IMG/VR virus record: IMGVR_UViG_3300005577_000040
Coordinates: 1-57,347 of that record
Direction: 5' to 3' (one strand)
Length of the DNA stretch: 57,347 nt
Source of the DNA: a virus
Below are positions 1 through 57,347 of the stretch, one piece after another (the stretch's first letter is position 1; each line of letters starts with the position of its first letter). A program made the position numbers and the translations under genes. The notes beneath the pieces are model-generated. The model was not told where the DNA came from, did not search any database, and worked only from the letters and a program-made list of their open reading frames with translations.

Positions 1-53
1 TACTCGTTGTTGATTATCTCTTATTATTTTTAAAACATTTCAAACTAAAATAT

Positions 54-86
54 CTTAAAAATAATAAGAGGGAATTAACCCTCTTA
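54..86 (-). terminator. Rho-independent terminator after the head operon
   Basis: On the minus strand an 8-bp perfect stem (TAAGAGGG/CCCTCTTA, 6-nt loop) is followed by TTATTTTT. It lies just past the stop codon of the capsid gene and probably ends the head transcript. Nothing else is visible in positions 1-53. Confidence 0.85.
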
Positions 87-100
87 CTATAAGATATCTA

Positions 101-1171
101 TTAAGGAGCGATAGATACGCGAACCAAAACTTCTGGGTGACGAACAACGTTGATGAAGTTCGATTCAGAACGAATTTGCAATTCACTATCCCAGTCATCC
201 ATCTTCTGAGCAAAATAAGCTTCTTGAGCAGTTTTGTTGATAGAAGTGAAAGTTTCTGCTGGAGCAAAATAAGTTTTGAAGTTATCTGTAATATCCAGTG
301 GGAATACACGAGCTTCGTTAGCATCGATTTGTTGAGTCATACCAGTACCACGGTAAGAAACCCAAACGATATCACCGAAGTATAGGATACGATAACGAGC
401 ATCTAATCCATATTCGTTTGCAGTCAAACGACCCATCAGAATTTTCTCAGATTGAGAAAGGTTTTGATACTTCACAGCATCAGTTACGTATGGGTGGCTA
501 CGAAGTTTATCGAAGAAACCAGAAGCACAAATTGCAATCAATTGGCCAGGAACATCACCAGTTTTGATGTTGTCTTGGATAGCTGCAATAATTGGTTCAA
601 TGTCATCTTGTGGGTTAACAGTTTCATCATTCAGACGCATAGTCAAAGATGTACGAGTAACACCAAACTCTTGATACCAGTCAATGGTAGAACCATAAGA
701 CTGAGTCAATGTACCATTTGGAGCATACACAGTCCCGTTGTTGATCAACTGAATACGTGCGTTTTCCAAAGTAAGTGCGTGAGACTTACGAATTGCTTCA
801 AGTTTACGAGCTTGAGAAGATGCAAGAGTTTCAAGAGTCTCTGCACCCATAATTTCTTCCCAAACAATATTTCCATCCAAATCTTTTGCAAGAATAGATT
901 CATCTAATGGGAAGTGAGGAACACCAACAGTCACATAAGATTTTGTGCCTTTGTTGATGGTAGAAGCACGTTCACCCCAGTTTTTATCCCCGATGATGTA
1001 GTTGGTCATGCTGATACGTGGAATCATTACAGTTTTTTGTGTAAGATACTCGTGCTCAAAAATACCAAGTTGTGCAAACAAACCCCATTGGTTTGGAATG
1101 CGAAGCAACAGAGACGTTTTATCAACTACCTTGTTGTTATTGCTAGGACTACGAACAATTTTAATTGTCAT
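101..1171 (-). CDS. Major capsid protein, lambda gpE family
   Basis: Forms the icosahedral head shell. The 356-residue product has the usual size and layout of the lambda gpE-like capsid family (HK97 fold). Typical segments include GDVPGQLIAICASGFFDKL near the middle, FGDIVWVSYRG, and a C-terminal stretch with FPLDITDNFKTYFAPAE and HPEVLVRVSIAP. It is the last gene of the minus-strand head operon, after the decoration and protease-scaffold genes and just before a terminator, which is the usual capsid position. An ATG start is used. Family assignment is by recognition of conserved segments, not by alignment. Confidence 0.9.
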   Translation of the reverse strand: MTIKIVRSPSNNNKVVDKTSLLLRIPNQWGLFAQLGIFEHEYLTQKTVMIPRISMTNYIIGDKNWGERASTINKGTKSYVTVGVPHFPLDESILAKDLDGNIVWEEIMGAETLETLASSQARKLEAIRKSHALTLENARIQLINNGTVYAPNGTLTQSYGSTIDWYQEFGVTRTSLTMRLNDETVNPQDDIEPIIAAIQDNIKTGDVPGQLIAICASGFFDKLRSHPYVTDAVKYQNLSQSEKILMGRLTANEYGLDARYRILYFGDIVWVSYRGTGMTQQIDANEARVFPLDITDNFKTYFAPAETFTSINKTAQEAYFAQKMDDWDSELQIRSESNFINVVRHPEVLVRVSIAP

Positions 1172-1198
1172 CTTATTTATTTCTCTCTTTCTAATTTA

Positions 1199-1633
1199 TT
1201 AAACGATGGCAGTTAGTACATCTTCTAGAATAATGCCTTGAGTTTTCAAAGCTTCTTTCAGAAGGTTAAACTGTGTTTGGTTGAGAGAACCACCAACATG
1301 GATAGTTTTAGGAAGAGTCTCTTTCAAACGTGCTTGACGGCGAATTGCCAAAACTGGTGTTGCAGTGGTAGCAGCAACTACTAGGGAGTCTTTAAAATCA
1401 TAACGATCGCCAAGGAAAACAGCGTATTCGTTAGTAATCAGAACATCTGATCCATTAACTAAAGGTGCCCAAGCAGCAGTAGGGTCAATACTTTTTACAC
1501 GAAAAAGAATGTGCCCAAAACTAAGGGTTCCACCTGCGTAGTTTACAGTGATCATTTCACGTCCATTGCGAGCTAGGGGCTCCCAAAGAATAAGATCAGA
1601 TGCATATACTTGAGTAATATTTACACTAGCCAT
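1199..1633 (-). CDS. Putative head decoration protein
   Basis: A 144-residue protein between the protease-scaffold gene and the capsid gene. That slot is occupied by gpD-type decoration proteins in lambda-like head operons. The sequence is beta-rich, with a central segment around SFGHILFRVKSIDP, a basic stretch RRQARLKETL and a C-terminal helix. No gpD signature was proven, so the call rests mainly on position and size. It ends 27 nt before the capsid start, and its start follows the protease stop closely, so it is translated from the same message. Confidence 0.6.
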   Translation of the reverse strand: MASVNITQVYASDLILWEPLARNGREMITVNYAGGTLSFGHILFRVKSIDPTAAWAPLVNGSDVLITNEYAVFLGDRYDFKDSLVVAATTATPVLAIRRQARLKETLPKTIHVGGSLNQTQFNLLKEALKTQGIILEDVLTAIV

Positions 1634-1635
1634 TA

Positions 1636-3000
1636 TTATTTTTTACCTTTGTTATTGTATCTTTGTTCTAAGAATTTTTCTGTAGCAGCGTCAACTGCAA
1701 CACGGTTTTTACTAACTGTATCTAAAGAAGCAGTATCCATTTCTTCATCGGACAAATTTTCTTGTCCTTCTTCACCTACTTCTTCAAATTTTTCTTCTGC
1801 TTCACTTCTAGAAAGCTTAAGAATATTTACAGTAGATTGAAAATCTGCATCACTTAGATTTGCCAATGACACAGAAAGAGTTTCTGCTTGAGCAGTACCA
1901 ACAGCAGCAACCAATTCAGCTTTACGACCTGCGGTTTTAAGTGCAGCTTTCTCATCACTAATTGCTTTAAGTTGTGCTAAGGCATTAGCCAACTCTTCAT
2001 TTTTTCCTGCAAGAACTGTTTCAGAATTCAATTTGAATTGAGTGAATTCTGTTTGTAATGCAGATAAGGAAGCTTCTAGCTCTTCCATATTTAGCTTAGA
2101 CATTTCTTTGTCCTTTGTTTTGGTTTTGAAAAGATTTGAAATTGGATTATCCATTTCGTCTCCAAGGGTTATTTCTTCCAAGTAAGATTTAAATTCTTCT
2201 AGGGTCATTATTTTATCTACTAGACCATTAGCTTGTGCCTTCTGAGAAGAGAAAGTTCTTGCACCAAGTGCAACAACATCTTTCTTATCAACACCACGCC
2301 ACATAGCGACATGATCTGTAAATTGATCGTACATCTCAAGCACGGATGCCTGTATGTCATCTAAAAACTCTTGAGTGAATTTTCCCTCAGAGTCAAAAGG
2401 AACTTTGCCATCACCTGCCGTAACATAGATGTCTTCAATTCCTAATTTTTTCATGTACCCGTTCATGTTTCTCAACTGAACACGTACACCTATACTTCCT
2501 GCTTCTGCTGAAGGATTTGAAATCACTTCATGCATTACTGCTGTGTAACAATAAGAAGCAGAGTAAGAACAAGCAGAAATGTAACCAATTAATTTAACGT
2601 CATTCTCATCAGCAAGATCTCTTATATAGTTTGCTGACTCGAAAGCCATATGAGCACTACCACCACAACTGTCTTGATCAAAGACAATGGTTTTAGCACC
2701 CATATCAATAAGTTGTTTTACTTCTTCGCGAATAAGTTGGTGGCTTACGCCTTCTTCACCGCACATGCCGTAATATGGGATATCTGTAATACCACCATGT
2801 ATATCTACAATCCCAAGCTTTTGGTCTGGTATGTAATTAAGGCTTCTTTGTTTTGGTTTAATTGTTTCTGAAACTGCAAGCTCAGTAGTACCTAAATTTC
2901 TTTCCTGTACGATTTGCATAACCTTTTCAAGATAAGGCTCTGAAACCATGAGAGGGGTATTACATAGTTTTGTAGTAAGTCTTAATAGCTCATGACTCAT
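1636..3000 (-). CDS. S49-family prohead protease with C-terminal scaffold
   Basis: Head maturation protease fused to a scaffolding tail, as in lambda gpC/Nu3. Residues 60-280 form a ClpP/SppA-like S49 domain. DQDSCGGSAHMAFE near residue 108 and ISACSYSASYCY near 141-152 hold the probable serine nucleophile, about Ser147. Residues from about 290 are charged and helical, with a coiled coil (MEELEASLSALQTEFTQFKL) and an acidic C-terminus typical of scaffolds. Two in-frame internal ATGs at 2154 and 2103 follow GGAG and AGGA. Either could give a free scaffold of 172 or 155 residues. The gene sits between portal and decoration genes. Confidence 0.88.
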   Translation of the reverse strand: MSHELLRLTTKLCNTPLMVSEPYLEKVMQIVQERNLGTTELAVSETIKPKQRSLNYIPDQKLGIVDIHGGITDIPYYGMCGEEGVSHQLIREEVKQLIDMGAKTIVFDQDSCGGSAHMAFESANYIRDLADENDVKLIGYISACSYSASYCYTAVMHEVISNPSAEAGSIGVRVQLRNMNGYMKKLGIEDIYVTAGDGKVPFDSEGKFTQEFLDDIQASVLEMYDQFTDHVAMWRGVDKKDVVALGARTFSSQKAQANGLVDKIMTLEEFKSYLEEITLGDEMDNPISNLFKTKTKDKEMSKLNMEELEASLSALQTEFTQFKLNSETVLAGKNEELANALAQLKAISDEKAALKTAGRKAELVAAVGTAQAETLSVSLANLSDADFQSTVNILKLSRSEAEEKFEEVGEEGQENLSDEEMDTASLDTVSKNRVAVDAATEKFLEQRYNNKGKK

Positions 3001-3009
3001 AATTTATCT

Positions 3010-4503
3010 CTATTTATTGTTAGCATTACTTGCGCTACTATCTCCAGACTTTCCTGTAGATTTGCCTGTACCATTTCCTAGGCCTGCCCCCATACCATCT
3101 CCACTTCTAGAGGTCTCTGGAGATAACAAGTCGAATAATTCATTCTGACTCATTGTTTTATCCACTCTGGCAGGTAGTCCAAGTTTTTTCTGAATAGCAT
3201 TAATGTTTTCAGGAGTTTTTAATATATTTCCTGTTGCAGCAGCTTGTTGTAATGCTTTAGCAAATTCTGCTACACTTATTTCAGAAACTTCCTTATATTC
3301 AAATGTAGGATAAACTTCAGTAGACCATCCATTCCATTTAAATAAGCGGGGGATTAAGTAATGATTTAGAACGTCTCGAATTTCTTCAAGCTTAGATTCT
3401 ATAACCATCTTAACGATCGACATTTTAGATTCAGACAAGGCAAAGCTTCCTCCACCTTCTTGACCTAAAACTAAGAAATCTGCATACAATGCAGTTAAAA
3501 TTTCTTTCTGGTAACGGGCAATAACTTGATTTATATCAAAAGCTTTTTTACCTGTTACAGAAACTACTTCAAAATTAAAGTAAGATTCACCATTATCATC
3601 AAGCACTCTTGGCAAAATCATTCCTGATTCTTTACCAATGTGAATATTACGCATCATCTTTTTGTAATATTCATAAACTTCTTTATCCTCATCTGTAGCA
3701 TCAGGTTTCATATATTGAGGTGGGATACCTAATACTTTAAAACCGTGTAAATCAGATGCGATACCTTGGGCTTCACTTTCTTCTAAAGCTTTTTTATATT
3801 TCCAAGATTCCCAAATTGAATTTAATGGGGAAGTTCCTATAGGAGAGTCTTTAATTGGGTTGTTACGAAAAAGCAACATTCTTTCTACAGGGATATCTAC
3901 ATAAGACTTTCCATTATCTTGCGATGGGGAAGTTCCTTGACTGTAGTCATCTCTATTCTGAGGGATGTTTACTCTTTGAGTAATATGAGATAAATCTCTT
4001 CCCTTATTCGTCCACTTCCAACCGGCAATGGTATCTTGAGATCTTAAAACTAATTTTTTGATTCCAACTAATCCATCATTGTGTCTACTACCTTTTTCTG
4101 GTAGTCTGTAACGACGAACTATTTCAAATGGGGCAAAGCCGTAAGGGACAAAAGATGTTGCTTGCTTAATAAAAGACAACCAACTATGTTGCATATCGTC
4201 TTTAACAGACTTAATAAAAGCAACTTCAGATTTTAGTTGTTCTTCATATCCTTCTGGAGCAACTACGTCCCAGCCAACTCTTGCTATCATTGTTTGGACG
4301 TAATCAACAGCAGGCGCTATCGTTCCATCCTTCAACATTTTCTTATAAGTTTTAACGCACCAAGGCCATCTTAACTCATAATTGCATTCTTCGAATATCT
4401 GGCCACCAAGAACCATCAATCCATTGTAGCCTGATTCTGTCATCCTCAATGCAGGGATATCTTCACCAGCGCTCAATGGAGCTAAATCTTCTATAACTGC
4501 CAT
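3010..4503 (-). CDS. Portal protein
   Basis: Dodecameric ring at the packaging vertex through which DNA enters the head. The 497-residue size and the position between large terminase and prohead protease are those of a portal gene. Segments such as TYKKMLKDGTIAPAVDYVQT near residue 52, a central region with PIGTSPLNSIWESWKYKKAL, and a helical C-terminal part resemble the DUF935/Mu gp29-like portal group. The last 30 residues are low complexity (Gly, Ser, Asn, Lys). The exact portal subfamily was not established. Confidence 0.85.
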   Translation of the reverse strand: MAVIEDLAPLSAGEDIPALRMTESGYNGLMVLGGQIFEECNYELRWPWCVKTYKKMLKDGTIAPAVDYVQTMIARVGWDVVAPEGYEEQLKSEVAFIKSVKDDMQHSWLSFIKQATSFVPYGFAPFEIVRRYRLPEKGSRHNDGLVGIKKLVLRSQDTIAGWKWTNKGRDLSHITQRVNIPQNRDDYSQGTSPSQDNGKSYVDIPVERMLLFRNNPIKDSPIGTSPLNSIWESWKYKKALEESEAQGIASDLHGFKVLGIPPQYMKPDATDEDKEVYEYYKKMMRNIHIGKESGMILPRVLDDNGESYFNFEVVSVTGKKAFDINQVIARYQKEILTALYADFLVLGQEGGGSFALSESKMSIVKMVIESKLEEIRDVLNHYLIPRLFKWNGWSTEVYPTFEYKEVSEISVAEFAKALQQAAATGNILKTPENINAIQKKLGLPARVDKTMSQNELFDLLSPETSRSGDGMGAGLGNGTGKSTGKSGDSSASNANNK

Positions 4504-4522
4504 CTTAGAGATAGCTCCTTTG

Positions 4523-6052
4523 TTAACGTATATTTAAAAGTGGGTTGTTATTAGTTAAATCAACTGATTTTATTCCTGATAAGAATCCACTTGGCATAGA
4601 GAATTTGGAAGCTAAAATAGAGTAACCAAGAGAACAACAGTCTACGAGATCATCGTGTCCAGACTCTCCGCCCTTTCTCTCACCTGTGAAAGCTTCTAAC
4701 TCGTTGTAGAAAAATTCATTAGTGCCATAGGACTTATTCCAGAAATCTGTACCACAATTCTTGACGATTTCAATAACACCAATTTGAGCAGATGCAGCAA
4801 AAGGTCTAAAGCTTTGAAGCTTGCCTTCACCAGAACGTTGAATAGTGGTGGCAAAACCATTTTCATTTAATCTTCTAGCAAGCCTAACCGTTTCTGCTTT
4901 AGCCATTGGGTTAGGATCTTGGGGGAGGATGATGTCTACTTTATTTCCATCTCGCATTGCATTCTCTAAAATAAATTCTTCCCACATCCCAAAAGGAATA
5001 CGAGTTCTGTTTACTTCAAGAATTACATAATTGCCTGTTTTTAATTTCCCAATTTTTACAGAAGCTGTATAGTCAGGGGAGCGGTTCATTTCATGGGGCA
5101 GGGTGCCAGCGAAATCGTAAGCTCTAACAATTCGGGTGAATTGATTATATGCAGGAGGATCTATTATCTCTGTCATTGTCTTTCTGTCAAAGTAGGAACT
5201 TGCTTCTTCTCTTACTTTCCAGTTTCCATACAACAGACGTTGCTTTTCTACGCCCCTTAAACCCTTAAGCCAAGCAACATATTTGGGGTTAACTTCTTGA
5301 ACAATTTTATTATCAAAAACGTTAGCACTGATAAACGTAAACGATAGAACATCTTTTGCTTCACAAGCAGATTTGTAAATAACTTCTTCTACAGAATCTC
5401 CCCAACAGAAATCACCTTCATTGTAAGTAAAGTAACGAATCAAACCGTCTTTACTTCTGTCTGGGGTTCCATCAGGATTAAGATAGGGCTCAACCCACTC
5501 TCTTAAGAAGTGATCTGCTAAAGGGTTACAAGTAAGTTTTAAGTGAGGTTCTATCGATGGGCATGAGGGATTTCTCATCCTACTCATAATGTACTGAATC
5601 ATGAATTGAGTGAACTGTGTTGCTTCGTCTACAAGAAACAAATTTGCTTCTGTACCTTGCCAGTTTTCATGATCTTTTTCGTATTCAAAGTGTTTTAAAT
5701 AAATTTCTGAGACTTGGTATTTTTTACCTTCTTCATCTCTTTTATAAAAAACGAATTTACCATCTTTTTCTTTCCAAACATAATCTTCGCCATATCGATA
5801 TAATGAAGAGAATGTTCTGTGGCACTTGGTAAGAATACCACCAGCACCTTTTAACTGAGGTGTGGTTCTTCTTGTAATAACTCCAATAAAATTCTGTATC
5901 CAGATATACTTTAAGAAATCTATTACACCAATCTCAGATTTACCTGATCCAGCAGCTCCTCCAAATAATGTTACGTCACATTTAGATGTTGTATAAAGCC
6001 ACTGTCTTTTACTAATTGGTCTTGGAAATTTTTTCGTAACTTCTATAGTCAT
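4523..6052 (-). CDS. terL: Terminase large subunit
   Basis: ATP-driven DNA packaging motor and nuclease. The Walker A-like motif GGAAGSGKSE lies near residue 32, Walker B-like FLVDEATQF near 138, and the C-terminal nuclease part holds YDFAGTL and SGHDDLVDCCSLGYS. I use the ATG at 6052, giving 509 residues. A GTG at 6061 is in frame three codons earlier and neither has a strong ribosome site. Upstream are two hairpins and the small terminase candidate, downstream is the portal gene, so this is a standard packaging block. Confidence 0.92.
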   Translation of the reverse strand: MTIEVTKKFPRPISKRQWLYTTSKCDVTLFGGAAGSGKSEIGVIDFLKYIWIQNFIGVITRRTTPQLKGAGGILTKCHRTFSSLYRYGEDYVWKEKDGKFVFYKRDEEGKKYQVSEIYLKHFEYEKDHENWQGTEANLFLVDEATQFTQFMIQYIMSRMRNPSCPSIEPHLKLTCNPLADHFLREWVEPYLNPDGTPDRSKDGLIRYFTYNEGDFCWGDSVEEVIYKSACEAKDVLSFTFISANVFDNKIVQEVNPKYVAWLKGLRGVEKQRLLYGNWKVREEASSYFDRKTMTEIIDPPAYNQFTRIVRAYDFAGTLPHEMNRSPDYTASVKIGKLKTGNYVILEVNRTRIPFGMWEEFILENAMRDGNKVDIILPQDPNPMAKAETVRLARRLNENGFATTIQRSGEGKLQSFRPFAASAQIGVIEIVKNCGTDFWNKSYGTNEFFYNELEAFTGERKGGESGHDDLVDCCSLGYSILASKFSMPSGFLSGIKSVDLTNNNPLLNIR

Positions 6053-6107
6053 TATTATCACTTACTAAATTGTAAAGTCGCCACTTCTTGCCATGCGATC
6101 ATTTACT

Positions 6108-6158
6108 GGACTGACATACTTCAGTCCTTCTCCACCTAGCGATTATTACTTTATCGCT
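6108..6158 (-). promoter_or_regulatory. Two hairpins between the terminase genes
   Basis: Two perfect inverted repeats lie back to back: GGACTGA/TCAGTCC (6-nt loop) and AGCGAT/ATCGCT (9-nt loop). Neither has a T-tract, so they are not simple terminators. They could be RNA processing sites or attenuators that set the ratio of small to large terminase. This role is inferred. Confidence 0.4.
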
Positions 6159-6754
6159 TATTCTTCAGGATCTGACTCATATTCAAAGCTTTCGTCATCC
6201 CATTCAGAATCATAGGCGGTGACATAATCAGCCACTGCTTTAGGACCACCAAACTCTTTGGCTACTTGTTGTGGATCTTCTTTTGGTATCAAACCATTTT
6301 CTTTTGATTCTTCTGTCTTTTTAAGCAATTCAAGTTTGCGTATCTTAGCTTCTTGTTCTGCCTTAAGAAGATTAGCCTCTTGAGTAATGACCCATTTAGC
6401 AATCTCAACTCTGCGAGTAGGGACGGGGACATAACGAACCAATACTTCAACTTCTCTCATATCGGGAAGTATCAATATCTCGAAAGATGCACTAGAATCA
6501 TTTGTAAGAATTTCATGACGCTGATCTTCTGTACCTTTCCAAACTTCACGTTCTGGAACAAGGCCACCTTCGATAGCTTGTTTAACAATTTCAGCCGCAG
6601 GGTCTGTAAGATCAGACAGTTTACGTCTGACATTACCAAGGGCTCGGGGGGTTTTTATCACGCCAGCAGAAGTGGCTTTATCGGGGTTACTATGAAATTC
6701 TTTAAGGGCTTTCTTTTGTTTAGCTTTTTGTTCTGGCGTAAGTTTTGGTGCCAT
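6158..6754 (-). CDS. Putative terminase small subunit
   Basis: A 198-residue protein directly upstream of terL. The N-terminus is lysine-rich (MAPKLTPEQKAKQKKALKEF), the middle could hold the DNA-binding part, a coiled-coil region around 130-165 could mediate oligomerisation, and the C-terminus is strongly acidic. These traits and the position fit a small terminase. No family motif was recognised, so the call is contextual. Transcription probably enters from the tRNA cluster, since the first tRNA lies only 16 nt upstream of the start. Confidence 0.5.
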   Translation of the reverse strand: MAPKLTPEQKAKQKKALKEFHSNPDKATSAGVIKTPRALGNVRRKLSDLTDPAAEIVKQAIEGGLVPEREVWKGTEDQRHEILTNDSSASFEILILPDMREVEVLVRYVPVPTRRVEIAKWVITQEANLLKAEQEAKIRKLELLKKTEESKENGLIPKEDPQQVAKEFGGPKAVADYVTAYDSEWDDESFEYESDPEE

Positions 6755-6770
6755 ACATTACCTTGGAAGA

Positions 6771-6848
6771 TGGTACTCTATCGGGGAGTCGAACCCCGTT
6801 TGACAGGTTGAAAACCTGTAGTCCTAACCAAACGTAGACGAATAGAGC
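6771..6848 (-). tRNA. tRNA-Glu (UUC)
   Basis: Acceptor GCTCTAT/ATAGAGT, A73 and encoded CCA. Anticodon stem ACAGG/CCTGT with loop TTTTCAA gives UUC. The D-arm (GTC...GGAC) is Glu-like and the T-loop is TTCGACT. It is the last tRNA of the minus-strand cluster. Confidence 0.93.
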
Positions 6849-6858
6849 ATTTTAAAAA

Positions 6859-6933
6859 TGGTGGTAACAATTGGTATCGAACCAATCTATCAAGCTCTTC
6901 AGGCTTGCGCTAATCCATCTCAGCTATATTACC
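6859..6933 (-). tRNA. tRNA-Phe (GAA)
   Basis: Acceptor GGTAATA/TGTTACC with one wobble, A73 and CCA. Anticodon arm CAAGC-CTGAAGA-GCTTG. The T-loop is TTCGATA. Complete cloverleaf. Confidence 0.93.
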
Positions 6934-6939
6934 ATAATA

Positions 6940-7013
6940 TGGTGCTCAATGTGTGAATCGAACACACGACAGATGCTTACAAGGCAACTGTTATACCACT
7001 TAACTAATCGAGC
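6940..7013 (-). tRNA. tRNA-Thr (UGU)
   Basis: Acceptor GCTCGAT/ATTGAGC with one G-T pair, A73 and CCA. Anticodon loop CTTGTAA gives UGU. The anticodon stem has one T-T mismatch (GTTGC/GCATC). Confidence 0.88.
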
Positions 7014-7015
7014 AT

Positions 7016-7091
7016 TGGCAACCCGTACTGGATTCGAACCAGTAACACCTAGATTCAAAGTCTAGTGCTCTACCAATTGAGCTAACAGGCT
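7016..7091 (-). tRNA. tRNA-Gln (UUG)
   Basis: Acceptor AGCCTGT/ACGGGTT with two wobbles, G73 and CCA. Anticodon arm CTAGA-CTTTGAA-TCTAG gives UUG. D-arm and T-arm are canonical. Confidence 0.92.
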
Positions 7092-7100
7092 GATTAAACT

Positions 7101-7176
7101 TGGTGTGACGTGTGATAATCGAAATCACATACTCCAGAGTCACATTCTGGATCTTTTCCGCTTAAGATAACGTCAC
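7101..7176 (-). tRNA. tRNA-His (GUG) with A73
   Basis: Acceptor GTGACGT/ACGTCAC is perfect and is followed by A73 and CCA. Anticodon arm CCAGA-ATGTGAC-TCTGG gives GUG. Bacterial tRNA-His normally has C73 paired with an encoded G-1. Here the encoded base at -1 is G but faces A73, the arrangement on which eukaryotic Thg1 acts. The window encodes a Thg1 homologue at 46475-47176. Confidence 0.92.
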
Positions 7177-7183
7177 CACTGTT

Positions 7184-7258
7184 TGGTGGAACTGGTTGGA
7201 TTTGAACCAACATAAGTCGGCTTAAAAGGCCGATGATCTACCTGTGATCCACAATTCC
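7184..7258 (-). tRNA. tRNA-Lys (UUU)
   Basis: Acceptor GGAATTG/CAGTTCC, A73 and CCA. Anticodon arm TCGGC-CTTTTAA-GCCGA gives UUU. D-stem is GATC/GATC. Confidence 0.93.
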
Positions 7259-7265
7259 TTTAATT

Positions 7266-7339
7266 TGGCAGACCGTGTAAGAATCGAACTCACATCTCAT
7301 GGTTTGGAGCCACGCATTCTACCACTAAACTAACGATCT
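7266..7339 (-). tRNA. tRNA-Trp (CCA)
   Basis: Acceptor AGATCGT/ACGGTCT, G73 and CCA. Anticodon arm CGTGG-CTCCAAA-CCATG gives CCA, reading UGG. G73 fits bacterial Trp identity. Confidence 0.92.
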
Positions 7340-7346
7340 AAAAATT

Positions 7347-7422
7347 TGGTACTTCTTGCTGGATTCGAACCAACCCCACAGAGTTCGTAGCTCTATATTC
7401 TATCCCAATAAACTAAAGAAGT
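7347..7422 (-). tRNA. tRNA-Arg (ACG)
   Basis: Acceptor ACTTCTT/AAGAAGT is perfect, with A73 and CCA. Anticodon loop CTACGAA gives ACG. A34 would need conversion to inosine by host TadA to read CGU, CGC and CGA. Confidence 0.9.
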
Positions 7423-7423
7423 A

Positions 7424-7497
7424 TGGTACTCAGTGCTGGTAACGATCCAGCGTTTAACGCTTATCAAGCGTTTGTTCTACCATTGAACTAACCGAGT
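7424..7497 (-). tRNA. tRNA-Ile (GAU)
   Basis: Acceptor ACTCGGT/ACTGAGT, A73 and CCA. Anticodon arm AACGC-TTGATAA-GCGTT gives GAU. It starts one base after the 3' end of tRNA-Arg, so processing must resolve a 1-nt spacer. Confidence 0.92.
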
Positions 7498-7509
7498 ATA
7501 ATATTCATA

Positions 7510-7597
7510 TGGCGGAAAACAGAGAGCACGATTCTCATACGCTAGCACGTACAGACCGCTTAGCAGGCGGCTCCAGAACCCATCTGGTTTATTTTCC
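7510..7597 (-). tRNA. tRNA-Ser (GCU)
   Basis: Class II tRNA of 88 nt with a long variable arm (TACG...CGTA). Acceptor GGAAAAT/GTTTTCC, G73 and CCA. Anticodon loop CTGCTAA gives GCU. The T-loop is ATCGTGC rather than TTCGAAT, and the T-stem is only four clear pairs. Confidence 0.85.
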
Positions 7598-7601
7598 ATA
7601 T

Positions 7602-7678
7602 TGGTACGAAAGGTGGGACTTGAACCCACAAAACCTAGTTTCTAAGACTAGTATGTATGCCTATTCCATCACTCTCGC
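7602..7678 (-). tRNA. tRNA-Leu (UAG), short variable loop
   Basis: Acceptor GCGAGAG/CTTTCGT, A73 and CCA. Anticodon arm CTAGT-CTTAGAA-ACTAG gives UAG, reading CUA. The variable region is only five bases (GTTTT), whereas bacterial Leu tRNAs are normally class II with a long variable arm. Either it is charged through other elements, or the anticodon misleads about its identity. Confidence 0.82.
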
Positions 7679-7686
7679 ATTTAAAT

Positions 7687-7762
7687 TGGCGCCACTTATG
7701 GGTTTCGATCCCATTACCTTACCCTTGACAGGGGTACGCTCTCCCAATTGAGCTAAAGCGGC
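7687..7762 (-). tRNA. tRNA-Asp (GUC)
   Basis: Acceptor GCCGCTT/AAGTGGC with one wobble, G73 and CCA. Anticodon arm TACCC-CTGTCAA-GGGTA gives GUC. The T-loop begins with A (ATCGAAA). G73 fits Asp identity. Confidence 0.9.
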
Positions 7763-7768
7763 TTAAAC

Positions 7769-7852
7769 TGGTGCGCAGGGGCGGAATTTGCACCACCACA
7801 TCTCTCGAAGCTGATTTACAGTCAGGTGAGTTCACTCGTACTCAGCCTACGC
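7769..7852 (-). tRNA. tRNA-Tyr (GUA)
   Basis: Class II tRNA of 84 nt. Acceptor GCGTAGG/CCTGCGC with one wobble, A73 and CCA. Anticodon loop CTGTAAA between CTGA and TCAG gives GUA. A long variable arm follows, as expected for bacterial Tyr. Confidence 0.9.
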
Positions 7853-7861
7853 ATTTAACTA

Positions 7862-7949
7862 TGGCGGAAAATAAAGGAGTCGAACCCTCAGCGCTCATCA
7901 CACTGGCTACGGTTTTCAAGACCGTTTGTGGCCACCCACGCTATCTTCC
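7862..7949 (-). tRNA. tRNA-Ser (UGA)
   Basis: Class II tRNA of 88 nt. Acceptor GGAAGAT/ATTTTCC, G73 and CCA. Anticodon arm ACGGT-CTTGAAA-ACCGT gives UGA. The variable arm is long. Confidence 0.9.
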
Positions 7950-7954
7950 TAAAT

Positions 7955-8030
7955 TGGTGGAATAGGTGAGAATCGAACTCACCACAGGAAAGGTGCAAAC
8001 CTCCCTCGCCCCCTTGGCACATGCTACCCC
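7955..8030 (-). tRNA. tRNA-Ala (UGC)
   Basis: Acceptor GGGGTAG/CTATTCC contains the G3-U70 wobble that defines alanine identity, then A73 and CCA. Anticodon loop TTTGCAC is the same as in E. coli tRNA-Ala(UGC). The D-arm is atypical and could not be folded in the usual register. Confidence 0.82.
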
Positions 8031-8041
8031 ATAACTATAAT

Positions 8042-8116
8042 TGGTAGCGGGAACCAGATTCGAACTGGTGATTTTCAGCTTATGAGACTGACGAGTTACC
8101 GCTTCTCTATCCCGCT
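8042..8116 (-). tRNA. tRNA with CAU anticodon (elongator Met or Ile2)
   Basis: Acceptor AGCGGGA/TCCCGCT is perfect, with A73 and CCA. Anticodon arm TCAGT-CTCATAA-GCTGA gives CAU. A paired 1-72 and no GGG/CCC in the anticodon stem argue against an initiator. Whether it is Met or lysidine-modified Ile2 cannot be told by eye. Confidence 0.85.
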
Positions 8117-8209
8117 ATTAATCCTGTGACTCTTTATAACCATTCATGGATTGGTAACTCCGAAGAGCTGGTCGTAACCCTTACAACTGGTCAAAGTTAC
8201 TTTTAAATA
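8117..8209 (-). other. Structured spacer in the tRNA cluster
   Basis: No canonical tRNA fits. On the minus strand an outer stem (GTAACT/AGTTAC) encloses a 7-bp hairpin GTTGTAA-GGG-TTACGAC and a short CTC-TTCG-GAG hairpin with a UUCG tetraloop. This is the largest tRNA-free spacer in the block other than the zinc-ribbon gene. Confidence 0.4.
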
Positions 8210-8287
8210 TGGCTGATCACCTTGGAATCGAACCAAGCTCCATTCTGATTAACAGTCAGATGCTCACACCATGCTTGCTCGTGATCA
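8210..8287 (-). tRNA. tRNA-Asn (GUU)
   Basis: Acceptor TGATCAC/GTGATCA is perfect, with G73 and CCA. Anticodon arm TCTGA-CTGTTAA-TCAGA gives GUU. The D-arm has a large loop. Confidence 0.9.
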
Positions 8288-8294
8288 ATAAATT

Positions 8295-8369
8295 TGGTCT
8301 ATCCTGTAGGACTCGAACCTACGACTTCTCCGTTCCAAACAGAGCGACTTGCCTCTAGCCTAAAGATAG
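8295..8369 (-). tRNA. tRNA-Pro (UGG)
   Basis: Acceptor CTATCTT/AGGATAG with C1-G72, as in Pro, then A73 and CCA. Anticodon arm CTCTG-TTTGGAA-CGGAG gives UGG. It is the first tRNA downstream of the promoter at 8405-8433. Confidence 0.92.
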
Positions 8370-8404
8370 AAATGAATATCATATAATATTCGCTGTACAT
8401 TCTA

Positions 8405-8433
8405 ATTATACTATCAATTTTAACTATTGTAAA
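8405..8433 (-). promoter_or_regulatory. Sigma70-type promoter for the tRNA cluster
   Basis: On the minus strand TTTACA (8433-8428) is followed by a 17-bp spacer and TATAAT (8410-8405), close to consensus. Transcription would start near 8398 and run through tRNA-Pro to tRNA-Glu and possibly into the terminase genes. Confidence 0.8.
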
Positions 8434-8454
8434 GTTATTTTTTGATAAATATAA

Positions 8455-8646
8455 TCAATCATCAAAATTTGTTGGTTGTTTTACACCTTCTACAGCATAC
8501 TGTAGAATATATTCTTTCTCTTCTGGGATATTTATTGTATAAACTACCCCACGACATTCATGACAAAAATCCTCAGGAGTTCCATCATCTTTCTTCATTC
8601 TTAAATCAGACCACGATAGGGCCGAATCACAGCACCGACATCTCAT
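8455..8646 (-). CDS. Small zinc-ribbon protein
   Basis: A 63-residue protein set inside the tRNA cluster. It has two CxxC pairs, CRCC near residue 3 and CHEC near 28, spaced as in a zinc ribbon. The C-terminal half is acidic. Similar short phage proteins exist, but their function is not known to me. The ribosome site is weak. Confidence 0.7.
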   Translation of the reverse strand: MRCRCCDSALSWSDLRMKKDDGTPEDFCHECRGVVYTINIPEEKEYILQYAVEGVKQPTNFDD

Positions 8647-8681
8647 AACACACTCAGTCTAGCTTATGCTAGATTTATTAT

Positions 8682-8757
8682 TGGGGCAAGTAAAAGGGTT
8701 CGAACCTTTATCTGGAACCAGATTGCTCCCGTCCTCTCCAAATTAGACGATACTTGC
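8682..8757 (-). tRNA. tRNA of undetermined isotype, aberrant anticodon arm
   Basis: Acceptor GCAAGTA/TACTTGC is perfect, T-arm AAAGG-TTCGAAC-CCTTT and D-stem GTCT/GGAC are canonical, and CCA is encoded. The discriminator is C73. The anticodon stem folds best as GGAGC/GTTCC around a 6-nt loop AATCTG that lacks T33. No standard anticodon can be read with confidence. An Arg-like UCU and a Gly-like UCC register are both possible. Confidence 0.65.
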
Positions 8758-8765
8758 GTAATTCT

Positions 8766-8842
8766 TGGTGGGCCACCCAAGACTTGAACTTGAAACCTTC
8801 GACTTATGAGGTCGCTGCTCTAACCAGTTGAGCTAGAGGCCC
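8766..8842 (-). tRNA. tRNA with CAU anticodon (Ile2 or Met)
   Basis: Acceptor GGGCCTC/GTGGCCC with one T-T mismatch, A73 and CCA. Anticodon arm around CTCATAA gives CAU. D-arm GCTC-AACTGGTTA-GAGC. It is the second CAU tRNA of the cluster, so one of the two may be the lysidine-type Ile2. Confidence 0.85.
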
Positions 8843-8846
8843 TTTC

Positions 8847-8920
8847 TGGAGCCTGTGGTAGGAATCGAACCCACGTAAAAGGATTTGCAATCCCTCGCAT
8901 GGCCACTCTGCCACACAGGC
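8847..8920 (-). tRNA. tRNA-Cys (GCA)
   Basis: Acceptor GCCTGTG/CACAGGC is perfect, with U73 (the Cys identity base) and CCA. Anticodon arm AGGGA-TTGCAAA-TCCTT gives GCA. Confidence 0.92.
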
Positions 8921-8925
8921 TTGTT

Positions 8926-9000
8926 TGGTGCGGGATTGGGGACTCGAACCCCAGACACCGACTTGGAAGGACGGCATGTTACCAACTACACTAATCACGC
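8926..9000 (-). tRNA. tRNA-Gly (UCC)
   Basis: Acceptor GCGTGAT/ATCCCGC with one mismatch, A73 and CCA. Anticodon loop CTTCCAA gives UCC, with one T-T mismatch in the stem CCGTC/GTCGG. T-arm CTGGGG-type stem with TTCGAGT loop. Confidence 0.87.
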
Positions 9001-9006
9001 ATTATA

Positions 9007-9138
9007 CTAATCAAAATAATTCTTACATTTTACATAAATAGCTGTGTCTGGACAGCTTGTTTCTTCACTGTAATCATATATGAAATATATTACACCAAAG
9101 AATGTAACAAGGGACACAATAAAACCTAGCTTACTCAT
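9007..9138 (-). CDS. Small membrane protein
   Basis: 43 residues. A hydrophobic segment at about residues 4-21 (LGFIVSLVTFFGVIYFIY) is followed by a short tail with two cysteines. The ATG overlaps the end of the preceding 60-residue gene, which suggests translational coupling. Function unknown. Confidence 0.55.
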   Translation of the reverse strand: MSKLGFIVSLVTFFGVIYFIYDYSEETSCPDTAIYVKCKNYFD

Positions 9139-9313
9139 CTAACATCCCTTTCAATACATCTACACCAATACCGGTCAGGGTAGAAATTGTGTATAACTCC
9201 AACCCATCATTAATCAACTGAGTTAGTTGCTCTTTTGTAATGTCCTCCCCAGAAATCAGGGAGTCTCCAATACTAAGAGCATTACTAATTGATTTTGTAA
9301 AAAGATCAAACAT
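9131..9313 (-). CDS. Hypothetical protein coupled to the TROVE gene
   Basis: 60 residues, helical and acidic, with no recognised family. Its ATG overlaps the TROVE stop (TAATG), so it is probably translated together with the Ro60 homologue and may work with it. That link is inferred from the overlap only. Confidence 0.6.
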   Translation of the reverse strand: MFDLFTKSISNALSIGDSLISGEDITKEQLTQLINDGLELYTISTLTGIGVDVLKGMLDE

Positions 9314-10728
9314 TATAATGCATACCTCTCAATCATCACTGTTTCCAACATAACTTCTTCAGGATTAGAGGCTTTGCCTAAAACACTCTTCATGATAGAA
9401 GGACTATAACCACTCACCATTGCTGTTCCTGTTTCGTGTTTGGTCACAGGCTTACTGGTGTTAGCCGCATTAAGATTCCAAAACACAATTTTAGGAATTT
9501 GATAGCCAGCAGCTTCAAATTCTTTCTTCATCATGTCAAAAGCAGTCACAGACTTTCCTTCAACATTACTGCAATTAAACTGCATATCACTCAAAATAAC
9601 TAAAGTGGTAGGCATTTGTGAAGGATCTAAATTAACATCCTTTGCTGCATCTAGAATCAATTTAAAAGCAGCTTGAATATTAGTACTTCCACCCCAAGGG
9701 GCTTTAGATATTAAATCAAATCTTTGTTTTAAAGATCCTGCATCTATTTTTAATAGCCTTGGGCTAGACTCAAAGGTCATAAACACATCTTTAAAAATAC
9801 CCTCTGAACGACTAGCTATGTACCAACCAAGAGATATTGCAACATCAACACATTGTAAATATCGATCGCCACCAGCAGATTTATACATACTCCGAGAAAC
9901 ATCAATCAGTGGAAGAATACGTTCTTCACTACCTTCCATATAATTAGGAAGGGCATTCCACTGTTGTTCTGCTATCTCAGCATTACCTTGATAGACAGAC
10001 TTATAAATGTCATGTGGGTATACGGCAGAAGCATGGATAGTAGTTTCACCTTTCTTAAGTGATTCCAAGTATTTACCATAACGTTCTGTGGCATTACGCC
10101 CAAAAGCTTTCTGATAGCGTGCAGAAGCAACAGAAGGGACCTTGTTAAACTCTATAGTATCCCATTCTTTTGCACACATACTCTGTTCAACAGTCTTACG
10201 ACCTGCAACAATGTACTTACGCCAATCGGCCTCTTTCTTGAAACCCAGCATCTTACGAACTTTCTTTGCTGTATTGCCTTTAATAGGCACCCATTTAAAG
10301 GCCAAACCATTGCCTTCTTGTAATTCTGTTTTATAAATGTGACTTGCAAAATCACTCATCTGAGGAATATTCTCAGATACCCACAAAAGGTCATCAAAAC
10401 GACCAATTTCAGGGATTTTGGTGAGCAGGGTATTCAACGCTTGAATTACCTCAGCTTTACCTGCATTAGCATATGCAAATTTAAGTAGATTACGGAACAG
10501 TTGACGTTCCCCAGCTCCACCCCTAACATCACGTAACCACTGTAAGATACGCAATGCAACATCTTGATTCTCAATCAAGGCGTCTAAAAATTCTTTCTCG
10601 ATATTCTTCCCACGGCTAGCACCAGCCAAGTAGAATAGATCTAAGCATTTGGACAGGCTCGAAAAATGCGCCTTTGCCCCATTATCGGTTTTTGCTTGTG
10701 CATTAACCGCTTCAAATAATGACATCAT
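9313..10728 (-). CDS. TROVE-domain Ro60 homologue (Rsr-like)
   Basis: RNA-binding ring protein that holds Y RNAs and misfolded or degraded RNAs. About residues 10-275 form the HEAT-like TROVE part (LSKCLDLFYLAGASRGKN, LRDVRGGAGERQLFRNL). The C-terminal part is a vWA domain with MIDAS-like PLIDVSRSM near 278 and VILSDMQF near 380. At 471 residues it is slightly shorter than bacterial Rsr. I choose the ATG at 10728, which follows AAGGAG at 6 nt. A start at 10758 would run into the last Y-RNA-like element. Four such elements lie directly upstream on the same strand and probably share its promoter. Confidence 0.88.
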   Translation of the reverse strand: MMSLFEAVNAQAKTDNGAKAHFSSLSKCLDLFYLAGASRGKNIEKEFLDALIENQDVALRILQWLRDVRGGAGERQLFRNLLKFAYANAGKAEVIQALNTLLTKIPEIGRFDDLLWVSENIPQMSDFASHIYKTELQEGNGLAFKWVPIKGNTAKKVRKMLGFKKEADWRKYIVAGRKTVEQSMCAKEWDTIEFNKVPSVASARYQKAFGRNATERYGKYLESLKKGETTIHASAVYPHDIYKSVYQGNAEIAEQQWNALPNYMEGSEERILPLIDVSRSMYKSAGGDRYLQCVDVAISLGWYIASRSEGIFKDVFMTFESSPRLLKIDAGSLKQRFDLISKAPWGGSTNIQAAFKLILDAAKDVNLDPSQMPTTLVILSDMQFNCSNVEGKSVTAFDMMKKEFEAAGYQIPKIVFWNLNAANTSKPVTKHETGTAMVSGYSPSIMKSVLGKASNPEEVMLETVMIERYAL

Positions 10729-10750
10729 AATAAACTCCTTAATAATTGAC

Positions 10751-10827
10751 AGAATCACTTGTTTGTGATGAGATCACAGTACTGACAGCCGTGTACGGCT
10801 ATAATTTTTGGTTGCTGAACTGATTCT
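10751..10827 (-). ncRNA. Y-RNA-like element 4
   Basis: Basal stem AGAATCA/TGATTCT, then on the 5' strand the motif GTTCAGCAACC shared by all four elements. Inside are hairpins AGCCG-TACA-CGGCT and GTGAT-CTC-ATCAC. It ends 22 nt before the TROVE start codon. Confidence 0.6.
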
Positions 10828-10838
10828 TTAATTTAAAC

Positions 10839-10901
10839 AGACTGCATACTTTTAGTCGGACTTGTAGGTCTGATTTTAGTAAGGTTTGCTGAAAGCAGTC
10901 T
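10839..10901 (-). ncRNA. Y-RNA-like element 3
   Basis: Basal stem AGACTGC/GCAGTCT, then TTTCAGCAAACC on the 5' strand, an inner TACT/AGTA helix with a one-base 3' bulge, and a TCAGAC/GTCCGA terminal hairpin with one mismatch. Same architecture as the other elements. Confidence 0.6.
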
Positions 10902-10909
10902 TTCTTAAC

Positions 10910-11029
10910 AGAATGTATTATTACTTGTCTTTTGCTCTACCAACTGAGCTACCACCAATTTTACTCGGTGGACAGGACTCGAACCTGTGACCCAAAGTTT
11001 GGAATAGTAATTGTTGCTGAAAACATTCT
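10910..11029 (-). ncRNA. Y RNA with a circularly permuted tRNA-like domain
   Basis: Basal stem AGAATGT/ACATTCT, then TTTCAGCAACA on the 5' strand and inner helix ATTACT/AGTAAT. The effector part reads, in order, T-arm ACAGG-TTCGAGT-CCTGT, acceptor 3' half CCACC, a 10-nt linker, acceptor 5' half GGTGG, then D-arm GCTC-AGTTGGTA-GAGC. This is a tRNA with its acceptor end closed by a loop and its anticodon stem opened into the Ro-binding stem, the layout known from bacterial YrlA RNAs. It sits upstream of the Ro60 gene. Confidence 0.82.
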
Positions 11030-11049
11030 TCTTTAATTAGTAGAGAAAC

Positions 11050-11100
11050 AGAAAACTCTTGGTTTCATAAGCCTGAAAGTTTGGTTGCTGAAAGTTTTCT
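11050..11100 (-). ncRNA. Y-RNA-like element 1
   Basis: Basal stem AGAAAACT/AGTTTTCT, then TTCAGCAACC on the 5' strand and an inner TTTCA/TGAAA hairpin. It is the first and shortest of the four elements and begins within about 10 nt of the predicted transcription start. Confidence 0.6.
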
Positions 11101-11114
11101 TAATCTCTATATTC

Positions 11115-11149
11115 ATTATAACACACTTGGATATACTAAAAGCAAGTGT
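11115..11149 (-). promoter_or_regulatory. Promoter with operator-like repeat for the Y RNA/Ro60 transcript
   Basis: An extended -10 (TGTTATAAT, hexamer at 11120-11115) lies about 10 bp upstream of the first Y element. Directly upstream is the inverted repeat ACACTTG-N13-CAAGTGT (11123-11149), covering the -35 region. No good -35 hexamer is seen, which suggests an activator or repressor site. Positions 11150-11231 hold nothing else I can identify. Confidence 0.65.
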
Positions 11150-11231
11150 TTTCTTAATCTTTTGTAAATATATTGTTTATTTTACGATATTCTCACTCTT
11201 TTACTTGAAACTCGTAATTAACTGACTCAGT

Positions 11232-11303
11232 TTACCCTAGTTTTTCTCTGTACGCAATAACATTATCTAAATAATCATAAACATTGGCTATTAGTCTAGG
11301 CAT
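11232..11303 (-). CDS. Possible 23-residue peptide
   Basis: Short ORF (begins MPRLIANVYDYLD) overlapping the end of the upstream gene, with GGAG 6-7 nt before its ATG. The good ribosome site and overlap support it. Length and lack of any family leave it uncertain. Confidence 0.35.
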   Translation of the reverse strand: MPRLIANVYDYLDNVIAYREKLG

Positions 11304-11577
11304 TAATAACTCCGCTCTTTAAAGACTTAAGTAATTCTGAGTAAGATTCACTACTAGGTTTATGCTTCTTGCGAAGCGAATTTTCTATCCAATACCCGTT
11401 ATAACCAACCTCGATAGGTGCCCCTAAAAGCTTGTAAGTATAGATATTTTGGTAGGTCATATCCTCGCAAATTACGAAAGGTTGGAATAATACATCCTCA
11501 ATTACGTATTCTCCATTCTTATGTGGGAATAACTCAGAAACAAGTATAACGTCCTCTCCAACATGAAATTTATTCAT
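11296..11577 (-). CDS. Hypothetical protein
   Basis: 93 residues with a beta-rich N-terminus (KFHVGEDVILVSELFPHKNG) that resembles small SH3-like or KOW-like phage proteins, then a basic C-terminal helix. ATG preceded by GGAG at 5 nt. Not recognised further. Part of the minus-strand small-gene operon behind RNA copy 1. Confidence 0.65.
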   Translation of the reverse strand: MNKFHVGEDVILVSELFPHKNGEYVIEDVLFQPFVICEDMTYQNIYTYKLLGAPIEVGYNGYWIENSLRKKHKPSSESYSELLKSLKSGVINA

Positions 11578-11585
11578 AGTAACTC

Positions 11586-11756
11586 CTATATAGTGTATTT
11601 TGGCACTGGAATAGGCTTAGTGTAGTTGGGTGTATATATTTTGTCAACAGAATACTCTTTAAAAGAACGAAATCTTGAAGGTACAGGACAATTAAAAGTG
11701 ACGGCCAAATGTAAATTCTTACTCTTATTACAATTCTTACATAAATACTGTTCCAT
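11586..11756 (-). CDS. Small CxxC protein
   Basis: 56 residues. It starts MEQYLCKNCNK with a CxxC pair, and a third Cys near residue 23 could complete a partial zinc site. The C-terminus is rich in Pro, Tyr and Lys. ATG preceded by TTAGGAG. It is the first gene downstream of the structured RNA at 11774-12176, whose 3' end lies only about 18 nt away. Confidence 0.65.
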   Translation of the reverse strand: MEQYLCKNCNKSKNLHLAVTFNCPVPSRFRSFKEYSVDKIYTPNYTKPIPVPKYTI

Positions 11757-11773
11757 ATATTACTCCTAAGTAT

Positions 11774-11877
11774 AATTCAATTAGGCTGGTGGATAAATTC
11801 TGGATAATACTAACCCATAGCCATACCATAATAGTATTAGCCATTAGGTTAGTATCCTCAGAATTCAATTAGGCTGG
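11774..11877. repeat. Direct repeat flanking the 3' domain of RNA copy 1
   Basis: The 16-bp sequence AATTCAATTAGGCTGG occurs at 11774-11789 and again, identical, at 11862-11877. On the transcribed minus strand each copy starts with CCA. The segment between forms a long hairpin. Confidence 0.85.
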
Positions 11878-12176
11878 AGCCATAAGATTCTCTGCGCTAC
11901 AGGCAGCATACTATAACTAGTACGGGATAATGTAAAGTGATTTATATCTTTACATCACAAGGGGCTTCCTCTATAATCAGAGTCCATGCTACTCCCCCTT
12001 AAGCCATTTTATAATGGCCACTAACAAGTATTGTGTCTTGCATCTTCTTACACTTTAGGATTAGCCGGTGAGTGATGCGTTAAGCTTGACATATCTCTCT
12101 AATCCGTAGGACCTGATTCTCAGGAACAATAGGTGTAATGTCTTTACGTTAGAACACCTAGAAATATTAATCTCTT
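11774..12176 (-). ncRNA. Structured RNA, copy 1 of a two-copy family
   Basis: About 400 nt without a gene. The minus-strand transcript folds into an ordered series of helices: TAGGTGT/ACACCTA, CCTGA-GAA-TCAGG, GGATTAG/CTAATCC, GCCATT-ATAA-AATGGC, AAGGGG/CCCCTT enclosing CTCT-GATTAT-AGAG then GAAG, ATGTAAAG/CTTTACAT, a pair of small hairpins, GGCTCCA, and a 3' hairpin closed by AATTCTG/CAGAATT. The same order, with different but compensated bases, is found at 33557-33946. I do not recognise it as a known class. It could be a stand-alone RNA or a long leader of the gene at 11756. Confidence 0.75.
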
Positions 12177-12181
12177 TATCC

Positions 12182-12211
12182 ATTATACAGTATTGGACTC
12201 TCAAAAGTCAA
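12182..12211 (-). promoter_or_regulatory. Sigma70-type promoter for RNA copy 1
   Basis: On the minus strand TTGACT (12211-12206), an 18-bp spacer and TATAAT (12187-12182). Predicted start near 12175, matching the 5' edge of the RNA. Confidence 0.82.
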
Positions 12212-12266
12212 TATCACAAATAAATAGGTAAATATGTCTTAACCCTATCAATTTAAGACTTCAGTG

Positions 12267-12275
12267 TGATATAAT
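12267..12275 (+). promoter_or_regulatory. Extended -10 promoter for the plus-strand genes
   Basis: TGATATAAT (extended -10) lies about 38 bp upstream of the first plus-strand ATG. No clear -35 hexamer. Together with the promoter at 12182-12211 it makes this the divergence point between the two transcription directions. Confidence 0.55.
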
Positions 12276-12312
12276 GGTAATGCATTTTAAAATTTACTTA
12301 GGATAAAACATT

Positions 12313-12525
12313 ATGGATGCAAAAGTTAGAGCAGAAGAATTATTTAACAATGTAATGGGGCAGGTTAAAGAGGCTAGAGACAACTTAGCTAAAAGAATGC
12401 TGGAAAAAGGTATGACCCCAGAAACACATTATATCAAAGATAATTTTGAAGAAATTGTAAATGGTACTACACTAGAGTATATTTGCACACCCGAACCAAA
12501 AACAAAGGAGAAAACTAATGGCTAA
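12313..12525 (+). CDS. Hypothetical protein
   Basis: 70 residues, helical, with an amphipathic first half (AEELFNNVMGQVKEARDNLAKRM region). First gene of the plus-strand block. Its stop overlaps the start of the next gene. No family recognised. Confidence 0.7.
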   Translation: MDAKVRAEELFNNVMGQVKEARDNLAKRMLEKGMTPETHYIKDNFEEIVNGTTLEYICTPEPKTKEKTNG

Positions 12526-13183
12526 AAAACCTAATAAAGCAAAAGAAGAAACTGTTGAAAATACTATAATCACACAAGAAGTAGTTGAAGAAGCAGAATC
12601 AACCGAAGAAGTGGTCTCAGAAGCTCCTACAGAGCCTGTAGAGAAAGTTAAAAAAGAAATACGTATCCACGGAACCAATCTTAATACCTTAGTCTCAGAG
12701 GTGATGTATGCGGCTTTCTTGGGTGGAGAATTAGTGCCAAGAGTTCTTCCAAGAATTTCCTCCTTACCTTTTACCGTAAGAATGCTTATCAGCGAAGATA
12801 AATATGAAGAGTATGTTACTAAGTCTGCACAACCCCGTTGGACTGAAGGTGTAGAATATAACAGAGTGGTGGTGACGGCCCCTGATCCTCTCGTGTTTAT
12901 TCGAGGCATAATTGCCGCAGGTAAGAGAGGTGCTGTACTGCCCCCAAGAAAAGCCGTTCGTGTAGGCGGGCCCTATCAGGCAGAATTGGCTATGAGAAAC
13001 CCTATTGCTGAAACTCCTACTGTTCATGTTGGGCCTAAAAAAATAGCCTATACTAAAGAAGAACTTGAGCAATACGACATTCATGACCTAAAATTAATTG
13101 GTGCCACGATGTCCTTGACAGGTAGAGGTAAAGCTGCTTTAATTAAGGCTATCTTAGACAAACAGAAGGAGTCAGAAGTATGA
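12518..13183 (+). CDS. Protein with C-terminal HeH/LEM-like domain
   Basis: 221 residues. The first 45 are acidic low complexity (Glu/Val-rich). Residues about 48-165 form an unrecognised domain. The last 40 (YTKEELEQYDIHDLKLIGA...TGRGKAALIKAILD) match the helix-extension-helix/LEM-type DNA-binding fold often found at the ends of phage proteins. A DNA- or nucleoid-associated role is plausible but inferred. Confidence 0.7.
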   Translation: MAKKPNKAKEETVENTIITQEVVEEAESTEEVVSEAPTEPVEKVKKEIRIHGTNLNTLVSEVMYAAFLGGELVPRVLPRISSLPFTVRMLISEDKYEEYVTKSAQPRWTEGVEYNRVVVTAPDPLVFIRGIIAAGKRGAVLPPRKAVRVGGPYQAELAMRNPIAETPTVHVGPKKIAYTKEELEQYDIHDLKLIGATMSLTGRGKAALIKAILDKQKESEV

Positions 13184-13383
13184 TAGATAGAATCCTAGGC
13201 AACAAAACATTAAATGTATTAATTGGAATTCTGTTGGGAATCCTTTTATATTCACTTGCTTATGCTTCAGGAAATGTTTTTACTGGGTTTGTTGGAGGTG
13301 GTGCATACCTCCACTTGATTGGTTGGTTAGAAAATCGATATAAGGAGTCTAAAAATTTAAGTACAAAAGGTAGTTGGGAATAA
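13180..13383 (+). CDS. Small membrane protein
   Basis: 67 residues with two hydrophobic segments (about 11-27 and 31-48). It overlaps the previous stop (ATGA). Function unknown. Confidence 0.65.
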   Translation: MIDRILGNKTLNVLIGILLGILLYSLAYASGNVFTGFVGGGAYLHLIGWLENRYKESKNLSTKGSWE

Positions 13384-13418
13384 AGTAATATCCTATTGAT
13401 GTATTAAGGAGACTTCTT

Positions 13419-14186
13419 ATGAAGAATGCTAATAACAAAAGAAATACAAGAAAATCAAAGATCGAAAATGGTGTTGAGAAAGTAACGAAAGAAAAATTTC
13501 AGCACGAAAGGGAAGAAGAAATAAAAGCTAAACCTATTAAACCTATGAATGCAAAACAAAAGGTCTATAAAGAGTTGATAGAAGATTTCTCCATCCCTAC
13601 AGTATTAGCAACTGGATATGCAGGGACTAGCAAGACTTGGATGCCAACTGCAATAGCTTGTGATTGGCTTAGACTAGGCAAAATTAATCGTCTAATTTTT
13701 ACAAGACCTAATATATCTAATAGTAAATCATTAGGATTTTTTACTGGCTCTTCTATAGAAAAATTATCCCAATGGCTAATGCCTGTAATAGATATTCTAA
13801 AAGAACGCCTTGGTGCAAATAATTTAGACCTTCTTATTAAAAATGGTGATATAGTCTTCCTTCCCTTAGAAGTAGTTAAGGGGTATTCAGCAAATAATTG
13901 TGTTTTTATTTGCGATGAGGCGGAAGACTTGTCTATAGATGAGGCCAAAAAACTTGTAACTCGCTTAGGGCAGAATGCAAAAATGATTTTGGCAGGGGAT
14001 ATTTCTCAAAGTGAACTTAAAGATGCAAGTGGCTTACGCTATCTTATAAATTTAGCAAGTAAACATGAAAATCTTTCCTTGGGTACTGTGGACTTTAATG
14101 AAGTATCAGATATAGTAAGATCCGAAGCTGTAAAGAATTGGATCATAGCTTTTGAAGAGGATAGAGTTAATGGCAAACAAAAATAA
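13419..14186 (+). CDS. phoH: PhoH-like ATPase
   Basis: P-loop ATPase of the PhoH family, common in phages and linked to RNA metabolism or stress. 255 residues, preceded by AAGGAG. After a basic 45-residue N-terminus come Walker A GYAGTSKT near 66-73, RLIFTRPNI near 90, GYSANNCVFICDEAEDLS with Walker B near 160, and LAGDISQSEL near 190. This order is diagnostic. The GTS in Walker A replaces the more usual GTGK, so the usual Gly before Lys is Ser. Confidence 0.9.
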   Translation: MKNANNKRNTRKSKIENGVEKVTKEKFQHEREEEIKAKPIKPMNAKQKVYKELIEDFSIPTVLATGYAGTSKTWMPTAIACDWLRLGKINRLIFTRPNISNSKSLGFFTGSSIEKLSQWLMPVIDILKERLGANNLDLLIKNGDIVFLPLEVVKGYSANNCVFICDEAEDLSIDEAKKLVTRLGQNAKMILAGDISQSELKDASGLRYLINLASKHENLSLGTVDFNEVSDIVRSEAVKNWIIAFEEDRVNGKQK

Positions 14187-14499
14187 AGGCAAGGGGGATA
14201 ATGTCAGACCGATTAGAGAAGGTGTAGAGATATCGAAAGATCCTCTCGAACCAGTAGAGGACTTGGTGGTTATCACAGGTCTTCTCCATAAGTTAGCTTT
14301 AGAAGGCAGATTAAGAGATTTAGCATACGCGGGAATTACCACAGATATAAACGAAACTAGAATCTGTGGAATTCTGGGGGAAAATTTTAACTTCAGTTTG
14401 ATGGATACATTATTAAGACATCTTACACTAATGCATTATGATGGCATAGTATTTCCCCATCTTACAGGAATTATGTTGGAGGGTTTTGATGATGAATAG
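14170..14499 (+). CDS. Hypothetical protein
   Basis: 109 residues. I take the ATG at 14170 (preceded by GAGG) rather than one at 14152 that lies deeper inside phoH. A conserved-looking segment LVVITGLLHKLALEGRLRDL occupies the middle. It overlaps phoH upstream and the MazG-like gene downstream. Function unknown. Confidence 0.65.
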   Translation: MANKNKGKGDNVRPIREGVEISKDPLEPVEDLVVITGLLHKLALEGRLRDLAYAGITTDINETRICGILGENFNFSLMDTLLRHLTLMHYDGIVFPHLTGIMLEGFDDE

Positions 14500-14791
14500 A
14501 CTACAGTATCTATTAAACAAACTATCAGAGGAGGCCAGTGAAATTGTGCAGATATCCCAGAAGACAGCTCAATTTGGTCTTAATGAAGTTTATGATGATG
14601 GAAAAAATAATTTAAGCAATCGTGAAAGATGCCACGCAGAAATAGACGATTTGCTTGGGATAATCTCCCTTTTGAATGATGAGTTTGATTTCTGTTATGA
14701 GCCAGACAGAGAAAAGATTGAACAGAAGAAAGACAAAACCAATAGATATTATAAATACTCTAAAGAGTTAGGGATGGTATCGGATGAGTAA
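14489..14791 (+). CDS. MazG-like NTP pyrophosphohydrolase
   Basis: All-alpha NTP-PPase that hydrolyses nucleoside triphosphates to monophosphates. 100 residues. EEASEIVQISQKTAQFGLNE near 15-34 and ERCHAEIDDLLGIISLLNDE near 50-69 give the two metal-binding helices (ExxE and ExxD). GGAGGG precedes the ATG at 14489 at 5 nt. It may clean the dNTP pool together with the deaminase downstream. Confidence 0.75.
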   Translation: MMNRLQYLLNKLSEEASEIVQISQKTAQFGLNEVYDDGKNNLSNRERCHAEIDDLLGIISLLNDEFDFCYEPDREKIEQKKDKTNRYYKYSKELGMVSDE

Positions 14792-14909
14792 GTTTGAGGT
14801 AGAACTGTTAGAAGAGGAAGATAATTCTGCTTCTGATGCAGATATAATTGAAATGATTAAAGACACAATGAGGAATACGTTAGGTTGTACTGATCCAGAT
14901 TGGGAGTAG
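14784..14909 (+). CDS. Small acidic protein
   Basis: 41 residues, strongly acidic (MSKFEVELLEEEDNSASD...), overlapping the MazG-like gene end. Unknown function. Confidence 0.55.
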   Translation: MSKFEVELLEEEDNSASDADIIEMIKDTMRNTLGCTDPDWE

Positions 14910-14913
14910 TCTT

Positions 14914-15165
14914 ATGTCTAAGAGTATAAAAACTTCTGTAGTAAGTTTTGATGATTTTAATGATTTAGATTTTGTTTCACCAAGTCGATGGTTTATCTTT
15001 ACCTCTATGAATGAGTATTTATTTATACATGTTAGAGATCGCCAAGTTGCTCAAGATTATGTTGATGCAGAATATGGAAAAGGTAGATACAAAATTAGAA
15101 CAGTAAAAGTTATAAAAAGTGGTAAGGGATTAACTGTAAGTGGATCTGAGACAAGGAGAAAGTAA
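14914..15165 (+). CDS. Hypothetical protein
   Basis: 83 residues with an acidic first third and a basic C-terminus ending in SETRRK. No recognised domain. Its stop is immediately followed by the apparent ATT start of the dCMP deaminase. Confidence 0.6.
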   Translation: MSKSIKTSVVSFDDFNDLDFVSPSRWFIFTSMNEYLFIHVRDRQVAQDYVDAEYGKGRYKIRTVKVIKSGKGLTVSGSETRRK

Positions 15166-15657
15166 ATTAAATTTAAATATGAATATGCTTACATGGATAT
15201 GGCAGAACGCTTTGGACAAACATCTGAGGCGGTTAGGTTAAAAGTTGGAGCCCTAATTGTTCACGAGACTCTTGGGGTAATTGCTGAAGGCGTTAATGGA
15301 ATGCCTCCAGACTGGCCTACAGAGGTCTGTGAAGAAAGGAAATATTTCGATGGTGGTGGTTGGATAAATTTTGATGAAAGTTTATACCCTTACATCGATT
15401 CAGATGGAGAACACTATGCACTAGTAACTAAACCTGAATGTCGTCATGCAGAGATAGCAGCCTTAGAAAAATTATGGAAAAAAGCTGAAACGGCAGAAGG
15501 TGCCATGATGTTTGTCTCACACAGCCCTTGTGTGGCGTGTGCCATCAAGATCAAGACAGCAGGCATAGTAAAGGTTTATTACAGACATGCTTATAGAGAG
15601 TCCTCTGGAATAGACTTTCTTAAGCGAAATAAAATTGAAGTTGTAAAATTAAATTAG
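15166..15657 (+). CDS. dCMP deaminase, apparent ATT start
   Basis: Zinc enzyme converting dCMP to dUMP for dTTP supply. Motifs are CRHAEIAALEKL near residue 92 and SPCVACAIK near 124, the HAE and PCxxC zinc/catalytic pair. The first ATG in frame (15193) leaves the protein starting at MDMAERFGQTSE and has no ribosome site. Extending to ATT at 15166 adds nine residues ending in YEYAY, matching the usual N-terminus of the family. AAGGAG lies 7 nt before that ATT. There is no ATG, GTG or TTG between the stop and 15193, so ATT initiation is likely. Confidence 0.85.
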   Translation: MKFKYEYAYMDMAERFGQTSEAVRLKVGALIVHETLGVIAEGVNGMPPDWPTEVCEERKYFDGGGWINFDESLYPYIDSDGEHYALVTKPECRHAEIAALEKLWKKAETAEGAMMFVSHSPCVACAIKIKTAGIVKVYYRHAYRESSGIDFLKRNKIEVVKLN

Positions 15658-15666
15658 GAGGATTAT

Positions 15667-16956
15667 ATGAGTAACTACACGGCAATAATTGCCAAGATCG
15701 ATAATACACTACCAATAGTTGGGGCGGATAAAATTCAAATTGCCAAAGTCCTTGGAGAAAGTGTGGTGGTAAGCAAAGACGCAGGTATTGGGGATATAGG
15801 GGTATTTTTCTGTGCAGGAACTCAATTATCTCCTGAATATTGCTCTTACAATAATCTATACAGAGATTCTACTAAGAACAATGATATAACTCAGGCAGGG
15901 TTTTTTGAGGATACTCGAAGAGTACGTGCTCAACCTTTTCTTAAGGTTAAGTCAGAGGGTTATTTTGCCTCTTTAGATTCTTTAAGTCTTGCAGGGGATA
16001 TTACCAAGTTAAAAATTGGTGATAAGTTTGAAGAATTAAATGGTGTTAAGATCTGTAATAAGTATCTTAATGAGAAAGCCATTAAGGCCATTAAAGAACA
16101 AAAGAATAAGCCAGCCAAAAAGAAACTTATTCCATTCTTTAAAGAGCATGTTGAAAGCGAACAATATAAGTACAACACCCATAAACTTGAGGTTGGTAAT
16201 GTTATCTCTATCCAATCTAAACGTCATGGCACATCTGGTCGTTACGGATATTTAAGTTCTATTAAAAAACTTCCTAAGTGGAAACAATGGATTAATAAAA
16301 TCATACCTGTATTCCCTACAGAGGAATATGAATATGTTGTGGGTACGCGTAGAACAGTTTTGAATGACCCAGAGAAAGAAGGCTTTCATGGCAGTGAAGC
16401 TTATCGTTATGAAGTTATGGAACAATTGAAACCTTATCTAAGTAAGGGCATGACTATTTATGTTGAAATTGTTGGCTATGTTAATGGTAAGTCTGTTATG
16501 CCTTCCCATTCTACTAAAGACTTAAAGAACAAAGAATTTAGTAAGAAATATGGTGATACAGTTGTTTATAAATATGGTTGCCCAGAAGGCACATACAAGT
16601 TCCATGTTTATCGCGTAACCTTAACAACTGAAGATGGTAATTCTATTGATCTAACTCAACAACAACTAGTTCGTTGGTGTGCTGATCGTGGATTAGACCC
16701 AGCACATGATCTTGTTCCGCCATTCGTTTATGACGGGGATGTTGAGAAGTTGAACGCCTTGGTTGAGGAATTAACAGAGCGTCCTGATACGCTTACAGAA
16801 GATTATCATGATCCAAGCCACCCAAGCGAGGGTGTTATTGTTCGTGTAGATCGTTGGACTCAAACTCCATTATTTTTAAAGTCTAAATCTTATGTCTTTA
16901 AAGTTATGGAAGGAATTGCTTCTGAGAAAGAAGTAGATATTGAGGAGGTATCATAA
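15667..16956 (+). CDS. RNA ligase, Rnl5/DRB0094-like
   Basis: ATP-dependent RNA ligase that seals RNA ends. 429 residues, start supported by AGGAGG. An N-terminal domain of about 150 residues precedes the nucleotidyltransferase domain. Motif I is SKRHGTSGR, with the adenylated Lys at about 185. Later motifs include YVEIVGYV near 277, SEGVIVRVD near 381 and LKSKSYVFK near 400. KxHGT and the long N-terminal module are typical of the Deinococcus DRB0094 type. It lies two genes before a polynucleotide kinase-phosphatase, so together they can heal and seal broken RNA. Confidence 0.85.
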   Translation: MSNYTAIIAKIDNTLPIVGADKIQIAKVLGESVVVSKDAGIGDIGVFFCAGTQLSPEYCSYNNLYRDSTKNNDITQAGFFEDTRRVRAQPFLKVKSEGYFASLDSLSLAGDITKLKIGDKFEELNGVKICNKYLNEKAIKAIKEQKNKPAKKKLIPFFKEHVESEQYKYNTHKLEVGNVISIQSKRHGTSGRYGYLSSIKKLPKWKQWINKIIPVFPTEEYEYVVGTRRTVLNDPEKEGFHGSEAYRYEVMEQLKPYLSKGMTIYVEIVGYVNGKSVMPSHSTKDLKNKEFSKKYGDTVVYKYGCPEGTYKFHVYRVTLTTEDGNSIDLTQQQLVRWCADRGLDPAHDLVPPFVYDGDVEKLNALVEELTERPDTLTEDYHDPSHPSEGVIVRVDRWTQTPLFLKSKSYVFKVMEGIASEKEVDIEEVS

Positions 16957-17234
16957 TGAAAAATATACTTATCTTGATTATTTTGGGACTAAGCCTCTCA
17001 GGTTGCCTTAAAAATAAAGATATTGATGTAGTTGAATATGCAACAGTTGTGGAACTTGGGCTTTGTAATGCCAACTCTTGTGTTGTAAAAGTTAGAGATA
17101 ATGTAAAAGGAACTGAGGAATATTGGCAATCTCATGGCCCTGCAATGATTGGGATGCAATTATACAGAAGTTGTTATGTAAAGCCTAGTGGGGATAAATG
17201 GTGTTTTGATGCCTCTCAGGTTCTGAGGGGTTGA
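16956..17234 (+). CDS. Lipoprotein
   Basis: 92 residues. Hydrophobic signal (ILILIILGLSLSG) then lipobox LSGC at 16-19, so it should be lipidated and sit in the envelope. The body has four further cysteines. It resembles the small lipoproteins at 34624 and 40650. Function unknown; superinfection exclusion is possible but unproven. Confidence 0.75.
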   Translation: MKNILILIILGLSLSGCLKNKDIDVVEYATVVELGLCNANSCVVKVRDNVKGTEEYWQSHGPAMIGMQLYRSCYVKPSGDKWCFDASQVLRG

Positions 17235-17235
17235 T

Positions 17236-17484
17236 ATGAGCATACCTTGCATACAACTAGAAGTTCACTGGAATGAAGAGGCAGCGGTTCCTTGCAGATC
17301 TACTGTAGGCGATGGTACAAATCTACAAAACGAAACCATGTTTAATATTATCAAAATAGGTTTTGATGTATACGGGGGAATCCCTGTATACCTTGTAGAA
17401 GAAAATATCACCATACGTTTAATCAATAGGGCTTTGATAATTGGACAAGAACATTATAAGGAGAAAGTCGAATGCCAAAAATGA
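17236..17484 (+). CDS. Hypothetical protein
   Basis: 82 residues, mixed alpha/beta, no recognised family. It overlaps the start of the kinase-phosphatase gene by 13 nt. Confidence 0.6.
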   Translation: MSIPCIQLEVHWNEEAAVPCRSTVGDGTNLQNETMFNIIKIGFDVYGGIPVYLVEENITIRLINRALIIGQEHYKEKVECQK

Positions 17485-18362
17485 TATTGACTTGTGGCAT
17501 TAGTGCCTCTGGTAAAACTTCGTGGGCTAATGAATATTGCAAGAGCAATTCTAACTGGGTAAATATAAACAGGGATACTGCAAGATTTATTCTCTTCTGT
17601 GATGGAGTAGAAGATTGGGGTTTATATAAATTTACTAAGGCCAGAGAAAAAGCTGTTTCGGATAGTTGTGAAAATCTATGGAAGGCTTCCGTTCATTTTG
17701 GTGAAAATGTTATTATCTCTGATACTAACCTCAACCCAAAGACACAAGCTATGTGGAAGCAACGAGCGGACGCCGCTGGGTACGAGTTTGAAATTAAGTA
17801 TTTTGAGATAAGCCTTGAAGAGGCATGGAAACGTAACGAGCGGCGCCCTAACCCTGTTAGACGTGATGTTATTACAGAGCAATGGCCTAAGTGGTTGGCT
17901 ATTACGGGGCGTAAACGTTATGCACCTACTGGTGATAAACCTGAAATACTTCTTTGTGATATTGATGGTACTATTGCTAAAATGTATGATAGGGGTCCAT
18001 TTGATTGGATGAAGGTAGGGCAAGATCTACCAAGAAAGAAGATTATAAATCTGATTGAAGCTTATGCTTATAGTGGAGATTATGATGTAATGTTTCTATC
18101 TGGTAGGGATAGTGTTTGCCGTTGTATTACAGCAGATTGGCTTTGTGATAACACCACTGTTTATGGTGGCAATAATTTCTTAGCTATGCGTCCACAAGGG
18201 GATATGCGTAAAGACTCTATTGTGAAAGAAGAATTGTTTTGGGAAATTACAAAAACTTATGATGTTGTGGCTGTATTTGATGATCGCCCTCAAGTAGTAA
18301 GAATGTGGAAAGACCTTGGACTTACTGTTATTGATGTAAGCGAAGGTTATCAAGAATTTTAA
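17472..18362 (+). CDS. pnkP: Polynucleotide 5'-kinase/3'-phosphatase, T4 Pnkp-like
   Basis: Heals RNA ends by phosphorylating 5'-OH and removing 3'- or 2',3'-cyclic phosphate. 296 residues, the T4 Pnkp length. The kinase domain has P-loop GISASGKT near 8-15 and the RRPNPVRRDV region near 121-130. The phosphatase domain has DIDGT near 162-166, FLSGRD near 215 and a late acidic FDDRP. Its RNA ligase partner lies two genes upstream, as expected for tRNA repair after anticodon nuclease attack. Confidence 0.93.
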   Translation: MPKMILTCGISASGKTSWANEYCKSNSNWVNINRDTARFILFCDGVEDWGLYKFTKAREKAVSDSCENLWKASVHFGENVIISDTNLNPKTQAMWKQRADAAGYEFEIKYFEISLEEAWKRNERRPNPVRRDVITEQWPKWLAITGRKRYAPTGDKPEILLCDIDGTIAKMYDRGPFDWMKVGQDLPRKKIINLIEAYAYSGDYDVMFLSGRDSVCRCITADWLCDNTTVYGGNNFLAMRPQGDMRKDSIVKEELFWEITKTYDVVAVFDDRPQVVRMWKDLGLTVIDVSEGYQEF

Positions 18363-18375
18363 TTAGGAGAAAAAG

Positions 18376-18684
18376 ATGACCGATAGAGACGAAAAAATTA
18401 AAGAAATCCGTAAAGACCTTAAGACAACAGGCTTAGGCGCACCAAAACGTTCTGTAAATTTTGATAAATCAACTTTAGAGTTGAAAAAGGATCATAGAAC
18501 TGGTGACTTTACTATAAACCATAAATTCTATAAGAAAGATGGTGATGTGCATTTTAATCAAATGTCTGAAGTTTCTCAAACTGCTGAGATTATGATGTGG
18601 TCCCGAATTAATGTAGATGTTTGGGAATATATTGTTGATAAATTTGTTGAGGCCCATAGTAAACCTTCTACAGAAGTGCAATAA
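18376..18684 (+). CDS. Hypothetical protein
   Basis: 102 residues, charged, no signal or membrane segment. Preceded by TTAGGAG. Stop overlaps the next start (ATAATGA). No family recognised. Confidence 0.65.
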   Translation: MTDRDEKIKEIRKDLKTTGLGAPKRSVNFDKSTLELKKDHRTGDFTINHKFYKKDGDVHFNQMSEVSQTAEIMMWSRINVDVWEYIVDKFVEAHSKPSTEVQ

Positions 18685-18833
18685 TGAACTTTCAACAGTT
18701 TTATTTAGATGTGGCGGAATCGGCATTACTGTTAGGCTACTCTGCCAATCAAATTAGCATGTTCAAAGGTGACATCCAAGATTGTTATGATCTTGGTATG
18801 TCTGTTGAGGAGACAGTGGGTAAGATATTCTAG
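18684..18833 (+). CDS. Small hypothetical protein
   Basis: 49 residues, helical, beginning MNFQQFYLDVAESAL. Overlaps the preceding stop. Unknown function. Confidence 0.5.
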   Translation: MNFQQFYLDVAESALLLGYSANQISMFKGDIQDCYDLGMSVEETVGKIF

Positions 18834-18847
18834 GGATTTAACTTGTA

Positions 18848-19024
18848 ATGTTATCTGATAGAACTTTAAAAGCTATAAAAGATATTCTTAGTGACAAACA
18901 AAACTTGGAAGAGATAGAGTCTAATATGTTATTATTAAAGCGTGGTTACATAACCGAAGAACAGTTTTTAATAAGATATAATAAATTTCTATCACTAAGG
19001 GGGAGAATACAAAATGACGACTGA
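18848..19024 (+). CDS. Small hypothetical protein
   Basis: 58 residues, helical and charged. Weak ribosome site. Its end overlaps the next gene by 11 nt. Confidence 0.45.
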   Translation: MLSDRTLKAIKDILSDKQNLEEIESNMLLLKRGYITEEQFLIRYNKFLSLRGRIQNDD

Positions 19025-19184
19025 AGAGCAAGTCCAACTAGAAAAGCTTATAGAGAGTGAAATTTTTAATAATCTTACCATTGAGGCTTCTAGCTCTTAT
19101 GACGGTTGGAATGGCACAAAAGTAAAACTTACTTTACTGTATAAAGATGTTATAGTAACAACTACAGAACTTAATATCCTATGA
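19014..19184 (+). CDS. Small hypothetical protein
   Basis: 56 residues, acidic N-terminal helix and beta-rich C-terminus. Strong ribosome site (AAGGGGGAG). Stop overlaps the next ATG. Confidence 0.55.
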   Translation: MTTEEQVQLEKLIESEIFNNLTIEASSSYDGWNGTKVKLTLLYKDVIVTTTELNIL

Positions 19185-19372
19185 AAACAATAGAAGATTT
19201 TAAATTCTGGGCTAGTATGTGGGAATTTAACCCAAACCATTATGATTTTCCTGAGGATTTTAACCAAGAAAATGGTCGGTATGAAAACAAATGCCATTGT
19301 GGTGTAATATTTACAGGCAATAAACATAGACTTGAATGTAAACAATGTAAAATTAAGAGAGAAAGCGTATGA
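19181..19372 (+). CDS. Small zinc-ribbon protein
   Basis: 63 residues. CHC near 38-40 and CKQC near 54-57 suggest one zinc site in the C-terminal half. Overlaps neighbours on both sides. Function unknown. Confidence 0.6.
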   Translation: MKTIEDFKFWASMWEFNPNHYDFPEDFNQENGRYENKCHCGVIFTGNKHRLECKQCKIKRESV

Positions 19373-19620
19373 CAGCAGTGAAAATTATCGTTGGGATATT
19401 AATTATCAGCTCAATTATTGGAGGAACAACTCTAGCCTTTCTAATCGGCCATAATAAAGAGACATTACCACCAACAGTTACAAAAGAACAAAGAGATCAG
19501 GCAGCAAGTGAATTTATTGCTGTTTGTAGAAAACAGGCAGGACAGCCTTATTTCGAAGTAAACACAGGGACGCCTAACTTTTCTGTAGGTTGTATTCTTC
19601 CCCGTGCAGGCGAAATATAA
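19369..19620 (+). CDS. Signal-anchored small protein
   Basis: 83 residues. Residues 5-27 are a hydrophobic anchor (IIVGILIISSIIGGTTLAFLI), followed by a periplasmic-looking tail with two cysteines (CRKQAG and GCILPRAG). Unknown function. Confidence 0.6.
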   Translation: MTAVKIIVGILIISSIIGGTTLAFLIGHNKETLPPTVTKEQRDQAASEFIAVCRKQAGQPYFEVNTGTPNFSVGCILPRAGEI

Positions 19621-19636
19621 CTAACAGGGGAATAAA

Positions 19637-20500
19637 TTGATTAAGATCTATGATAAACTTTGGTACATAGTAAACCCAAGCAGAGCCGAAAAAGAAGATA
19701 ATCTTGCTTACATGACTTATTGGGAGAACAATGAAGCATTTAGAAAGAGAAAGGAAACAGGAACAAGCTGGGCCAGAAATGAAAAGTACAATTATCAAAC
19801 CAGAGAATACGAAGGTGAGGAAGTTGGTGAGGGTGAAATTATAGACAATACACCAGTTAAAGGTGTCTATATTGGAAGTAGTGTTTCTCGTTGGTCAACT
19901 AGCAATAAATTGTTTCGAGTGAAGGACCCAAGAGGATTTACTGTCGAAGTGCCCACAGACAATATCTCCACACTCCTTCATTTAACTACAGTTATTAATG
20001 GGCTAATTCAGGAAGAGTGTGTATGGGCTAGAGAGGGCAATAATCATATTTTATTACCCGTAAACTCTGAACCTTATCTAGAGACTATTGGTAAAATGGA
20101 TTTGATATCAAATGGATTAATTAAATTGTCAGATCTGAAGTCTGGAGATGCGGTAAAATTATTTGAAGACGAAAGTAAATATGTTTATTTAGGTAAGGGA
20201 AAAGTTACGTGGACTATCTCCCCTTACGACTATGTTTTTGTAAAAGGTAGATGGGTCCACGAGCCTATAGGGACTTCTTATGAACACACCTCTTCTGGAT
20301 ATTTAAACATTTTTAAGATTAAGCATAGTTGGGGTAAAGAAGGGAATTTTTCTTATAGAAATCTTACAAACCCTAAAATCACTGAAGTCGTAAGTAATAC
20401 TTTTATAGACTTAAGTGTTGAGCCTATAGATTTATGGGTGACCGGTAAACCAAAAGATATACACTATGAGTCTAAAATTAAGGAGATTAAGTGGAAATGA
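19637..20500 (+). CDS. Hypothetical protein, TTG start
   Basis: 287 residues, rich in Trp, Tyr and charged residues, soluble. The start is TTG with AGGGG 6-7 nt upstream; no ATG is suitable nearby. Beta-rich segments such as KGVYIGSSVSRWSTSNKLFR and VYLGKGKVTWTISPYDYVFV recur. Similar large unknowns occur in big phages, but I recognise no domain. Confidence 0.65.
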   Translation: MIKIYDKLWYIVNPSRAEKEDNLAYMTYWENNEAFRKRKETGTSWARNEKYNYQTREYEGEEVGEGEIIDNTPVKGVYIGSSVSRWSTSNKLFRVKDPRGFTVEVPTDNISTLLHLTTVINGLIQEECVWAREGNNHILLPVNSEPYLETIGKMDLISNGLIKLSDLKSGDAVKLFEDESKYVYLGKGKVTWTISPYDYVFVKGRWVHEPIGTSYEHTSSGYLNIFKIKHSWGKEGNFSYRNLTNPKITEVVSNTFIDLSVEPIDLWVTGKPKDIHYESKIKEIKWK

Positions 20501-20703
20501 TACAAATACTAGTAATTTATTTAATAACTGTTGTCATTTGCTTTGGCATACTCGCTCATTTAATTAAAAAAGAGATTAAAGAGAAAAATGTATTAGACAA
20601 TGAAGATATAAAGATAATAAGAGGTTTGACTTATTGGTCTTGTATCCCATTACTTAATATGCTATTTATAGCGCTTACTATTAAAATTCTTTGGGAGGAT
20701 TAA
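20491..20703 (+). CDS. Small membrane protein
   Basis: 70 residues with two membrane segments (about 4-23 and 50-66) and a charged loop. GTG start 5 nt after AGGAG; an ATG two codons later is the alternative. Confidence 0.6.
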   Translation: MEMIQILVIYLITVVICFGILAHLIKKEIKEKNVLDNEDIKIIRGLTYWSCIPLLNMLFIALTIKILWED

Positions 20704-21246
20704 ATGTCAGAAGTACTCTTTATTAGTGACCTTCATTTTGGTCACGCCAATATCGTAAAGTTTGGTAGACAACTTGACCCATTAGCCCCTCTTCGTAGTG
20801 GAGAGGACTGGATTGAGAACATGCACAATATTATTAACAAATGGAATGCTAAAGTAACAAAACGAGATACTGTATATGTTCTTGGTGATATCGCTTTTAA
20901 TGTTGTAGGCTTTGAAGCTTTAAAAGAGCTAATAGGAAATAAAATTATGATTCGGGGCAATCATGATGAAAAGTTTACAACTGAACAATGGCTAACGGTA
21001 TTCAAGTCTGTTGAGAGTTTGGTTAAGTATAAAGAGTATTGGCTGTCACATCCACCAATTCACCCTGCTGAATTACGTGGTAGACAAAATATTCATGGAC
21101 ATGTGCATCACGCTTCCATTAGAAACACTTATACTAATGTGTATGATGATAGGTATATAAATGTGTCTTGTGAAGCAATAAACGAAACACCAATTTCATT
21201 AGATGAAATTCGGGATGGTACTTACTGGAAAAATAAGAGGTGTTAA
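20704..21246 (+). CDS. Calcineurin-like metallophosphoesterase
   Basis: Two-metal phosphoesterase of 180 residues. The motif series is complete: DLHFGH near 9, GDIA near 62, RGNHDE near 85, SHPP near 110 and HGHVHH near 131. The short single-domain form is common in phages. Its substrate is unknown; cyclic 2',3'-phosphates or nucleotides are possible. Confidence 0.9.
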   Translation: MSEVLFISDLHFGHANIVKFGRQLDPLAPLRSGEDWIENMHNIINKWNAKVTKRDTVYVLGDIAFNVVGFEALKELIGNKIMIRGNHDEKFTTEQWLTVFKSVESLVKYKEYWLSHPPIHPAELRGRQNIHGHVHHASIRNTYTNVYDDRYINVSCEAINETPISLDEIRDGTYWKNKRC

Positions 21247-21247
21247 T

Positions 21248-21460
21248 GTGTCAACAAGAATTCTAGTCGAAAAAAGAGGAATTATTAAGTGCCTTCCTAA
21301 ATATATCCCTCAATATAGTGTAGGTGATGAATGGTTTGATATTGATACAATTGGATTTTTCAGTCAATGTGAGGCAGAGGCATGTATAGACAACTATCTG
21401 GAGGGGAAAGATCCTAGATATCCATATTATATTTCATACCCAGAAGGACAACCAGCATGA
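21248..21460 (+). CDS. Hypothetical protein
   Basis: 70 residues. GTG start after GAGG, just past the phosphoesterase stop. A longer reading from 21203 would overlap that gene by 44 nt and is less likely. No family recognised. Confidence 0.55.
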   Translation: MSTRILVEKRGIIKCLPKYIPQYSVGDEWFDIDTIGFFSQCEAEACIDNYLEGKDPRYPYYISYPEGQPA

Positions 21461-21750
21461 GCTACGTCAAAAGATTATTACTTGGTGGTACTCATGCTGG
21501 GGAGGTGGTATCTGTGGATGAGAATAGGGAACACCTATACATGTCCTCAGTAATTAGATATCCCTCCTTTCACAGTTTGGCTGAAAACAATATATGTAAT
21601 ATGAGTTTGCCGCCAAGAGAATTGTATAGGGAAATGACTCTTCGATCTAGCAAGTATGAGATAAAAGTTTTTGTTTTAGATGGATTAGATCCTATAGAAG
21701 AGCTACTTTCTGGGTATCGTCCAATTGCAAAGGTGATAGCTGATGACTGA
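21457..21750 (+). CDS. Hypothetical protein
   Basis: 97 residues, soluble, overlapping the previous stop by four bases. Unknown. Confidence 0.6.
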   Translation: MSYVKRLLLGGTHAGEVVSVDENREHLYMSSVIRYPSFHSLAENNICNMSLPPRELYREMTLRSSKYEIKVFVLDGLDPIEELLSGYRPIAKVIADD

Positions 21751-22021
21751 AGAACAAAAAGCTCTCCAAAGAGTTGTATGCGCAGCCAATCGTAACAAAG
21801 CAGGTTTTGTGCTTCTCGGCGCGAGACACTGGGATAGTTGGATGTGTAAAACTATTGATGCTCTGGGTTATAATGACCATGATTGGGAACAGGGATTTAT
21901 AGATCAATTTGGAAACTTCCTCACTCGGGAGGAGGCAGCAGTAATAGCCAAACAGAAAGATCAATTGAAAGGTATATATAACACTGTTAGTGAAGCTTTA
22001 TTTAGTGAACACTTATACTAG
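21743..22021 (+). CDS. Conserved phage protein of unknown function
   Basis: 92 residues. The pattern VVCAANRNKAG, GARHWDSWM and GFIDQFGNFLTREEAAVIA belongs to a small protein family seen in many phages and prophages. No activity is known to me. Confidence 0.7.
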   Translation: MTEEQKALQRVVCAANRNKAGFVLLGARHWDSWMCKTIDALGYNDHDWEQGFIDQFGNFLTREEAAVIAKQKDQLKGIYNTVSEALFSEHLY

Positions 22022-22029
22022 GAGATTGA

Positions 22030-22491
22030 ATGAGACTTATAGTAGCAGGTGGGCGGGAGTTTAATAATTATAAATTCCTCTCCAAGAAACTGGACCGTAT
22101 TCTCAGTAATACCAAGGGGCCTATAACCATAATTAGCGGGGGTGCTCTTGGGGCTGACAAGCTTGGAGAGGATTATGCAGAAGATAACGATCTATCAATA
22201 GTTAGGATGCCTGCTGAGTGGGATAAATATGGAAAGTCTGCTGGGTATAAACGTAATAAGCAGATGGCTGAAATAGCCACTCATTGTGTATGTTTCTGGG
22301 ATGGAGAAAGTAAAGGTACTAAACACATGATAGATATTGCTAAGGCTAAAGGATTACCCCTTAGGGTTGTTAAGTATAAGAAGCCCAAGAAAAAGGCTTC
22401 TGAGTATTTTATGGGGAATCCTCTGGATTATGATATGAATGTTTGGGAAAATCAAATTACTGCCTATGACTTAGGCTATGATTGGGGATAA
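22030..22491 (+). CDS. SLOG-family protein (YspA/DUF2493-like)
   Basis: 153 residues with a Rossmann-like fold that may bind a nucleotide or nucleotide-derived ligand. AGGREF at the N-terminus, SGGALGADKLGEDYA near 37-51 and the RNKQMAE and CVCFWDGESKGTKHMI segments fit the DUF2493/SLOG pattern. It may bind NAD-like or modified nucleotides, interesting next to the deoxyribosyltransferase-like gene, but this is inference. Confidence 0.8.
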   Translation: MRLIVAGGREFNNYKFLSKKLDRILSNTKGPITIISGGALGADKLGEDYAEDNDLSIVRMPAEWDKYGKSAGYKRNKQMAEIATHCVCFWDGESKGTKHMIDIAKAKGLPLRVVKYKKPKKKASEYFMGNPLDYDMNVWENQITAYDLGYDWG

Positions 22492-22492
22492 T

Positions 22493-22714
22493 ATGAATAC
22501 AAATAAAAAATATGGTGGAAAATTGAAGAACTGTACTATGCCTCTTTTAGGAATATGGGTATGGGGTAATCTTTACGATGATCCAAACAAACGCTGGGAA
22601 GATGGTAAACAAGTACGTACCAGTGCTGTAGTGGCAATTGATGAAGAGAACAAGAAAATAGAAACATTAAACACAATTTATGATTATGAGGTAGCTGATT
22701 ATGGGACCCCGTGA
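22493..22714 (+). CDS. Hypothetical protein
   Basis: 73 residues. I use the ATG at 22493, directly after the SLOG gene with GGGGAT upstream. A shared ILE-rich middle and acidic tail; no family recognised. Confidence 0.55.
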   Translation: MNTNKKYGGKLKNCTMPLLGIWVWGNLYDDPNKRWEDGKQVRTSAVVAIDEENKKIETLNTIYDYEVADYGTP

Positions 22715-22877
22715 AGATTATGCAGTGATATGCCAACACAACTTAAGTGAACTTACTCGTGAAGTGGAAGAATACCAGAAAAATGGTTGGAAATGCACTG
22801 GAGGCATTTGTGTGGTATCTGTTGCAGGATATAGTTGTATGTTCTACCAAGCTATGGTTACAATGGTTTTTAGCTAA
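22701..22877 (+). CDS. DUF1737-like small protein
   Basis: 58 residues. LTREVEEYQKNGWKCTGGI and a closing YQAMV match the short DUF1737 pattern (helix, GW...GG, strand, QAM). Function unknown. Overlaps the preceding gene. Confidence 0.6.
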   Translation: MGPREDYAVICQHNLSELTREVEEYQKNGWKCTGGICVVSVAGYSCMFYQAMVTMVFS

Positions 22878-22906
22878 CTGTTCATGATTCATGAACAAGG
22901 AATATT

Positions 22907-23083
22907 ATGAACATAAGAAAGAGACTAAAACAAAGAGTTAAACCCTTAACGGAACGACAAAGAAATAGGAGAAGATGTGTAGAATTCTCTTGCATGTTGA
23001 GAAGGGTGTTGGGGAAAAGATGGACAGTTCCATTTTCTGGTTATCACCCTTGGAGGTTTTGTGGAGCGGAAGTACATGAGTGA
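22907..23083 (+). CDS. Small basic protein
   Basis: 58 residues, very rich in Arg and Lys at the N-terminus (MNIRKRLKQRVKPLTERQRN). AAGGA upstream. Possibly nucleic-acid binding. Overlaps the next start. Confidence 0.5.
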   Translation: MNIRKRLKQRVKPLTERQRNRRRCVEFSCMLRRVLGKRWTVPFSGYHPWRFCGAEVHE

Positions 23084-23318
23084 AGATCTAAAAGAATTTC
23101 AAGCAAAAATGCAAACCACATTAGAATGGAACTCAAGTCCAACTATTGAAAATTTAAAGAGTTTGTCTGAAAAGCTGGGATATCCATTACAAGATATACC
23201 AACCCCAGTAGATACGAATGCAGTATTCATGCATTTAGTGTCTATCCTTGCTGTTAAAATATCTACAGTAGAAAGCGAAGTGAAGTACTTAAGACGCCAA
23301 TTAAGAAGAATTGGTTAA
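23076..23318 (+). CDS. Hypothetical protein
   Basis: 80 residues, helical. I use the ATG at 23076; a GTG at 23061 is the alternative. The last 25 residues look like a short coiled coil. Confidence 0.55.
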   Translation: MSEDLKEFQAKMQTTLEWNSSPTIENLKSLSEKLGYPLQDIPTPVDTNAVFMHLVSILAVKISTVESEVKYLRRQLRRIG

Positions 23319-23387
23319 ATGGTTCATATACAAACCCGTAAACCCTTTATTGGTACATATAAACTACAAATTGGTAAGGAGAGATAA
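23319..23387 (+). CDS. Possible 22-residue peptide
   Basis: Short ORF directly after the previous stop, ending on the ATG of the next gene (TAATG). No ribosome site of its own; coupling is possible. Weak call. Confidence 0.3.
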   Translation: MVHIQTRKPFIGTYKLQIGKER

Positions 23388-23539
23388 TGATTAAAATATT
23401 AGGATTTGCTTTATTTGGGTTGGTATACGCGATAGCTCAACCAAATAAGACATTAAGTGAGTGGTGTACTATAGGATTATTCTTTGTCGGCTGGTGCTCA
23501 TTGCTGGCTATAGTCGTAGCTTTTATGCCGATTAAATAG
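23387..23539 (+). CDS. Small membrane protein
   Basis: 50 residues with two hydrophobic segments (about 4-17 and 27-46). AAGGAG upstream. Unknown. Confidence 0.55.
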   Translation: MIKILGFALFGLVYAIAQPNKTLSEWCTIGLFFVGWCSLLAIVVAFMPIK

Positions 23540-23548
23540 GAGAATAGA

Positions 23549-24040
23549 ATGAGTAAAGTGGTTTATGCACCAAATCCATCAAGCCATAAAGGGAATGGTA
23601 TTAATGTATTTCTTGCCGGAAGTATTGATATGGGTAAGGCTGAAGACTGGCAACCAGTAGTAGCCAATATCCTAGAACAACTGCAAGAAGTGGGTGAGAT
23701 ATACAACCCTAGAAGATTAGACTTTCAACCAGATGCAGTACAGTCGATTGATAATGCATATTTCACTCAGCAAGTGCTATGGGAACTAGATCATCTTGAA
23801 AAAGCTGATGTAGTATTTATGTACTTAGATCCAGCGTCTAAAGCTCCTATATCCCTATTAGAACTTGGATTACTGGCCAGAAGTGATAAGCTGATAGTGT
23901 GCTGTCCAAAAGGCTTCTGGCGTAAAGGTAATGTGGATGTACTGTGTAACAGAATGGGTATATGTGTACTCGATAGGATGGATACAGCCATAAAAGCTTT
24001 GTGCCATATAATTCACTGTAAATATCTTGGAATCTACTAA
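23549..24040 (+). CDS. Nucleoside 2-deoxyribosyltransferase-like protein
   Basis: 163 residues. INVFLAGSIDMGKAEDWQ near 19-36 and PISLLELGLLA near 98-108 are the family signature, with the Glu of LLELG as the likely nucleophile. The family cleaves or transfers deoxyribose between bases; some phage members make altered nucleotides. It belongs to the nucleotide-metabolism genes of this block. Confidence 0.82.
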   Translation: MSKVVYAPNPSSHKGNGINVFLAGSIDMGKAEDWQPVVANILEQLQEVGEIYNPRRLDFQPDAVQSIDNAYFTQQVLWELDHLEKADVVFMYLDPASKAPISLLELGLLARSDKLIVCCPKGFWRKGNVDVLCNRMGICVLDRMDTAIKALCHIIHCKYLGIY

Positions 24041-24279
24041 TGAACAGGTCAATACGTAGACACCACAAACAAAGGATGAAGCTAAAGTTCCGTAAAAGGA
24101 ATAAGCTACACCATTATTGGGCTGATGGGGTTAAATCTGAAGGAATCTACTGCAAGACTAAATGTACTTGCTCTTGCTTTATGTGTGGTAATCCTAGGAA
24201 ATGGGGTAAAGGTAGTAATACCAGAACCTTAACCAAAAGAGAAATCATAGCTAATGAACACCTGAAAGAAGAGAGATAA
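24040..24279 (+). CDS. Small basic cysteine-containing protein
   Basis: 79 residues. The N-terminus RSIRRHHKQRMKLKFRKR is strongly basic. A cluster CTCSCFMCGNPRKWG near 43-57 resembles a small family found in bacteria and phages. Function unknown. Confidence 0.65.
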   Translation: MNRSIRRHHKQRMKLKFRKRNKLHHYWADGVKSEGIYCKTKCTCSCFMCGNPRKWGKGSNTRTLTKREIIANEHLKEER

Positions 24280-24280
24280 G

Positions 24281-24400
24281 ATGCACATATTCCTCATATT
24301 TACTTTATTAGCATGTATTGGGGACTATACGCATCTATGCTTAAGGGATAACTCCTATCCCTTATACCAATCCTTAACTAACTCCTGCCTATACGGATAA
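24281..24400 (+). CDS. Possible 39-residue exported peptide
   Basis: Starts MHIFLIFTLLACIGD, a short signal-like segment. It overlaps the converging RepL-like gene by 46 nt and the terminator hairpin, so it is doubtful. Confidence 0.25.
   Translation: MHIFLIFTLLACIGDYTHLCLRDNSYPLYQSLTNSCLYG
24342..24364. terminator. Bidirectional terminator-like hairpin
   Basis: TAAGGGATA-ACTCC-TATCCCTTA, a perfect 9-bp stem between two converging genes. T-runs are short. It contains the RepL-like stop codon and probably separates the plus-strand block from the island. Confidence 0.55.
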
Positions 24401-24909
24401 TACCCCAGAAAGAAATACCTAGGATTAATAGCAAACATCCTATCCCCATCCTTATCCAATTCAATACCCACTTCCCTAATTAATCCGCTATCCTTCAAAG
24501 ACTGTAAAGCAGAATAAACAGTCGTACGCCCACACCCAGTACCTTTCAATATATCCCCTATACTGGTATACACCAAATTGTTATACCCCACCTCTCTCCC
24601 CAAGTAGAAGAAGATACAAAGCTCTGAAGGGTGTACTTGCCTATCAATAGCTAAATCTAATAAACTTCCCCCCACCCATAGGTTATACCTCCTTTTCCCA
24701 ATCTTATAAGCCACAGCCTGATTAAACTTAACCTTATTAGTAATGCTCATAATATCCAAGGGCTCTGAATATTCAACATCCCTAGTGATGCTGGTATAAG
24801 CCACTCTATCAATTAACTCCCCAGTCTCCTCATCTAGGCAAGTCTCCATCTGGTTACCATCCTCATCTGTGTAAACCGATAGTACACTAAGTCTATTCAT
24901 ATCTCTCAT
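24355..24909 (-). CDS. RepL-like plasmid replication initiator
   Basis: 184 residues, the only minus-strand gene between 12.3 and 57 kb. The centre and C-terminus match a RepL-type winged helix: HPSELCIFFYLGRE, TSIGDILKGTGCGRTTVYSALQSLKDSGLI and FAINPRYFFLGY. RepL proteins start replication of small plasmids from their own origin. The start follows GGAGG at 5 nt. Just upstream lie a TGTTCG/CGAACA repeat and an AT-rich gene-free stretch, as around a plasmid initiator. It could instead act only as a regulator. Confidence 0.72.
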   Translation of the reverse strand: MRDMNRLSVLSVYTDEDGNQMETCLDEETGELIDRVAYTSITRDVEYSEPLDIMSITNKVKFNQAVAYKIGKRRYNLWVGGSLLDLAIDRQVHPSELCIFFYLGREVGYNNLVYTSIGDILKGTGCGRTTVYSALQSLKDSGLIREVGIELDKDGDRMFAINPRYFFLGYYPYRQELVKDWYKG

Positions 24910-24930
24910 TAACCCTCCAAAATATCATAG

Positions 24931-24948
24931 TGTTCGGTGGAGCGAACA
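24931..24948. promoter_or_regulatory. Inverted repeat upstream of the RepL-like gene
   Basis: TGTTCG-GTGGAG-CGAACA, a perfect 6-bp inverted repeat 22 bp before the start codon. Likely an operator or a leader hairpin that limits initiator synthesis. Confidence 0.55.
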
Positions 24949-25343
24949 ACTATTAAAATTCACAAATCAAAATATCTATATCTTTCAATAACTTGAAAAA
25001 GTGGCCTTTGTTTTGCTTATATAATAAAGCAACGCATTATTAGCACATGTAATTATCCCATTTTCCCCCCACAGAAATCAACTCATTTATATCTATTAAG
25101 AAATATTCTCAGATAGAAAATATCTATAGGAAGCACCTAAGTAGCGTCTCTCTGGGCATATCTATGGGCGAGGTGCTGAGCACTCCCCCATCGTGACATA
25201 AAAAATAATTCTACAATTCTAAAATATCATAAAGGGCTTATTTAGTTTGGCTTAGTTATTGCTAGTGATTGAGCCTTTGATCATACTATAGTCTATACTT
25301 ATGATAGTAAATCCTTAGATAAGTAATAACTAATTGACAATAA

Positions 25344-25375
25344 ACTAGATATAGTATTAGGGATACTAGATATAG
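25344..25375. repeat. Iteron-like direct repeats
   Basis: ACTAGATATAG occurs at 25344-25354 and 25365-25375. The 21-bp spacing is two helical turns, as for initiator binding sites. Confidence 0.5.
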
Positions 25376-25580
25376 GGCTTAACCAACCCCGAGGCTATAG
25401 ATGGGCAACACATATGAGTGGTACTAGTAGATAAGGCTCTATAGAGCGAGTAAATAGCTATAGGATAATAAGCTCTAGGCCTTGATAACACTAGTTTACA
25501 GCCATTTTAAGCTATCTATATAAGACAGTATTAGATTAGGTATTAATGAGCTATAAGACTACCTATAGGAGGTTTAAATA

Positions 25581-25619
25581 ATGGTATCTTATGCTTATTC
25601 GACGGCATTACTGGCCTAG
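25581..25619 (+). CDS. 12-residue ORF with a perfect ribosome site
   Basis: ATG to TAG encodes MVSYAYSTALLA. AGGAGG lies 8 nt upstream, the best Shine-Dalgarno sequence in the AT-rich stretch. It may be a leader peptide or chance. Confidence 0.3.
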   Translation: MVSYAYSTALLA

Positions 25620-25713
25620 TGTGTAGATAGGTAACAAATAAGGGATATAATAGATAAATACTAAAGTATTTAATAAATAATCAAAAATAAATAGACATTT
25701 AGTGAAAATTAGC

Positions 25714-25741
25714 TTGCAAAGGGTAAAATAGGGCGTATAGT
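25714..25741 (+). promoter_or_regulatory. Promoter for the island genes
   Basis: TTGCAA, 16-bp spacer, TATAGT, about 45 bp before the first island gene on the plus strand. Confidence 0.5.
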
Positions 25742-25787
25742 AACTACATAAGGTAAGCAATTAAACAAACCAAAAGAGATTAAGATC

Positions 25788-25916
25788 ATGAAAAGATATT
25801 TATTCAGTTTGATAGTGATCGGTTTAGTGGCTCATGGAATAGGCTCAGTAGGGGCTAGTACAGTGACTAAGTACAATACAGGCGTAGACGCTAAAATTGA
25901 ACAAGCAACCAAATAA
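25788..25916 (+). CDS. Small exported or membrane protein
   Basis: 42 residues. Signal-like N-terminus (YLFSLIVIGLVAHGIGSVGA) then 20 polar residues. First gene of the plus-strand island operon. Unknown. Confidence 0.5.
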   Translation: MKRYLFSLIVIGLVAHGIGSVGASTVTKYNTGVDAKIEQATK

Positions 25917-25932
25917 GTAATAGGTGATTAAG

Positions 25933-26010
25933 ATGACAGCATTAGTGATTATGACAGTATTGACTTTAGTTGTATTGGCTTCTATTGAAATAACTATCGA
26001 GGCTAAATAA
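25933..26010 (+). CDS. 25-residue membrane peptide
   Basis: Almost entirely hydrophobic (MTALVIMTVLTLVVLASIEI). AGGTGA ribosome site 6-7 nt upstream, the island type. Unknown. Confidence 0.45.
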   Translation: MTALVIMTVLTLVVLASIEITIEAK

Positions 26011-26011
26011 G

Positions 26012-26353
26012 ATGACTTCAATTCAAGAGACAATCAAAGTTTTACAAGATCAAGCAGATAGTTGTATTTCTTTCCTTGCAAATCCTTGCCTATGTGATCA
26101 ACCTTGTGTAGTGGGTCGTGATGGGCTTTGGGTTAGTGACTTGGAAGTTGTAGACGGTAAAACAACAGGGAAGCATTCAATTACCAGCAATGCCACTAAA
26201 GCACAACGCTTTACAAGAGCTAACGCTGAAATAATTGCAAACACTACACAAAATGGAAACGGCTTCTTTAAGGTTCAATCTAAAGCGGCGGCTGTACAAG
26301 AGTGTTTAGAGAGCACCAAGTTGGCCCTATCAATGTTCAACAAAGTACTTTAG
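26012..26353 (+). CDS. Hypothetical protein
   Basis: 113 residues with a Cys-containing segment FLANPCLCDQPCVVGRDG near 20-37 and an Ala-rich second half. No family recognised. Confidence 0.6.
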   Translation: MTSIQETIKVLQDQADSCISFLANPCLCDQPCVVGRDGLWVSDLEVVDGKTTGKHSITSNATKAQRFTRANAEIIANTTQNGNGFFKVQSKAAAVQECLESTKLALSMFNKVL

Positions 26354-26422
26354 TCTGTTTTCTCGCTAGTCTTAGTGATAGGGTTAGCCGGTAAATGTAC
26401 TAACATCCAATAGGTGAGTAAG

Positions 26423-26722
26423 ATGCGTAAAATTACACAACAAGCAGTAGACGCTTTTAACAAGGGTAAGCCTTTTAAATCTGGTAATACTGAAGTAAAA
26501 GTAGATGTTTGGGGAGCTAGAGAAATGTTTCTTCATAATAATCTAATAGCTACTCAATTCCCTGAAGGTGGTCTAGAAATTACTACAGCGGGTTGGAATA
26601 CGCCTACCACTAGAGAGCGCTTAAACGGGTTGAATGGTGTTAGTGTTAATGTAAGTAAAGGTCAATTGTACTTAAATGGCGAAGTTTGGGATGGTAATTT
26701 TAAACAAGTGCAAATGGTGTAA
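26423..26722 (+). CDS. Hypothetical protein
   Basis: 99 residues. I use the ATG at 26423, with AGGTGA upstream, rather than a GTG three codons earlier. The C-terminal half looks beta-rich (LEITTAGWNTPTTRERLNGL). Similar to short plasmid-borne unknowns, but not named. Confidence 0.6.
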   Translation: MRKITQQAVDAFNKGKPFKSGNTEVKVDVWGAREMFLHNNLIATQFPEGGLEITTAGWNTPTTRERLNGLNGVSVNVSKGQLYLNGEVWDGNFKQVQMV

Positions 26723-26724
26723 TT

Positions 26725-26883
26725 ATGGTAATTCCTAACTTAGAGCAATTGATTAGTGTAAAAAGGGCTGCTAGTGGTTTTAAACTAGATGAAGAAGATA
26801 TTTATTATCTGAAACAACTAGTTAAAATTATCGAACAACAGCAACAAAGTGCAGGTATAACCCCAATCACTGTAGGGCAATAA
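26725..26883 (+). CDS. Small hypothetical protein
   Basis: 52 residues, helical, with a Gln run near the end. Starts 2 nt after the previous stop. Unknown. Confidence 0.5.
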   Translation: MVIPNLEQLISVKRAASGFKLDEEDIYYLKQLVKIIEQQQQSAGITPITVGQ

Positions 26884-26899
26884 TTGAAGGTGTAACATC

Positions 26900-27058
26900 A
26901 TGTATAAAGATTCAAACCCCAAGGTCGATATTTATGTTGGCGGTATCTATCAAGGTTCTACCAATTGGTCTAGAACTTGTAAAGAGGCTAAAGAGAAATA
27001 CGTAACCAATAACCCTAACGTAAACCCTGATACAGTTAAATGCGTAAAAGGTAAATAA
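26900..27058 (+). CDS. Small hypothetical protein
   Basis: 52 residues with YVGGIYQGSTNWSRTCKEA, a pattern seen in short phage and plasmid proteins. AGGTG ribosome site. Unknown. Confidence 0.5.
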   Translation: MYKDSNPKVDIYVGGIYQGSTNWSRTCKEAKEKYVTNNPNVNPDTVKCVKGK

Positions 27059-27262
27059 ATGGAATCTCTATTACTAATAATGACCCTTTGTAGCCTCTCC
27101 ACCGGTCAATGTGACAAGTACATTATTGATCAACACCTAACTATAGAGGATTGCAACAAATACCGTATAGACACCCTTATAGCTCACTCTGAGGGTGAAA
27201 AGAAGGGCAAGTATGGCGGTTATATTCAATCACTAGACTGCACTGTTGTGGATGTAGAGTGA
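27059..27262 (+). CDS. Small probably exported protein
   Basis: 67 residues. Hydrophobic start (ESLLLIMTLCSLSTGQC) and three cysteines. It begins immediately after the previous stop. Unknown. Confidence 0.5.
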   Translation: MESLLLIMTLCSLSTGQCDKYIIDQHLTIEDCNKYRIDTLIAHSEGEKKGKYGGYIQSLDCTVVDVE

Positions 27263-27277
27263 TGAATAATTAACCTT

Positions 27278-27317
27278 CTAACCTTTCTATGAGAGGTTAG
27301 CGGGGTGACTGTTCACC
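27278..27317 (+). promoter_or_regulatory. Double hairpin in the leader of the exported-protein gene
   Basis: CTAACCT-N9-AGGTTAG (27278-27300) followed by GGTGA-CTGT-TCACC (27304-27317). Both stems are perfect, and they end 30 nt before the next ATG. Likely RNA-level control or partial termination. Confidence 0.5.
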
Positions 27318-27346
27318 ATCCAATTAATTTAAAGGAGATTTATTAA

Positions 27347-27682
27347 ATGAAAAATGTATACAAACTATTTTTAGGTTTTGTAATGCTTGGCTTAATGGCT
27401 ATGAATGCTAGCGCTAACACTTGGGGCGCACCTTATCAAGTTTACCCTCATGGTGGTACGGGTGTTAATGCTCATGATTTTTTAAACCCCTCAAACCTTA
27501 CCAATGCAACAGCAATTGCAAACGGTCACGGCTGGTTTACTTACAACATCCAAGCACTTACTAGTGAGCAGTGTCAATCTGGAGCGGTTTGGACTTACTT
27601 TACATTTGATAGCAACCCACCACGCAATGGCGTAGGCGCTTATACTGGTTATGTGCATTTTATGAGACAAGACTGCCCATAA
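27347..27682 (+). CDS. Exported protein with signal peptide
   Basis: 111 residues. Signal peptide of about 23 residues ending NASA, cleavage before NTWGAPYQ. The mature part is rich in Gly, Asn and aromatic residues with two cysteines. AAGGAG upstream. An extracellular or periplasmic role is likely; function unknown. Confidence 0.65.
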   Translation: MKNVYKLFLGFVMLGLMAMNASANTWGAPYQVYPHGGTGVNAHDFLNPSNLTNATAIANGHGWFTYNIQALTSEQCQSGAVWTYFTFDSNPPRNGVGAYTGYVHFMRQDCP

Positions 27683-27803
27683 TTAGTTATTACTAAACAA
27701 TATAACACAAGGATGTGTTATGACAAAATAGTATTTGCATAGTTTGTATTTTTAGATAAACTTGTTAACAAGAGATAAGCAATTAACCCACTAGGAAAAC
27801 ATC

Positions 27804-28286
27804 ATGAAAACTAAACAATCTCATATTAAAGCAGTTTTTTCTAAAAGTGTAAGTAATGCCAAGAATTACTCTAATGAGAAAGAGTTGATTTCACTCTATA
27901 AGATAATTGATAAAAAGACAGAAACTTGTGTAATAGATTGTCGTGTCTATTCAGGGCGTAGTCGTAGTAGTTCAACCCTGTACGCTTCAATTTGGGTTAA
28001 GACTGGTGCTAAATGTAAACAACTGCCCTATGATTTTACTAGCGGTACAAGTTCGGCTGGTGGTTGGGGCTATGACAAAGAAAGCAGCGCAATAGCTGGT
28101 GCAATTGCAGATGCTGAAATAGAGCTTTTTGGTACTGCTTACCCAAGATCTAGCTATTCTCAAGAAGATAAGAAAATAGATTTTAAGAAACGTGTTTATA
28201 TTGGTGGTACTGGTTGCCATGAGGAAGCATTGCTCGCTATAGCTTATGCAGCGGGTTATTCTGATTGCATACTAGCTAAATATTAA
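27804..28286 (+). CDS. Hypothetical protein of a plasmid/phage family
   Basis: 160 residues. TLYASIWVKTG, SSAGGWGYDKESSAIAGAIADA and GGTGCHEEALLAIAYAAGY form a pattern I associate with unknown proteins of plasmids and phages. No function known. Confidence 0.6.
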   Translation: MKTKQSHIKAVFSKSVSNAKNYSNEKELISLYKIIDKKTETCVIDCRVYSGRSRSSSTLYASIWVKTGAKCKQLPYDFTSGTSSAGGWGYDKESSAIAGAIADAEIELFGTAYPRSSYSQEDKKIDFKKRVYIGGTGCHEEALLAIAYAAGYSDCILAKY

Positions 28287-28298
28287 TTGAGGTGTAAT

Positions 28299-28544
28299 AT
28301 GTTAGAAGTAATTTGCTATAGGACTTTTGACGGTACTTTGTTTGAAGATCAAGACAAAGCAGAAGAATATACAGAGGACAAATTAGGCGAAGAATTAGAT
28401 GGTCTTCTTAAATTGTTTAATCTTGATATAGAAAGATCAAGAGAATACAAGGCATTATTGCAACTCTTGAAGCGTAAAGACGAACTTAAAAAGCAGATAG
28501 ATTTAATTAGCAATATCCTAAATTTTCCTAACAATCAATTTTAA
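28299..28544 (+). CDS. Hypothetical protein
   Basis: 81 residues, acidic then helical. ATG at 28299 after GAGGTG. A TTG four codons earlier has no ribosome site. Confidence 0.55.
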   Translation: MLEVICYRTFDGTLFEDQDKAEEYTEDKLGEELDGLLKLFNLDIERSREYKALLQLLKRKDELKKQIDLISNILNFPNNQF

Positions 28545-28563
28545 TCTATTAAAGGTAGACATC

Positions 28564-29028
28564 ATGAAAGCACAAAAAACTGTAGGATTTTTAAGCCAAC
28601 ATCACATTAACGAAGTTAAAGCGCTTAGAAAGTTGGAGGCTTTTAATTTAGGTATTAAACACAATAAATCGTCAACTAAACTGCTGACGGTAAAAAGTAG
28701 AAAAGAATGTCTTTTTAAAATAGATCAAGATATTAGGGATTTATTTAATAATTCCGATTATTCAAATAGAATTGTATTGAATTATCCCCAAAAAAGACAA
28801 ACAAAACGTAGAATAGTAAATAATGTTTTACATAATTCTACTCTAGCTATTAAAAAGACTTTTGAACAAGCATTAACAAAAGAATCTTATATTAAAATGT
28901 TGGCCTCTCTATACCCCAATGAGTTTTCTAGCTCTGTTAGAGCGCCTAAAGCTGCTATTTGGGGCAAATCAATGGCAGAACGTAAAGCACTGGGCCTTAA
29001 AGTTTGGGCTAACCCTTACACACGTTAA
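28564..29028 (+). CDS. Hypothetical basic protein
   Basis: 154 residues, Lys/Arg-rich, possibly nucleic-acid binding. No domain recognised. Confidence 0.6.
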   Translation: MKAQKTVGFLSQHHINEVKALRKLEAFNLGIKHNKSSTKLLTVKSRKECLFKIDQDIRDLFNNSDYSNRIVLNYPQKRQTKRRIVNNVLHNSTLAIKKTFEQALTKESYIKMLASLYPNEFSSSVRAPKAAIWGKSMAERKALGLKVWANPYTR

Positions 29029-29069
29029 CTCTAAACTAATAGGAAATTTATACCTTTATTGAGGTTAGC

Positions 29070-29192
29070 ATGTTATATCTTTTATTCTTAATATTTTGTA
29101 TTTATTTTGTTGCTAGCCTATTGACATTCATTTTATTATGGATAATAATGACCTTACTGTATGAAACAATTTTAAATCAATTTAGGAAATGA
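29070..29192 (+). CDS. 40-residue membrane protein
   Basis: One long hydrophobic segment over residues 2-31. Starts after GAGG. Overlaps the next gene's region. Unknown. Confidence 0.5.
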   Translation: MLYLLFLIFCIYFVASLLTFILLWIIMTLLYETILNQFRK

Positions 29193-29194
29193 TC

Positions 29195-29479
29195 ATGAAC
29201 AAACCAGCCACTAATGTATACCCTATAACTTCTCGTTTTGAGTATAAAATTGTTAATTTAACTGAATTAATTCAAGCCTTGCGTATTGCTTACGTTGCTG
29301 CTTGTAAGGCTATGGGACTCGCAAGAAAGCTTAAGAATAAAGCAGCTAATGCAAAGCATAGAAGCCGCGCAACAAGTCTTAAGAATAAGATTTATGGGGA
29401 GTTGAGAAAGTACGATAAAGGTACACTTTCAATTTTTGAATCGATAGCTTATCGTGGTGTATTGATTAATAAATTTTAA
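29195..29479 (+). CDS. Hypothetical basic protein
   Basis: 94 residues, helical, with basic stretches (LARKLKNKAANAKHRSR). ATG at 29195 has the better spacing to AGGA than the ATG at 29189. Unknown. Confidence 0.55.
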   Translation: MNKPATNVYPITSRFEYKIVNLTELIQALRIAYVAACKAMGLARKLKNKAANAKHRSRATSLKNKIYGELRKYDKGTLSIFESIAYRGVLINKF

Positions 29480-29490
29480 TAGGTGATATT

Positions 29491-29706
29491 ATGTGTAATT
29501 ACAGTCTAAAAGATGCATTAACTCTGGCTTTGCGGGACGGTGTAATAACTGCTTACGAATTTAATCAATGTGAAGAATTCACAGAAAAGACAATGTATTT
29601 TAATTCAAATCCACTAGCTAAAGACAACGGCGAATACTTAGAATTAGAAGAAAAAGTCAAGCCTATAGTTAATAAAGCTTGGAAAAATTTAGACAATTAT
29701 ATCTAA
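29491..29706 (+). CDS. Hypothetical protein
   Basis: 71 residues, acidic. AGGTGA ribosome site. No family recognised. Confidence 0.55.
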   Translation: MCNYSLKDALTLALRDGVITAYEFNQCEEFTEKTMYFNSNPLAKDNGEYLELEEKVKPIVNKAWKNLDNYI

Positions 29707-29717
29707 TAGGCAATAAA

Positions 29718-29936
29718 ATGATACCTTTTCTTTATAAAGAAAGAAGTTCTTTGATGTTAAAATCTACACACGGTGAGGCGACTTTTGTAGGTGTAGATTT
29801 TAGTGATAGTTTTTTAGATTCTTCTGGTGAATGTTATGTTTGTGTTTTGTATTCCTTACTAGAAGATGAGTATAAGCACACTAATTTTTATGTTGGTTAT
29901 TGGAAAAAATCCTATATTGAGGAGATATTAAAATGA
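29718..29936 (+). CDS. Hypothetical protein
   Basis: 72 residues. ATG at 29718; an earlier TTG would overlap the preceding gene. Unknown. Confidence 0.5.
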   Translation: MIPFLYKERSSLMLKSTHGEATFVGVDFSDSFLDSSGECYVCVLYSLLEDEYKHTNFYVGYWKKSYIEEILK

Positions 29937-30097
29937 CCCAAGAAATTGTTTATAAAGTGATTGATAGTGTAACACAACAGCAAATAGGAAAAGACTATCC
30001 ACAAGATAAGAAAAATTTGGCCTATGATAAGGCCGACAAGCTTGATTTTGATATAGGTTATGTCCGTTATATTGTTACACCACACAAAGTTAATTAG
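29933..30097 (+). CDS. Small hypothetical protein
   Basis: 54 residues, GGAG upstream, overlapping the previous stop. Unknown. Confidence 0.55.
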   Translation: MTQEIVYKVIDSVTQQQIGKDYPQDKKNLAYDKADKLDFDIGYVRYIVTPHKVN

Positions 30098-30105
30098 GTG
30101 ATCCT

Positions 30106-30381
30106 ATGAACAAAATCAAAATAGAATCTATTTTTAGGTTTTATATCCAATTTGATTATATTACTATAAAGAATGCAAAAGAGGGACAACTAGAAGCTAT
30201 TTCAGATAAAATAGAATCTTTTGCGAAGAATCACAAGACTAAAGTTGTTGAGAATTTTTCGGGCAATGGTGCTTGCGCTCCTTACATGATTTTAGAGTCT
30301 GAGAATAAAGTAGATATAGATACTGTCAGAGGTATGACAGAAAGATACATAAATAGATTTAAGAATATTAGATATTGTTAA
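30106..30381 (+). CDS. Hypothetical protein
   Basis: 91 residues. AGGTGA ribosome site. No recognised domain. Confidence 0.55.
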   Translation: MNKIKIESIFRFYIQFDYITIKNAKEGQLEAISDKIESFAKNHKTKVVENFSGNGACAPYMILESENKVDIDTVRGMTERYINRFKNIRYC

Positions 30382-30447
30382 TATAACAAATTAGTATTTG
30401 AATTTATATTAAATATACCTTAAACTAAATTTTAACTAGGAAATGAA

Positions 30448-30708
30448 ATGAAAAAACTAACAGCTTCAAAACTAAATGAAATAGTTGGTTATCCTGTAAA
30501 AGTTAATAAGGGCGTGTTTACTGTAGCTAAACCTTATTTCTACAGAACATCAAGCCTAGGTCAATTTAGGGAACGATTGTCTGAAAAACTACAGGCTGCA
30601 AATTTAGAGGTAAAGTTTCTAGATGCGGGCGATGTCTCGAAACCGTTTAAAGGTGGTGCAAACGTTTGGAATCAATCACATTATTTTATAAAGGTGGAAA
30701 TACTATGA
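30448..30708 (+). CDS. Hypothetical protein
   Basis: 86 residues, alpha/beta. AGGA upstream. The stop overlaps the next ATG. Confidence 0.55.
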   Translation: MKKLTASKLNEIVGYPVKVNKGVFTVAKPYFYRTSSLGQFRERLSEKLQAANLEVKFLDAGDVSKPFKGGANVWNQSHYFIKVEIL

Positions 30709-30800
30709 AACAATCTATGACAAAGCAACAAAAAGAAGCTCATAAAAAATTGCGCAAATCTCGGAGAAATCCACGAGGTAAGCAATTCTTAGCAGCGTAA
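30705..30800 (+). CDS. 31-residue basic peptide
   Basis: MKQSMTKQQKEAHKKLRKSR then RNPRGKQFLAA. AAGGTGG ribosome site and overlap with the preceding stop. Probably real, possibly nucleic-acid binding. Confidence 0.5.
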   Translation: MKQSMTKQQKEAHKKLRKSRRNPRGKQFLAA

Positions 30801-30875
30801 TTGAGAAGTAAATTTCTCAATCCTTTTAAAATTTAACAATTTTGAGTGTTTTATTGCTCAATTAGAGGATTTATT

Positions 30876-31196
30876 ATGAGTCAGTTAATTATTGGCGAAG
30901 GCCAAAACAAAGCTTTATTTTTAGAATTTATTCAGTTTTGTGATAATAAACCTAAAGATGAGGTTATTAATCATGAAGGTTGGGATGATTGCGCAGTGGG
31001 GCAATTCTTTAATACTAAAAGTGTAGCGTTTATAGGTTATTCTCAGATGCCTTTAGTTGATACACTTTTGGGTAGTTTTAAAGGTTCTAAACAATCATTG
31101 CATTGGTTAGTTGGTAGTGGGATATGTCCTAGCACTTTTGGAGAATTCACAGAATTTCTAAAGTCTTATCTACCAAACATTAACGAAACAGTTTAA
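30876..31196 (+). CDS. Hypothetical protein
   Basis: 106 residues; ATG at 30876 after GAGG. Starts MSQLIIGEGQNKALFLEF. No family recognised. Ends 7 nt before the tRNA-Arg gene. Confidence 0.55.
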   Translation: MSQLIIGEGQNKALFLEFIQFCDNKPKDEVINHEGWDDCAVGQFFNTKSVAFIGYSQMPLVDTLLGSFKGSKQSLHWLVGSGICPSTFGEFTEFLKSYLPNINETV

Positions 31197-31203
31197 TTTT
31201 AAT

Positions 31204-31279
31204 GCGCTGTTAGTTTAATGGATAGAACAGGGGATTTCTAATCCCTCGGCGGCGGGTTCGACTCCCCCACGGCGTACCA
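31204..31279 (+). tRNA. tRNA-Arg (UCU)
   Basis: The only plus-strand tRNA and the only one outside the cluster. Acceptor GCGCTGT/ACGGCGT with two wobbles, A73 and CCA. Anticodon arm GGGGA-TTTCTAA-TCCCT gives UCU, reading AGA. It lies near the right end of the RepL island. Confidence 0.9.
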
Positions 31280-31302
31280 ATTTAATACAACGAGGATTTA
31301 TT

Positions 31303-31503
31303 ATGAGTAAAACAATTAAAGTGAGCCTTACTACAGTTTATGATAAAAATGGCAAACCTTCTCTAAAAGAGGGTAGAACTGTGATTCAAAAGGTAGAACA
31401 TCATTACATATCCGGTAAGGTTTGTACAAATACTGGTGATATCTGGAGCCATGTACCTAATCCCAATCAAAAAGAATCAAATTATATTGCTATTCGAGAT
31501 TAA
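31303..31503 (+). CDS. Hypothetical protein
   Basis: 66 residues, beta-rich. GAGG upstream. Followed directly by a terminator, so it is the last gene of its transcript. Confidence 0.55.
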   Translation: MSKTIKVSLTTVYDKNGKPSLKEGRTVIQKVEHHYISGKVCTNTGDIWSHVPNPNQKESNYIAIRD

Positions 31504-31510
31504 CCAAAAG

Positions 31511-31535
31511 CCCGCCTTAGAGCGGGTTTTATTTT
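31511..31535 (+). terminator. Rho-independent terminator
   Basis: CCCGC-CTTAGA-GCGGG followed by TTTTATTTT. Ends the island operon. Confidence 0.88.
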
Positions 31536-31589
31536 ACCTTAAGTTTAGTAAACGTTATAGATAGTTTATTTATTATAAGATAATGTTAC

Positions 31590-31617
31590 TTGTAAGTTAT
31601 TGATTTAAGTATATAAT
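31590..31617 (+). promoter_or_regulatory. Sigma70-type promoter
   Basis: TTGTAA, 16-bp spacer, TATAAT, 29 bp before the next ATG. It starts a new operon after the terminator. Confidence 0.72.
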
Positions 31618-31646
31618 TAGATAAACAAACACAAAGGTATTAAAGA

Positions 31647-32084
31647 ATGTCGGTCTCAAAAATATTAAGAGTAGTTGATATTAATGGCCAAGGAATGCAC
31701 AGAGCTGGTGGCACATCTTTGGCTGAGAGAGTAATGTATAACTCTTGGATATCAGTAGATAACTCCAAACATCCTTTACCTTTTGATGATAAGAGTCTCT
31801 GGGAATGGTGGGTAGACACAGAAAGTATGGAAGATTGTTTATTTGCTTTCTCTGACAGAGATCAATATCTAAGATGGGTATATGATCCGCAATGGAGAAA
31901 AGAATTTGAAAATCTTGGGGCTAAACTTTTGGTTATTAGTATAGACGAAAGCGATCATTGCAAAGGTGAGAGACAAGCTATATACAAAAGAGCTGAAGTT
32001 ATTGCAGTTAAAGAATTTTCTCCGTATGCTTTTGATGATCCTATTTTAGAAAAAGAAATCAACGATTATTTACAAAGTATTTGA
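31647..32084 (+). CDS. Hypothetical protein
   Basis: 145 residues, alpha/beta, with GQGMHRAGGTSLAERVMYNS near the N-terminus and a C-terminal segment VIAVKEFSPYAFDDP. No family recognised. Confidence 0.6.
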   Translation: MSVSKILRVVDINGQGMHRAGGTSLAERVMYNSWISVDNSKHPLPFDDKSLWEWWVDTESMEDCLFAFSDRDQYLRWVYDPQWRKEFENLGAKLLVISIDESDHCKGERQAIYKRAEVIAVKEFSPYAFDDPILEKEINDYLQSI

Positions 32085-32093
32085 GGATTTATT

Positions 32094-32249
32094 ATGATTA
32101 TATTATATGCTTTAACTGCTATTTTTCTTTTGTTGGTCGCTTGTACAACAGCACATAATTTCTCAAGTAGAATTGTGCTCATGCTACCCGCTTTAATGTT
32201 AGGTTTTATCTACGTTAACCTAGTTTATGAAGGGATGAACAAAATATGA
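32094..32249 (+). CDS. Small membrane protein
   Basis: 51 residues with two hydrophobic segments. A VACTT sequence could be a lipobox. Its stop overlaps the next ATG (ATGA). Confidence 0.55.
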   Translation: MIILYALTAIFLLLVACTTAHNFSSRIVLMLPALMLGFIYVNLVYEGMNKI

Positions 32250-32683
32250 AAATTTTAATTGTCTTTATTTTATTGCTGTTTTCTTCTTGTATGAAAGCTG
32301 ATGAGCTTTTGTTGGGACAAGAGACATACCATTTTCAAAAGTATATGTGTGCTGGCTGCAAACCATATAGAGAAGATAACCCATTAATTGGATATAGCAC
32401 AGAAAATTATGCGTTTATTGCTATGAAAAATAGCTATGACAATGATAGTATTGTGATTGTAAGAAAATTTAGCTGGAATTATACAGGCAGAATAAGACCA
32501 TTTATTGCGGCAGGTTTTGGTACAGGCTATGCGCAATATGCGCCAGCTACTAGTATCGGGAATGTGACAGCTCTAGGGTATATGGGTTTTGACTGGCATC
32601 CTGATAGAGATAAATGGGGTTATGTTATAACCGTGGTTCCAAGAAAGTTTGTAGGAATAGGCCTAAGATTTACAATCAATTGA
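32246..32683 (+). CDS. Putative outer-membrane beta-barrel lipoprotein
   Basis: 145 residues. Signal with FSSC lipobox-like end near residue 15. The mature part alternates short polar and hydrophobic strands (RPFIAAGFGTGYAQYAPA, GNVTALGYMGFDWHPD, YVITVVPRKFVGIGLRFTIN) and ends with an aromatic-rich strand, as small eight-strand barrels do. It resembles phage barrel proteins that may alter the host surface. The call is by pattern only. Confidence 0.5.
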   Translation: MKILIVFILLLFSSCMKADELLLGQETYHFQKYMCAGCKPYREDNPLIGYSTENYAFIAMKNSYDNDSIVIVRKFSWNYTGRIRPFIAAGFGTGYAQYAPATSIGNVTALGYMGFDWHPDRDKWGYVITVVPRKFVGIGLRFTIN

Positions 32684-32694
32684 GGGGTTAACCA

Positions 32695-32901
32695 ATGATT
32701 GATATGAAAAATACATACTCCTTTATTATCTGGCTATGTGGAGTTATCGGTAAATTTGTCTGTGATGTTGGCGAATATATTTTGGTGAAAGTTGTTCCTG
32801 TAGTTTTTGTGTTGGCAATAAAGTTAATACTATTTATTGTGATGGTTTTCTTTTGTTCGTTATTTCTTATTAAACTATTTGATGTCAGTGAAAAACCTTA
32901 G
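32695..32901 (+). CDS. Small membrane protein
   Basis: 68 residues with a long hydrophobic central and C-terminal part, likely two membrane segments. GAGGGG upstream. Confidence 0.55.
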   Translation: MIDMKNTYSFIIWLCGVIGKFVCDVGEYILVKVVPVVFVLAIKLILFIVMVFFCSLFLIKLFDVSEKP

Positions 32902-32910
32902 GAGGTTATC

Positions 32911-33261
32911 GTGGATTTAGATACACTTATTAAATTAAAAGAAGTTTTATTGACACTTAAAGCAGGTCAAATTGGAGATAAATTTTTAGGTATTTGTGGC
33001 AATATCCCTAGTAATATTAAGGCTGAGTCATTAAAATATTTTTATTCTACTTGGGATAAATGGCCAGAATACTCTGGGTATATGGGATACCCTATAAAGC
33101 ATAGAGAACATTTACCTGTTAGTGCTTTCTTCTATGTTGAGGACTGTTGGGAAGGGGAGTATGGAGAAGCTAGATATCGTTTAGTTGATTGGTTACTTGA
33201 GCAAATAGAGAAGGATTTACAAATCCCATCTAAAGATGCCTCTGAAGCTTTAATAGATTAA
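32911..33261 (+). CDS. Hypothetical protein
   Basis: 116 residues, GTG start after AGGAGG. Soluble, aromatic-rich middle (YSTWDKWPEYSGYMGYP). Typical of phage unknowns; no domain recognised. Confidence 0.6.
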   Translation: MDLDTLIKLKEVLLTLKAGQIGDKFLGICGNIPSNIKAESLKYFYSTWDKWPEYSGYMGYPIKHREHLPVSAFFYVEDCWEGEYGEARYRLVDWLLEQIEKDLQIPSKDASEALID

Positions 33262-33342
33262 GGTATTACCAAAGCTTAGACTAAACGTAAAATCGCCACA
33301 AAGCTTTCCTATGAGCTTTAAACACTATTATAAGGAGTACAC

Positions 33343-33543
33343 ATGCAATCGCCTTTATCAGTATTTGCTTTATTTATTAAGCTTGTTATCACTTTCTTAT
33401 TTTTTATGGCTATTGGTTATTTACTAACAGGCACCATAGAACCAAAAGATTGGAACACCATAATGAATGTTGATATAACAATTTTATATTGTTTGTGTAC
33501 TGTTTATATAATATTTTCACATAAGGAAACAAAACCTAAATAG
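33343..33543 (+). CDS. Small membrane protein
   Basis: 66 residues, two membrane segments (about 5-28 and 42-58). AGGAG upstream. Unknown. Confidence 0.55.
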   Translation: MQSPLSVFALFIKLVITFLFFMAIGYLLTGTIEPKDWNTIMNVDITILYCLCTVYIIFSHKETKPK

Positions 33544-33556
33544 TATGTGCTATACT

Positions 33557-33946
33557 GAATATAGATTAGTCACTTAATGACTAGACTGGTTTATAAACAG
33601 TCTCGGATAGGAGTTTTCTGGGTAAACCTCTTTTGTACTATCTTAAAGTTCATAAAAGGCTCGAACAAACTTGGGGAAGTGGGACAAATGTCTCAGAGGT
33701 GACAAGGCTATGATGCTGACTAAAGCAGAAGCACCTCTCGGAATACAGGATTAGTATTGCTTGTATTCTATTCCGCACTTGAGATACAGTGTGCTACATG
33801 CAATGTAGGGAATTATACGGCTCCATTAGTATAGATTCTGAGAATTCTTCAATGGTTCCTCTAAGGCTAGTTTAATCTGGTATGAGGGGCTATAGCGGAA
33901 GTCTATTCAGAATTTACTCACCATTAGTATAGACTATAATTAATCC
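33557..33946 (+). ncRNA. Structured RNA, copy 2 of a two-copy family
   Basis: Gene-free and rich in perfect helices: TAGTCA/TGACTA, AGACTG/CAGTCT, GATAG/CTATC, GGGAC-AAAT-GTCTC, AGAGGTG/CACCTCT enclosing TGCT-GACTAA-AGCA then GAAG, GAATACA/TGTATTC, GCACT/AGTGTGC, CTACAT-GCA-ATGTAG, GGCTCCA, and a 3' hairpin closed by ATTCTGA/TCAGAAT. Order, loops and linkers match copy 1 at 11774-12176 while stem bases differ and stay paired. An extended -10 (TGCTATACT, 33548-33556) precedes it. It ends about 15 nt before the GTG of an HNH gene. Confidence 0.75.
33823..33933. repeat. Direct repeat flanking the 3' domain of RNA copy 2
   Basis: CCATTAGTATAGA occurs at 33823-33835 and 33921-33933. It has the same position relative to the RNA fold as the different repeat of copy 1. 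Confidence 0.85.
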
Positions 33947-33960
33947 AGTCGGAGGTAAGA

Positions 33961-34518
33961 GTGGCTACGTTAACCCTAAGTCAATTCAGTGATAAGTTAT
34001 TCTCTGGATTCTATGGCAGACCCAAAGATCAATCTCTCATTCATCTAAGAAATAATTTCTTGGTTATGAAGGGTTCTGTTAATAAAAGTAAAGCTGAGTT
34101 AGTTAATAAATATATTGAGTCTTCAATAGAAAAGTCAGAGGATGTTTTGGAAACTAAACAACAAAGCGCCCTAGAAAGCTCAGAATCGGATTTTGATCTA
34201 CTGGTTGCTGGTAAGTTAAGCCAATTAAAATGCTCTGCTGAACGCCGTGGTAAAGAGTTTGATTTGACGTTTAATGTAGTTAAGCGTTTAATGAAGCGGA
34301 AGACTTGTTATTACACAGGGCTTAAATTCCAAGCCTCTCCAAATCTACATCTAACTATTGATCGTGTGGATTGCAATAAAGGTTATGTTATTGGGAATGT
34401 TGTAGCCTGTAGTAATTGGGCTAACCAAATGAAGAATCAATTAATCGAGCAAGAGGGTAGTCCTTTATTAGGTAATCCTAGACTGCTTAAAAGATTTCTT
34501 AATAAATTAGGAGAATAA
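33961..34518 (+). CDS. HNH endonuclease
   Basis: 185 residues, GTG start 5 nt after GGAGG. The last 80 residues hold the nuclease: CYYTGLKF, then HLTIDRVDCNKGYVIGNVV and CSNWANQMKNQL, a clear HNH pattern. The N-terminal 85 residues may recognise DNA. Free-standing HNH enzymes in phages are often homing nucleases. It does not interrupt a recognisable gene, but it sits directly behind structured RNA copy 2. Confidence 0.82.
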   Translation: MATLTLSQFSDKLFSGFYGRPKDQSLIHLRNNFLVMKGSVNKSKAELVNKYIESSIEKSEDVLETKQQSALESSESDFDLLVAGKLSQLKCSAERRGKEFDLTFNVVKRLMKRKTCYYTGLKFQASPNLHLTIDRVDCNKGYVIGNVVACSNWANQMKNQLIEQEGSPLLGNPRLLKRFLNKLGE

Positions 34519-34519
34519 T

Positions 34520-34627
34520 ATGGACGATTGGTATGAAGATGCGTTAGACAATGAATGGGACTTAGAAGATCTCCTTCCAGAAGATGATCTTTTAGACAAT
34601 GATTTCGATGAAGGGGAATACTTGTGA
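34520..34627 (+). CDS. 35-residue hyper-acidic protein
   Basis: MDDWYEDALDNEWDLEDLLP then further Asp/Glu. About 17 of 35 residues are acidic and none is Lys or Arg. Strong TTAGGAG ribosome site, and GTGA overlap with the next gene. Such charge suits a DNA mimic or a small inhibitor, but this is inference. Confidence 0.6.
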   Translation: MDDWYEDALDNEWDLEDLLPEDDLLDNDFDEGEYL

Positions 34628-34965
34628 GATGTCTAATTTTTATTATAACCTTGTTGCTGTTTTCTTGTTCAGAAAAAGAAGAACCATTTTTAGTATGGTC
34701 TAAAGTAAAGATGTATGAAGTAGTGGAGATAAATGAGAGTAAGCATGTTTATGGACTTGTTCTGAAAGATTTTCAAACAGGCGAGTATTGGCAGGGATAC
34801 TCCATTGGAAAGTCCTGTCGTCCTCCAATGGGTGTTAGATTAGAATTCATTGAGAGGCGCTATAAAACAACCACAGAAGATTGGAGAATACTTGTGGGTG
34901 TTGAGGAAATGTGTGAGAGGCTATCACATGGTAAATATAAGCTTGATTGGCAAATGGTGTATTAG
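34624..34965 (+). CDS. Lipoprotein
   Basis: 113 residues, GTG start overlapping the acidic gene. Signal with lipobox LFSC near 12-15. Mature part resembles the lipoprotein at 16956 in having ...YWQGYS... and an R-L-E-F strand. Envelope protein of unknown role. Confidence 0.7.
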   Translation: MRCLIFIITLLLFSCSEKEEPFLVWSKVKMYEVVEINESKHVYGLVLKDFQTGEYWQGYSIGKSCRPPMGVRLEFIERRYKTTTEDWRILVGVEEMCERLSHGKYKLDWQMVY

Positions 34966-35174
34966 TGAATACAGTGATTATTAATGGTGTGACTTACATA
35001 CCAAAAGTAGATAAAGATGTTTTTAGGAGAAATCTTGTCGATCTCCTAAACCGCCTAACCTACTACGCTAATGTTCCTTCAGATAATGAGAGAACAAAAG
35101 GCATGGCGGATGCCTACTACACTGCTGCAAAAGCGCTAGAGAGTATTCTAGATAATTATGTGGAGATAAAATGA
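34965..35174 (+). CDS. Hypothetical protein
   Basis: 69 residues, GTG start overlapping the previous stop (TAGTG). N-terminal strand pair NTVIINGVTYIPK and a helical rest. Unknown. Confidence 0.55.
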   Translation: MNTVIINGVTYIPKVDKDVFRRNLVDLLNRLTYYANVPSDNERTKGMADAYYTAAKALESILDNYVEIK

Positions 35175-35536
35175 AAAGAAAAATTATCGACTGGCTTAGA
35201 GATAAATTAGGGATCACTCGCCTAGAAGAAAAGCATGAAGACCTAAAGAATGCCAACAATTTTCTCAGACGTGTGGTAGAAAAGAAGTTTGATGATTTAG
35301 ACGAACTTACTCGAATAGATGCAGATATAAGTAATCGTGGTCAATGTACTGTAATTCTTACAGGTGTGTACAGGGGCAAGGCATATGTTCAGTATTACGA
35401 TATTCCAACACAAGAATTCGTACATCTTGTTGAGGAAATGCGACAAAGAAGAAAATACAATTTAATCAGAAATATAGATCATCTGCCATCCTTTAGAGGT
35501 GCATTTGATTTAAACCTAAAAGGAGCAAAATTATGA
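35171..35536 (+). CDS. Hypothetical protein
   Basis: 121 residues with a basic coiled first third and a mixed C-terminus. Overlaps both neighbours by four bases. Unknown. Confidence 0.6.
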   Translation: MKRKIIDWLRDKLGITRLEEKHEDLKNANNFLRRVVEKKFDDLDELTRIDADISNRGQCTVILTGVYRGKAYVQYYDIPTQEFVHLVEEMRQRRKYNLIRNIDHLPSFRGAFDLNLKGAKL

Positions 35537-35841
35537 TTGATATTACTAGCGTTGATTTAAAAGAGTTTGTGAAAAAAGTTTATGATTTATCTAAACCTCA
35601 AGGTTTAGGGTTCTTGCATTATGAGTCTGGTGGATTGTCTGATGAAGAAGCCCAGTTTATTGTGGATAACTGCTACAATCCCACAAGATTTGCTGTTGCT
35701 ATGGATTATGTGAAAGGTCGTGCATGTAAAATGACTGTTCATAAAAATGGCGACAAACTTGAGATCAAGGATAGTTGGTATGATCACTCTGAGAATCAAT
35801 TAAAAGAATTGCTCTCTCATTTTGGTTTAGAGGTGGCTTAA
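35533..35841 (+). CDS. Conserved phage protein of unknown function
   Basis: 102 residues. VDLKEFVKKVYDLSKPQGLG and FAVAMDYVKGRACKMTVHK belong to a small phage family I recognise by pattern only. Next to the DNA ligase gene. Confidence 0.65.
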   Translation: MIDITSVDLKEFVKKVYDLSKPQGLGFLHYESGGLSDEEAQFIVDNCYNPTRFAVAMDYVKGRACKMTVHKNGDKLEIKDSWYDHSENQLKELLSHFGLEVA

Positions 35842-36728
35842 TGGAATTATTAAGACCACAATTAGCAGCCTCAGATGTGCCAGACATTTATACAGAAGTT
35901 AGTTGGCCTAAGATTATCCAGCCTAAATTGGATGGTATCTGTTGCTTGGCAGTGAATGGACAGGCGTACAGTCGGACAATGAAACTGATTCCTAATCAAT
36001 ATGTACAGAAGGTGTTCAAGGAATTAAACCTTCATGGTACACATGGGGAATTGATGGTACATGGTGACTTCAATGATGTACAGTCTGCGATTATGCGTGA
36101 AGAGGGAGAACCAGACTTCTACTACGTAATTTATGATAAATGGAATAGTGAAGATCATTATGGATTCAGAAAGGCCCACCTAGAACAATTTTATGTGGAA
36201 AATATCTGGGAGAAAGGGGGATATGAAAAACATATTCATTTAATAAAATCCTTCTACGTAACCAATCCAACAGAGTGTGAGGATAAACTTGAGCAATATA
36301 TCAATTTAGGTTATGAGGGCGGAATATTACGTTGTCCTCATAGTCTTTATAAACAAGGTAGACACACCCTTAAGTCTCAGGGACTTTTAAAGCTCAAAAA
36401 GTTCTATGATGATGAAGCAATCATTATTGGTTATGAAGAAAAGATGACCAATGAGAATGAAAAGGTTAAAGATGAGCGTGGCTATTCTAAACGTTCAAGT
36501 CATAAAGAGAATATGGTCCCTGCTGGCGTACTTGGAGCATTAATCGTTAAGTGGAAAGATGTTGAGTTTAAAATTGGTAGTGGGTACAACGATGAGCAGC
36601 GTAAAACTCTTTGGGATACCAGAGATGCGCTAATTGGACTCCCTGTCACATTCAAGTATCAAGAATTGTCTAAATATAAAGTACCAAGATTTCCTGTATT
36701 TAAGGGAATTCGATTAGAGTATGTATAG
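35841..36728 (+). CDS. ATP-dependent DNA ligase
   Basis: Joins nicks in phage DNA. 295 residues, the short T7-like class. Motif I is QPKLDGIC with the adenylated Lys near 29, motif III-like HGELMVHGDFNDVQSA near 72-87, motif IV YEGGIL near 157, and motif V LLKLKKF near 178. The last 90 residues form the OB domain. It forms part of the replication gene set. Confidence 0.9.
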   Translation: MELLRPQLAASDVPDIYTEVSWPKIIQPKLDGICCLAVNGQAYSRTMKLIPNQYVQKVFKELNLHGTHGELMVHGDFNDVQSAIMREEGEPDFYYVIYDKWNSEDHYGFRKAHLEQFYVENIWEKGGYEKHIHLIKSFYVTNPTECEDKLEQYINLGYEGGILRCPHSLYKQGRHTLKSQGLLKLKKFYDDEAIIIGYEEKMTNENEKVKDERGYSKRSSHKENMVPAGVLGALIVKWKDVEFKIGSGYNDEQRKTLWDTRDALIGLPVTFKYQELSKYKVPRFPVFKGIRLEYV

Positions 36729-36785
36729 CTATTTATAATTTAAGCAAGTAGTATTACCCTCCCCAAGAAAAACTGAGGAGGGATT

Positions 36786-37022
36786 ATGCAATTAGATGAG
36801 AAAATAGTCAAAATTGATAATGGAGACCTCTATCAAATTAGTAATTTGTCTCCCTTAGAGATAGAAATAATTTGTAAAAGGTATTGTTTACTCGAAAGAC
36901 AAGTCAATAGTTTGATAGCTACAAATAAGAATCTAGTAGATGCCTGTCTTTTGTATAAAGAGTCTATTGACAAGCTTATTCAAGAGAGCGACAACTTTAA
37001 GAAGTCTATTAAATATAATTAA
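36786..37022 (+). CDS. Hypothetical protein
   Basis: 78 residues, coiled-coil-like C-terminal half. GAGGG upstream. Followed by a terminator. Confidence 0.55.
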   Translation: MQLDEKIVKIDNGDLYQISNLSPLEIEIICKRYCLLERQVNSLIATNKNLVDACLLYKESIDKLIQESDNFKKSIKYN

Positions 37023-37030
37023 ACCCTTAT

Positions 37031-37066
37031 AGCCCTGCTTACAGAAATGTAATGTGGGGCTTTTTA
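37031..37066 (+). terminator. Rho-independent terminator
   Basis: AGCCC...GGGCT stem with an inner ACA/TGT pair, followed by TTTTTATTG. Confidence 0.75.
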
Positions 37067-37181
37067 TTGCCTAAAATTTCACTTAAATCAGCAAAAGTTT
37101 AGGTAATTTACTTACATATATCTAATTAGTATTAAACGGATGTCAAGCTAGTTTTATATATTATTTAAATCAGTAAAAATA

Positions 37182-37211
37182 AATTTGACTTACTTTTAGT
37201 TATTAGTTAAT
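37182..37211 (+). promoter_or_regulatory. Possible promoter upstream of the DUF932 gene
   Basis: TTGACT with 17-bp spacer and TAATCT. The -10 is weak, so an activator may help. It follows the terminator at 37031-37066, so some promoter is expected here. Confidence 0.4.
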
Positions 37212-37242
37212 CTGGCATCTCTAAATTAGTGACGAAGGAGTT

Positions 37243-38208
37243 ATGAATATGAATCAGATTGTTAATCTCGTGCCAAAGAAGAGTGAACAGTTTGTACCTT
37301 GGGAAGGACTAGGTACTAAAATAAATGTAAAGGATTCATTGAAGACGACCATGAAAAACGCTGGCTTAGACTGGCAAGCGAAGCGTACCCCTAACTTATA
37401 CGCTGTATCCGCAGATACCATCATAAAAGGTAGTAAATCTGTAATATATCGTTCAGATAATAATCTAGAGTTAGGCGTTGTTACTGATAAGTACAAAATT
37501 GCACAGCCAGAGGATATTGTTAAGCTCTATAAAGATTTGATCGATCTTAAAGGTTGGAAATTGGATGTACTTGGCACCCTAGATGGGGGAAAGCGTATCT
37601 GGGCTTTGGCCAAAACAGACTCGTCTTTCTTTGCTGGAAATGATGAAGAGGATATTGTTGACATTCACTTGTTACTAACTACCACATTTGATGGGAATAG
37701 TAGCACTCAAGGTAAGTTTATTGGTTTGAGAAATATTTGTGGACAAAGCTTAAGTCTTGCAGTGGGTGAAAACTCTGGACTAACAAAAATACGATTAAAT
37801 CATAAGGCTGAATTTAATCCCAAGTTTATGACACAAAAATTGAATGTGTTGCCGAAAGCTTCAGAGGTATTTGAGGGACAAGTGGCAACGTTATGTAATA
37901 AACCTATCAATGATGCACAAGCGGCGAGATTTTTGATAGATATGCTGGAAGGTGAAGGTGCAGACCCTGATGATTTATCAGTAAGACAGAGAAATCTTGT
38001 ACTGAAAGTGCTCGAATTATATCAGGGCAAGGGTATTGGTAGCAAGTTTAAGTCCTCAAGAGGCACAGCTTGGGGTTTACTCAACGCACTGACACAACAT
38101 GTAGATTATGATGTTGGACTTAACACCAATAACATTATTCGCTCAGCTTGGTTTGGTTTAGGGGAAACCCTCAAAATCAAGGCAATGACCAAACTACTTA
38201 AAATTTAA
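37243..38208 (+). CDS. DUF932 family protein
   Basis: 321 residues. The whole length matches the DUF932/phage-plasmid-like pattern: WEGLGTKI near 20, LGVVTDKYKIAQPED near 76, FKPxx-equivalent GKRIWALAKT, LLLTTTFDGNSSTQG near 145 and a C-terminal AWGLLNALTQHVDY. The family is common on plasmids and phages and has no settled function. AAGGAG upstream. Confidence 0.85.
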   Translation: MNMNQIVNLVPKKSEQFVPWEGLGTKINVKDSLKTTMKNAGLDWQAKRTPNLYAVSADTIIKGSKSVIYRSDNNLELGVVTDKYKIAQPEDIVKLYKDLIDLKGWKLDVLGTLDGGKRIWALAKTDSSFFAGNDEEDIVDIHLLLTTTFDGNSSTQGKFIGLRNICGQSLSLAVGENSGLTKIRLNHKAEFNPKFMTQKLNVLPKASEVFEGQVATLCNKPINDAQAARFLIDMLEGEGADPDDLSVRQRNLVLKVLELYQGKGIGSKFKSSRGTAWGLLNALTQHVDYDVGLNTNNIIRSAWFGLGETLKIKAMTKLLKI

Positions 38209-38241
38209 TTATATCATTTAATGCTAATTGGAGGACTTATT

Positions 38242-38535
38242 ATGTCTAATTTACTTTGCACAGCTTGCAATCAACGTAAGAAAGAAGAGAATTTCAGTCA
38301 ACAATCTATTTTGAATAATACCCCAGTATGTGCAGGATGCGATGTAAAGATGCTAATGAGGAGAATAGAAATCTCTAAGGATACTATTATGGCGGCTAAG
38401 AAGCAACAACAAGCTGTTGTTGAAGTGGCTAAGACCCTTGATAGTCCTCCTAAAAAGCCTATTAAAACAACTTCCCTCGCTTTGCTGAAGGGGATATTGC
38501 AGGGAGGTGAAGGGGCTTTAATGAATGCTTCTTGA
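38242..38535 (+). CDS. Small zinc-finger protein
   Basis: 97 residues; ATG at 38242 after GGAGG. CTAC near 6-9 and CAGC near 30-33 form one zinc site. The rest is helical and Lys-rich. Confidence 0.6.
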   Translation: MSNLLCTACNQRKKEENFSQQSILNNTPVCAGCDVKMLMRRIEISKDTIMAAKKQQQAVVEVAKTLDSPPKKPIKTTSLALLKGILQGGEGALMNAS

Positions 38536-38560
38536 CAGTATGTAATTTTTTTACTAATCT

Positions 38561-38590
38561 AAATAAGCGGCAATTAAGCCGCTTATTTTA
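38561..38590 (+). terminator. Rho-independent terminator
   Basis: AAATAAGCGGC-AATTAA-GCCGCTTATTT, an 11-bp perfect stem, followed by TATT. Confidence 0.85.
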
Positions 38591-38607
38591 TTCAGGGGAT
38601 TTATATT

Positions 38608-38811
38608 ATGATAAGAATATTTTTAGGAATTTATTGGAAATGGAGATTGAGTAAAAATTATAAGCAATTGGAAATACTGAAAAAGCTAAGAAGTGATTGT
38701 TCCCCTTATCCCCATTTGATGGAAGAAGTAGAAGAATTGATCTTTGAATGCAAAAAACTTGTACTTATCGCGGAAAGAGAGTCTCTTAAATATAGAGGGT
38801 CTGTTATATAA
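38608..38811 (+). CDS. Small hypothetical protein
   Basis: 67 residues, helical and basic. Ribosome site AGGGG. Unknown. Confidence 0.5.
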   Translation: MIRIFLGIYWKWRLSKNYKQLEILKKLRSDCSPYPHLMEEVEELIFECKKLVLIAERESLKYRGSVI

Positions 38812-38892
38812 TTATTTAATCTAAGATATTAGTTGAATTTCTTTATCAGATTCATTACAATTACTTAACTTAAACAGTCAGAGGTTTACAAA

Positions 38893-39204
38893 ATGAATGC
38901 TTATAAAATGTCAATATCAGAACGTAGAGCACTTCTGGATTCCAGTCTAAAACGTGGGCGTATTGCCAGTATTGCATGGAAAAAAGCTTCTGGTGAGGCT
39001 ACTAAACGTAATTTTACGGAAAAATGTCTTGATGGATTTAGAGATGGTATAGAAAATGCAAAACCTAATCCAGTCAAAGACAAGCCTGAACTCTATACCG
39101 CTTGGGATTTATCTAAAAGAGATTGGTCAAATGTAAATCTGAACAACTTGATAAGTGTAGCTCTTGATGGAGAGACATGGGAATTTGGGGTAGAAGATGT
39201 CTGA
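38893..39204 (+). CDS. Hypothetical protein
   Basis: 103 residues, basic N-terminal two thirds, acidic end. Overlaps the next start. Unknown. Confidence 0.6.
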   Translation: MNAYKMSISERRALLDSSLKRGRIASIAWKKASGEATKRNFTEKCLDGFRDGIENAKPNPVKDKPELYTAWDLSKRDWSNVNLNNLISVALDGETWEFGVEDV

Positions 39205-39526
39205 GAATCCTTATATTGAAAAAGTAATAACTAACACTATTCGTAAATACAACCCTAACTACGGGGACAATAGGATTTGTGAGTGTGGTCATACTTATGA
39301 CAGACATTTTGATTCCTATGAGAATATGAGCCCAGTCGGTTGTAAGTATTGCCCCTGTGGCACTTTCGTAGAGGCGAATCTCATACTTAGGCATACACCT
39401 TTTGATATTTATCAAGTACCTAATGAGTGCGTATTTGTTCTTGATATTGTGAATTGGATTAATAAGCAAGAGGACAAAGAAGTCTACACTAAACTTTTGG
39501 TTGCTTTGGGTGAGGAGATTTACTAA
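39197..39526 (+). CDS. Hypothetical protein with zinc-binding cysteines
   Basis: 109 residues. ICECGH near 29-34 and CKYCPCG near 50-56 with nearby His form a probable zinc site. Overlaps both neighbours. Confidence 0.6.
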   Translation: MSENPYIEKVITNTIRKYNPNYGDNRICECGHTYDRHFDSYENMSPVGCKYCPCGTFVEANLILRHTPFDIYQVPNECVFVLDIVNWINKQEDKEVYTKLLVALGEEIY

Positions 39527-39984
39527 TGCCAGTAGAAATAATTAAGGGTGACCTTCTCGACGCTTTCGATAGAGGTGAAGTTGATATAATTGGCCATGTA
39601 GTAAATTGTCAAAGTGTGATGGGGTCAGGAATTGCTTTGGCTATTAAAAATCGTTACCCAAATGTTTATAAAAGGTATTTGGATTCTTTCCCAGAAGCAT
39701 TGAAAGAGGGTGTGACAAAAGATTTAATGCTTGGCCACGTTGAAGTTATTGATGGTGTTGCAAATATGTATGCCCAATTTAAATACGGGGCAGACAAGCG
39801 GCATTTAAATTATGGAGCTATATCTCAATGTCTTTCGAGTCTGGCTATGTATGGAGATAAGAGTTACATCTTTGGCTTTCCTTATAAAATGGGTTGTGAT
39901 CGAGCTGGTGGGGATTGGTCTGTTGTTTTAGAAATGATAGAATATTACTTTAACGATGTTAGAGTTAAAATCTATGAACTATAA
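39526..39984 (+). CDS. Macro-domain protein
   Basis: 152 residues, one macro domain, which binds ADP-ribose derivatives. IIKGDLLDAF at the N-terminus, GHVVNCQSVMGSGIALAI near 23-40, and FGFPYKMGCDRAGGDW near 117-132 resemble the Poa1p/ADP-ribose-1''-phosphate phosphatase type. It may remove Appr-p made in tRNA splicing-like repair, or reverse ADP-ribosylation. Both roles fit the RNA-repair and NAD genes nearby. Confidence 0.85.
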   Translation: MPVEIIKGDLLDAFDRGEVDIIGHVVNCQSVMGSGIALAIKNRYPNVYKRYLDSFPEALKEGVTKDLMLGHVEVIDGVANMYAQFKYGADKRHLNYGAISQCLSSLAMYGDKSYIFGFPYKMGCDRAGGDWSVVLEMIEYYFNDVRVKIYEL

Positions 39985-40657
39985 ACTCTATCAAATGTCT
40001 CCATCCATCTTCGTTGTTGAAATGGATAATGCCGAAGATCTTGCACATACATTTTTAAGAGTGCAGGAATTTTATGAAAGTGAGAATGATGATTTTAGAG
40101 AAGGCGTTTTTACCATTGAAGAGTACAAGAAGTGGTATTGTACTCAAAGTTATGATGGGACATTTAGCTATGCCAAAGATTGGGTCGGATTTAATATCCA
40201 TTCAAGTGTAATTGAACGGTGTTATGCTTGTTCTAAAGAATTCACTAAAGATGATATTTTCTTTTTAAGCATTTGTGCCAGCATAAAGAACCAAATAGGG
40301 GATAATGGATACTATTTGTGTGGTATTAAAACATGTGATAAAGAAACTTTAGACCATGAGTTGGCTCATGCGCTGTTTAGTACTAATTTAGAATATCGAC
40401 AAGTAATGATTGATGCAGTGTTAGCTATAGATCGTTTGACTCTAGATGTTATTTTCGCTACCTTACAGGATGAGGGATACTCGTTTTCTGTTGTTATAGA
40501 TGAAACACAGGCGCATTTAAGTACTGGTCTGGTTAATATCCCAGAAACAGAGTATTTGTTAGAGTTAAGGGGGCAATTTAGCAGTATCTTCGATAAGTTT
40601 ATAAAAGAACTTGGAGATCCCGTATTAATAATGAGAGGAGCAGAATTTAATGAATAA
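39974..40657 (+). CDS. Hypothetical protein with HExxH-like motif
   Basis: 227 residues; I use the ATG at 39974. DHELAHALFS near 129-138 carries HELAH, a zinc-metallopeptidase-type motif, and CYAC near 77-80 could bind metal. Whether it is an active protease is unknown. Confidence 0.6.
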   Translation: MNYKLYQMSPSIFVVEMDNAEDLAHTFLRVQEFYESENDDFREGVFTIEEYKKWYCTQSYDGTFSYAKDWVGFNIHSSVIERCYACSKEFTKDDIFFLSICASIKNQIGDNGYYLCGIKTCDKETLDHELAHALFSTNLEYRQVMIDAVLAIDRLTLDVIFATLQDEGYSFSVVIDETQAHLSTGLVNIPETEYLLELRGQFSSIFDKFIKELGDPVLIMRGAEFNE

Positions 40658-40907
40658 GGCACTAATTTTAATAATGATTACTCTTTGTCTTGTGGGCTGT
40701 GGAGACAAGTCTTATACCGATGATAGTGAAAATTATAAATTACCACCAGAACTTTCTGGATGTAAAGTTTACTATCTAGGTCAAGGTGGACTGCAAACAG
40801 GAATAACAGTAGTGCATTGCCCAAGAGCAGATACTACAACATCTTATACACAGTCTTGTGGGAAAAATTGCACAAGACATGTTAATACTACAGTGGCGAG
40901 CTATTAA
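40650..40907 (+). CDS. Lipoprotein
   Basis: 85 residues. Signal LILIMITLCLVGC with lipobox LVGC near 14-17. The mature part has further cysteines and resembles short phage lipoproteins linked to lysis or exclusion. Function not shown. Confidence 0.7.
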   Translation: MNKALILIMITLCLVGCGDKSYTDDSENYKLPPELSGCKVYYLGQGGLQTGITVVHCPRADTTTSYTQSCGKNCTRHVNTTVASY

Positions 40908-40908
40908 T

Positions 40909-41874
40909 ATGAATTTAATTATGAAATGCCTATTCGGTAGCCACCTTTATGGTTTGAACACACCCACTTCAGATAAAGACTATAAAGGAATCTATCTGCC
41001 AGATAAAGACAATTTGTTGCTTGGAAATTATGCCAAGCATTATTCTGAATCTACAGGTAATGATAAGACTAAGAATACTAAAGATGATATTGACGTGGAG
41101 ATATTTTCTCTTCCCTATTTTATAGAACTTGCCTGTAAAGGCGAGACCGTAGCTTTGGATATGCTTCATGCAAGAGAGGAAATATTTGAGTCTAATATTG
41201 GTGAAATATGGTGGGAGCTAAAAAATAGACGTAAGATCTTTTACACCAAAGATATGAAGTCCTATATTGGTTATGCTCGTAAGCAAGCTAACAAGTATGG
41301 GATTAAGGGTAGTCGTATGGCTGCTGTTGAAGAAGTGATTAACTTCCTTGATAAAAGATTTCCTGTTGAAGCTAGGGAAGTTATGAAAATCCGAGATATT
41401 TATGAACAATTGCCTGTAAATGATTTCTTGATTAGATGTTCAATGGCAGATAAATCTCAAGGGGCGAAAGATCTCCAATTCTATGAGGTTTGTGGTCGTA
41501 AGTACCAAGACACCTTAACGCTGAGTCAATTGATGGTACATGTCTGGGAACTCTACATTGAATATGGTGATAGGGCGAGAAAAGCTAAGAATGATGAGGG
41601 CGTAGACTGGAAGGCTGTTAGTCATGCACTAAGGGCTTCTTATCAAATGCTTGGTATTTTGAATGATGGAGATTTTGAATATCCCCTCCCCCAAACAGAA
41701 TTTTTGTTGGCGGTAAAAACAGGCCAGCTTAACTTTGTAAATGAAGTTCAGCCAGAATTAGATTCTCTTATCGTTAAGATCGAAAAGATGTCAGAGGAAA
41801 GTAGTTTACCAAACAAAGTTGACAGGAATTATTGGGATCAATGGTTATTAAATGTTTATAGAGAATATTTATAG
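40909..41874 (+). CDS. RlaP-like nucleotidyltransferase (pol beta superfamily)
   Basis: 321 residues. CLFGSHLYGLNTPTSDKDYK near 7-26 gives the GS...Y...D-x-D signature of the PF10127/RlaP n nucleotidyltransferases. A second acidic motif DIDVEIFSL follows near 62-70. RlaP proteins are tied to RNA repair by genomic association with RNA ligases. Here the ligase and Pnkp are elsewhere in the same phage. Target RNA unknown. Alternative start at 40921. Confidence 0.75.
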   Translation: MNLIMKCLFGSHLYGLNTPTSDKDYKGIYLPDKDNLLLGNYAKHYSESTGNDKTKNTKDDIDVEIFSLPYFIELACKGETVALDMLHAREEIFESNIGEIWWELKNRRKIFYTKDMKSYIGYARKQANKYGIKGSRMAAVEEVINFLDKRFPVEAREVMKIRDIYEQLPVNDFLIRCSMADKSQGAKDLQFYEVCGRKYQDTLTLSQLMVHVWELYIEYGDRARKAKNDEGVDWKAVSHALRASYQMLGILNDGDFEYPLPQTEFLLAVKTGQLNFVNEVQPELDSLIVKIEKMSEESSLPNKVDRNYWDQWLLNVYREYL

Positions 41875-41882
41875 GATACTAT

Positions 41883-42149
41883 ATGAAAGATAAATATGAA
41901 GGAAAATATACTCGGGCTGAGATAGAAAATTCTGTCCAGTTCATTGAGAAATTAGTAAATTACCATTATGGTGATTACTCAGATAAACCTATAAATCCAA
42001 ATATTGTTTTACCAATGCGCATAATGAATGCATTAGCTAATCATCTTGGCACGTTTGAAGGTAATCAAATTAGTGAGGATGTTTTAATCATTATCGATGG
42101 ATATAAACAACTGGTTCATAATGGGTTTTTTAAGGAGACTGCGCAATGA
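41883..42149 (+). CDS. Hypothetical protein
   Basis: 88 residues, helical. Overlaps the PRPP synthetase start by four bases, so it may be co-translated. Unknown. Confidence 0.6.
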   Translation: MKDKYEGKYTRAEIENSVQFIEKLVNYHYGDYSDKPINPNIVLPMRIMNALANHLGTFEGNQISEDVLIIIDGYKQLVHNGFFKETAQ

Positions 42150-43018
42150 CAATACAATTATTCATAGATGGGGTAGAAGTTCCTGTAAAAAAGATTAAAT
42201 TTTCTGATGGGGGATCTAATGTAAAATTAGAAGTTCCTGAAGGATTATCTCCAAGAAGATACATATGCATTACAGTTGACCCAATTACACCCGCAGATAA
42301 CTATTTGTGGGAAATCGGCTTGGTTATGTATGCTTTGGAGGTATTGTTTCCAGACTACGAAACAAAGACTATTATAAATTTACCATATCTACCTCACGGC
42401 AGAGCAGATAGAGTGTTTGAGAGAGGTAATCCATGCCCTCTAGAATGTTTCTTTGATGAATTCCTTTGTTGGGAATTAGATAATATTGAGATTCATTTAA
42501 CTGATCCGCATAGTGACTTTTATAAAAATTATGCAGATAATCTCGCTTTTGAAGTGAAAGAGCAGTACCAATGTTTTAGAGATACAGTTTTTGGATTCCA
42601 ATCTGGAGATTATTTAATAAGTCCTGATAAGGGGGCCAAGACTAAGATCCATCAACTTCAACAATACTTAGATTCTCGCTGGGTGGCTTCATTTGTTGTC
42701 GAGGCAGAAAAAGTGAGAGATCCATCCAACGGTAAAATATTAGAAACTACTTTACCTGAAGGTATTGATCTTACTAATAAGGTATGTTATATTGTCGATG
42801 ACATTTGTGATGGAGGTGGAACATTCATCCCTCTCGCTGAGAAGCTTAAAGAAGCTGGAGCAAAAGAAGTTCATTTGTACGTCACTCATGGCATATTCGC
42901 TAAAGGTTTGGATTTGTTTAAAGGTAAAATAGATAAGCTTCATGTATACCAAACTGTAAGTAATTATGTTACAATGTCTGATATTAACAATTTCAATCAG
43001 GGGAAAGAGGTAAAATGA
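42146..43018 (+). CDS. prs: Ribose-phosphate pyrophosphokinase (PRPP synthetase)
   Basis: Makes PRPP from ATP and ribose 5-phosphate. 290 residues, the shorter phage form. NLPYLPHGRADRVFERGNP near 82-100 is the ATP/ribose-phosphate loop region, LTDPHSDF near 119, and VDDICDGGGTF near 217-227 the PRPP-binding loop. Two genes downstream lies NAMPT, which consumes PRPP, so the pair forms a nicotinamide-to-NMN route. Confidence 0.9.
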   Translation: MTIQLFIDGVEVPVKKIKFSDGGSNVKLEVPEGLSPRRYICITVDPITPADNYLWEIGLVMYALEVLFPDYETKTIINLPYLPHGRADRVFERGNPCPLECFFDEFLCWELDNIEIHLTDPHSDFYKNYADNLAFEVKEQYQCFRDTVFGFQSGDYLISPDKGAKTKIHQLQQYLDSRWVASFVVEAEKVRDPSNGKILETTLPEGIDLTNKVCYIVDDICDGGGTFIPLAEKLKEAGAKEVHLYVTHGIFAKGLDLFKGKIDKLHVYQTVSNYVTMSDINNFNQGKEVK

Positions 43019-43293
43019 TTATGTTTAGTGATCACTGCCAAAAATGTGGACACAGCCTAGAGTGTATGGCCGGTGAATCTGCACACCCCTCTAATTGGTA
43101 TTGTCCAAACAAGAATTGTGAGAAAGACGCTCAAGAACTTAAGATAAAATATCTTAAAAGTAAACGAGATCACCTAATTGATGAAGCACAGAAGGCAGCA
43201 CATGCCTACTTCGTTGAGTGTGATATTGGTAAGGAGCGTGAAAAGGCTGGCGAGATATATGAAAATATCCGTACTGCTGGAAGAGTTTATTAA
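43015..43293 (+). CDS. Small zinc-ribbon protein
   Basis: 92 residues. CQKCGH near 8-13 and CPNKNCEKD near 30 form a zinc ribbon; the rest is a charged helix. It sits between prs and the NAMPT gene. Function unknown. Confidence 0.65.
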   Translation: MIMFSDHCQKCGHSLECMAGESAHPSNWYCPNKNCEKDAQELKIKYLKSKRDHLIDEAQKAAHAYFVECDIGKEREKAGEIYENIRTAGRVY

Positions 43294-43324
43294 CAATTAA
43301 GTAAATTTATATTAGGAGATAATT

Positions 43325-44923
43325 ATGCCATTAGCACAAACAGATAGTTATAAGCTTTCGCACAAAGGGTTTATGAATAAAGGTACAACTAAGCTTTATT
43401 CAAATATGACAGCCCGTTCTGGCAAACATTTCCCCGTCCTGCAAGATCGTTGGGATGGTAAAGTAGTAGTATTTGGATTCCAAAAGTTTGTCATTGAATT
43501 CTTGATTAATGAGTGGAACAGTAAGTTCTTTCAAATGCCTAAACATAAGGCTATTAAGAAATTCAAACGCCTTGTAGATGCTTACCTTGGTAAAGATGCT
43601 GTTGATATGGCACACTTCGAAGCTTTGCATGATATTGGTTATCTGCCTTTACACATAAAATCTATTGATGAGGGTAATCGTGTAAATATTAAAGTTCCTT
43701 TGTGGACTATTACAAATACTCATCCAGATTTTGCATGGTTAGTGAACTATCTCGAAACTGTGATGTCTTGTGAGTGCTGGAAACCAATTACCACAGCTAC
43801 GATTATCTCTGAATATCGTAAACTGATTAATGAATATGCACTGAAGACCACTGGCAGCTTAATGGGCACACAATTCCAGATTCATGGTTTTGAATTCCGT
43901 GGAATGGCAAATCGTCAAGATGCAGCAAGCTGTGCAGCCGGAATGTGCTTATCTACAAATGGTACAGATACAATTCCAGCTTTAGAATTAATTGAAGAGT
44001 ACTACTTCACTGATATTGAGAAGTACTTTGTGGCAACTTCTGTACCAGCAAGCGAACACTCTATTGCGTGTCTTGGAACTGCTGTACAAGGTGAATTAGA
44101 ATCTTACCGTAAATGGATTACTGTAGACTATCCTACTGGCATTGTAAGTGTAGTAAGTGATACCTATGATTATTGGAAAGTGCTGGAGGAGTATTTGCCT
44201 ATTTTGAAAGAGGAAATTCTTGCTCGTCCAGTTAATGATATTGGTTTGAGTAAAGTGGTGATTCGTCCTGATTCTGGTAACCCTGCGGATATTATTTGTG
44301 GATTATCTTGTTTTGACCCTGAAGATGACTCAAACGAAGTAGCTGTTCTTAGTGGCGCACTGTCTGGTGGGTTTAAAGCCTATAAATATCAAGGTAAATA
44401 CTTTGAGTCTATGACAGGTGATGAGCTTTCAGAAGCCGAAGTAAAAGGCTCTGTAGAACTACTTTGGGAGACGTTTGGAGGCACTGTAACCGAACAAGGG
44501 TATAAAGTATTAGACAGTCACATAGGATTGATCTATGGTGATTCTATTACACTTAAAGTGGCTTTAGATGTAATGGAACGATTAGCAGCCAAAGGATTTG
44601 CCTCAACAAACATAGTGTTTGGTGTAGGCAGTTATACAATGCAGTATCTAACTCGTGATAGCTTGGGTATGGCAGTTAAAGCCACCTATGGCGAAGTTGA
44701 TGGTGTTGGTTATGAGTTGTTTAAAGATCCAATTACTGATAGCGGTATGAAGAAGTCAGCAAAAGGATTGTTACGTGTGGAAAAAGAGGGAGATGATTAC
44801 GTTCTATATGATCAGCAAACTCTAGAGCAAGAAGCTACAGGGGAATTAACTTCTCTGTTTTTGAATGGGAAATTGATGAAACAAACTACATTCGAAGAAT
44901 GTCGTAATCGTCTTTGGAAATAA
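43325..44923 (+). CDS. nadV: Nicotinamide phosphoribosyltransferase
   Basis: Converts nicotinamide and PRPP to NMN. 532 residues, close to the usual NAMPT length. TDSYKLSHKGF at the N-terminus, GFEFRGMANRQDAASCAAGM near 190, SVPASEHS near 240, VVIRPDSGNPAD near 315 and FGVGSYTMQYLTRDSLG near 437 are all typical. Start follows AGGAG. No NMN adenylyltransferase is seen in this window, so NAD+ formation needs a host enzyme or a gene elsewhere. Confidence 0.95.
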   Translation: MPLAQTDSYKLSHKGFMNKGTTKLYSNMTARSGKHFPVLQDRWDGKVVVFGFQKFVIEFLINEWNSKFFQMPKHKAIKKFKRLVDAYLGKDAVDMAHFEALHDIGYLPLHIKSIDEGNRVNIKVPLWTITNTHPDFAWLVNYLETVMSCECWKPITTATIISEYRKLINEYALKTTGSLMGTQFQIHGFEFRGMANRQDAASCAAGMCLSTNGTDTIPALELIEEYYFTDIEKYFVATSVPASEHSIACLGTAVQGELESYRKWITVDYPTGIVSVVSDTYDYWKVLEEYLPILKEEILARPVNDIGLSKVVIRPDSGNPADIICGLSCFDPEDDSNEVAVLSGALSGGFKAYKYQGKYFESMTGDELSEAEVKGSVELLWETFGGTVTEQGYKVLDSHIGLIYGDSITLKVALDVMERLAAKGFASTNIVFGVGSYTMQYLTRDSLGMAVKATYGEVDGVGYELFKDPITDSGMKKSAKGLLRVEKEGDDYVLYDQQTLEQEATGELTSLFLNGKLMKQTTFEECRNRLWK

Positions 44924-44944
44924 TTAAATATCGGGAGTAGTAAA

Positions 44945-45166
44945 ATGGGACTTAATGTTTTTGGTAAATTGCTAACTGTGGATGATGCTATCTCTTCTTT
45001 ACAAAAGACAGTAGATAAGCTGAAAGATGTTATTGGCGTTCGTGATAATGCTATAACAGAAAACACAGCTAAAGTGGCCGACCTTCAGAGAGAAGTTGCA
45101 GAACATCAATCTGAAAAGGAAAGAGCCCAAGCAATTTTAGAAAAATTAACTAATTTGTTAAGTTGA
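44945..45166 (+). CDS. Small coiled-coil protein
   Basis: 73 residues, heptad-like from about 15 to 70 (SSLQKTVDKLKDVIGVRDN). GGGAG upstream. Unknown. Confidence 0.6.
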   Translation: MGLNVFGKLLTVDDAISSLQKTVDKLKDVIGVRDNAITENTAKVADLQREVAEHQSEKERAQAILEKLTNLLS

Positions 45167-45176
45167 GGAGATAATT

Positions 45177-45392
45177 GTGGTTGACCCTGTTGAAATAAAA
45201 GCCTCTAGGGATAGGGTTGCCAGAAGACTAGAGCGACTTAACTCTTTAAAAGATAAGATAGAAAATAGACACTCTGGAAGAGAAATTTGGTTTACCTACC
45301 ATGCTGGTTGGGATCTTGGATATCTTAAAGGGCAAATCTCTATTTTAGAGGAAATGGAAGATTTGCTCAATGATCTTGTTAAAGATAGTTAA
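45177..45392 (+). CDS. Hypothetical protein
   Basis: 71 residues, GTG start after GAGGAG. Basic first half and acidic end. Unknown. Confidence 0.55.
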   Translation: MVDPVEIKASRDRVARRLERLNSLKDKIENRHSGREIWFTYHAGWDLGYLKGQISILEEMEDLLNDLVKDS

Positions 45393-45408
45393 TAAAGAAT
45401 TTAAGTTA

Positions 45409-45438
45409 TAGACAAAGCTTAAGTAAAGGTGTTATAAT
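45409..45438 (+). promoter_or_regulatory. Sigma70-type promoter for the SPFH gene
   Basis: TAGACA, 18-bp spacer, TATAAT, 31 bp before the start codon. Confidence 0.75.
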
Positions 45439-45469
45439 AAATTTTATTTTAAACTAAGGAGAATAGATT

Positions 45470-46354
45470 ATGAATGAACAATCCGTATCAAAACTTGCTA
45501 AATGGGGAATTATTTCTATTATAGCAATTATTGTGCTCGCTGTGTTAAGTCCATTTAACACTGTCCCCACTGGTACTCGTGGTGTAGTAACTCAGTTTGG
45601 TGCTATTAAAGGTATTGAACAAGAGGGTTTAGTAATCCTACCTCCTTGGCAAAAACTCTCTGTATTCAATACACGAGCAGAAGAAGCCACTATCGAGAAG
45701 GCTGTAGGGGCTACAAGTGATACACAACCGGTATTTGTTAGTCTTACTGTACGCTATAATGTCTTCCCAGACCGTGTAGCAGAAGTATATGAGAAATACT
45801 CTCGTGATGGTGACTTATCCTCATATGTACAGACAGCAACTGCTGAAGTATTTAAAGCAGTAACAGCCAAATACACTGCACCAGACCTTATTAGTCAACG
45901 TGCAAAAGTATCAACTGATATTGTAGAAGCTTTGTCTAAGAAACTGTCTTTATATGGTGCAAACGTAATAAACGTTGATATGCGTAACTTTGAGTTCTCT
46001 GCCACTTACATGACAGCAATTAATCAAAAGGTTACTCAAGAGCAATTACGATTAGTAGCAGAGAATCAACTGAAGACGGTGGAAGCAGAGCAAAAGCAGA
46101 AAGTTGCTATTGCTGAAGCTGAAGCTAATGCCGCTCGTGCAAAGGCTGATGGTGAATCTTACGCTAACTTAAAGATTGCATCAGCTCAAGCTGAAGCACT
46201 ACGAATTCAGAATGCTGCACTAGCTCAAAATAAAGATGTGTTAGAACTTCGTCGTATTGAAGTAGAAATGAAAAAAGCTGAAAATTGGAATGGTGCCCTA
46301 CCACAAAATATTTATGCTGGTGCCCCAATTCCCTTTATGAACTTTCCTAAATAA
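45470..46354 (+). CDS. SPFH/prohibitin-family membrane protein
   Basis: 294 residues of the HflK/HflC/prohibitin type. One membrane anchor near 12-29 (ISIIAIIVLAVLSPF), then the Band 7 domain (PTGTRGVVTQFGAIKG, VFVSLTVRYNVFPDRV) and a long coiled coil rich in Ala, Glu and Lys at about 185-265. Such proteins build large ring assemblies and control membrane proteases. It has its own promoter and terminator, so it is made as a single-gene unit. Confidence 0.9.
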   Translation: MNEQSVSKLAKWGIISIIAIIVLAVLSPFNTVPTGTRGVVTQFGAIKGIEQEGLVILPPWQKLSVFNTRAEEATIEKAVGATSDTQPVFVSLTVRYNVFPDRVAEVYEKYSRDGDLSSYVQTATAEVFKAVTAKYTAPDLISQRAKVSTDIVEALSKKLSLYGANVINVDMRNFEFSATYMTAINQKVTQEQLRLVAENQLKTVEAEQKQKVAIAEAEANAARAKADGESYANLKIASAQAEALRIQNAALAQNKDVLELRRIEVEMKKAENWNGALPQNIYAGAPIPFMNFPK

Positions 46355-46399
46355 GTAAGGATCGCTTAAGATAGAATAGGATTAATAATAGAGCTACTA

Positions 46400-46425
46400 G
46401 ATGCTTCGTAAGAGGCATCATTTTT
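46400..46425 (+). terminator. Rho-independent terminator
   Basis: GATGCTT-N6-AGGCATC, 7-bp stem, followed by ATTTTT. Ends the SPFH transcript. Confidence 0.82.
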
Positions 46426-46474
46426 AAGGGCTTAATGAGTTTTTAAGAATGATAAACAAATAGGAGTACAGATA

Positions 46475-47176
46475 TTGGCAAATAGTCTTGGCGATAGAAT
46501 GAAGGGTTATGAATATGTGAATCGTAACTTCTTGATTAAAAGAATGCCTGTGGTTATCCGTTTGGATGGAAGGGCTTTTCATACATATACGAAACATGTT
46601 GATAAACCTTTTAGTGAAGATCTTCACAGAGTCAGAAAATATGTGTTAGAATTTCTTTGTACAAATATTCAAGGTGTAATTGCAGGCTATTCTCAGTCTG
46701 ATGAGATTTCTTTAGTACTGAAAGATTGGTCTACATTTAAGACTGAAGCTTGGTTCAGTAACAATCTTCAAAAGATGTGCTCTATCAGTGCCAGTATGTG
46801 TACTATGGCTTGGAACTATTATCTAAAAGATGACTCAGAGGAAGGTCAGTTATTTCCCACTGCTGTATTTGACTCTAGGGTATTTAATATTCCAAGGGAG
46901 GAAGTAGTTAATTATCTCCTTTGGAGGCAACAAGATTGGGAAAGAAACTCAGTCCAAATGTTGGCCCAAAGCTTATACTCTCACAAAGAGTTACAAGGTA
47001 AAAGCTGTTCCCAATTGATTACTAAAATCGAAGAGGAATTTAATATTATCTGGGGAAATCTTTTGCCTTGGAAAAAGCAAGGTGAAATTTGGTTTGGTGG
47101 GAAAACACAAGAGAGTTTCCTTTTTAAGGATAATCGTGTCCTTATTGAGGAAGAACTTAATTTGGAGTTGAATTGA
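46475..47176 (+). CDS. Thg1-like tRNA-His guanylyltransferase
   Basis: Adds G to the 5' end of tRNA-His, or repairs tRNA 5' ends by reverse (3'-5') polymerisation. 233 residues. VIRLDGRAFHTYTK near 27-40 and GYSQSDEISLVL near 70-81 carry the catalytic carboxylates. TTG start after AGGAG; the first ATG is 11 codons in and would leave out conserved residues only partly. The phage tRNA-His with A73 (7101-7176) is the obvious partner. It overlaps the GHKL ATPase start by four bases. Confidence 0.9.
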   Translation: MANSLGDRMKGYEYVNRNFLIKRMPVVIRLDGRAFHTYTKHVDKPFSEDLHRVRKYVLEFLCTNIQGVIAGYSQSDEISLVLKDWSTFKTEAWFSNNLQKMCSISASMCTMAWNYYLKDDSEEGQLFPTAVFDSRVFNIPREEVVNYLLWRQQDWERNSVQMLAQSLYSHKELQGKSCSQLITKIEEEFNIIWGNLLPWKKQGEIWFGGKTQESFLFKDNRVLIEEELNLELN

Positions 47177-48318
47177 TGAAACGTTATTGGACATCTTTGC
47201 TTGCCACTTATGTTTTAGACTGGACAGTCCCTAATGCTATACGGGAGATTGTCCAAAACTGTCTGGACGATCCAAGTACATTTGAATATGATCTTAGTGG
47301 CCCTACTATCGAGCTTACCTCTAAAGGTGTTCAATTAAGCCCTGCTACACTCCTTATGGGGGCTTCTGGCAAGCGAGGGGACCCTACGGTAGTGGGTGGC
47401 AAGGGAGAGGGCTACAAAGACGCGCTATTGGTCTTATTGAGGAACGGGCATAAGGTCACTATTAAGAATGGTAACAAGCTATGGATACCTTCTTTTGAGT
47501 ACACTGAAATGTTTGAGCAAGAGGTATTGTGTGTTACAGAAACAGACCTAGAAGATAATGAGGATCTCACTTATCTTATTGAGGGGATAACTCCCACGCT
47601 AAGGGAAAGTATCATTCATGATTGCCTGTACTTACAGGATGATCTTGGTGAAGTTAGGGAAGGTAGTATTGGTAGGATATTAGTTGATAGGCCCAATAAA
47701 CTCTACGTAGGTGGCCTATTCGTCACAGATATAACAGGACATAAGTATTCTTATGATTTTGCTCCTGCATACCTCCCTTTAAACAGGGATCGTAAGTCTG
47801 TTGATAGTTGGAACTTGGCTGCTAATACCACCAAATTGCTGGAAGAGGCTTTTCCGCCCAAAGAAGTGGCAGAGATGGTCAGAGATCGTGTTCGAGATAC
47901 TGGAGGTTATTACGCCAGTATAAAAAGCCAAGCCGTGGCCGAAGAGGCTTATAACTTGGTTAAAAAAGAACATGGAGATACTGTTGTTATTGCATCTAAT
48001 ACAGATGAAGAGCAACAACTTAAGGAGTCTGGCTATGATAATGTAAAAACTATCTACGATGATAACTATAGACAGCTAGTAAAATCTAGTGTAGAATACC
48101 AAAGTAACATTAAGAAATTAGAGGTGAAGGTTGTCGAAGAAGATAAACGTACACCTATTGAAATGTTAGAGGAATTGTATACTCTACTTGAAGATACCCT
48201 TGATTTTGGCCGGATAGATAAATTTGATGATTTACTAAGTGTATTTAGATATCGTGGGGTTATATTCCAAAGAAAAGCTAAAGCAACATTCAAAGAAGAG
48301 GAAGAAATTCCTTTTTAG
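47173..48318 (+). CDS. GHKL-type ATP-binding protein
   Basis: 381 residues. NAIREIVQNCLDD near 21-33 is the N box, GVQLSPATLLMGASGKR near 52-68 the next element, and GGKGEGYKDALLVLL near 76-90 the G box of a GHKL (Hsp90/MutL/kinase) ATPase. The C-terminal half is helical and ends in acidic residues. Overlap with Thg1 suggests a joint role, for example in RNA handling, but the substrate is unknown. Confidence 0.78.
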   Translation: MMKRYWTSLLATYVLDWTVPNAIREIVQNCLDDPSTFEYDLSGPTIELTSKGVQLSPATLLMGASGKRGDPTVVGGKGEGYKDALLVLLRNGHKVTIKNGNKLWIPSFEYTEMFEQEVLCVTETDLEDNEDLTYLIEGITPTLRESIIHDCLYLQDDLGEVREGSIGRILVDRPNKLYVGGLFVTDITGHKYSYDFAPAYLPLNRDRKSVDSWNLAANTTKLLEEAFPPKEVAEMVRDRVRDTGGYYASIKSQAVAEEAYNLVKKEHGDTVVIASNTDEEQQLKESGYDNVKTIYDDNYRQLVKSSVEYQSNIKKLEVKVVEEDKRTPIEMLEELYTLLEDTLDFGRIDKFDDLLSVFRYRGVIFQRKAKATFKEEEEIPF

Positions 48319-48332
48319 TACAGGAGGAAATT

Positions 48333-49493
48333 ATGGGAACGCCATTTGAACAGGCAGGTTGGACAAAAGAAAGCCTTTTTCATTGCGTGGAAAGGGATGG
48401 TCATCAAAATTGTTATCCATTCACTATAGATGAATTAATTTGGCTTGAGGATGATGATCGCTCTATTTGTCCTAGTTTTACTAATGGTACAGATGAGGAT
48501 TACGTTTATCTCGAAGATTTAAAATATGTAGGAGAGAAATATGAAATGAGCAGACAAAAAATTACGGATAAATCTTCTTATAAACCAAACTCTATGCCAG
48601 ACACTAATAAGTTTAAGCATACTGCGGAAGTAAAGTTTTATACTGATGGGAGATTATATGGAAAAGAGTATCATTATTTATGTGATGACTCTGTCTTAAA
48701 TAAGTATTTAGATACTGGTGGCCCTTTTGACCATACTGCTATTGTTGGTGGAGAATCTAAGAAAATTTCAGTTAGAGATATAGGTCCAAATTATATTTCT
48801 GAAAAGGCAACTAGGACTCTTCCAGAGGTAGTATCTAACTCTAATGAGTTAAAAGTAGGTAGTAGAGTTAAGATAAGAAAGGGTACAAGATATTATGGAA
48901 ATGCTCCCAGAAATCCGGCAGAGATTGAAGGTACTGTTAGCGAAATAAGATCTTCCGGTTTCTGCTTCCATGTTATATGGGATAATGAAGAATCAGAAGA
49001 TTATGAATATTCAGATTTAGAATTAGTTGAAAATAAAGTAGAAAAAGATTTGAAAATATCTTCATCTAATGCTAAAGTGGAATCTAGTGCTTCACAATCT
49101 GTAAAGATGGTTTGGGATAAAGAGTACTTAATGAGAGTTGGTGGTTATTGGAAAATGCCTGATAATATGGGTGTTTCTGAAACAGATGTTAAACTTAAAC
49201 AAGAGGATGTTAATATGGGTGTACGTAGAACAGTAACAATTGAATTGATTGACGATGATAAGGGCTTGGATGTATCTGATGCTCTTGTTGCATCTTATGA
49301 AAATGTCTTGATTGAGACAGATACTGAAAGTGCAATTCGTGAGATTTTGATGACCAAGAATGTTGCCAAGAAATTGGAAGAACACAATGTTAAACGCATG
49401 GCCACAGTAGATTTAGATATTCTTAATCGTACAGGTAATGAAGTTAAGCTCCGTTCAGTACAGCTTAATCAACTTCGTTGGAATGTAAAATAA
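48333..49493 (+). CDS. Hypothetical multidomain protein
   Basis: 386 residues, AGGAGG upstream. Around 170-235 a Mind-bomb/SH3-like segment (KVGSRVKIRKGTRYYGN ... IWDNEESEDYEYSDLELVE) can be seen. The C-terminal 100 residues contain MGVRRTVTIELIDDDKGLDV. No enzyme motif recognised. Followed by a hairpin terminator. Confidence 0.65.
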   Translation: MGTPFEQAGWTKESLFHCVERDGHQNCYPFTIDELIWLEDDDRSICPSFTNGTDEDYVYLEDLKYVGEKYEMSRQKITDKSSYKPNSMPDTNKFKHTAEVKFYTDGRLYGKEYHYLCDDSVLNKYLDTGGPFDHTAIVGGESKKISVRDIGPNYISEKATRTLPEVVSNSNELKVGSRVKIRKGTRYYGNAPRNPAEIEGTVSEIRSSGFCFHVIWDNEESEDYEYSDLELVENKVEKDLKISSSNAKVESSASQSVKMVWDKEYLMRVGGYWKMPDNMGVSETDVKLKQEDVNMGVRRTVTIELIDDDKGLDVSDALVASYENVLIETDTESAIREILMTKNVAKKLEEHNVKRMATVDLDILNRTGNEVKLRSVQLNQLRWNVK

Positions 49494-49526
49494 GCTAAAC
49501 TAAAAGGTAGTGTCATAGTAAAACAT

Positions 49527-49550
49527 AAAGGCCAGTAAATGGCCTTTGTC
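49527..49550 (+). terminator. Terminator-like hairpin
   Basis: AAAGGCCA-GTAAA-TGGCCTTT, 8-bp perfect stem, with a short T-rich tail. Confidence 0.65.
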
Positions 49551-49583
49551 GTTTCTGTAACTTAGAAAAATAGGAGATATTGT

Positions 49584-49979
49584 ATGTATCAAGATTCTAA
49601 TAGCTATTATTTGAGTGAATATTATAAAGAGCAGGAAGAGTCAGAAAATAGATTTTTACTGAGTCTGCCTGAAGTTCGATCAGCTTGTGTAGATCTTGCA
49701 AAGAATATTATGAATGGCTACGCCGATAGTGACTCTTATCACTGGGCTTACGGTCCCTATTTTGATAGTGATACAGGAGAATATGATTCGGAACTATTAG
49801 CCGTATTAGAAGACTGGTATCAAGATGACTTAGACCCTCTAGATGAACCATTACTAAGAGTATATGCAGTAGACGCATTACAAGCTGCTGTAGACATCCT
49901 TTACAATATGAGTATTGATGACGTACTTGAAGATGGATATTCATTTAGTTCATTGTTAAATGATGTAATAACAAAATAA
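49584..49979 (+). CDS. Hypothetical acidic protein
   Basis: 131 residues, Asp/Glu/Ser/Tyr-rich, AGGAG upstream. Its last codons contain the ribosome site of the primase-helicase (AAGGA). No domain recognised. Confidence 0.6.
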   Translation: MYQDSNSYYLSEYYKEQEESENRFLLSLPEVRSACVDLAKNIMNGYADSDSYHWAYGPYFDSDTGEYDSELLAVLEDWYQDDLDPLDEPLLRVYAVDALQAAVDILYNMSIDDVLEDGYSFSSLLNDVITK

Positions 49980-49990
49980 GGAAAATCAAA

Positions 49991-51685
49991 ATTAGCTGTA
50001 TAGAAAAGATAAAGCATGAAGTAGATCATTGTACTTCTGCGAAAGGATTACAGGTCTTTTATGATGATGGTAGAGGTAAATACACTGGTTATTGTTTCTC
50101 TTGTGCAGCCAAAGGATTAGAGGCGTACGTAGAAAACCCTTATGACGAAGGGTATGAGCCAGAACCACCAAAGAAAAAGACTAAGGAAGAAATTGATGCA
50201 GAGATTCGGGAGATTAAAGAGCTAAAACACCCTGAATTTACTTATAGAGGGATTCCTAAAGAATACTTTAAAAAGGCAGGCGTAAGATTAGCTTATAGTG
50301 AGTTTGATGGATTAACTCCAAATTCTTTTAACTTTCCTTACTCATTAGGGGGAAATCTAAAAGGTTACAAAACAATTTTACTGAATAAAAAATTGCATTG
50401 GTCGGTAGGAGAAATTGTTGGTTGTGATCTTTTTAACTGGGAAGTTGCGAAGAAGAGAGGAACCAAGCGTTTATATGTGACGGAAGGGGAATGGGATTGT
50501 CTTTCCTTGGAGTACATGCTAGACCATACGTTTGGGCAGAATGGAAAGTATAGACATGCTGTTGTCTCTATTCCTCATGGAGCCGGTAGTGCAGCCCCTA
50601 CATTAGGGAGAATGCGTAAGGAAATAGAGGAACTGTTTGATGAAATTGTTTTAGTATTTGACAATGATGAAGCTGGGGTTAATGCTGTTAAAGAAGTTCA
50701 AAAAGTATTGCCAAATGTTCTAGAAGCTCCACATGTCACTGGTGTTAAGGACGCTAACGAGGCATTACAGTCTGGCGATTATAAAAGCTTTATTGAATTT
50801 GTTAAATGGAAAGCTCGTAAACCTCCAATACAAGGTGTGGTTACAGTTAGTCAGGCAATGGAAAGGGGAATTACCAAACCTGAGTCTGGTTTATCTCATC
50901 CTTGGGAAAAATTATCGACCGTAATGTATGGTCAAAGATTTGGGGAGGCTACTTGTGTTGCTGGATGTGTAGGCGGTGGTAAAACAGCCATAGCTCATGA
51001 ATCTAGTGCTCACAATGCAAATTTCCATAAATTGCCAAGCTTCGTCGCTTTGCTGGAAGAAGATAATATCAAAACCTGTTGGAACATTGCAGCTAAGATA
51101 GATTCTATTCCTTATAACAGACCGGAAGTCTTTGAGAAAAACAAAGAACAATACTATGAGACTATGAAGAGCTTGGAAGATAAGATCTTTATGTGGAATA
51201 GTCAAGGGAATTCTAGTTACAGATTTGATTTACCAGAAATACTGAATGCTATTCGATTTAATAATGCAGAGTATGGATGCAAATTTGCTTATATCGATAA
51301 CATGACCAGATTAGTGGATACGATGCCAACAGCAGAAGCTAATGAGTTTATCAACAGATACTCAAGTGAAATTGCAAATTTGGCTAGTGAATTAGATATG
51401 CATATTTATGTGCTATCACATTTGAATCCTCCTAAATTTGGTCGAAGTCATGAAGAGGGTGGAGAGGTATTGCCAGCTCAACTTACAGGAAGTAGGGGTA
51501 TCATGAGATCGTTCTCTAACATTATAGGATTTGAGAGAAATAAATTTGGAGAGACCAAACACAATTCTTTCTTGTCTCTTATAAAAAATAGAGATTATGG
51601 TAATGAGCAAAAAATTAAATCTCAGTACAACCCTGACACAGGAAGATTAAAGGAATATGAATGGGAAGGAGAAACTTTATGGTAG
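49991..51685 (+). CDS. T7-type primase-helicase, apparent ATT start
   Basis: Bifunctional replication enzyme, T7 gp4-like. The reading frame is open back to before 49991 but has no ATG, GTG or TTG before codon 135. Starting at ATT 49991, 8 nt after AAGGA, gives 564 residues and restores the N-terminal zinc domain, with HEVDHC near 11-16 and YCFSC near 39-43. TOPRIM motifs are VTEGEWD near 163-169 and FDNDEAG near 222. The helicase P-loop CVGGGKT lies near 326-332. The zinc domain shows one Cys fewer than usual in its first pair. The polymerase gene follows at 10 nt. Confidence 0.85.
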   Translation: MSCIEKIKHEVDHCTSAKGLQVFYDDGRGKYTGYCFSCAAKGLEAYVENPYDEGYEPEPPKKKTKEEIDAEIREIKELKHPEFTYRGIPKEYFKKAGVRLAYSEFDGLTPNSFNFPYSLGGNLKGYKTILLNKKLHWSVGEIVGCDLFNWEVAKKRGTKRLYVTEGEWDCLSLEYMLDHTFGQNGKYRHAVVSIPHGAGSAAPTLGRMRKEIEELFDEIVLVFDNDEAGVNAVKEVQKVLPNVLEAPHVTGVKDANEALQSGDYKSFIEFVKWKARKPPIQGVVTVSQAMERGITKPESGLSHPWEKLSTVMYGQRFGEATCVAGCVGGGKTAIAHESSAHNANFHKLPSFVALLEEDNIKTCWNIAAKIDSIPYNRPEVFEKNKEQYYETMKSLEDKIFMWNSQGNSSYRFDLPEILNAIRFNNAEYGCKFAYIDNMTRLVDTMPTAEANEFINRYSSEIANLASELDMHIYVLSHLNPPKFGRSHEEGGEVLPAQLTGSRGIMRSFSNIIGFERNKFGETKHNSFLSLIKNRDYGNEQKIKSQYNPDTGRLKEYEWEGETLW

Positions 51686-51694
51686 AGGAACACT

Positions 51695-53827
51695 TTGAAA
51701 AAGATAACAAACTGGGCTAATGCTTCTGTAGCAGACTTAGAATCGGATGGTTTACTGGATGAAGCCACCAAGATCCATGTTTTATCATTTAAACTATCTG
51801 ATAAGACAATTAAAAGTATTGAGGGAGATAATAAAGAGCGGCTGATTGCCTTCTTCAAATATCATATAGATAATAATATTCCAATTGTTATGCATAATGG
51901 TATTTGCTTCGATGTGCCTTTAGCAGAAGAAATCTTAGGAATTGATTTATCTAACCTAATGGTTATTGATACTTTAGCAGTGAGTTGGTATCTCAATATT
52001 GAACGTCAGAAACATGGTTTAGATTCGTTCTTAGAGGACTATGGAATTGCCAAACCTAAAATTGACGATTGGGAAAATCTTACTTACGAAGAGTATAAAT
52101 TTAGATGTGAAACAGACGTTGAGATTAACTACGAACTTTGGGAGGATTTAAAAGATCGTTTAATCGATATGTATGAAAGAGTGAAGCTTGCTGTTGATAT
52201 TGGTGATGTGGATGGTAAGCGAGTGGAGGGAGAAGTTTGTCATATCGATCAGTACAAACAGTCAAGTTCTGTTGAAGATTACATTGATAGGATTTTACAA
52301 TTTCTTTGCCACAAAATGGATATAAGTCGTCTGAAGGAAAAGACACGATTCAAGGCTGATGAGGAAGCAATTGATGCAGGTATTGCTGAGCTAGAAGGAT
52401 TTATTGATGCTGCTGCAAAAGAGCTTGAGAGTGTAATGCCTCAAGTGCCCAAATACACTAAGAAAAACAAGCCAAAAGACTGTTACAAGAAGAATGGTGA
52501 GTTGAGTGTATCAGGATCTAACTGGGAAGCAGCACTAGCTAAGATTGGTCAGAAGGATGATGATGGAAATGAACTTGTCATTGTGGTCAGTGACATTGAA
52601 TTAAAAGTTCTTAACAAGTATGAGCCCCCAAATATTAATGGTAGTCAACAAATTAAAGACTTCCTATTTTCTAAAGGCTGGGTGCCAGAAACATTTAAGT
52701 ACGACATTAAGGATAGCGATAAGACAGCTTGGGTTGAAAGTGGTTATAAAAAGCATCTTAAACCTGTGCCAAGGAAGATCCCACAAATTAACAGGGATGG
52801 TGACGATGGGAAGGAGCTGTGCCCTTCTGTATTGCGGCTAGCAGAGGTTGTGCCAGAGATTATGGCCTATGCCAAGTACAGTGTGATAAAGCATCGCTAT
52901 GGCGTGCTGAAGGGCTTTAAAAGGGATTTGTCAGAGGATGGATTTCTAGTAGCAAGAAATGGAGGATTTACCAATACGCTGAGGGAAAAGCATAGGGAAT
53001 TGGTTAATTTAGTATCAGTAAGTAAACCCTTCGGAAAATATATCCGTGGAAGTTTAATTTCTGAGAAAGGGAAGATTTTGTGTGGTAGTGATATGAGCAG
53101 TCTGGAAGACAGAATTAAACATAATTTCATGATACCTCATGACCCTGAGTATGTTGAGATTATGTCGGTCAAAGGTTATGACCCTCATTTGCAGCTAGCA
53201 GTACTTGCTGGATTACTTTCTCCCGCAGAGGAGGCTCGATACAAAGAGCTTAAGAAAAGGGATGATTTATCTCCAGAGGAGAAAGCAGAATTCACAAAGT
53301 TAGGGATTATTAGACAGACAGGTAAAGGTGGAAATTATGCTTGCCAGTATGGAAGTGGCGCAGAGACTTTATCAAGACAATCTAAGATTCCATTAGCGAC
53401 AGCTAAAAAGGTTGTAGAAGGTTACAAACAAATGAATTGGTCAATCGAAGCTATTGCTGATGATCAGTGTGTGATAACAGATGCTAGGGGACTTAAATGG
53501 TTAATTAATCCTATCAATGGTTTCTGTTACAACATTCGTAGTAACAAAGATAGATTCTCTACTCTATGTCAAGGAACAGGAAGTTTCATGTTTGATATGT
53601 GGGTGGACAGATTCTTAGAAAAAATGAAAGAGAAATGGTCTGTAAAAAGATTATCAGGACAGTTTCATGATGAATTAGTGGTTTCATTTAAAGACACAGA
53701 AGAAAACAAGCTCGCTGTAAAAGAGATGTTAAATGCTGCTGTTGAAGAAGTGAATACAACTTTCATGCTAAGAAAGAAACTTGGTTGTGATGTACAATTT
53801 GGTACACGATATTCAGAGATTCACTAA
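51695..53827 (+). CDS. DNA polymerase A family (T7-type)
   Basis: Replicative polymerase, 710 residues. The 3'-5' exonuclease part begins with VADLESDGLLD near 9-19 and MHNGICFDVPLAEEIL near 66-81. The polymerase part has CGSDMSSLEDRIKHNFM (motif A) near 467, TGKGGNYACQYGSGAETL (motif B region) near 543, and QFHDELVVSF (motif C) near 655. TTG start after GAGGA. No 5'-3' nuclease domain is attached; a separate FEN-like gene is at 55164. Confidence 0.92.
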   Translation: MKKITNWANASVADLESDGLLDEATKIHVLSFKLSDKTIKSIEGDNKERLIAFFKYHIDNNIPIVMHNGICFDVPLAEEILGIDLSNLMVIDTLAVSWYLNIERQKHGLDSFLEDYGIAKPKIDDWENLTYEEYKFRCETDVEINYELWEDLKDRLIDMYERVKLAVDIGDVDGKRVEGEVCHIDQYKQSSSVEDYIDRILQFLCHKMDISRLKEKTRFKADEEAIDAGIAELEGFIDAAAKELESVMPQVPKYTKKNKPKDCYKKNGELSVSGSNWEAALAKIGQKDDDGNELVIVVSDIELKVLNKYEPPNINGSQQIKDFLFSKGWVPETFKYDIKDSDKTAWVESGYKKHLKPVPRKIPQINRDGDDGKELCPSVLRLAEVVPEIMAYAKYSVIKHRYGVLKGFKRDLSEDGFLVARNGGFTNTLREKHRELVNLVSVSKPFGKYIRGSLISEKGKILCGSDMSSLEDRIKHNFMIPHDPEYVEIMSVKGYDPHLQLAVLAGLLSPAEEARYKELKKRDDLSPEEKAEFTKLGIIRQTGKGGNYACQYGSGAETLSRQSKIPLATAKKVVEGYKQMNWSIEAIADDQCVITDARGLKWLINPINGFCYNIRSNKDRFSTLCQGTGSFMFDMWVDRFLEKMKEKWSVKRLSGQFHDELVVSFKDTEENKLAVKEMLNAAVEEVNTTFMLRKKLGCDVQFGTRYSEIH

Positions 53828-53836
53828 GGAGTTAAT

Positions 53837-54040
53837 GTGAGTAATAGACGACATAAACATAATGTCAAAGAGAAATTTGTTGGTGATGTGCCTAAGGCTT
53901 CTATTGGTTTAGGTGATCACATGACAAGGGATGGTTTCTATCACCCAACTAAAGGGTGGCGGAAACTTCGCAAGGAAGTAAGCTGGAATTTTCTAAATAA
54001 ACTGTTAAGTAAATTAAATTTAAATAAAGAGACAAACTAA
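53837..54040 (+). CDS. Small basic protein
   Basis: 67 residues, Lys/Arg/His-rich (NRRHKHNVKEKFVG), GTG start after AGGAG. Its stop overlaps the SSB start. Unknown. Confidence 0.55.
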   Translation: MSNRRHKHNVKEKFVGDVPKASIGLGDHMTRDGFYHPTKGWRKLRKEVSWNFLNKLLSKLNLNKETN

Positions 54041-54948
54041 TGAGTTATATACCTAAATCACAAGGCAGTGCAAAACAAGCTGGATCATATTCTAACGTAG
54101 CTCCAAATGGAGTTGCTTATAAATTTCCAATTCCAGAGGCAGGGAACCAATCAGCTCGTATTAGCTTGATTGTGGACGTTGGTACACAAAAGCGCGAAGA
54201 CTTTGTTGATGAAGCGACTAAAGTTGTCACCCCACAAAAACCATGTCAACAAGTAGTTATATTTGCTGACTTAGTAGATCAAGTGGTTGACTACGGTGGT
54301 GATATTGGAGAAAAACAATATCGTTTAATGCTAAATAAAAATTTCCGTGGAGATATTCAGGGAGTAAACTTCACTGCTGTTCCACCACGAGATGCTGAGG
54401 GTAAATTAATTGAAGGTAAGGTGTGGACATTCCATCCACAAAACTTGCTTACTAAGATTGCCAAGGCAACAGGTAATGATCATATTCTAGGTACTGATGC
54501 CAATAACAATATGAATATTGCAGAATTACTTGGTGCAGCATTCTACGCTGATGTTGAAGTGACAAGTACCAAAGATAAGAATGGTAAAAAAGACGATAAA
54601 GGAAATGTTATTGTTTACAATAATGTTAACTTTAAAGGTGCTAGTAAATTGCCAATGGTTAAAGGTAAACCAGTAGAAGTTGAAGAACTCACTACTAAGC
54701 CACTTATTATAAACCATAACAACGTTACTAAAGAAACCTTAGTGTTCTTGCGTGGCAAAGTAATTGCAATGATGAAAGCTGCTCCTGAATATGAAGGAAG
54801 TGTTTTACAGAAGCTTTTAGAATCTCCAGAAGCATCTAAGCCTGTAGAAGAAGATGAGCCACAAGCTCCAGTAGCTAAACCTGCTAAAGCTGCAAAGGCA
54901 AAAGCTGCTCCAGCAGAAGACCAAGGGGATGACGATAGTCCATTCTAA
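54040..54948 (+). CDS. Single-stranded DNA-binding protein
   Basis: 302 residues. An N-terminal OB-like domain (KFPIPEAGNQSARISLIVDV) is followed by a long linker, and the C-terminus is Ala/Lys-rich ending in QGDDDSPF, the acidic tip used by SSBs to recruit partners. Position between polymerase and exonuclease supports the call. Confidence 0.75.
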   Translation: MSYIPKSQGSAKQAGSYSNVAPNGVAYKFPIPEAGNQSARISLIVDVGTQKREDFVDEATKVVTPQKPCQQVVIFADLVDQVVDYGGDIGEKQYRLMLNKNFRGDIQGVNFTAVPPRDAEGKLIEGKVWTFHPQNLLTKIAKATGNDHILGTDANNNMNIAELLGAAFYADVEVTSTKDKNGKKDDKGNVIVYNNVNFKGASKLPMVKGKPVEVEELTTKPLIINHNNVTKETLVFLRGKVIAMMKAAPEYEGSVLQKLLESPEASKPVEEDEPQAPVAKPAKAAKAKAAPAEDQGDDDSPF

Positions 54949-54961
54949 TTAGGAAATAAGT

Positions 54962-55171
54962 ATGAGTAAGTTAGTGGCAGTATTTTCGCTCGCTATCTTA
55001 CTTATTCTTTACTACCCAAGTTTAGTAATTATAACACTTATTGATGCAGTGTTTGAGTACAATCCATTATTAACAAGCAGTTTTATCTTATTGCTTGTTA
55101 ATTTTTGGAATGACAATAGTGTTTATGTTGGATCATATTGGGAATATATAAAGGATAAGTGGAATGAGTAA
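54962..55171 (+). CDS. Small membrane protein
   Basis: 69 residues with hydrophobic segments at about 4-26 and 38-48. Overlaps the exonuclease start. Unknown. Confidence 0.55.
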   Translation: MSKLVAVFSLAILLILYYPSLVIITLIDAVFEYNPLLTSSFILLLVNFWNDNSVYVGSYWEYIKDKWNE

Positions 55172-56162
55172 GGGATTGATAGCAGTGGTTGATGCTGATT
55201 ATATCAAGCATACGGCTGCATCTGCGGGAGAAAGAAGGGCAGTACAAGTAACTCATAGAGCTACTGGAGTGATTAGAGAGTTTGCAAGTAGAACAGAATT
55301 CTATGGTCACTGGGCCAAGAAGTCTGGAGGTTGGTTAGCTGAAGAAAATAAGAACAGAACTTCTCCTTATTTGGTAGAAGAGTTCGATTATGAAGATGTT
55401 CAGTATCCAGAACCTTTAGAAAATGTTTTGCACACAGCGAAATTAATGTGGGAAGGTTGTGGAAATTCTATTGGTGCAACTAAGTCTTATGGATTCTTGG
55501 GTGAAGGTGAAAGTTTTCGTGTAGCCCGTTCTACTGTAGAACACTATAAGGGTAAACGAAGCGATTTAATAAAACCAATTCATTTACAAGATGTACATGA
55601 CTATCTTGAGAAAAGATTTAAATGTGAAATCGTTCGAGACATTGAAGCAGATGATCGAGTTGTACAAGAGTGCTATCAGCAAGACAATAAAATTATTGTT
55701 GGGGTAGATAAAGATTACTATGCTCAGCCTATCAAGTTCATGAATATGAACAGAATTGATGAAGGCATTCAAAATGGTGATCAGTTTGGAAAACTTTGGT
55801 TGACTGAAAAAGGTGATGTACGTGGTATTGGGAGAATGTTTCTCTACTTCCAAGTAGCATTTGGAGACGATTCTGATTGCTATCATGCTAATTCTGGTAC
55901 AGAAACTAAGTGGGGTGAGAAGTCTGCATATAAAGCTTTGGTAGATTCAGTAGATGACAAATCAGCTTTAGAAAATTTAATTGGTGTTTATAAGAAACTT
56001 TATCCAGAGCCTACTATTATTGAGGGATGGAGAAGAGATAAATTAAATATCGATTGGTTGTACATGATAAGAGAAAATTTTGATCTAGCTCGTATGCTAA
56101 GATTTGAAAATGACAAAGTGGATATCAAAGATATCTTTGATAAATTGAAAATAGAATATTAG
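55164..56162 (+). CDS. FEN-like 5'-3' exonuclease
   Basis: 332 residues. Metal-binding carboxylates appear in order: VDADYIK near 9-15, YKGKRSDL near 131, EADDRVV near 162, VDKDYY near 179 and GDDSDCY near 236. This is the pattern of T5/T7-type flap exonucleases that remove primers. It complements the polymerase, which lacks this domain. Confidence 0.85.
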   Translation: MSKGLIAVVDADYIKHTAASAGERRAVQVTHRATGVIREFASRTEFYGHWAKKSGGWLAEENKNRTSPYLVEEFDYEDVQYPEPLENVLHTAKLMWEGCGNSIGATKSYGFLGEGESFRVARSTVEHYKGKRSDLIKPIHLQDVHDYLEKRFKCEIVRDIEADDRVVQECYQQDNKIIVGVDKDYYAQPIKFMNMNRIDEGIQNGDQFGKLWLTEKGDVRGIGRMFLYFQVAFGDDSDCYHANSGTETKWGEKSAYKALVDSVDDKSALENLIGVYKKLYPEPTIIEGWRRDKLNIDWLYMIRENFDLARMLRFENDKVDIKDIFDKLKIEY

Positions 56163-56171
56163 GAATAATGA

Positions 56172-56378
56172 ATGACTAAATTAGAAGAAATTCAAAAGCA
56201 ACACAACGAAGCTTTGTTTTTGCAGAAACATCATGAAGAGCTTTCTAAAAGCTTCCTTCGTAATACAGTTGTTTTGGAGGGGATGTATCAGCAAGAACAA
56301 CAACGTTTAGCGGCTGAGCAAGAAGCTGCACAGGCAGAAGAAACAGTTATTACTTCCTCTTCTGAGGACTATAAATAG
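56172..56378 (+). CDS. Small coiled-coil protein
   Basis: 68 residues, helical, Gln/Glu/Ala-rich (YQQEQQRLAAEQEAAQAEE). Unknown. Confidence 0.6.
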   Translation: MTKLEEIQKQHNEALFLQKHHEELSKSFLRNTVVLEGMYQQEQQRLAAEQEAAQAEETVITSSSEDYK

Positions 56379-56387
56379 GATTTATTT

Positions 56388-56915
56388 ATGGATAAGTGGG
56401 AGCCTTGGAAATGGTATCCACAAGTCTGGAAGAATAAAACAGCTTTTTTCACTTATCTCAGAGGATCTTTGAGAAAGGCTGTTTGGAATCAGAGCCCCAT
56501 TAAGATTATATTTAAAAATGGGGCATGTTCCAAACCTCCAGAAGGGTATACAGGGAGAGCCAAGTCAGGCGCTTATTGTGCATTGAGTGGTGAATGGGAA
56601 GGTAAAAGTAAGTTAGAGGTAGATCATATCTCTGGCAATGTGTCAATTAATGATGAATCAGAAATACTAGAGTTTTTGAAGCACTTAATTCCTCCCCCAA
56701 ACAGTTTGCAATTAGTTACACCAGAAGCACACAAAGCAAAAAGTTATGCAGAAAGACAGGGACTAAGTTTTGATGAAGCAACTGTGCAGAAGAAAGCTAT
56801 TGCAATCTTAAAAGAGCAAAGTGGAAAGCCTTGGTTAATTGAGCGGGGAATTGTTCCAGCTAGTTCTGCTCCGAAACGAAGAGAACAGATAGTTAATTAC
56901 CTTAAGGAGAATTAA
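56388..56915 (+). CDS. HNH-type nuclease-like protein
   Basis: 175 residues. YCALSGEWEGKSKLEVDHISG near 66-86 and LQLVTPEAHKAKSYAE near 107-122 give an HNH layout (Cys, DH, then H-K). Such genes often sit in phage replication or recombination blocks. Could be a structure-specific or homing nuclease. Confidence 0.65.
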   Translation: MDKWEPWKWYPQVWKNKTAFFTYLRGSLRKAVWNQSPIKIIFKNGACSKPPEGYTGRAKSGAYCALSGEWEGKSKLEVDHISGNVSINDESEILEFLKHLIPPPNSLQLVTPEAHKAKSYAERQGLSFDEATVQKKAIAILKEQSGKPWLIERGIVPASSAPKRREQIVNYLKEN

Positions 56916-57262
56916 TGAAATACAAATACAGTAAGTTAGCTAGGAAAATATGTACGGGGTTATCTTGGGAGTGCTTAATAGACTATCAAGCTAAGTTTAA
57001 TTTTTGCACAGGCAAAACTGCTGGGGCTATTTTAGGTTTGATCTCAGAAGCGATGCTAAACCCAGAAACATATTTTGATATAAGATCAAAATTGAAAGTT
57101 ACAGAACAGCAGTTTAATGCCATAGGTGGAATTCAGGATCATTTGAAAACAATAATCTCAAAATTACAGTTTGATTTTATTTTCATAGAGGGTTATACAA
57201 TAGTATATAAACCTTATGGATATGTAACTAGAGATTGGATGATAGTAGATGAAACAAATTAA
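56915..57262 (+). CDS. Hypothetical protein
   Basis: 115 residues, AAGGAG upstream, overlapping the previous stop. Alpha/beta, Lys-rich start. No family recognised. Confidence 0.55.
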   Translation: MKYKYSKLARKICTGLSWECLIDYQAKFNFCTGKTAGAILGLISEAMLNPETYFDIRSKLKVTEQQFNAIGGIQDHLKTIISKLQFDFIFIEGYTIVYKPYGYVTRDWMIVDETN

Positions 57263-57347
57263 ACCCTTTGAAACATGGATAATCCGGCATAAAGAAACAA
57301 GACAAATTTGGTCTGCACCTTCAGGTAAAACAAGTTGGAAAGCTACA
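57249..57347 (+). CDS. Partial gene running off the window
   Basis: ATG overlaps the end of the preceding gene. 33 codons are visible (begins MKQIKPFETWIIRHKET) and remain open at the window edge. Unknown. Confidence 0.5.
   Translation, partial: MKQIKPFETWIIRHKETRQIWSAPSGKTSWKAT

Follow-up and report, generated by a model that had tools for sequence, protein, structure and literature searches.

A new family of large pseudoknotted RNAs is carried by tailed phages, as shown by computational comparison of its members. Two copies, termed c1 and c2, occur in the window, which is the whole 57,347-nucleotide stretch of an IMG/VR virus contig that was analyzed. This contig represents a tailed phage whose genes include those for terminase, portal, head protease, major head protein, RNA ligase, NAMPT, primase/helicase, and DNA polymerase, along with 20 tRNA-like genes. 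A lone tRNA-Arg (TCT) gene at 31204-31279 (+), 2.3 kb upstream of c2, lies apart from the main tRNA cluster.

The initial annotation had reported two gene-free regions with matching stems, and had proposed that they form a structured RNA family, present twice in the phage and altered by compensatory changes, that belongs to no known class. The quoted stems can be located in c1 and c2 (Table 1), and the window ORF list includes no open reading frame of at least 60 aa that overlaps either copy. Single-sequence folding is moderately better than for shuffled sequences with both c1 (z -2.84, 0 of 100 shuffles as good) and c2 (z -2.43, 1 of 100). The c1/c2 pair by itself would be weak evidence, but the matter is settled by homologues. 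These covary strongly, with the pseudoknot included, and thus support the proposed family. Its lack of kinship to known classes also held up in a search of Rfam 15, which gave no match for either copy or for the homologues. No Rfam covariance model, including those for GOLLD and ROOL, matches c1 or c2 even at permissive thresholds. Similarly, the element contains no Rfam match to a group I or group II intron catalytic core, and neither ARAGORN nor Rfam detects a tRNA or tmRNA within it.

A covarying core and its distribution

The core is arranged in the order P1 with an invariant internal loop, P2, P3, P4, small hairpins, a first direct repeat (X5), the long hairpin P7, and a second direct repeat (X3). 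AYGAAGA is located in the P2 loop, the pseudoknot is formed between this loop and that of P3, and GGAATG/GAAG precedes the closing strand of P3. Among 22 relatives, changes on both sides are observed for 20 of the 24 pairs in four helices, one of which is a pseudoknot, and double-change cells number 113 versus 33 in shuffles. The covariation score is 0.593 (0.165 when shuffled), a value reached by 0 of 500 shuffles, and the signal is lost when partners are slid by 1-3 columns. Although only sequence was used to make the alignment, the structure was named after reading it, which somewhat favors the true register over the slid ones. In an independent permutation test wherein helices were placed by search windows, none of 20000 permutations equaled the own pairings of the four helices (P1, P2, P3, and the pseudoknot), and three pairings chosen to be wrong scored no better than chance.

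Direct blastn searches with c1 and c2 yielded no match among phages. A 3'-end motif common to the copies (CAGAATTTAYYCACCA) led to a third member, L008, on a 94.7 kb virus contig, and also to a second contig of the window's phage (L021) with an identical c1. A motif from the 5' hairpin, which c1 and L046 have in common, uncovered L191, and blastn with L191 returned 172 named phage records, comprising 170 from Pseudomonas, 1 from Pectobacterium, and 1 from Pseudoalteromonas. Additional virus contigs were found by using the invariant P1 loop (GAGATATGTC...ACTCACCGG), which c1 matches exactly, as a query, and seven Vibrio phages that carry the RNA were reached via L235 and L248. Other candidates were discarded along the way. 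Scans with motif patterns derived from two or three copies only returned mostly chance matches, and L132, L148, and most TCTAAC...GACATT matches were judged by inspection to be chance or coding sequence.

The initial annotation had suggested a covariance-model search as a check. Model R1, which was built on alignment A2 of 22 relatives and includes neither window copy, matches c1 (E = 1.6e-11), the Vibrio copies (E about 2e-9), and Pyxpy01 (E = 2e-16). When whole records were searched with R1, 24 of 25 gave a match, and two RNA copies were found in all 13 of 13 near-complete Pseudomonas-type genomes of 90-101 kb. For PA10, a third match was obtained, but it is marginal (E = 0.099). The inspected records of PA10, ventosus, and phiPsa374 have no annotation over the matched region, and some other phage records annotate small hypothetical proteins there.

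Copy c2 is more divergent. R1 does not confidently find c2 or L008, and the L008 record gives only one marginal match elsewhere. In both c2 and L008 the P1 stem is kept, but its internal loop has diverged (GAGTTTTC / CTCTT). Likewise, no clear pseudoknot partner was found in either of these RNAs, whereas c1 has P3/P4 and the pseudoknot complete. The assignment of c2 to the family rests on the 3' half that c1, c2, and L008 share and on their common order of P1, P2, P3, P4, X, P7, and X, with stem bases differing. Judged in this manner from sequence, c1 and c2 are members of one RNA family that lacks an Rfam match.

Table 1. Positions of the two RNA copies, their parts, and nearby features in the window
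Feature	Position	Strand	Remarks
c1 leader RNA, terminal X repeat included	11774..12176	-	homologous to c2, L008, L191, and Pseudomonas/Vibrio phage copies
c1 covariance-model match	12016-12109	-	E = 1.6e-11
c1 promoter: -35 TTGACT (12211-12206), 18 nt, -10 TATAAT (12187-12182)	12182..12211	-	read from sequence
c1 optional 5' hairpin TAGGTG..CACCTA, loop TCTAACGTAAAGACATT	12131..12159	-	common to L191 and L046/L180
c1 P1 GGATTAG/CTAATCC around invariant internal loop GAGATATGTC...ACTCACCGG	12058..12105	-	
c1 P2 hairpin GTGT/ACAC, loop AAGAAGATGCAAG	12033..12053	-	read from sequence; covariation of the equivalent helices in 22-23 relatives
c1 pseudoknot: 5' strand ATGC in P2 loop, partner GCAT	11989-11986 (partner)	-	read from sequence; corresponding helix covaries in relatives
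c1 P3 TAAGGGG/CCCCTTG around P4 CTCT/AGAG and GAAG	11958..12001	-	
c1 P5 ATGTAAAG/CTTTACAT	11930..11955	-	
c1 X5, first direct repeat GCCTAATTGAATT, after GGCTCCA	11862..11874	-	
c1 P7 long hairpin GAATTCTG...CAGAATTT	11795..11866	-	
c1 X3, second GCCTAATTGAATT, after CACCA	11774..11786	-	
tRNA cluster, 19 genes, downstream of c1; then terminase, portal, protease, major head protein	6771..9000	-	
c2 leader RNA	33560..33935	+	alignment with c1 and L008, common architecture
c2 extended -10 candidate TGC-TATACT (TGCTATACT), weak -35	33551..33556	+	read from sequence
c2 P1 GGATAG/CTATCT	33605..33643	+	
c2 P2 GTTC/GAAC	33648..33666	+	
c2 P3 AGAGGTG/CACCTCT around P4 TGCT/AGCA	33695..33738	+	
c2 P5 GAATACA/TGTATTC	33741..33768	+	
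c2 X5 ATTAGTATAGA, after GGCTCC	33825..33835	+	
c2 P7 long hairpin, closing stem GATTCTGAG/TCAGAATT	33834..33914	+	
c2 X3 ATTAGTATAGA, after CTCACC	33923..33933	+	
First gene of c2-headed operon, 185 aa, no function assigned	33961..34518	+	primase/helicase and DNA polymerase further downstream

Promoters, operons, and neighboring genes

Two further proposals of the initial annotation, an RNA of ~400 nt and a separate promoter for each copy, can be retained only in part. A region of ~350-400 nt is indeed structured, but no terminator delimits its 3' end, which in c1 and c2 continues into the downstream ribosome-binding site. The ~350-400 nt constitute the structured part of a leader and are not a proven transcript. 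Regarding promoters, c1 has a good sigma70 promoter, whereas c2 has merely an extended -10 element.

Of 37 unique copies, 28 have TTGAC between -43 and -47 relative to the core motif, compared to ~0.045 expected per copy by chance, and a -10 element can be paired with TTGAC in 30. The sequence is positioned at -114 in c1, which has an extra 5' hairpin, and at -76 in L191, which has extra 5' sequence. No upstream TTGAC was found in 7 of the 37 copies (the L223/L232/L233/L235/L244/L248/L249 group). Given this fixed register, the predicted transcript start is normally a few nucleotides before P1. Most copies begin within a few nucleotides of the predicted +1 of a sigma70 promoter, and the PAK_P4 record has an annotated promoter (89135-89162) directly before its copy A (89168).

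The RNA is found at the heads of long gene runs. In PAK_P4, copy A heads a run of tRNAs that continues past the end of the record into terminase and structural genes, and copy B (29051) heads the replication run. In the window, c1 heads the tRNA, terminase, portal, and capsid run on the minus strand, and c2 heads the plus-strand run that includes primase/helicase and polymerase. Vibrio phage 1.064.O, a temperate phage with Erf, NinB, and NinG genes, carries the RNA between a nin-like region and terminase, with the order strong terminator, RNA, three small genes, and terminase (the record is opened there). This place corresponds to that of pR'/qut in lambda, and neither an N nor a Q protein was recognized among 20 scanned proteins of this phage. 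A very long intrinsic terminator is present immediately upstream of the RNA in Vibrio phages (L254:35370-35490), and another is upstream of the L223 copy.

These arrangements could also reflect an ordinary cis-regulatory leader, such as a riboswitch, an attenuator, or a protein-binding 5' UTR, that controls the translation or transcript stability of the first gene or genes. The RNA always resides 5' of same-strand genes, the next ribosome-binding site is near in c1 and c2, and in L232/L235/L248 the P7 stem finishes in a U-rich segment, as a terminator would. We nevertheless regard this explanation as unlikely. The U-tracts are paired inside the P7 stem, and there is no common regulated gene, as the downstream product can be a zinc-ribbon-like small protein, a helicase, or an unknown 185 aa protein. 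Furthermore, such a leader leaves the identity of the two X repeats, described below, unexplained.

Several neighboring genes merit separate mention. A small cysteine-rich (zinc-ribbon-like) protein is often encoded by the first ORF after the tRNA-side copy (L226, L227, L228, L229, L230, and window 11618-11756 (-)), and the window protein has no Pfam match. In L180, a GIY-YIG-type endonuclease ORF (MUG113/T5orf172; 1477-2010 (+)) directly follows a divergent RNA copy and directly precedes 24 nt (CCAGAATTTACTCACCAAAGGAYAG) left over from the 3' end of another copy, as if an endonuclease cassette had inserted itself at this RNA locus. A homing intron, considered for L046, was rejected, since a GIY-YIG ORF situated after a complete divergent copy and before a remnant of another looks like an endonuclease cassette and not like an intron ORF. 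A truncated ORF directly after X3 of copy B in G011 (L284:431-586 (+)) resembles a GIY-YIG N-terminus (YIGKT), as judged by eye only.

Downstream of c1, at 9313-10758 (-), the window encodes a DUF2828/DUF7788 protein (PHROG 850, 'RNA-binding protein') that we take to be Ro60/TROVE-like. Its gene recalls the pairing of bacterial Y RNA (YrlA) with Ro, and the phage RNA might accordingly be imagined as a Y-RNA partner of this protein. The Ro-like gene, however, is missing from almost all other carriers (the protein is absent in 13 of 14 other RNA-bearing records searched, and the 14th has a marginal partial match), and neither copy matches YrlA. On this basis the Y RNA/Ro reading was rejected, and we consider it extremely improbable.

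The direct repeat X and a possible function

In every copy examined, a direct repeat called X, usually of 8-14 nt, flanks the 3' hairpin P7 on the same strand. This internal repeat had been missed by the initial annotation. With flanks counted, it extends to 16 nt in c1 and 13 nt in c2. Its sequence varies by copy (c1 GCCTAATTGAATT, c2 ATTAGTATAGA, L008 AAAGGACAG, XD2 ATCCGCAGAATACA, phiPsa374 AGCGTCATGAG, Vibrio TAGAGCAGT), and its place and flanks (GGCTCC/CACC or CTC/TCT) recur across all subgroups. The longest X match averages 10.3 nt within a copy versus 4.6 between copies (21 copies; 0 of 20000 permutations), although the within-copy figure is inflated because the X regions were picked by finding the repeat. 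The X5/X3 match is imperfect in L233 and L245.

When both copies of a genome are compared, the X of copy A differs from that of copy B in 11 of 12 genomes, PAK_P4 being the exception, and the mean X match is 9.96 within a copy versus 4.83 across A and B of one genome. This difference argues against a shared trans factor, and the possibility that X is the binding site of a common factor of this type was therefore rejected. Neither the RNA nor the 220 nt downstream of it yielded a convincing conserved anti-X segment (lowest p 0.02 of 12 segments, uncorrected). Also, an exact complement of the PAK_P4 X is absent from the PAK_P4 plus strand; the minus strand has matches.

Given that X is identical within a copy but variable between copies, what is required seems to be that X5 equals X3 in cis. 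As no other partner was found, the template DNA strand at X3 emerges as the natural partner of the X5 RNA, an inference that rests on elimination only. Both X5/X3 differences in L245 (U/C, G/A) would still allow X5 RNA to pair with the X3 template by wobble. The differences in L233 and L256 would not be tolerated by such pairing. We know of no RNA feature that resembles this cis-identical, hypervariable pair, which points to an RNA that recognizes its own gene.

A device formed by nascent RNA on the polymerase would fit these observations, because the predicted +1 is fixed, the RNA is placed at operon heads, two copies correspond to two main transcription units, and X is restricted to cis. The interpretation we tentatively put forward, with well under even confidence, is a cis-acting leader that modifies host RNA polymerase, most likely for read-through of a long downstream operon. 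It is inferred without transcript or function data. The leader would fold during its synthesis and then modify the host RNA polymerase that is transcribing it, with the P1-P4 pseudoknotted core as the putative polymerase-binding part. The modified enzyme might then read through a very long downstream operon in the manner of HK022 put RNA, even though the leader would be a different and much larger RNA than put. X5, presented beside P7, may pair with the template strand of X3, which would be the sole partner that is always in cis and always complementary, and this pairing could act on the transcription complex passing X3. A more speculative proposal, which we consider unlikely, is that X5 is a copy-specific guide to its own template DNA at X3. 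The leader would then be a self-addressed device, working by an R-loop or by hybrid exchange, through which polymerase or an associated RNP is reprogrammed where the replication and late operons begin.

Processive antitermination, possibly put-like, is by analogy the leading guess for this leader. It is unproven, and the use of terminator density as a proxy lends it no support. Operons headed by the RNA show no higher density of terminator-like sites than the remainder (for PAK_P4, 7 sites in 69 kb versus 7 in 30 kb), and the operon-extent heuristic of this test failed for Pyxpy01. In PAK_P4, phiPsa374, ventosus, and the window, no terminator-like site separates the RNA from the first genes.

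The same X logic would apply if the RNA were a replication-origin transcript, in which an R-loop primer arises when X5 hybridizes back onto the X3 template. Several copies are located at divergent points, and the cumulative GC-skew minimum of PAK_P4 (28964, L252) adjoins copy B. Conversely, the minima of phiPsa374, ventosus, and Pyxpy01 are at least 3.5 kb from any copy, and each genome has two copies with different X. GC skew was set aside as a guide to an origin because it is inconsistent among genomes, and an origin transcript seems to us quite improbable.

Comparable doubt applies to a self-cleaving or self-splicing ribozyme, or a homing-associated element, whose core cuts at the identical CCA-X / CTC-X sites and thereby removes P7. 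The similar 5' contexts of X5 and X3 would create a seamless joint after excision, the core is pseudoknotted, and GIY-YIG-type ORFs directly follow the RNA in L180 and L284 (the latter by eye). However, Rfam gives no match to group I, group II, or other ribozymes, an endonuclease does not adjoin most copies, and a simple ribozyme has no need of X hypervariability.

Relation to known systems

Phages of the PAK_P1/PaP1-like and phiPsa374-like groups of Pseudomonas have been widely sequenced, and some are studied for therapy or plant biocontrol. To our knowledge, the switching-on of long late operons in such host-promoter-using phages is not well understood. With a conserved leader present at replication and late operon heads, PAK_P4 and other culturable phages offer a direct way to test this question. 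No earlier description of the element was found in the open literature; subscription papers and preprints were outside the scope of this search.

The RNA resembles GOLLD and ROOL in being large, highly structured, phage-borne, and sometimes near tRNAs, and some large phage RNAs are known to adjoin tRNA clusters. It might therefore be processed from the leader to become a trans-acting or structural noncoding RNA, either a GOLLD/ROOL-like particle or a sponge. Its size and elaborate conserved structure, the frequent proximity of tRNA clusters, and X loops that could mediate contacts are all compatible with such a role. Unlike GOLLD and ROOL, it has no Rfam match, no independent terminator, a cis-leader arrangement, and X repeats, and the different X in the two copies excludes one shared X-mediated contact. 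Moreover, the RNA-seq-annotated PAK_P4 record lists asRNAs and one sRNA at other loci, with none at the leader region, which is not annotated. A trans-acting RNA consequently appears rather unlikely. Related phage groups do produce small RNAs, such as the two sRNAs of ~100 nt and the antisense RNAs detected by RNA-seq of PAK_P3 (PMC4933390). The leader differs from these transcripts of PAK_P3 and PAK_P4, which are ~100 nt (PAK_P3) or antisense at other loci.

The preferred reading, a leader that acts on the polymerase transcribing it, invites comparison with lambdoid antitermination. In lambda, a single N protein reads the boxB of nut, whereas qut acts as DNA. The leader shares its operon-head position with nut and qut, but its X differs between the copies of one phage and so cannot be read by one shared protein. 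In phage HK022, put RNAs made near PL and near PR bind RNA polymerase without a dedicated trans-acting protein, each of the two being ~70 nt with two stem-loops (PMC9378689). As with putL and putR, there are two copies per genome downstream of major operon promoters, and put is a cis-acting nascent RNA (PMC9378689). Neither the put sequence nor its two-stem structure was recognized in the leader, and the size and helix order differ: the leader is 350-400 nt (~five times larger), with a pseudoknotted core, a long 3' hairpin, and X repeats. Unless a prior description exists, which is possible, the RNA class is new; should it prove to be an antiterminator, its function would be a variant, itself new, within a known kind.
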